Source: a virus
Direction: 5' to 3' (one strand)
Virus record (IMG/VR): IMGVR_UViG_3300035681_000151
Location: 1 to 20,740 of that record
Length of the DNA stretch: 20,740 bases
Part shown: one piece after another, positions 1 through 20,740 of the stretch
How the letters are laid out: each line of letters starts with the position of its first letter
Numbering within the stretch: the first letter of the stretch is position 1
Program-made: the position numbers and the translations under genes
Notes under the pieces: generated by a model
What the model was told of the DNA's origin: nothing
Seen by the model: only the letters and a program-made list of their open reading frames with translations
Database searches by the model: none

Positions 1-1295
1 GTGATATTAGTTGAAAAATAATTTTCGATTGATGCACGAACAGCGTTCTGAATATCAACCGAGCTATCATTAGTTAAATTTGGATTATACTTTACTGTGT
101 CTTGAATAACAATAAAGAAGATTTCAGGATCTATAAAGGCAGGTGTTATACCCAGAGCACGCTTTTTCTTAATGTCTGTAACAATCTCCCCCCGGCGTGT
201 CGCTGTGAGAGTTTGATTGGGTTTTGGAAGAATAGAAATGTAGACCTTGCCATACTGCGGAGGATTATTATCTTCCCCTCCCCATACGACCGCTTTATCA
301 ATATAATTATATGTGCTCTTTAGATATCCCGAGTAATCACTAGTAGTAATCAATCTGTTTTGAGATGTAGCAGCACGAGTTGCATTGAATCTAATTTCTT
401 CAGTAGTTTCTTCTGGTTGAGCTCCGGATGACTTTTGTGAAACTGCAACTGTTACATCTGAATATCCTTGAATGCTGCCCGATAATGCAAATGTTTGTGA
501 CACTTTATCAGAAATATTAGCCTCTTCTCCTGAGGTCACTAAATATTCGAGAGTCACATTATTGCCTGAACTTAAACCTGCACCTATAATGCCGTCACCA
601 AAATAAACCTCATAAAACCCCTGACTGTTCTGCTCTAAAAAGTAAATAGCAGACGACCCTGTGAGTGTACTAATATCTCCATCATATCTTGTATAGGCAA
701 AACTTTCAGATGAACTAGAGGATGGCTGCACCGTCACTCGTAATGTGTTAGTGTCTATATTTTTATTTTGAATAACAAACTTTTCTGCAGGGCCCGGGGT
801 CGCGCCCACTGTAAACTTATTGACAATAAATCTTCCCTCAAAAACTGTCAAGTTTTCGAAAGAATATGTAGAACCTTCAGGAGTAATTGTCGCAGGTTCA
901 ATATTGTAAAAACTATATGATTTTGAATCAATAGTTGTTGTGAACGCTGTATATCTGTCAATAACTAGGGAAGAAGGAGAACCAATAACACCATTAACTG
1001 TTATATTTAGTTTTGCACTTGCAGCTTTTACGCTTCGAGGAGTGTAGTTAAGCATCTTGGCTAGAGAGACAACTGATTCTCTCTTCACTGCGCTGTCAAT
1101 AAACACCTCATTGACCGCCATGTTAAGATAGAAGGCGTTATAGTGTGTGTTATAAGCCAAGGTATCGATAAGAACAGATAAAGACGAACCCTCAAAGTCA
1201 TAATCAGAAAACTCTGGCTGAGCTTTGAAGAAGTTTTTGATGTTTGTCTTAATAGCATCAAAATCTAGTTCAGTGACGCGAAGATTTGTAGACAT
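1..1295 (-). CDS. 6: Baseplate wedge protein gp6 (N-terminal part; runs off left edge)
   Basis: About 431 residues are visible from an ATG at 1295, with no stop before the window edge; T4 gp6 is about 660 residues, so the C-terminal third is missing. The N-terminus (MSTNLRVTELDF, then FEGSSLSVLIDTLAYNTHYN and a MAVNEVFIDSAVKRESVVSL-type stretch) is characteristic of gp6/baseplate J-like wedge proteins. Further on, YLVTSGEEAN and a WGGEDNNPPQYGKVYISI segment fit the same family. In T4, gp6 dimers form the backbone ring of the baseplate wedges together with gp53, gp25 and gp7. The start codon overlaps the stop of the gp25 gene by one base (TAATG), so translation is probably coupled. This is the last visible gene of the minus-strand baseplate operon. 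The family call is firm; the unseen C-terminus cannot be judged. Confidence 0.85.
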   Translation of the reverse strand, partial: MSTNLRVTELDFDAIKTNIKNFFKAQPEFSDYDFEGSSLSVLIDTLAYNTHYNAFYLNMAVNEVFIDSAVKRESVVSLAKMLNYTPRSVKAASAKLNITVNGVIGSPSSLVIDRYTAFTTTIDSKSYSFYNIEPATITPEGSTYSFENLTVFEGRFIVNKFTVGATPGPAEKFVIQNKNIDTNTLRVTVQPSSSSSESFAYTRYDGDISTLTGSSAIYFLEQNSQGFYEVYFGDGIIGAGLSSGNNVTLEYLVTSGEEANISDKVSQTFALSGSIQGYSDVTVAVSQKSSGAQPEETTEEIRFNATRAATSQNRLITTSDYSGYLKSTYNYIDKAVVWGGEDNNPPQYGKVYISILPKPNQTLTATRRGEIVTDIKKKRALGITPAFIDPEIFFIVIQDTVKYNPNLTNDSSVDIQNAVRASIENYFSTNI

Positions 1296-1687
1296 TACCT
1301 TGTCCTATTAAGAATCGTAGTTACTTTTACAGGATTATCTGAATTTATCAAACGAAAGATGACCGTAATAGTTAGATCATTACTGTCTTGCGGAGATGTT
1401 ACCTGAATATCGAGAATTTCTGCTCGAGGTTCATAGGCGCGTAGAATATCTCCCACCGCTTTTCTCGCTAGCTGTATTGTTAGTGGAGTAAAGTTATCAA
1501 ACAATAGATTATGTATGCCGCATCCAATCTCAGGATGAAAGGGTCTATCAAAATTTTTTGTCTGAATAAGATTACGTATCGCACTCCTTACTGCCTCTTC
1601 ATCTTGTACTTTGACGATGTCAGCAGTTGCGGGGTGAGGTGTAAAGTTAAAATTAAAGTCTGTGAAGGTGCGTGTGTTTATTGCCAT
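1295..1687 (-). CDS. 25: Baseplate wedge protein gp25 (GPW/gp25 family)
   Basis: 130 residues, the usual length for gp25 (T4: 132). The core IQTKNFDRPFHPEIGCGIHN followed by a helix containing LARKAVGDILRAYEPRAEI is the classic GPW/gp25 signature. The protein joins the wedge core with gp6 and gp53 and helps connect the baseplate to the sheath. The older name 'gp25 lysozyme' is not supported by any catalytic motif that I can see here. The ATG lies 11 bases after the stop of the PAAR gene, with GGAGGC just upstream of that stop as a possible ribosome binding site. The stop overlaps the start of gene 6. Confident. Confidence 0.92.
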   Translation of the reverse strand: MAINTRTFTDFNFNFTPHPATADIVKVQDEEAVRSAIRNLIQTKNFDRPFHPEIGCGIHNLLFDNFTPLTIQLARKAVGDILRAYEPRAEILDIQVTSPQDSNDLTITVIFRLINSDNPVKVTTILNRTR

Positions 1688-1690
1688 AAA

Positions 1691-1700
1691 AGTATTTATT
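1691..1700 (-). promoter_or_regulatory. Weak candidate late promoter AATAAATACT
   Basis: The minus strand reads AATAAATACT, one base from the T4 late -10 element with its CT extension (TATAAATACT). It overlaps the stop codon of the PAAR gene and ends three bases before the gp25 ATG. A transcript starting here would be nearly leaderless, so it may be chance or serve only downstream cistrons. Confidence 0.25.
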
Positions 1701-2016
1701 AGCCTCCAGCGAAAACATTCGTTGAACCTTGCGAAATAATATCATTATTGGTGTAGGTATCACCAATTCGCCCCATACCCTTTCCGCCAATCTTAACTGT
1801 GCTAGATGCTTTGACTAACACACCCGTATCGGTTACTGCACAAGGTCCCAAAGGATGGGGGGATATTTTATTTCCTATAACAACGATTAATTTTCCATTA
1901 GCGTAAACATTATTGCTATTTACCTCTCCTACAGAAGTTGTCCCAGGAAACCTACACTTAAATCCAAATCCGTTGGGGGATGTCACTTTATCATCTTTTC
2001 TGGCTACTGGACGCAT
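1699..2016 (-). CDS. PAAR-domain spike tip protein (gp5.4-like)
   Basis: 105 residues. The start MRPVARKDDKVTSPNG, later internal GKLIVVIGNKISPHP and GPCAVTDTG segments, and a glycine-rich end with SSTVKIGGKGMGRIGDTYT match PAAR-repeat proteins, which cap the needle tip of phage spikes and type VI secretion VgrG trimers and help pierce the outer membrane. Conserved histidine and cysteine residues (SPHPLGPC) could bind the metal ion typical of this fold. It starts on a TAATG overlap with the upstream 434-residue gene, preceded by a good AAGGAG site. Its place in the operon, two genes from gp5, fits a partner of the gp5 spike, as T4 gp5.4 is. Confidence 0.85.
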   Translation of the reverse strand: MRPVARKDDKVTSPNGFGFKCRFPGTTSVGEVNSNNVYANGKLIVVIGNKISPHPLGPCAVTDTGVLVKASSTVKIGGKGMGRIGDTYTNNDIISQGSTNVFAGG

Positions 2017-3320
2017 TATCTGCTCCTTACTAATGATTCAATTATACTTACAGCGTTATTGAAAGAAAAATTAACTGATTGTAAGATTGTTGGTGAGAAA
2101 AGAGTACCTCCATCAAACTCTAAATTAAAGACAATTGAAACTTCTTTTGTAGTTTGAGGGGGTAGAGAAAACTCAACCAACGCACGATAATCTTCTGTTG
2201 TGTTAAAGGGAAGTTCTTTTATCGTCCCATCTCGCATTACAAACTTATATGAGGAATCCCCCAAAGCTCCCGTATAAGATCCTGAAACTACAAACTCACT
2301 CGAGGATAGTTTAGTGACGGTTATGCCTATGTTACTTAAGTCAGAAACACAGTTCCCGTTTATAGAAACCAAATTGGATCCCGGGTTACCTAGGTCTTCA
2401 TAAAAGAAAGACAACTTTATACTAAACGGTGTTCTTTCATAAACACCTGGCATATAAAAAGGAGGATCATATGATATAATAGCGTTAGGAAGCAAAACAT
2501 TAGAAACTAGTGTCTTTGTGTTAGAAGCCAAATAATCCATCAATAAAAGTATGTTTGAATAATGTACATTCGATGCGTTAATCAACCCATTTCTATATGA
2601 CACCATCAAATTTGCATCAGTCCCTAATCTATTCCTTTCTCCACTTAAAAAGGTGCTACCTGTAATATCACCATAAAGATAATTAGTTTGTACAGCTTGT
2701 TGCAAGAAAGCACCCATGGGTCCGCTGGGAGTTAGCCCAACAGACAATCTAGAAAATTCATTTGTTAAATCTGTTGATCCTTTAAGGGTATAATGATTTG
2801 TACCATCAAAGTATGCAGAACTATTAGCAATATTTCCGCCAACCTGAACATTTGATAAAAGTTGTACATTTCCTGACTCTACGATAGGCTTTATGATATA
2901 ATAGACAACATGCTGGTTTTTTAGTTCGCCGTTAGATCTTCGTTCTACACCTTGTATAATTTGACTTTGATCCAAATTATCTGCACTTGTAATTGATCGA
3001 CGACCTAATACAGCGGAAGTATCAATTACAAAAGAATGGGTAATATCCCCCCGATGAAGTATATTAGCGAAAGATGACGGGTTAACACTTCTTAGTTTTT
3101 TATTCGTATTTGGTTGCTGTAAAAGGCTTACAATAGTGGCTTCTCTTTCAGACATCGTTGTAGTCGAAGTCGGAGTTCCATTAGCTGCATATTCAAAAAG
3201 AATTCCTATATTCTCAGGAATATTATAGATAAAGGTAGGATTTACTGCCTCAGATGCTTCATCACCTATAGCAGGTGAAGGAAAGCCAACTAAATCTGTT
3301 TTAATAACCGTTAAAGCCAT
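2016..3320 (-). CDS. Unrecognised 434-residue virion-operon protein
   Basis: I do not recognise the family. The protein has no signal peptide or obvious membrane segment, and is rich in Ser, Asn, Thr and beta-branched residues, with only a single Cys. Residues about 1-60 include an IPENIGILFEYAANGTPT stretch. The middle (about 200-270) has a GPMGAFLQQAVQTNYLYGD segment. The last ~130 residues look all-beta and could be an Ig-like or jelly-roll domain (for example SFVVSGSYTGALG-type strands and FNLEFDGGTLFSP). It sits between the gp5 spike and the PAAR tip gene with TAATG overlaps on both sides, so it is made in step with them. A structural role at the baseplate or a short fibre is inferred from position and composition only; I see no enzyme motif. 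Confidence 0.6.
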   Translation of the reverse strand: MALTVIKTDLVGFPSPAIGDEASEAVNPTFIYNIPENIGILFEYAANGTPTSTTTMSEREATIVSLLQQPNTNKKLRSVNPSSFANILHRGDITHSFVIDTSAVLGRRSITSADNLDQSQIIQGVERRSNGELKNQHVVYYIIKPIVESGNVQLLSNVQVGGNIANSSAYFDGTNHYTLKGSTDLTNEFSRLSVGLTPSGPMGAFLQQAVQTNYLYGDITGSTFLSGERNRLGTDANLMVSYRNGLINASNVHYSNILLLMDYLASNTKTLVSNVLLPNAIISYDPPFYMPGVYERTPFSIKLSFFYEDLGNPGSNLVSINGNCVSDLSNIGITVTKLSSSEFVVSGSYTGALGDSSYKFVMRDGTIKELPFNTTEDYRALVEFSLPPQTTKEVSIVFNLEFDGGTLFSPTILQSVNFSFNNAVSIIESLVRSR

Positions 3321-5752
3321 TATGCAAGGTTCACAAATTTGTTTCTGGCGTACACTTTATGGTCTTTAAAGGTCGCTGTGGCTAAAGGATGCCGTTGACC
3401 TGTCTTATCAAAGGCAATATGGATCCACGGATTTCTTGCTCCGCCCCCATACTCAAGCAGCAACTGCTTATACGGCACATTATCTGCTATCCATTTAATG
3501 ATCTCAAAGTATTGCGATGGTTGCACAGAAGGAAACTGAATATCAGCTGCCATACCAGCACCGTGATCAGACACATTAGTGCGTGCGGCTTTATCTAATC
3601 TAAATGCATTAGTGACAATCATATCTGGGTATTTTGTCTTAATCTTATCTAGACAGTTAACTGCTAAGTTCTTAAGATTGCAAACGATTTGTCCTTGAGT
3701 CAAACCTCTTTGTGCTGTAACCTTTTCTTTGACAACTGCAGATCTTGATGATAGCTGACCGAGATTAAAAAACTTAGATAGTTGCAGATTGTCAGGAAAT
3801 ACGGTGGTATTAGCAAACTCGCCGCAATCACATTCTGTAGGATCGATCTGATTATCGAGAGGCTCTGCAGATTCACCCTCAGAGGGTGTAGTTTCCACAA
3901 TATCTCCATTCTCGACTTGCCTTTGATGTATTTCTTCTGCTCCAGGTTCACCTGCATCAAGATCAAAAGCATCCTGATTAGTATCAGGTCTTTGTAGAGG
4001 ATTTACATCAGTCTCTTCTATTTCAAGTGTGTCGGGAGCTGCCCCAAGACCATTCGCTGATGCAATACCTGAATTGAAGTTGATCTCACCTCCATCTATC
4101 GCCGTGCCACCATCCGCTGCTATTTCAACCATTCCTGCAGCAGTGAAGTTAACTGAGTCTGCTTTAACATTAAAGGCGCCGCCGGTGATTATATTAGTAT
4201 CCCCCGCAACATTTAAGTTTAGATTATTGTTAACCGTTGCATTAACATCACCATAAACCTGCAAGTCGACTTTATTCTTGACTAGAATTTGTGTAGCACC
4301 TTCGACGGTTAACTTGTATGCACCTCGAGTATACAAATAGTTATTGTGCTCAATTAACTCAAAGTTGTCACCCATAGTTTTTCTAACCATGGTTCCGTTT
4401 ACGTCTATCTCTATGTAGGTTCCTGCCTTATGATAAACATGAATTCTTTCTTGGCCAGGTGTGCTATCAAATTCTACCAGGTGGCCACCTTCGGTTTCAA
4501 AGGTTTGATTAAATGGATACTTAGCATTATAAGCGGGTTGCGGTTCATCCCAAGGATCACCTGTAACTATAGGGACATCTTCTCTAATGCTATTGCGTCT
4601 CTTTTGAATAGGTGTTTTGTCAATCTCACCCGCTGCAAGTTTATTGGTATCGGGATGATCGGTGTAAGTACATTTTGGAAATTCATTATTGGGATCGGCA
4701 AATGGGCGAGGTTGTAAGTCTCCTATATTATTAAGAGAACCTGCAGGATCAACATTAGCAGGTATTGCAGACTCAGCAGCGTTTTGTAGAGGCACGCTTG
4801 GACCTACAGCCAACGCCCCCACTTCATAATATGTTCTTCCTGTGACTCCGTTACCGTCTTTATTATCTCTTCCCGCTGCAAAGGATGATGCCCCTCCCGC
4901 ACCTAAAAGATGTGAAACACTTAATAAACCTGCGACTTTTCCTGGATCATCGTTAGATGTTAAAATTCCTTTTCGTTTCAAAACACCATAGTTGAACTTA
5001 AGATTTTCAACCATGATAGTCTCTTGTTTCTTACCATTATTAATAAAGTCGGCTTTTGACTTTAATGCATTCTTTCCTGTCCAATTAGCAGGATTATCCA
5101 AAATATCATTAGTTAGTTTTTGATTGTTTCCTACCTTAATATAACCCAGAGTGGCTAACGCCATCGCACCAAATTGATACTTTCCAACATAACCTAATCT
5201 ATTTTGAGCATCGTAGTTTTGTTTTCCTCCGGGAATAGAACTTGATTCTTTTTTCCCAATAGCATTCATTAAACTTTGAACTTGCTCGGGTGTTAGTGGG
5301 GGAAGATCGCTTAATCCTTCTTCTACAGCAGGTGTGTCTGATAATATAGGATTACCTGATCCATCCAGAATAGGACTGCCATCGGATGCTCGTACCACAT
5401 TGGGAGGATTTGACGCTTGCTGCACTTGAGCAGTTTCACATTTCGGAAGAGGTGCAGGATTACCGCCAAGTGTACCCATAACCATGGGTTGTTGCATATC
5501 ATCGCCATCAAGGAAGAATCCCACACACCAGGATCCTGTCATTAATCCTACGGGGGCTGTTCCTATTCCTGAAATAGCTGCAGAAGTCGTGGGTTGCAAT
5601 ACCATTGCCCAAGGAAGATCTTCTATAGGAAGAATCGAAAGATTGTCGGTATGGTATCCTATGATCCTCACACGAACACGACCTAGTTTCTCAGGATCGT
5701 TTCGATCCTCTACTACACCTACCCACCAATTGAAAGGTTGCTTTAATATCAT
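3320..5752 (-). CDS. 5: gp5-like tail spike with lysozyme-like domain and C-terminal M15 peptidase domain
   Basis: 810 residues, much longer than T4 gp5 (575). Residues about 1-100 form the gp5/VgrG-type OB fold (WWVGVVEDRNDPEKLGRVRV, then GSWCVGFFLDGD and MVMGTLGG). Residues about 150-315 look like a lysozyme/transglycosylase fold: candidate catalytic Glu169 in GKKESSS, a GKYQF motif at 190-194, and SHLLGAGGA around 280. Residues about 420-560 are short repetitive beta strands (VYGDVNATVNNNLNLNVAGD) as in VgrG-type triangular needles. The last ~150 residues resemble M15 D-Ala-D-Ala peptidases: SDHGAGMAADIQ near 728-739 and WIHIAF near 776-781, giving probable zinc ligands His730, Asp737 and His778. 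The protein would puncture the outer membrane and open peptidoglycan during DNA entry. It starts on an ATGA overlap with the gp27-like gene, matching the T4 gp27-gp5 partnership. Confidence 0.88.
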   Translation of the reverse strand: MILKQPFNWWVGVVEDRNDPEKLGRVRVRIIGYHTDNLSILPIEDLPWAMVLQPTTSAAISGIGTAPVGLMTGSWCVGFFLDGDDMQQPMVMGTLGGNPAPLPKCETAQVQQASNPPNVVRASDGSPILDGSGNPILSDTPAVEEGLSDLPPLTPEQVQSLMNAIGKKESSSIPGGKQNYDAQNRLGYVGKYQFGAMALATLGYIKVGNNQKLTNDILDNPANWTGKNALKSKADFINNGKKQETIMVENLKFNYGVLKRKGILTSNDDPGKVAGLLSVSHLLGAGGASSFAAGRDNKDGNGVTGRTYYEVGALAVGPSVPLQNAAESAIPANVDPAGSLNNIGDLQPRPFADPNNEFPKCTYTDHPDTNKLAAGEIDKTPIQKRRNSIREDVPIVTGDPWDEPQPAYNAKYPFNQTFETEGGHLVEFDSTPGQERIHVYHKAGTYIEIDVNGTMVRKTMGDNFELIEHNNYLYTRGAYKLTVEGATQILVKNKVDLQVYGDVNATVNNNLNLNVAGDTNIITGGAFNVKADSVNFTAAGMVEIAADGGTAIDGGEINFNSGIASANGLGAAPDTLEIEETDVNPLQRPDTNQDAFDLDAGEPGAEEIHQRQVENGDIVETTPSEGESAEPLDNQIDPTECDCGEFANTTVFPDNLQLSKFFNLGQLSSRSAVVKEKVTAQRGLTQGQIVCNLKNLAVNCLDKIKTKYPDMIVTNAFRLDKAARTNVSDHGAGMAADIQFPSVQPSQYFEIIKWIADNVPYKQLLLEYGGGARNPWIHIAFDKTGQRHPLATATFKDHKVYARNKFVNLA

Positions 5753-7074
5753 TGTCTTGCTGCCAAAGAGTCTTTAATTAATTCCATGACCATCACATGG
5801 GTTCTATAGTTTATTTTATGTCTTATCGCACTTACAAGATAAATTCCTGAGTATAATTGATCTTGTCCTTTATCTGAAACAGCTCCTTTAGGGCTAGTTT
5901 CGGGGTAAACAAACTGAACTAAACAACCCGCGAACATATCACTTCTACCATGAACAGTTAAATTAATCTTAAAGTTATTCAGTTCGTTTAACTTTGTTGT
6001 TCTATTGCCAAATATGTCTTTTACTCTAGTGGGGTAGTTATCTTGTACATCAGAAAACAACTTTGAGTTAGCAGGATATATCTTTGTATAAGTAGACGGA
6101 TTCCTGTAAGCGTTCAGAGAGAAGTTTGGTACACTAAGATTACCCTCAGTATGTTTGAATGTGTCATAGCTAGAAGGGTAATCAAATTCTTTGGTTTCAT
6201 ACGCTTTTGTCACAGGATCGTATGCAATTACCTTATTTGCATAAAACCCATTAGTTGAGTTATTAAGATTATCAACTAAACTTACAACCTCAAAGCTCTG
6301 CGCCAAGAATAATTTTTGAAATAAATCATTTGAGTCAAGGGTACCCGTAGGCACATAAAAATATGAGCCTGCAATTTTATTGCTGTTTTCTGAATCACGT
6401 AAGATATCTTCTATACTACCAAAGAAGAATCCTTTTGTACTCTCCCAAAATAGATAGTCACATGCATTTCCCTCTTGTGGAATAGCTTTTGAGCATAACC
6501 AATTCAAACATTTTGAGGGTGACCAGCCCGGGCTAATAAACTTAATTTTATTCTGTGTTTCAGTAAACAGAAAAGGTGTTTGTGTTTCTTCATCAGGAAT
6601 AATGTCATCCTCTACAAACTTAACATAGCTTGAGGTTGCAAGATATGATGTATAGATTCTTTGCGCCACATCTGATACTAAACCTGAATAAGGTTCAAAG
6701 ATAGACAAGTTAGAATCATATATTCCTTCAAGGGACATAAAGTGTATAATATATGTTTGAGTACTATTGTCTGTAATCGTCTTTTGATCTGTTACAGAAT
6801 AAACCTTAAAATACTTTCTGAAATATGAATTCAGTTGTGGAGTTCCAAAACTCATGACAAGAAACTCTTCTCCAATTATGGGAAGTCTAGATAATAAGTT
6901 GTTTGAGTCAGATAGCATGATCTGACCATGTAAAAAGTTTGAGAAGATATCTTCGTAAAGATTCAGCTCAATTAAATAGTCATTGAGGTCAACTACGATT
7001 CCGTTTGATGATATTAATTTTAAGTATTCAAGATCTACCTGACCTGGGTAGGTTAATTTTACCATACTATCCAT
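5749..7074 (-). CDS. 27: Baseplate hub protein, gp27-like
   Basis: 441 residues. The N-terminal half (LTYPGQVDLEYLKLISSNG, then VDLNDYLIELNLYEDIFSNF and a HGQIMLSDSNNLLSRLPIIG stretch) is typical of gp27/gpD-type hub proteins that form a torus around the spike. The C-terminal part (INLTVHGRSDMFAGCLVQF, then QLYSGIYLVSAIRHKI) matches the second hub domain of this superfamily. T4 gp27 is 391 residues. The first ATG (7074) is 9 bases after GAGG and overlaps the gp53 stop by 8 bases; a second ATG at 7065 is possible but badly spaced. It lies directly upstream of the gp5 spike gene, its expected partner. The hub role is firm; the gp27 name rests on motif memory and gene order. Confidence 0.8.
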   Translation of the reverse strand: MDSMVKLTYPGQVDLEYLKLISSNGIVVDLNDYLIELNLYEDIFSNFLHGQIMLSDSNNLLSRLPIIGEEFLVMSFGTPQLNSYFRKYFKVYSVTDQKTITDNSTQTYIIHFMSLEGIYDSNLSIFEPYSGLVSDVAQRIYTSYLATSSYVKFVEDDIIPDEETQTPFLFTETQNKIKFISPGWSPSKCLNWLCSKAIPQEGNACDYLFWESTKGFFFGSIEDILRDSENSNKIAGSYFYVPTGTLDSNDLFQKLFLAQSFEVVSLVDNLNNSTNGFYANKVIAYDPVTKAYETKEFDYPSSYDTFKHTEGNLSVPNFSLNAYRNPSTYTKIYPANSKLFSDVQDNYPTRVKDIFGNRTTKLNELNNFKINLTVHGRSDMFAGCLVQFVYPETSPKGAVSDKGQDQLYSGIYLVSAIRHKINYRTHVMVMELIKDSLAARQ

Positions 7075-7633
7075 TGATTAACGCCTCAAACTCAGAAACG
7101 AAAGCTGATAAAAGTTTAGGTCTCAAAACTCTAATAGTTCGTTTTTCTTCATTAAGTTTGCTTTCATACGCTAAATTAGTGATAGGATAGGCGCTAGGGT
7201 ATGTCAATTCTGTTCCAACAACAATACCTGTACCAAACTCATCAACCTCCCTGTTAATAGTCAGTTGTGTGCTGTCTACCACTGTATCATCATCTGCTGA
7301 CAGTGTGTGATATTTTACCCCCGATATATTTCCGCTATATTTTGTGTCTACGAAATCAAACAATTGTGTGTCAGTTAAAGGCCAATCATATCGAGGATCA
7401 ATAATATCATTTAGCAACATGACCACCCAATGGTATTGGGGGTCGCCATACAACTTAAATGATACCGACTCTGGCGTCTCTCCATCTTGAATAGTGTATT
7501 CCTCATAGATGGCATAGTTCTCTTTAGTTTGTTGATTAACTGATACTCTACGAAGTATATCAGAAACAACCTTAAATGTTCTCCCCGAGTCTACAGAATA
7601 AGGTATTAGGGGTAGTTTAGAAAAATATGTCAT
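7067..7633 (-). CDS. 53: Baseplate wedge protein gp53
   Basis: 188 residues from the ATG at 7633, chosen because AAGGG lies 8 bases upstream and the ATG follows the previous stop by one base; a longer reading to 7651 would need an unsupported start. The sequence MTYFSKLPLIPYSVDSG, then YTIQDGETPESVSFKLYGDP and HWVVMLLNDIIDPRYDWPL is the hallmark of the gp53 wedge family, with a LysM-like segment near the middle. In T4 gp53 clamps gp6-gp25 wedges together and joins neighbouring wedges. The neighbours, a tube-junction protein upstream and hub/spike genes downstream, agree. Confidence 0.93.
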   Translation of the reverse strand: MTYFSKLPLIPYSVDSGRTFKVVSDILRRVSVNQQTKENYAIYEEYTIQDGETPESVSFKLYGDPQYHWVVMLLNDIIDPRYDWPLTDTQLFDFVDTKYSGNISGVKYHTLSADDDTVVDSTQLTINREVDEFGTGIVVGTELTYPSAYPITNLAYESKLNEEKRTIRVLRPKLLSAFVSEFEALING

Positions 7634-7634
7634 A

Positions 7635-8807
7635 TCAATAACCCTTAACAATTCTCTCTTTAGTTAGAAGTTCAATTTCTTTGAAAGTAAGACTCAAAAT
7701 AATTTCTGTAGGTGCACCGTCATCAAAAGAAGAGAAAAACTGACTCCCGTAATCTACTTGCATATCAGTTAAAACACATGTGCTAATTTTATGCAGAAAT
7801 GTGTTTTCTTCACCTCTAAAGTAGTATTGCATTTCAAACTCAGAAGGATACACATAAAACAAACCCCCATCCGATAATTCGGGATGCATATGAAACTTAA
7901 ACAGGTCAATTATTCTTCGTACATTATGAACTTCAGATTCGCTTTTGGGAAGAAAGGTATACTTAAAGGAAAATGTTCGAAAGTCAATAGCTTCAAACAT
8001 TACTTCTTTAAACGGGTTGGTGGCGACTTTTGCCGCTAACTTAATACCTTGTGTTGCAACTTCTCCCAATTTTAATCCTGCAGAACTTGCAATACTGCCA
8101 ATAGAGGCCAATCCTGCGAGCGCCGCCTCTTGCATCCTTCCCCCCATAGATGTTTCTATAGCAGATGATCCACCCAATATACCTGCAAGCATTCCGAAAT
8201 CAAAGTCTTTATATTTTACTGAATATTTCACGGAGGGTATAGAGTCGATAGGAAGCATAATCGCATCAGTGACTCGCATGGGTTCTGAAATTGAAAAGGT
8301 ATCTGACATTTGCTGCAGACCTGCTATAACAGCCCCAGCACCTGCACCGCCGGCAGCCCCCAAGGCAAATGCAGCGGTTTTAGATGCTCTTTCAATGGCG
8401 ATTTGTAATTTATTTGCAGTTGCACCTCCAAGTTTTCCTATAAACTTACCCGCAGCAGCTGTTGCTGCACCTGCAGCAGCTCCTGCAGCTATAGCTGTAC
8501 CAACCTGCCCGGTATTTGCTAAAGTGCTTGATGCTAAACGATTTTGCCCTGCACTACTTACATCAACATCTACTATGTTTTGTTGCTTAAATTTTGTTTT
8601 TCCTCTAGCATTGATGTAGAAAACAATAAAGTGCTGTAAATCTGCTCTTGAAGAAATGTCCTCAGGGTATGACAAGTCTTTGATAGCGTAAGGACCCGCC
8701 GATGACTGTGAAATTGATTTTGGGTTACGATTCTCTTCACCTGCAAACTTACCCATCGTTTGCTGTGTATTAAACTGATCGAGAATTCGGTTACTATTGG
8801 TTGCCAT
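7635..8807 (-). CDS. Baseplate tail-tube junction protein (gp48/gp54 type)
   Basis: 390 residues. The C-terminal half (FEAIDFRTFSFKYTFLPKSE, RRIIDLFKFHMHPE, then GLFYVYPSEFEMQYYFRGEE and a FLHKISTCVLTDMQVDYGS stretch) matches the proteins that cap the baseplate and start the tail tube; it resembles T4 gp48 more than gp54 from memory, and the two are related. Residues about 90-190 are unusually rich in Ala and Gly (AIAAGAAAGAATAAAGKFIG, AAFALGAAGGAGAGAVIAGL), a glycine-zipper-like hydrophobic insert not expected in T4 gp48. It is the first gene of the minus-strand baseplate operon and starts 28 bases downstream of a late-promoter motif. The family is firm, the gp48/gp54 choice is not. Confidence 0.8.
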   Translation of the reverse strand: MATNSNRILDQFNTQQTMGKFAGEENRNPKSISQSSAGPYAIKDLSYPEDISSRADLQHFIVFYINARGKTKFKQQNIVDVDVSSAGQNRLASSTLANTGQVGTAIAAGAAAGAATAAAGKFIGKLGGATANKLQIAIERASKTAAFALGAAGGAGAGAVIAGLQQMSDTFSISEPMRVTDAIMLPIDSIPSVKYSVKYKDFDFGMLAGILGGSSAIETSMGGRMQEAALAGLASIGSIASSAGLKLGEVATQGIKLAAKVATNPFKEVMFEAIDFRTFSFKYTFLPKSESEVHNVRRIIDLFKFHMHPELSDGGLFYVYPSEFEMQYYFRGEENTFLHKISTCVLTDMQVDYGSQFFSSFDDGAPTEIILSLTFKEIELLTKERIVKGY

Positions 8808-8812
8808 GGCGT

Positions 8813-8820
8813 TATAAATA
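8813..8820 (+). promoter_or_regulatory. T4-type late promoter (TATAAATA) for gene 4 operon
   Basis: A perfect TATAAATA, the -10 element read by the T4 late sigma factor gp55. It lies 25 bases before the ATG of gene 4, leaving room for a short leader. It faces plus, toward head and tail genes. Confidence 0.75.
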
Positions 8821-8834
8821 TTTGGTGTAGATTA

Positions 8835-8844
8835 CTTATTTATT
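8835..8844 (-). promoter_or_regulatory. Late promoter (AATAAATAAG) for baseplate operon
   Basis: The minus strand reads AATAAATAAG, the same core as the motifs ahead of pstS, the tmRNA and the outer-membrane gene. It begins 37 bases before the ATG of the gp48/54-type gene. It overlaps the leader of the opposing gene 4 transcript, so the two promoters are divergent and interlocked. Confidence 0.65.
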
Positions 8845-8845
8845 C

Positions 8846-9313
8846 ATGTACCAAGAGACATACAAAGGTAAATATCGAGTTAAAAATCCTGCTAAGTATC
8901 GAGGTGACTATCACAATGTCATATATCGGAGTAGCTGGGAGCTTAAACTTATGAATTGGTGTGACACAACTCCCGCAGTTCTTGAGTGGGGATCGGAAGT
9001 CGCAGTTATTCCTTATGTGTCTCCTGTAGATAAAAAGGTGCATCGTTACTTTGTTGACTTCTATATGAAGATTCAAGACAAAAACGGTAGGGTAGAGAAG
9101 TATTTGGTTGAAGTAAAACCTAAAAAGTTCACACAAGAACCGGTTAAACCTAAGAGGGTTACCAAACAGTTCCTGGAAGAGGTGTTTACTTACGGGGTTA
9201 ACCAAGCGAAATGGAAGGCAGCGAAGGAATTTTGTGAAGATAGGCAGTGGAAGTTTGTTGTTTTAACCGAGGATGAGCTAAATATCAATGGCTACAGCAA
9301 GAAATCCGTTTGA
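8846..9313 (+). CDS. 4: Head completion protein gp4 (TnsA-like nuclease fold)
   Basis: 155 residues, close to T4 gp4 (150). The opening GKYRVKNPAKYRGDYHNVIY and RSSWELKLMNWCD, then YFVDFYMKIQ and KYLVEVKPKK, are diagnostic of the gp4 (gp50/gp65-type) head-completion family and of the TnsA N-terminal nuclease fold. Glu32 or thereabouts, the Asp of YFVDF and the Glu/Lys pair of VEVKPK form a plausible PD-(D/E)XK-type active site. In T4 the protein acts after packaging so that tails can join. It is the first gene after the plus-strand late promoter. Its end overlaps the next gene by 26 bases. Confidence 0.92.
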   Translation: MYQETYKGKYRVKNPAKYRGDYHNVIYRSSWELKLMNWCDTTPAVLEWGSEVAVIPYVSPVDKKVHRYFVDFYMKIQDKNGRVEKYLVEVKPKKFTQEPVKPKRVTKQFLEEVFTYGVNQAKWKAAKEFCEDRQWKFVVLTEDELNINGYSKKSV

Positions 9314-9866
9314 AAATTTACGTTTCACCGGCAAAGATCAAGAGGCATCGGTGAATTGGTATCGTGAGCGCATTAAAGACCTAGGCACGGCACCATTCAA
9401 ACCCACTAATCTTATGTCTAACGATGATTTACTAGTGAATAGAATCGTTCCTGGGCAGCTTTATTTGTATTATTACGATCCCAAAACAAAAGAAACTCTC
9501 CCTTACTATGATACATTCCCCTTGGTGTATCCATATAAACGAATACAGGGAGGGTTTATGGGGTATAATCTTCATTATCTGCCCCCCGTTTTAAGGTTTA
9601 AAGTCATGGGCACCTTGTTAAATATACAAACTTATGGTACACGCGAGGAAAAGAAGATACTTTATTCTTATGGTGTTCTAAATGCAAATGAAGTGGATAA
9701 GTATTACTCCCCTTGTATCAGAAGGTATCTCACATCACAAGTGCGTTCAAGGTTTTTGAGGATACCTGCACAGGATTGGTTATCGGCTGCTGTACTTCCA
9801 ACAGAAAGATTTGCAAAAGCTAGTGCAGCAAAAATCTGGAAAGAATCACTGGATAAAATAAAATGA
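9288..9866 (+). CDS. Unrecognised conserved-looking 192-residue phage protein
   Basis: I cannot name it with certainty. It is a soluble, Tyr- and Arg-rich basic protein with no signal peptide, membrane segment or enzyme motif that I can identify. A distinctive central motif, LVYPYKRIQGGFMGYNLHYL followed by PPVLRFKVM, is of a kind I associate with T4-like phage proteins of unknown role. GELYLYYYDPKTK-like strands precede it (QLYLYYYDPKTKETLPYYD). The ATG lies 10 bases after GATGAG and overlaps gene 4; the stop overlaps the tube gene (ATGA). Position between head completion and tail tube genes suggests a role in virion assembly, perhaps DNA-end or neck related; that is inference from position only. 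Confidence 0.65.
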   Translation: MATARNPFENLRFTGKDQEASVNWYRERIKDLGTAPFKPTNLMSNDDLLVNRIVPGQLYLYYYDPKTKETLPYYDTFPLVYPYKRIQGGFMGYNLHYLPPVLRFKVMGTLLNIQTYGTREEKKILYSYGVLNANEVDKYYSPCIRRYLTSQVRSRFLRIPAQDWLSAAVLPTERFAKASAAKIWKESLDKIK

Positions 9867-10519
9867 CATTTTCAGTAAGTCAATTTCAAGCTGCAGTTGC
9901 TAATCGCGGGTTAGCGAGACAAAATAGATTTCAGGTCATCATCCCCAATATGGGTTCCGGCGCTGATGGTGAACTGTTTATATTGTTTTGTCAGGCGGCA
10001 AGTTTACCTGGAGCAACTATACAAGTAAAGAAACAAAATTTGTTTGGACCTACGTACATACGACCCGCTAATATTAACTATGGCGAACAACTTTCATTAA
10101 GTTTTTTATGTGATAAAGACATGATTGTTAAAAGGGGGTTTGATGAGTGGGTACATCAAGTCATCAATAAATCGTCATTCACAGTTGCTTACCAATCAAG
10201 TTACGCAAGAGATGTGATAATTCATCAACTAGATAATGCAGAAAAAGTTGTTTATGGGATAAAACTAGTTGGAGCTTTTCCTATTTCAATGGGAGCGTTA
10301 TCGTTAAGTCAATCTGCAGTAGATAGATTTCACATTCTTCCAATAACCTTAGCATATAGGTATTGGGAATATCACGACTCAGACTTTAATTCTGCAACCT
10401 TCAACCCTACTACCACAGCATCACAATTCGCAACCCGCCCCTGGAATTCAAGACCTGCACCCACACCAACAACTTCACAACAGGAACTGGGGCAAATAAG
10501 TGATTTTTTTGGAGCTTAA
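9863..10519 (+). CDS. gp19-family tail tube protein (tube or tube initiator)
   Basis: 218 residues; T4 gp19 has 163. The features of the gp19 superfamily are clear: LARQNRFQVIIPN near the start (T4: LARPNLFQVE-like), FCQAASLPGATI (T4: QCKATALPA), YARDVIIHQLD and a closing ITLAYRYWEYHD strand (T4: LALDYWE). These proteins stack as hexamer rings forming the inner tail tube, or, as gp54, start that tube on the baseplate. The longer C-terminal tail is Thr/Pro-rich (RPAPTPTTSQQ) and may be disordered. Being next to gp26 and away from a sheath gene leaves both tube and initiator open. The start overlaps the previous stop (ATGA). Confidence 0.85.
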   Translation: MTFSVSQFQAAVANRGLARQNRFQVIIPNMGSGADGELFILFCQAASLPGATIQVKKQNLFGPTYIRPANINYGEQLSLSFLCDKDMIVKRGFDEWVHQVINKSSFTVAYQSSYARDVIIHQLDNAEKVVYGIKLVGAFPISMGALSLSQSAVDRFHILPITLAYRYWEYHDSDFNSATFNPTTTASQFATRPWNSRPAPTPTTSQQELGQISDFFGA

Positions 10520-10532
10520 AGGATGAAACATA

Positions 10533-11228
10533 ATGTTACCAAAACTTGATATACCCACATTTGAACTTATTATCCCATCAACTAAAAAGAAACTAAAATA
10601 TCGCCCCTTTCTAGTCAAAGAGCATAAGACACTCTTGATGATGAAAGACGCAAGCGATAGTGAAATTTCTCGCATCGTTCAAGAAATTGTTGACATATGC
10701 ACCTTCAATAAACTAAAAGGAGATGTGCCTAGCTTTGATATTGAATATATTTTTGCAAAGATTAGAGCAAAGTCAATAGGTGAAAAAGTTGATTTGATTG
10801 TGTCTTGTAGAAATTGTGAAAATAAAATACCTTACAAAATGGATATCGATAAACTAGATGTAGAAATGTCCGACGATCATACTCAAAAATTTATGATAAA
10901 CGATAATGTTGGTGTTGAAATGAAATATCCTAAGTTTAACATAAACTTGTATGCTTTAATCGATGAGGGAACCGAAAAGTATTTCAGTGAGATTGGTAAG
11001 TGTATTAAAGCCATTTATACAACTGATGGTAAGTATTTCGAGATTGGTGTTGATGATGCAGAAGAATTAGATGAATTTTTATCATCGATGACCTCAAAAC
11101 AGTTTGAAAAAGTAGAAAATTTCTTTTTAACAATACCTAAGCTATTACATAAGATTGAGGTGATGTGTGAGGCTTGTGGGACGAAAAATGCAGCGCGAGT
11201 GGAGGGCCTCTCAAATTTTTTTGTCTGA
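10533..11228 (+). CDS. 26: Baseplate hub assembly protein gp26 (zero-frame product)
   Basis: 231 residues (T4 gp26: 208). The N-terminus KLDIPTFELIIPSTKKKLKY and RPFLVKEHKTLLMM, a SCRNCENKIPYKM zinc-ribbon half and a second CEACG near the end are typical of the T4 baseplate gp26 family: two Cys pairs that probably bind one zinc. In tail assembly such proteins act with gp51 as chaperones of the hub and tape measure. AAAGGA upstream of the ATG is a good ribosome site. The last codons run over seven T residues immediately before the stop, and the next frame carries gp51, so this gene is likely also the N-terminal part of a longer frameshift fusion. Confidence 0.9.
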   Translation: MLPKLDIPTFELIIPSTKKKLKYRPFLVKEHKTLLMMKDASDSEISRIVQEIVDICTFNKLKGDVPSFDIEYIFAKIRAKSIGEKVDLIVSCRNCENKIPYKMDIDKLDVEMSDDHTQKFMINDNVGVEMKYPKFNINLYALIDEGTEKYFSEIGKCIKAIYTTDGKYFEIGVDDAEELDEFLSSMTSKQFEKVENFFLTIPKLLHKIEVMCEACGTKNAARVEGLSNFFV

Positions 11229-11245
11229 GTCTCGCAAGAGACTCA
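11216..11245 (+). promoter_or_regulatory. Programmed -1 ribosomal frameshift signal (slippery T7 plus hairpin)
   Basis: In the gp26 frame the codons are AAT TTT TTT GTC TGA, giving a T TTT TTT slippery heptamer at 11216-11222. Three bases later a perfect 8-bp hairpin forms: TGAGTCTC (11226-11233), GCAA loop (a stable GNRA tetraloop), GAGACTCA (11238-11245). The hairpin begins on the zero-frame stop codon. A -1 slip joins gp26 residue 230 to the 67-residue gp51 frame. The spacer is short for a classic signal. Confidence 0.75.
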
Positions 11246-11425
11246 CTAGAAAACTTCTATAAAACAAACTTTGCCTTAATGCAATATCATAAGTATTCTT
11301 TGAGTGACATTGAAAATATGTTGCCGTGGGAACGTGAAATTTACCTTATGTTACTAATCGAACACATTCGTGAGGAAAACGAACGAATGAGAGAACAGGT
11401 CGCCCAAAGAAGGATGCGAAGATGA
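11222..11425 (+). CDS. 51: gp51-like hub/tape-measure chaperone domain, made by -1 frameshift from gp26
   Basis: 67 residues in the -1 frame relative to gp26, from the slip site: CLSLARDSLENFYKTNFALM, then QYHKYSLSDIENMLPWEREI and a helical end rich in Glu and Arg. The SLSDIENMLPWERE segment resembles the C-terminal helical domain of tail assembly chaperones and T4-like gp51 proteins. The conserved part begins before any ATG: the only earlier possible start is a TTG inside gp26 (11174) with no suitable context, and the first ATG is within the domain (11278). The simplest reading is a 297-residue gp26-gp51 fusion made by frameshifting, as in the lambda G/GT pair, which also precedes the tape-measure gene. 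Its stop overlaps the next start (ATGA). Confidence 0.75.
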   Translation, partial: CLSLARDSLENFYKTNFALMQYHKYSLSDIENMLPWEREIYLMLLIEHIREENERMREQVAQRRMRR

Positions 11426-13299
11426 AGGAAAGAAAAAACTTAGCTGCGCTCTTGAAACCTAAAACAGGTGAGGGTCTAGATGCAGCATATGAAACCACCA
11501 AAAACGTACAAGAGTCGGGCCCCTCTACAGAAGAGAATATCAAGGATATCAAAAAAGATATTCGTACTATGTCTGCTGATACTAAGGTTTTGGTTAAAGA
11601 AGCTAAGTCTAGCAACAAGATACTCAAAAGTATCGAAAAATCTTTAACACAGCCAAAACCTGATACACCTATAGAGCCCGTTCTTGCAGCACCCTCAAAA
11701 GTGGCTGTAGCACCCGTGCAGCTCAAACCTTCTGAAGATAAGAAGGAAGAGGGGAATGCAAATATTGCTTCAAATATTGGTGTGGGGGCCCTTGGGGGTG
11801 GTGTAGCAGCTGCGGGTGCTGTAGGCTTAAATGTGGCAGGAGAAGCTCTGAGTAATGTAGGATCTCGTGTTAGTACATTCTTCTCTAATATGGTATCAGG
11901 AAATGCAAGACCTGGTTTATCACAAGTTTTAGATGAAGAAGAAAGATTACAAAGAGAGGCAGTTGAAACAGTTCCTACAAGAGAGATGTTTGAGCAGGAT
12001 GTGCAAAGACAACAAGCTGAAGCCAATCAAGGCGCTGATTACGCCATGGCGACACAGACATTAGCAGCAGCAGGCATTTCACCCGTATCACCTGAAGGTC
12101 CTATCAGACCTGGGGGTAGGACAATGCAACCTGTTGAGTATGAACAGGCAGCACAAGCGCAAGCAGCAAGAGAAGCTGTGCAACGAGGAATGCGTCAAAG
12201 GACTCGAGGCGGTGGGTTGTCTGAACCTAGGATACCTACTGTCGAACAAGCTGCTCAGCAACCTGAATCACAAGTCGAACCCAGCGAAACAACTCAGATT
12301 AGTTTTTCAGAAGCAAAGTTTGCAGAGGCTGATCCTGAAAATTATAAAAGGTTTGTGGATTTTAGAAAGCAACGGTACAATGAAATTAAAGAAGAAGAAA
12401 AGAAAAAGGGATTTAGTGATTCTATAGCTAACGACATTGCTGAACCTAAAGCTAGAAAAGAAGCAATCATTAAATTTAGAAAAGAGATTGAAGCTGCAGC
12501 TGCTGGAGCAGTTAAAACTACTCAAAAAGGTCAAGAAAGTGGTCAACCACCTGCACCTGTAACAACATCACCTGTTGGTCAACAACCTGTAACAACATCA
12601 CCTGTTGGTCAACAACCTGCATCCTCTAGACTAACACGTGTTGAACAAACCTCTTCTTTTGATGCTGCAAAACTAGCTGATGAAGATCCTGAAACACATG
12701 CTAAATTTGTTGCAAGGCAGCGTGAAATCGTTAAGGAAAGAGAAGCTGAGCTAGAAAAAAGAACAGATCTATCACCTATGGCTAGAAATGTTGAAAGACA
12801 AAGGATTCAATCACAAGCATTTCAAACTGCAGCGAGAGAGTTCACCCCACAAGCAGCACAGGTAGGTGCAGCAACAGTTACAAGAACAGAATCTGGTGCA
12901 CAATCCACATTGCAAGTGACTCCCACACCAACACAAGGAACACCATATTCACCGGCAAGTCGAGAAAGTGTTTCGCAATCCGTGTCAGGAGTGATAATAC
13001 CTAGAGAGGACATTGATAGGCGCACCCAGCAATTGCTACAAAATAATCCTTATAAAGATGACCCTGCAGTAATGATTGATGCTCGTCAAGAAGCTGAGAT
13101 GGAATTGAAAGCAGAACGACTTAAGACATTATCTGCCGAGAATAAAGATTTGGGTAGAGAATCATTGCAACCCTCTACCCAACCTATTGTCATTCAAAGT
13201 AACAACAATATGAGCACGCAAACCTACACGCCAGTGCCTGCACAACCAAGAGTTGATTCTTCGTTCACCAGGCACCAGCAAAGGAATACAGCTTTTTAG
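11422..13299 (+). CDS. Probable tail tape-measure / hub protein (gp29 position)
   Basis: 625 residues, rich in Ala, Gln, Glu, Pro and Thr. The first ~90 residues are helical (NIKDIKKDIRTMSADTKVLV). A small Gly/Ala segment at about 112-150 (IGVGALGGGVAAAGAVGLNV) could cross a membrane. The centre alternates Pro/Gln-rich linkers with charged helices. Two similar helical blocks (about residues 294-360 and 411-475) begin SFSEAKFAEADPE and SFDAAKLADEDPE, pointing to an internal duplication. The end (TQPIVIQSNNNMSTQTYTP, then VDSSFTRHQQRNTAF) is like the C-termini I recall for T4-like tape-measure proteins. Position directly after the gp26/gp51 frameshift pair matches the general tail-gene order. 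T4 gp29 has 590 residues. The start has AAGGA and an ATGA overlap. The stop overlaps that of gene 32 on the other strand. Confidence 0.7.
   Translation: MKERKNLAALLKPKTGEGLDAAYETTKNVQESGPSTEENIKDIKKDIRTMSADTKVLVKEAKSSNKILKSIEKSLTQPKPDTPIEPVLAAPSKVAVAPVQLKPSEDKKEEGNANIASNIGVGALGGGVAAAGAVGLNVAGEALSNVGSRVSTFFSNMVSGNARPGLSQVLDEEERLQREAVETVPTREMFEQDVQRQQAEANQGADYAMATQTLAAAGISPVSPEGPIRPGGRTMQPVEYEQAAQAQAAREAVQRGMRQRTRGGGLSEPRIPTVEQAAQQPESQVEPSETTQISFSEAKFAEADPENYKRFVDFRKQRYNEIKEEEKKKGFSDSIANDIAEPKARKEAIIKFRKEIEAAAAGAVKTTQKGQESGQPPAPVTTSPVGQQPVTTSPVGQQPASSRLTRVEQTSSFDAAKLADEDPETHAKFVARQREIVKEREAELEKRTDLSPMARNVERQRIQSQAFQTAAREFTPQAAQVGAATVTRTESGAQSTLQVTPTPTQGTPYSPASRESVSQSVSGVIIPREDIDRRTQQLLQNNPYKDDPAVMIDARQEAEMELKAERLKTLSAENKDLGRESLQPSTQPIVIQSNNNMSTQTYTPVPAQPRVDSSFTRHQQRNTAF
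12556..12615 (+). repeat. Two perfect 30-bp tandem repeats inside the tape-measure gene
   Basis: Unit 12556-12585 is repeated exactly at 12586-12615, encoding PVTTSPVGQQ twice. A 30-base unit keeps the reading frame, so copy number could change without disrupting the protein. It lies in the linker between the two duplicated helical blocks. Confidence 0.9.
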
Positions 13300-14210
13300 T
13301 CGTCGTTTGCCAGCTTAGAGAAGTAGTTCAATGACTCATTGTCATCATCAAAGTTTACTTCTTCACGCTTAACAGGTTTGGTTTGCACAACTGCCTTAGG
13401 TTTAGCTTCAACCATAGGTGCGCTATCCAGTTCGATTTCTTCAGCGCGCTTTTGAGGTGCTGCATCACCCATGAGAACAGCATCAAGACGACGCTTGAGT
13501 TCATCGTAGGTTTTGAATCGAGCAGGATCACTAAACGCCTTAAGTGAATGTTGCTTTTCCCAGATTGCAGCGATATCATCATCGCTTGATGCAATAGGAG
13601 AAGGTGCAGCAAATTCACTCTTGTCGTAGTTGCGATATCCCTCGACCTTGCGAATCTTCAGCTTGAAGTTTGCGCCGTTCCAGAAATCAAACGGGTTGAG
13701 AGGGTCCTCATCTTCGAACTGAGGATCTGCAACATCTTTGATCTTGTCGAAGATTTTCTTACCAAAGCGATACAGGAACACTTTGCCATCATTGTCAGGG
13801 TTGCCAGGATCAGACACCACCTGAATGTTTGCAATGTAGACAAGGTTACGCTTCTGTTTGCGAGCAGTGTTCTTATCGTCATCGCTTCCGGTGTTCCAAA
13901 GACGATTGTTCAGTTCGCTGACAGGATCAGGCAACCCAATCGTGGTCAACGAATCTTCGATGTACCACTTGCCTGTAGGACCTTGGAATCCATGATTCCA
14001 GATACGAACCCAAGGAAGATCCTCACCTTTGGGGGGAGGAAGGAATCGAATGACTGCGTAGCCATTGCCTGCCTTGTCAACAGTTGGTTGCCAGAATCGA
14101 TTATCTTCGTTGGAGTTGCTCTGCGGTTTAGAGATCTTCTCAACCTCTTTCATAAGGTTTTCAAAGCCGCCGCGAGATTTTTTGAGGTCAGAAAGTGAAG
14201 TGAAAGTCAT
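13296..14210 (-). CDS. 32: Single-stranded DNA-binding protein gp32
   Basis: 304 residues (T4: 301). Matches include GGFENLMKEVEKISKP near the start, RFWQPTVDKAGNGYAVIRFL, the core GPTGKWYIEDSLTTIGLPDP, and VFLYRFGKKIFDKIKD followed by LNPFDFWNGANFKLKIRKVE and GYRNYDKSEF. The protein coats single-stranded DNA during replication, recombination and repair. The whole protein contains no cysteine, so the zinc-binding subdomain of T4 gp32 (His-Cys3) is not conserved. The end is acidic (DDDNESLNYFSKLANDD), corresponding to the partner-recruiting tail. AAAGGAAA lies upstream of the ATG. It sits downstream of gp33 and gp59 as in T4, and converges on the tape-measure gene with overlapping stops. Confidence 0.95.
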   Translation of the reverse strand: MTFTSLSDLKKSRGGFENLMKEVEKISKPQSNSNEDNRFWQPTVDKAGNGYAVIRFLPPPKGEDLPWVRIWNHGFQGPTGKWYIEDSLTTIGLPDPVSELNNRLWNTGSDDDKNTARKQKRNLVYIANIQVVSDPGNPDNDGKVFLYRFGKKIFDKIKDVADPQFEDEDPLNPFDFWNGANFKLKIRKVEGYRNYDKSEFAAPSPIASSDDDIAAIWEKQHSLKAFSDPARFKTYDELKRRLDAVLMGDAAPQKRAEEIELDSAPMVEAKPKAVVQTKPVKREEVNFDDDNESLNYFSKLANDD

Positions 14211-14248
14211 TTGTGTTTCCTTTGTATGAAGTTGTATGAAAAAGTATG

Positions 14249-14434
14249 TTATCGTATTTTCGTTTTGTTTTGTTTGATCTCATGCTCAAGATATTCATCA
14301 AACGCATCATCATCAAACGAATCGACATTATGAATGACCTTTCGGTATTTGTCAATGATTCGCTTATTCTTTTTTACCTTTTTGATCCTTCGAGTATCAC
14401 CGTACTCATCATTATACCGCCTTGTATCGCCCAT
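14249..14434 (-). CDS. Small basic hypothetical protein
   Basis: 61 residues from the ATG at 14434, chosen over a longer start because it lies 8 bases past the upstream stop with GGAG further upstream; the longer version would overlap that gene. The first half is basic (TRRIKKVKKNKRIIDKYRKV), the second acidic (SFDDDAFDEYLEHEI), a split charge pattern seen in small nucleic-acid or protein-binding factors. It repeats GDTRRYN and GDTRRIK near the start. I do not recognise it. Its place between gp59 and gp32 suggests expression with the replication genes. Confidence 0.55.
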   Translation of the reverse strand: MGDTRRYNDEYGDTRRIKKVKKNKRIIDKYRKVIHNVDSFDDDAFDEYLEHEIKQNKTKIR

Positions 14435-14442
14435 GTTGAACT

Positions 14443-14652
14443 TTATTGCTCCTTTTTCTTTTCTACCACAATGTAAGGCCACCGAGCAAGTTGATCTGCG
14501 ATCTGCGCTTGATTCTGTGCCAACTTTATTAGATACCTGTGTGTCTCACGAATAGTTTCTGCAACAGTAAGATACCGTTCATGTATATCCGTGACTTCGC
14601 TTTCAAGTCTAGCTAACTTCTTTTCAAGATAATCGCTCTCTAATGATTCCAT
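14443..14652 (-). CDS. Small coiled-coil hypothetical protein
   Basis: 69 residues, almost wholly helical, with heptad-like spacing (LEKKLARLESEVTDIHERYL, then IRETHRYLIKLAQNQAQIAD) suggesting a coiled coil or helical hairpin. It has no membrane segment or catalytic motif. The start overlaps the end of the gp59 gene by 29 bases, which points to coupled translation in the gp33-gp59-gp32 block. I do not recognise the family; a small structural or regulatory partner of the replication proteins is only a guess. Confidence 0.6.
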   Translation of the reverse strand: MESLESDYLEKKLARLESEVTDIHERYLTVAETIRETHRYLIKLAQNQAQIADQLARWPYIVVEKKKEQ

Positions 14653-15229
14653 GATACTTTTCCTTATCGATCTTTAGAAAAGGACTGTACTTGCGAATCA
14701 AGCGCGAGATATCAGGCCAGACTAAAGTTTCTTCTATTTCTCGGTCGAATTTGTCTGTGAACTTATAGAGCTTGTTCAGAACCACAAGAGTCTCAAGATT
14801 GATCTGGCGACTCATGTAACCCTTGATTATATATGGGTGCTCTGATTTTTGTACAGCAAACACGACTTCGGGATTGAAGGTATCGATCTCAAGATTGTCA
14901 AGGATGATACGAAGGTCCATACGAAACATGTAGGATAATGACTCGATCTTGCGCTTCCAGGCAGTGTAGGTTTGCTTTGCATCTGCATCAAAGACGCCAC
15001 CCCAACGATTGCCCGAGACAAAGTTTGACACAAGGAAGTTGATGATCTCCTCATCGCTAAAGGTCTTAGCCATCTTACTGATAGCATAGAGGTCTCTTCG
15101 TTTCATAAACGAATCACGAGACGCCTTTACGCGACCTTTTTGTTGCACGATGTTGTAGGAGTCAGTAGTGAAGTGTAGTTTTAATGCCAAGTAACAGCGA
15201 TATGCTTCAAAGGCATCCATGGTGTTCAT
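14624..15229 (-). CDS. 59: Replicative helicase loader gp59
   Basis: 201 residues (T4: 217). The basic, helical sequence with FEAYRCYLALKLHFTTDSYN, SFMKRRDLYAISKMAKTF, EEIINFLVSNFVSGNRWGG and FDADAKQTYTAWKRKIESL follows T4 gp59 block by block (QKRRDKYFFQKL, FISNLVANQDAW, SDADALVFYREYIGRLKQI). The protein binds fork DNA and gp32 and loads the gp41 helicase. Its ATG overlaps the stop of gene 33 (ATGA), and gp32 lies three genes downstream, the same transcription order 33-59-32 as in T4 with two small genes inserted. Confident. Confidence 0.92.
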   Translation of the reverse strand: MNTMDAFEAYRCYLALKLHFTTDSYNIVQQKGRVKASRDSFMKRRDLYAISKMAKTFSDEEIINFLVSNFVSGNRWGGVFDADAKQTYTAWKRKIESLSYMFRMDLRIILDNLEIDTFNPEVVFAVQKSEHPYIIKGYMSRQINLETLVVLNKLYKFTDKFDREIEETLVWPDISRLIRKYSPFLKIDKEKYHGIIRERLS

Positions 15230-15480
15230 AGCGGTAGTTTACCTGCCCTAGGTTTGAAATAGTTTCTTTCTTCAGCCTCCGCTTGTATCTTTTCCTTCAA
15301 GGACTTGTTTACAAGCGACTTGATTGATTCTACATCAATGTCTGCTTGTTCGCAATACTCTATGACTGCATCCATGTAAGAAAGTTTTTTTGCAGAGACT
15401 AGTTCCTCGATGTAAAGTGAAAACTCATTGGCGGAGGTGAACTTTTTGGAGATGATAAACTGGTCGGTGATTTGTTCCAT
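15226..15480 (-). CDS. 33: Late transcription co-activator gp33
   Basis: 84 residues (T4: 112). The helical core KKLSYMDAVIEYCEQADIDV, then SIKSLVNKSLKEKIQAEAEE and the ending NYFKPRAGKLPL match gp33 of T4-like phages. gp33 binds the RNA polymerase beta flap and, with the sliding clamp gp45 and late sigma gp55, activates late promoters. That function fits the late-promoter motifs found before several operons in this window. The hydrophobic end normally contacts the clamp. It overlaps gene 59 by ATGA. Confidence 0.88.
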   Translation of the reverse strand: MEQITDQFIISKKFTSANEFSLYIEELVSAKKLSYMDAVIEYCEQADIDVESIKSLVNKSLKEKIQAEAEERNYFKPRAGKLPL

Positions 15481-15481
15481 A

Positions 15482-15841
15482 TTACTTAAACAGAATGAGT
15501 GCTAGAAAAACAGCGTTGACAATGAAACCCGCACCTATGGTCAGAATGTTAACCGTGTCTCGAAGGATCGCTGCTCGAACAAAGAAGGTGATCAACGCTG
15601 CCCAAATGAAAAGAACAAGGTCAAGAGGAGGCATCTTATCAGTCACATCTGCCATGATTGCAAGATATGTGGGAATGAGCGCACCCTGCAAAACCACCAA
15701 GCCGATCCATCCGATAGACTCCGCTGTGCTGGGGCGAAGTTTGTGATCGAGAAAGTGTTTGATACTTCCTTTTATAGCCGAGAGTATTCGAATGACCTTT
15801 TCTGACTTAGTTTCAGTCTTTGTAGAAGATGTGTTTTCCAA
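15482..15841 (-). CDS. Small three-helix membrane protein (possible holin or lysis accessory)
   Basis: 119 residues starting with TTG at 15841, since no in-frame ATG lies near the N-terminus and AAGGG is 9 bases upstream. After a hydrophilic, charged N-terminus come three membrane segments: IGWIGLVVLQGALIPTYLAI (about 45-65), LDLVLFIWAALITFFVRAAI (about 74-94) and ILTIGAGFIVNAVFLALILF (about 99-118). It overlaps the SleB-type endolysin gene by 29 bases. Size, topology and location suggest a holin, antiholin or another envelope protein; nothing in the sequence proves this. Confidence 0.6.
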   Translation of the reverse strand: MENTSSTKTETKSEKVIRILSAIKGSIKHFLDHKLRPSTAESIGWIGLVVLQGALIPTYLAIMADVTDKMPPLDLVLFIWAALITFFVRAAILRDTVNILTIGAGFIVNAVFLALILFK

Positions 15842-16346
15842 TTTGTATTACCCTTTTCTTGTTCCAGCGTGGATTGACATAATTTGCATGATAGTATAGA
15901 ACATCTTCCTTGATTATGTCAAGGCGAAATCCCTCGAGTAAAACTTTCTTTGCGACTGCCTCACTTTCCTTATAGGTTGCGGCGTGAAGGGGCCGTATGC
16001 GCGCTCGGGAGTCACAATACCAACTGAACTGGCAGATGACTTTGTTATAGACAATGTTCTTTTCATAGATAACAGCGCAAAGGTCAGAAGGAAAATGGTT
16101 TGACTTTGATCTGTTGATGGTCACCTGTGCGACTGCAACCTTCCCCTCAAAGGGTTCATTGCCTGCTTCATAGTAAATATTCTTTGTGAGACAGTCGAGT
16201 TCACGCTCACGCTGTGCCATTGTGATAGGTTGTGCTGGCTTTTCAATTTGCGCCTCAGCAAACTTATGATCAACCAGTTTATCGAAGTGTTGCCAAAAGT
16301 AAAACCCCATGATGCAAATAAAAACTATTCTTAAAAAAGTCATCAC
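15813..16346 (-). CDS. SleB-type cell wall hydrolase, membrane-anchored (probable endolysin)
   Basis: 177 residues if the GTG at 16346 is used, or 176 from the ATG at 16343; both are next to the preceding stop and neither has a strong ribosome site. Residues about 4-18 form a hydrophobic signal-anchor (FLRIVFICIMGFYFW). The catalytic domain starts near residue 50: CLTKNIYYEAGNEPFEGKVA followed by VAQVTINR is the Hydrolase_2/SleB signature, with Glu60 the likely catalytic acid. VICQFSWYCD and YYHANYVNPRW match the later family motifs. SleB-family enzymes cleave peptidoglycan glycan strands. The N-terminal anchor fits a signal-anchor-release or Sec-exported endolysin working in the periplasm. 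It is flanked on both sides by small membrane proteins, forming a probable lysis cassette. Confidence 0.85.
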   Translation of the reverse strand: MMTFLRIVFICIMGFYFWQHFDKLVDHKFAEAQIEKPAQPITMAQRERELDCLTKNIYYEAGNEPFEGKVAVAQVTINRSKSNHFPSDLCAVIYEKNIVYNKVICQFSWYCDSRARIRPLHAATYKESEAVAKKVLLEGFRLDIIKEDVLYYHANYVNPRWNKKRVIQIGKHIFYKD

Positions 16347-16687
16347 TCACCATTTTTATTCCCCGACCTTCCTCTATTTACAACATCAATAATATCTTCT
16401 TTGTTCTTTTCAGCGTTAGAGAAAACTCGAGCAATTAGAGAAAGGACCCCCCATGATAGAAAGCCAATAACAAATCCAAACATCAGATATACATCCATGG
16501 TTGGTGTAGCATCAAACCATTCTACCAATGGGGGTGAAAAGATGATGCCGGTCCCGGTTGATATTCCACCTCTAAGTGTGGCGTCTAGAATGCTTCTAGG
16601 TTTGATATATGACATGAGAGCTAACCCCCCAATCAAACCTCCCAACCCCGCCATGATTTTAGCAGTTAGAAATCCAGGTTCCGGCAT
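16343..16687 (-). CDS. Small membrane protein, holin candidate
   Basis: 114 residues; the ATG follows AAGGA by 7 bases. It has hydrophobic segments at about 8-27 (TAKIMAGLGGLIGGLALMSY), a moderately hydrophobic glycine-rich segment at about 39-57 and a strong one at about 66-88 (YLMFGFVIGFLSWGVLSLIA), then a charged tail (NAEKNKEDIIDVVNRGRSGN). The layout, Gly-rich first helix and polar charged end are those of small phage holins, some of which begin with the same MPEPG/MTDP-like start. The gene lies directly upstream of the SleB endolysin, which supports the holin reading. The stop overlaps the next start region. No experimental or family proof is available. Confidence 0.6.
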   Translation of the reverse strand: MPEPGFLTAKIMAGLGGLIGGLALMSYIKPRSILDATLRGGISTGTGIIFSPPLVEWFDATPTMDVYLMFGFVIGFLSWGVLSLIARVFSNAEKNKEDIIDVVNRGRSGNKNGE

Positions 16688-16696
16688 AATCGATCC

Positions 16697-17134
16697 TTAG
16701 AAAGACATTCTGACCCCTGCGGTAAAGATGCCGCCACGGAAATCAGTCTTTGATTGAATGTCCCAGTTGTAAGTATAGTCGACTACAGCTGAGACACCTT
16801 TGAAAAGAGGCACAGAAACTTCAACACCTGTATTACCCACGCCTCCACTTTCTTTGCCAGCAACGTCGGTGCTAATATAACCCAATCCCGCATGGGGGGT
16901 AACACCAACTCGCCAGACTTTGAATTCCCTGCCAACAGATGCCCCAATGGTAGCGTATTTGTCTAGCACACCACCAGCCTCTGCAGAAACCTTAAGGCCT
17001 GCAACTGAAGTGCCTGCTGACAACACATAAAGGGTATCATCTACATTACGATCACGACCCACCGACAGGCCTACCTCAAGCGCGTTTGCACTAAAAGCGA
17101 CTGCACACAACGAAGCAATAACAAGTTTCTTCAT
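16697..17134 (-). CDS. Small secreted outer-membrane beta-barrel-like protein
   Basis: 145 residues from the ATG at 17134, which is preceded by AAGGAG; a longer frame reaches 17191 but lacks this site and would bury the signal peptide. Residues 1-18 (MKKLVIASLCAVAFSANA) are a Sec signal peptide with an AxA-type cleavage site. The rest alternates polar and hydrophobic residues in about eight short strands (LEVGLSVGRD, LYVLSAGTSV, VGVTPHAGLG, AVVDYTYNWD) and ends with GVRMSF, the terminal Phe used by the BAM complex for barrel insertion. It is therefore probably an 8-stranded outer-membrane barrel. A late-type promoter lies about 60 bases upstream. Roles such as blocking superinfection, altering permeability or helping lysis are speculation. 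Confidence 0.7.
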   Translation of the reverse strand: MKKLVIASLCAVAFSANALEVGLSVGRDRNVDDTLYVLSAGTSVAGLKVSAEAGGVLDKYATIGASVGREFKVWRVGVTPHAGLGYISTDVAGKESGGVGNTGVEVSVPLFKGVSAVVDYTYNWDIQSKTDFRGGIFTAGVRMSF

Positions 17135-17193
17135 AAGATCTCCTTGAATTAGACGGGTATTCTTTGCGCTGGGAACCCGCCGAAACCCCATAA

Positions 17194-17203
17194 CTTATTT
17201 ATA
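17194..17203 (-). promoter_or_regulatory. Late promoter (TATAAATAAG) for the outer-membrane protein gene
   Basis: The minus strand has TATAAATAAG, containing the perfect T4 late core TATAAATA. It lies 59 bases before the ATG at 17134 and directly after the last stem of the tmRNA coding piece, so the tmRNA and this gene have separable starts. Confidence 0.75.
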
Positions 17204-17253
17204 GTGTCAGTTGATTCTGTTGCCAAGTCCAACTGACAAAACTCCGTCCTAGC

Positions 17254-17289
17254 TTAAGCTGCTAGGGCAAAACGCTCATCGTTTGCTGC
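17254..17289 (-). other. tmRNA proteolysis-tag reading frame (AANDERFALAA)
   Basis: Codons GCA GCA AAC GAT GAG CGT TTT GCC CTA GCA GCT TAA encode AANDERFALAA, close to E. coli ANDENYALAA and ending in the ALAA degron read by ClpXP/ClpAP. Two GCA codons stand in tandem, so the resume codon may be the first (extra Ala) or the second. The stop lies in the loop of helix 5. Confidence 0.9.
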
Positions 17290-17374
17290 GTTTATTTTGA
17301 TTTACTTTTAACGACTCTCTGTGTCGGACTGTCTGTTTTCCTACTCTTTGCCCTGTCGAAACCAGGTCAGGCCC

Positions 17375-17450
17375 ATCAAAAGCACTCTGGCGTCTCCTCT
17401 ATCCAGATTTGATGTATACGTATCTAGAAAATACACATGGACGGTGCTTT
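17375..17450 (-). other. tmRNA intervening segment, removed on maturation
   Basis: This 76-base stretch separates the encoded CCA end of the acceptor piece from the 5' end of the coding piece. AAAAGCAC (17378-17385) and GTGCTTTT (17444-17451) form a perfect 8-bp inverted repeat, so in the precursor the segment would extend the tRNA-like acceptor stem as a hairpin next to the RNase P and 3'-trimming sites. Confidence 0.8.
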
Positions 17451-17517
17451 TGGTGGACCTGGGCGGAATCGAACCGCCGTCCAGAACACCTTTTGGTCAA
17501 CTTCATACAGTCATAAT

Positions 17518-17589
17518 CACACTTTGTTTGGATTCGAACCTTGTTCTAGTATTGTCTATCTGCGCTTCCCACAGTGCTGACAAAGTGTG
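17518..17589 (-). repeat. 10-bp inverted repeat closing a tRNA-like 5' stem-loop of the tmRNA precursor
   Basis: CACACTTTGT (17518-17527) and ACAAAGTGTG (17580-17589) are perfectly complementary. The enclosed 52 bases hold GGTTCGAATCC on the minus strand, which looks like a tRNA T loop but with only two stem pairs. The block follows the late promoter directly, so it is probably the 5' leader of the tmRNA transcript or a decayed tRNA. Confidence 0.7.
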
Positions 17590-17592
17590 TTA

Positions 17593-17602
17593 CTTATTTA
17601 TT
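17593..17602 (-). promoter_or_regulatory. Late promoter (AATAAATAAG) for the tmRNA
   Basis: The minus strand reads AATAAATAAG, four bases before the 10-bp stem that opens the tmRNA precursor. It overlaps the stop codon of pstS. It has the same core as the other late-promoter motifs here and suggests late expression of tmRNA independent of pstS. Confidence 0.65.
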
Positions 17603-18569
17603 TGACTTGCTTATTAATCATTTGCTCAACAGTCATACCGACCACATTGTGTCCTCCGAAGATGGTGCCCACTCGCCTATCAGCGACAATCTTAAGATTG
17701 TTTTTATAGACACTATCGGGTAGAGGAACATACTTAACCTCTCTTGAGATTTTGGGTGCATTCGCCATATAGAATTCAACAAACCTACGCACCTCAGGCC
17801 TATCGAGTGACTTTACAGACACATAAATGAAGATAGGTCTGCTAAGAGGGTTGTAAGTTCCATCCATCACAGAAGTTTCACTAGGTGGTGTAGGTTGCCC
17901 AGAGGCGTTTACAATAGACACTGATTGAAGTTTGTCTTTATGCTCCGCATAGTATGCAAACCCAAAGTAACCTAAGCTATTAACATCTCGACTTACACCT
18001 AACACAAGAACATTATCATCTTCTGATGCCGTGAAGTCACCCCTACTAGCTTTGCTACGACCGACGATTGCCTCTGTAAAGTAATCAAAAGTTCCTGAAT
18101 CAGTTCCAGCACCGAACAACTTTAATGGTGCATTGGGCCAAGCGGGATTTATTTGATTCCAATGAGTAACCTTTCCTTGTGCAGCGGGTTCCCAAATCCT
18201 TTTAAGTTGTGCAACAGTCATTGTTTTTGCCCAAGTGTTCTTGGGATGAATAACAACAGTCAATGCATCAAAGGCGACAGGAAGTTCTAGAAACTCTATG
18301 CCTGTTTGTTTACATGCTTGAATTTCTGATTCTGAAATAGGACGACTTGCATTCTGTACATCAATCTCACCCCTACAAAATTTCTTGAACCCGCCTCCTG
18401 TTCCCGATACACCCACGGTGACCTTAGTTTTTGTTGCCTTCTGATAATCTTCTGCAATACCTTCTGTTATAGGAAACACGGTACTTGAACCGTCCACTCT
18501 TACAGTTTGAGCTTGTGCAACAGTTACAAATCCAACAGCAATCGCTAGTAAAAAATTATGAACTCGCAT
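17598..18569 (-). CDS. pstS: Periplasmic phosphate-binding protein PstS
   Basis: 323 residues from the ATG at 18569, chosen because AAAGGAGG lies just upstream and a signal peptide follows at once ([20 protein letters not shown], cleavage near AQA-QT). The mature protein begins [20 protein letters not shown] and continues with [20 protein letters not shown] and [11 protein letters not shown], the phosphate-loop signatures of PstS/Sph[19 protein letters not shown] and [12 protein letters not shown] complete the family pattern. In bacteria PstS delivers phosphate to the PstCAB transporter. pstS is a well-known auxiliary gene of marine phages, thought to keep phosphate flowing for DNA synthesis in poor waters. 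No pstCAB is present here, so it must use the host transporter. A Pho-box-like site and a late promoter lie upstream. Confidence 0.93.
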
Positions 18570-18614
18570 ATGACCTCCTTTTGTTAGTGTCATATTTTAT
18601 CTATATATTTAACT

Positions 18615-18632
18615 GTTACAGATGGATGACAA
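18615..18632 (-). promoter_or_regulatory. Candidate Pho box upstream of pstS
   Basis: The minus strand reads TTGTCAT-CCAT-CTGTAAC: two 7-base half sites 11 bases apart, close to the PhoB consensus CTGTCAT-AAAT-CTGTCAT. TATAGA and TAAAAT follow 9-15 bases downstream as possible -10 boxes, and the ATG is about 46 bases away. This fits activation by host PhoB on phosphate starvation. Confidence 0.5.
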
Positions 18633-18634
18633 AA

Positions 18635-19171
18635 TCACTTATTTATGTAATGAAGGTATGTTATTGCAAAATGGTTGGTTGATCCTTTCGTGTGTTCGAT
18701 AGCAAACGGGAACATCCATGTTGGGGGGAAAATTAGAACGGAGCCTGCCTTCGGTCGCACACTTTTCTCAATAGTTGGGAAGAGGATTTGCCCATTGAAC
18801 TCATTGAAAAAAATCATTACAGTTAGATAACGCTTTGCAGACGATTGTGAGTTAACATCCACATGAACATCAATGTAGTCCTTGTCTTGCATTTTGATTA
18901 CATGAACTGCCTCAAAACCTTCGATTTGTGGAATCAGAGGCACTTCAACTTCATTAAAGTATTCTTGGGCAAGATGAAAAGCTATGGAAGAAAGGAGCGT
19001 ATCATCTTCTGTCCAGTTTGGCAACCCGTGAACACTTTTGGCACGATACGCATGTGTTTCATCAATAATTTGAAGTAGGGTCTCTTGATCAATTTTGGTG
19101 ATAAAATTTTTACATTCTTCATCTGTCAAAACTTCATCATACCCTTTAATATAATTCTCAACAAGTTTCAT
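18635..19171 (-). CDS. 2-oxoglutarate/Fe(II)-dependent oxygenase
   Basis: 178 residues. The double-stranded beta-helix core is visible: DYIDVHVDVNSQS gives the HxD iron ligands (His103, Asp105), RYLTVMIFFNEFNGQILFP and SVRPKAGSVLIFPP are the usual strands, and AIEHTKG supplies the distal His160. The residues after it (GSTNHFAITYL) have Asn/His where most relatives carry the Arg that grips 2-oxoglutarate, so co-substrate binding may differ. Such oxygenases are common in marine T4-like phages but their substrates are mostly unknown; protein or nucleic-acid hydroxylation is possible. The ATG overlaps the stop of the small secreted protein gene (TAATG) and GAGGAAA is its ribosome site. Its 3' end lies just before the Pho box of pstS and overlaps the late promoter. 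Confidence 0.85.
   Translation of the reverse strand: MKLVENYIKGYDEVLTDEECKNFITKIDQETLLQIIDETHAYRAKSVHGLPNWTEDDTLLSSIAFHLAQEYFNEVEVPLIPQIEGFEAVHVIKMQDKDYIDVHVDVNSQSSAKRYLTVMIFFNEFNGQILFPTIEKSVRPKAGSVLIFPPTWMFPFAIEHTKGSTNHFAITYLHYINK
18638..18647 (-). promoter_or_regulatory. Late promoter (CATAAATAAG) for pstS
   Basis: The minus strand reads CATAAATAAG inside the last codons of the oxygenase gene, about 70 bases before the pstS ATG. It shares ATAAATAAG with the motifs before the tmRNA and the outer-membrane gene. The first base of the core is C instead of T, so strength is uncertain. Confidence 0.5.
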
Positions 19172-19470
19172 TAATTTCCTCGTGTTTGTTTAGATATTGG
19201 GCGCATGTCCTTTCCTTCAACAAGCGCACAAGTCATGTCATGTTCATTTGTTATTGTAATCGTAAAATTATCGTTCGTCAATCCTTTCCATACAGTCACA
19301 ATAAGTTTTTCTGAACTCATACCGACCATCAGGGGCTGTTCTTTGAACTCACGAACTAAAACCTTAATGACTGAGTCAGTCGAAGCACAAGGTACCTTTA
19401 TAATCAGCTCCTGCTGGGACAGGGCAGGTATCGAGAAAGTCATCAAGAAAGTTAGGATTAGCTTTTTCAT
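19171..19470 (-). CDS. Small secreted periplasmic protein
   Basis: 99 residues. Residues 1-18 (MKKLILTFLMTFSIPALS) are a Sec signal peptide; the mature part is about 80 residues with two cysteines (Cys28, Cys82) that could form a disulfide. It contains beta-rich stretches (KLIVTVWKGL, NFTITITNEH). I do not recognise the fold. The first 95 bases overlap the 3' end of the nuclease gene in another frame, which is long for overlapping phage genes, but the clear signal peptide supports the start. The stop overlaps the oxygenase start (TAATG). A periplasmic role during infection is inferred from the signal only. Confidence 0.6.
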   Translation of the reverse strand: MKKLILTFLMTFSIPALSQQELIIKVPCASTDSVIKVLVREFKEQPLMVGMSSEKLIVTVWKGLTNDNFTITITNEHDMTCALVEGKDMRPISKQTRGN

Positions 19471-20125
19471 ATAAGTCTCTGTAGTGTAAAAGTTGGGGGG
19501 TGAAGTTGTTACGCTTCTCTACAAATACTGCGGGTTCATCAGATTCGTGAGCAATGATCACGACCAGTTTGTTGATGGGAATGCCTACCAATTCTTCGTA
19601 CATAATAGCATAGGCAGCACATTGCATAAAATAGTGGTCGATATCTTCTTTGCGCTTTCTCCTTGAAGATGTCTTAAAGTCAATGACACTCAATCTGCCG
19701 TTGTGTTCTGCAATACAATCAACAGTTCCTGCAAGACGAAGATGGTTAGAATACAGTCGTTGCTCTTGGCAATGAATGTTATTGATCTCATGTAGAAGGG
19801 GGATGATAGGTTTGAAAAGTTCCTTGGTGAACAAAGACACTTCGGGTGTAAATACTTCTTCGTTCTTGAGATACTTCTCACAGAGAGTATGAATTCTCGT
19901 GCCGCGCTGACCCGCAGACGCTGCAATATAGTTGGCGCGTTTGTTGCCTACACGCTTTCTCCAGGCATCAATCGCCTCTCTTGTATGCTCGGACAAGATA
20001 GTTGTAACAGAAGGATATTTTTTTCCTTCAGGTGTTACATAGATTCTCTTGCCCGTAGCGCGATTCGTTACTTGTTTCAGTTGTGGGATTGAAGGCAACC
20101 CCTGTGCATATCGAAAGTTTTGCAT
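19376..20125 (-). CDS. PD-(D/E)XK exonuclease (Cas4/RecB/MGME1-like)
   Basis: 249 residues. After VTPEGKKYPSVTTILSEHT come the family motifs in order: GTRIHTLCEKYL (His79, Glu83), RLAGTVDCIAEHNG (Asp136) and LSVIDFKTSSRRKRKE (Asp149, Lys151), then YFMQCAAYAIMYEE, the QxxxY-like helix. This is the RecB-type nuclease core and resembles the mitochondrial MGME1-type single-strand exonucleases commonly found in T4-like marine phages. No iron-sulfur cysteine cluster like that of Cas4 is evident. It probably acts in phage DNA recombination, repair or processing of replication intermediates. The ATG has GAGAAG upstream, and a TATAAT box lies 26 bases before it. The 3' end overlaps the small secreted protein gene. 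Confidence 0.85.
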   Translation of the reverse strand: MQNFRYAQGLPSIPQLKQVTNRATGKRIYVTPEGKKYPSVTTILSEHTREAIDAWRKRVGNKRANYIAASAGQRGTRIHTLCEKYLKNEEVFTPEVSLFTKELFKPIIPLLHEINNIHCQEQRLYSNHLRLAGTVDCIAEHNGRLSVIDFKTSSRRKRKEDIDHYFMQCAAYAIMYEELVGIPINKLVVIIAHESDEPAVFVEKRNNFTPQLLHYRDLYEKANPNFLDDFLDTCPVPAGADYKGTLCFD

Positions 20126-20289
20126 AGCTTCTCATAGCGAATAAGAGGTAATTATAACACAGCAGTCGAGCACTCTATATGGATGTGACGTTGGAAAGTT
20201 TCCCACGATTTTAATTAAGTTTGCTCGCTATTAGGTTTATCATCGCCCGTTATCTTTCCCATCACGGGCTCCTCACCTCTTCATCAAAT
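20126..20289 (-). other. Non-coding gap with a hairpin, a mini-ORF and a possible promoter
   Basis: No gene of normal size lies here. GCCCGT (20245-20250) and ACGGGC (20264-20269) form a 6-bp stem with a 13-base loop. On the minus strand a 15-codon frame (MGKITGDDKPNSEQT, 20215-20262) follows a purine-rich GAGGTGAGGAG and starts in that loop; it could be a leader peptide or chance. A near-palindrome GGAAA/TTTCC is centred near 20198. TATAAT occurs at 20151-20156 upstream of the nuclease gene, without a clear -35. Confidence 0.4.
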
Positions 20290-20740
20290 TCAGCTATTGT
20301 TGTCCTCGTAAGCAAGCCTTGCTAGAATGAACTGCTTCACTATGTCAGAACGGACAATGTCCTCAGTAGCGAACTCTACCATTCTGAAGGTGGGCATCAT
20401 CTTAGCGATGGCGATAAATTTCTTTAGGCCTGACATGTCTTGTTTCTTGCACAAGTCAGTCTGTCTAAAGTCTCCGCAGAAGATGATCTTGGTGTTAACA
20501 CCCACCCTTGTCATAATCGTATTGATCTCAGCGTCAGTTAGGTTCTGGCACTCATCAACAAGGACCACACAATTGTCAAGTGTGATTCCCCGGAGGAAGG
20601 AAGTGATCAGAAAGTCAGTGACTCCTTGTTCTTCTAGACGCTGATAAGCATCAGATCGACCAAACAAGTTGCTGCATATTTGTATATATGGTTCTTTGTA
20701 TACTTCAGTTTTCTCTTTCTCATCGCCAGGTAGGTGTCCA
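20290..20740 (-). CDS. phoH: PhoH-like ATPase (C-terminal part; runs off right edge)
   Basis: About 149 residues are visible; the start lies beyond the window. The reading frame is open to the edge and begins with GHLPGDEKEKTEVY, a typical PhoH segment (the N-terminal Walker A part is missing). FLRGITLDNCVVLVDECQNL contains the Walker B motif with VDECQN, and MTRVGVNTKIIFCGDFRQTD is the strongly conserved sensor-like motif of the family. PhoH proteins are RecA-fold ATPases/nucleases or helicases linked to RNA or DNA metabolism; phoH is one of the most widespread auxiliary genes of marine phages. The exact phage function is unknown. It is the first (upstream) gene seen of the minus-strand group with the nuclease. 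Confidence 0.92.
   Translation of the reverse strand, partial: GHLPGDEKEKTEVYKEPYIQICSNLFGRSDAYQRLEEQGVTDFLITSFLRGITLDNCVVLVDECQNLTDAEINTIMTRVGVNTKIIFCGDFRQTDLCKKQDMSGLKKFIAIAKMMPTFRMVEFATEDIVRSDIVKQFILARLAYEDNNS

Follow-up and report, generated by a model that had tools for sequence, protein, structure and literature searches.

We found that a 20,740-nucleotide stretch of viral DNA (IMG/VR record IMGVR_UViG_3300035681_000151, positions 1 to 20,740; the whole stretch is called the window below) contains a circularly permuted, two-piece tmRNA gene. Judged by sequence comparison, and with a probability that we put at about 0.8, this is a working gene kept by a lineage of T4-like phages, in which the loop of the intervening sequence (IVS) serves as an insertion slot and a separate structured RNA beside the gene, designated element A, belongs to the same pool as the slot contents.

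Structure of the two-piece tmRNA gene

ARAGORN called a single gene on the minus strand, a permuted tmRNA (tmRNA*) at 17163-17543 with the tag AANDERFALAA*. In a cmscan search, the Rfam model RF04321 (tmRNA_permuted) matched 17254-17512 with 126.8 bits against a cut-off of 47 (E 6.6e-25), and RF01850 (beta_tmRNA) matched 17181-17567 with 122 bits against a cut-off of 84 (E 4.1e-37). RF01850 was the clan winner among the alpha, beta and cyano models, which places the gene in the beta type. A sequence-only reading of this DNA had proposed the order acceptor piece, 76-base intervening segment and coding piece, with ends at 17451 and 17374, and had held that a failure of every tmRNA model to reach its threshold would speak against it. 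Both models scored well above threshold, and the order and the two ends proved right to the base.

All of the following features lie on the minus strand. The acceptor piece (17451-17512; its 5' end is approximate and taken from the start of the RF04321 match at 17512) contains the T arm GGCGG-UUCGAUU-CCGCC, with a T stem paired at 5/5 positions (17462-17478), and finishes at 17451 with the acceptor strand and an encoded CCA (17451-17461). It is followed by an IVS of exactly 76 nt (17375-17450), which is not part of the mature tmRNA, and by the coding piece, which starts with GGGCCUG at 17374 and extends to about 17181 (the 3' end is approximate, at 17163 by ARAGORN and 17181 by Rfam). The coding piece holds the 5' strand of the acceptor stem (17368-17374), the D-arm motif, the resume site, the tag, helix 5 and the pseudoknot, for which a GUCAGUUG/CAACUGAC hairpin predicted by folding (17206-17237) is the probable region. 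The tag reading frame, AANDERFALAA with the stop codon UAA (17254-17289, from ARAGORN and the sequence), possesses a resume codon, a stop and a hydrophobic Ala-Ala end, and its stop codon is situated in the loop of helix 5 (CCUAGC/GCUAGG, 17248-17266, read from the sequence). The acceptor stem GGGCCUG/CAGGUCC is paired at 7/7 positions across the permuted junction, with the G3-U70 wobble, the alanine signal, in third place, and is followed by ACCA. The stem, the 5-bp T stem, the D-arm motif and the ALAA-ending tag with its stop in the helix-5 loop had all been described in the sequence-only reading and were all recovered. One correction concerns its range of 17205-17589, whose upper bound takes in element A (17518-17589), which does not belong to the tmRNA. 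Over 5338 nt spanning the tmRNA locus, the window has 100% identity with an independent contig (L361), so an assembly accident is unlikely.

Genome setting and conservation in the phage lineage

The earlier claim of a T4-like genome is upheld by PHROGs matches (gp32, gp59, gp19 tail tube, DNA end protector and hub proteins) and Pfam matches (gp5, gp25, gp33-type late coactivator and PhoH), in which T4-type structural, replication and late-transcription genes are all represented; together with the Rfam results, this establishes a beta-type permuted tmRNA inside a T4-like phage. The gene is flanked on the same strand by a gene for a PstS-like phosphate-binding protein upstream (17598-18593, minus strand; Pfam PBP_like_2, E 1.5e-37; phrog_5385) and by a gene for a small, presumably secreted protein of 145 aa with a signal-peptide-like start downstream (16697-17134, minus strand), for which the searches gave no family assignment. 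The pstS-like gene next to the tmRNA and the PhoH gene nearby suggest phosphate-related auxiliary genes.

Using the gene of the gp32 single-strand DNA-binding protein (13296-14210, minus strand; phrog_224, E 3.9e-114) as a synteny anchor, we fetched 80 related viral loci. A permuted tmRNA was present in 27 of the 29 relatives that have at least 7 kb of DNA upstream of gp32, always on the strand of gp32 and at a distance of 2.8-6.9 kb, and Rfam also detected one in two relatives with less upstream DNA (L187 and L139). By this synteny, the permuted tmRNA is a near-universal gene of the lineage and not a sporadic capture.

The functional parts of the gene are also maintained. When permuted genes of phages and bacteria were parsed without a pairing requirement, the acceptor stem was paired at 7/7 positions in 135 of 147, and its letters vary among relatives in compensated pairs, giving several compensated stem sequences. 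The pattern of the first scan fixed letters of the acceptor piece, U70 included, and their conservation is not counted as evidence; the IVS contents and the gp32-anchored set are free of this bias, and the loci found through gp32 that could be parsed had G3-U70. The tags of the relatives are open frames ending in ALAA or close variants, and that of the window keeps the canonical ALAA degron. Seven gp32 relatives (L180-L182, L184 and L189-L191) have the tag ANDNSYRMVA, with an MVA end instead of LAA; LMAA, LIAA, ALVA and LKLAA are further tag ends seen in phages.

Origin of the phage tmRNA

The sequence-only reading had suggested capture from a host with a permuted tmRNA and had leaned on the rarity of such genes in phages. 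A tree of the tmRNA pieces (187 columns, with bootstrap values not fully settled) grouped the window with L126, L128 and L130 at 100/97, and these phages are among its nearest by gp32 (75%, 75% and 72% identity, respectively). Since the gene is syntenic in the lineage (27/29) and groups with the nearest gp32 relatives, a recent host capture is unlikely and finds no support. The rarity argument fails as well, because two-piece phage tmRNAs have been published and our acceptor-piece pattern scan of IMG/VR contigs gave more than 100 permuted tmRNAs among the matches listed. In the same tree, phage and beta-bacterial sequences split together from the alpha-type sequences at 100/100, which makes an old acquisition from a beta-type source plausible, and the beta-type sequences of phages and bacteria were intermixed, so that a host origin at some time is likely. 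From these relationships, we consider it likely that the gene passed between a beta-type source and phages long ago, in either direction.

Of 150 genomes sampled from the order to which Cupriavidus belongs, only 5 had a beta-type permuted tmRNA scoring above the cut-off. Several Cupriavidus genomes (L216, L218, L222 and L227-L233) carry extra permuted tmRNA copies with the tag ANDEKFALAA on plasmids and secondary replicons, with up to five strong matches per genome; these copies are unannotated in PLSDB, and their acceptor piece is 95% identical to that of the window over 42 nt.

Intervening sequences as exchangeable cassettes

The IVSs of phage tmRNAs are longer than those of beta bacteria, with a median of 84 nt (n=137, range 20-398) versus 32 nt (n=16), the bacterial IVS being a small hairpin of about 32 nt. 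Their ends form a closing helix, in which 7 or 8 of the 8 positions are paired in 117 of 119 IVSs; after the 5' and 3' ends had been re-dealt among IVSs, this share was 48%. TGAT is the last motif in 102 of the 119. In the window, the ends pair as AAAGCAC/GUGCUUU and are followed by the conserved UGAU. The 76-nt IVS of the window has a homolog only in the identical contig L361 and matched none of the other IVSs; its predicted fold is not better than that of shuffled sequences (z = -1.0), and it is noncoding, as an ORF filling it was not found.

The contents of the IVS are exchanged independently of the tmRNA around them. L126 and L128 have acceptor pieces 98% alike and coding pieces 99% alike, and yet their IVSs are unrelated (398 vs 119 nt); similar tmRNAs with unrelated IVSs also occur in the pairs L029/L079, L042/L063 and L016/L029. 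Conversely, L071 and L090 share an IVS that is 99% alike, while their coding pieces are 74% alike and their tags differ. Counting pairs that are not independent and that were partly parsed in a cruder way, 52 of the 74 with coding pieces at least 90% alike had IVSs less than 60% alike, and 21 with coding pieces less than 75% alike had IVSs at least 80% in common; the key pairs, such as L126/L128, were recomputed with the refined IVS parse. On this evidence, the phage IVS looks like a swappable cassette rather than the ~32-nt hairpin of beta bacteria, and it looks new: the open papers that we covered gave no description of IVS cargo in phages.

Known ribozymes and riboswitches were considered as IVS contents and rejected, as no Rfam family fits; only tmRNA families were above threshold in 18 loci, and in the window stretch at E up to 5. 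The 237-nt IVS of L063 (1084-1625) resembles two tandem cassettes, the first of which is tRNA-like, with GATGGTGGTGCTCCACCA between them.

Small open reading frames in the intervening sequences

In several IVS families, the 5' arm of the closing helix carries a Shine-Dalgarno-like AAAGGA with a start codon after it, and the frame often stops at the TGA of the conserved TGAT; the Shine-Dalgarno and ATG letters were preset in one of the ORF search patterns, and their conservation is not counted as evidence. Homologous IVS ORFs occur in tmRNAs with different tags. With one pair taken per family, dN/dS was 0.15 (L029/L107), 0.14 (L006/L301), 0.05 (L312/L335) and 0.16 (L300/L306), while the remaining pairs of these short ORFs gave 0.27-0.84 or were too close to tell. 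Some IVSs of relatives thus appear to carry genes for small proteins on which purifying selection acts. Most IVSs do not code for protein, since only 9 of 74 in an unbiased set were filled by an ORF, against 3.6 expected. The searches against Pfam and PHROGs gave no clear family for the IVS ORFs. The 398-nt IVS of L126 (6847-7546) contains an ORF of 124 aa (MLSFRNFTESREDPHLYHATYRIHMD...), which is identical in a second contig (L313, 66-445) and for which a Pfam or PHROGs family was not found.

Element A and phage tRNA arrays

Element A (17518-17589, minus strand; model match of 98.9 bits) is located directly 5' of the acceptor piece and starts 8 nt downstream of the pstS-like gene. It consists of a 56-nt core, a 10-bp stem (P1), a GUGGGA hairpin and a UUCGAAU T-loop. 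The letters of the closing 10-bp stem differ among copies while its pairing stays: over 21 copies, 91.3% of cells were paired versus 72.2% after shuffling (0 of 500 shuffles as high), two-sided changes numbered 78 versus 23 in shuffles, and sliding the partners by one base reduced the pairing to 30-40%. The inner hairpin GCACU-GUGGGA-AGCGC covaries too. The T-loop was invariant, its letters having been preset in the search pattern; the core letters were likewise fixed by the scan patterns, and the arms and contexts are free of this bias.

Element A resembles a tRNA in its T-loop, its GG-containing hairpin loop, its closing stem of about acceptor-stem size and its location in tRNA arrays, whereas it differs in having no anticodon arm, no CCA and a T stem of only 2 bp. 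ARAGORN made no tRNA call on it, even at lowered thresholds. A decayed tRNA was rejected as well, since the core is near-invariant, the helices covary and the anticodon arm is not conserved. Searches for a known counterpart were negative: no Rfam family was above threshold (18 loci, and the window stretch at E up to 5), two variants of the element had no match among INPHARED isolated phages, and it was found neither in 120 genomes of the order of a beta-type tmRNA carrier, in a search without a positive control, nor in 69 bacterial tmRNA loci. From its covariation, element A appears to be a tRNA-elbow-like RNA separate from the tmRNA, and it looks new.

A total of 74 of its 104 copies adjoin tRNA or tmRNA genes: 32 have a tRNA gene on either side, 22 immediately precede a permuted tmRNA, as in the window, 10 are within a tmRNA IVS and 10 have a single tRNA gene as neighbor. 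Other IVS families, too, turn up repeatedly between tRNA genes. In phage tRNA arrays, 29 of 72 gaps measuring 55-200 nt are closed by a perfect helix of 8 bp or more, versus 5 of 72 after shuffling. In the arrays of L365, L376, L342 and L352, tRNAs alternate with closed hairpin elements (families A, E and G), and small ORFs with Shine-Dalgarno sites also lie between the tRNAs.

Proposed function and alternatives

We propose that host tRNA-processing enzymes probably cut one transcript into two RNAs, the acceptor and the coding one, which then re-pair; RNase P would act at the 5' end of the coding piece, and 3' processing would follow the CCA. The re-paired tmRNA would be charged with alanine via G3-U70, bind host SmpB and rescue stalled ribosomes in the infected cell, adding the tag AANDERFALAA. 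SmpB was not found in 15 long records of phages with a permuted tmRNA (the window itself is a 20.7-kb genome fragment), and the host protein presumably serves the phage tmRNA. A 215-kb, putatively viral record (L065/L378) carries a standard tmRNA with the tag ANDESFAVAA together with a full SmpB (E 3.9e-54). In 12 of 36 lineage genes, against 2 expected, the T4 late-promoter-like motif NATAAATA lies ahead of the acceptor piece, which hints at late expression. For the window itself, the indication is weak: the T4-type late-promoter-like octamer UAUAAAUA at 17196-17203 (minus strand) is one of 2 in the window against 1.2 expected. This octamer, TATAAATA, sits at the 3' end of the tmRNA gene and precedes the next gene.

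Ribosome rescue and tagging during infection is the best reading of these features, and we infer from the conservation of the gene that it benefits the phage. If the tmRNA were instead a recently captured host gene, carried as a passenger without a selected function, the intermixing of phage and bacterial beta-type tmRNAs and the mobile Cupriavidus copies with their 95% identical acceptor piece would be expected; its near-universal syntenic presence, its clustering with the gp32-nearest phages and the compensated changes in the acceptor stem make this idea very hard to sustain. An improbable but somewhat better alternative is that the phage RNA acts as a decoy or regulator, dampening host trans-translation by binding to SmpB or to ribosomes, in line with what is reported on the tag-less tmRNA of phage DS6A. 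Such a tag-less phage form is reported to inhibit the endogenous tmRNA in E. coli (PMC11915505), and a phage tmRNA without its own SmpB, as in the 15 records, must compete for the host protein. However, a decoy would have no need of a tag frame, and the tag, resume site, stop codon, G3-U70 and CCA are all intact in the window, with tags in the relatives likewise open and ending in ALAA or close variants.

Alongside the working tmRNA, we propose that the hairpin loop of the IVS is the slot, in which a structured RNA or a small ORF would be swapped by homologous recombination across the conserved flanks, and that processing of tRNAs or tmRNA pieces would free whatever sits between them. Element A would be a separate tRNA-elbow-like RNA from the same pool as the IVS contents; our guess is that its fold may recruit tRNA-processing enzymes and help to define where the acceptor piece begins. 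We give even odds to a broader form of this proposal, namely that the IVS is a modular gene-delivery slot, that tmRNA processing also frees a second product, which is either a small RNA with structure or a mini-mRNA encoding a small protein, often one of the membrane, that the pool of element A fills phage tRNA gaps too, and that the cassettes form a system operating through tRNA processing and not transposition. A possible, though to us rather doubtful, alternative is that the contents are selfish, hitchhiking or mere spacer without service to the phage, and the slot simply a harmless place. The extreme diversity and swapping of the contents fit this alternative, as do the repetitive element and the tRNA-Ala reported in single IVSs of other genomes (PMC11915505), whereas the purifying selection on homologous ORFs across tmRNAs with different tags, the covarying helices of element A and its tRNA or tmRNA neighbors in 74/104 copies argue for a service.

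Trans-translation in phages has been little studied. A near-universal syntenic phage tmRNA suggests that ribosome rescue is worth keeping in infection despite the host's own system. If confirmed by RNA data, the IVS slot and element A would be a new means for phages to keep small RNAs and tiny genes and to pass them among themselves; gene callers miss such contents because of their position within a noncoding RNA gene or tRNA array. Some phages with genes of this kind can be cultured.

Comparison with known systems

The tmRNA of the window is already known in kind, because two-piece phage tmRNAs have been published. In their 2022 report, Buchholz and colleagues listed 53 two-piece tmRNA structures in a 2021 phage database, 50 of them marine or aquatic, with the T4-like Methylophilales phage Melnitz among them (PMC9004378); 79 sequences in the tmRNA database come from phages (PMC11915505). 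Melnitz resembles the window in being a T4-like aquatic phage with a permuted tmRNA, and gp32 relatives of the window were found among the same isolates. However, its ssrA is alpha-type and is said to be under a glutamine riboswitch, whereas the window has a beta-type gene with element A upstream, and an IVS serving as a cargo slot is not described in the available part of the Melnitz account (PMC9004378).

ARAGORN found permuted tmRNAs in the isolated Stenotrophomonas phages of the T4-like genus Menderavirus (Marzo, Moby and Mendera) and in Xanthomonas phage X1; the gene of Marzo is annotated as tmRNA. The hosts, Stenotrophomonas and Xanthomonas, are Gammaproteobacteria with a one-piece tmRNA. 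Like the window, these phages have an IVS longer than that of beta bacteria, and the Menderavirus acceptor piece matches that of the window at about 75%; they differ in their tags (VAANDDSYTVRIAA and VAANDADYSVARYA) and IVS contents, and the Marzo gene lies in a tRNA cluster. Betaproteobacterial tmRNA (RF01850, e.g. Cupriavidus) shares with the window the gene order, a model match above the cut-off and the plan of the IVS, a hairpin with GAAGCAC/GUGCUUC-like arms followed by UGAU, but its IVS has about 32 nt, compared with 76 nt in the window and as many as 398 nt in its relatives. Single permuted tmRNAs in cellular genomes contain a tRNA-Ala gene or a repetitive element inside the IVS as isolated oddities (PMC11915505). 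These cases resemble the phage genes in their foreign IVS content, whereas in phages the contents are of many kinds, occur repeatedly and move from one tmRNA to another.
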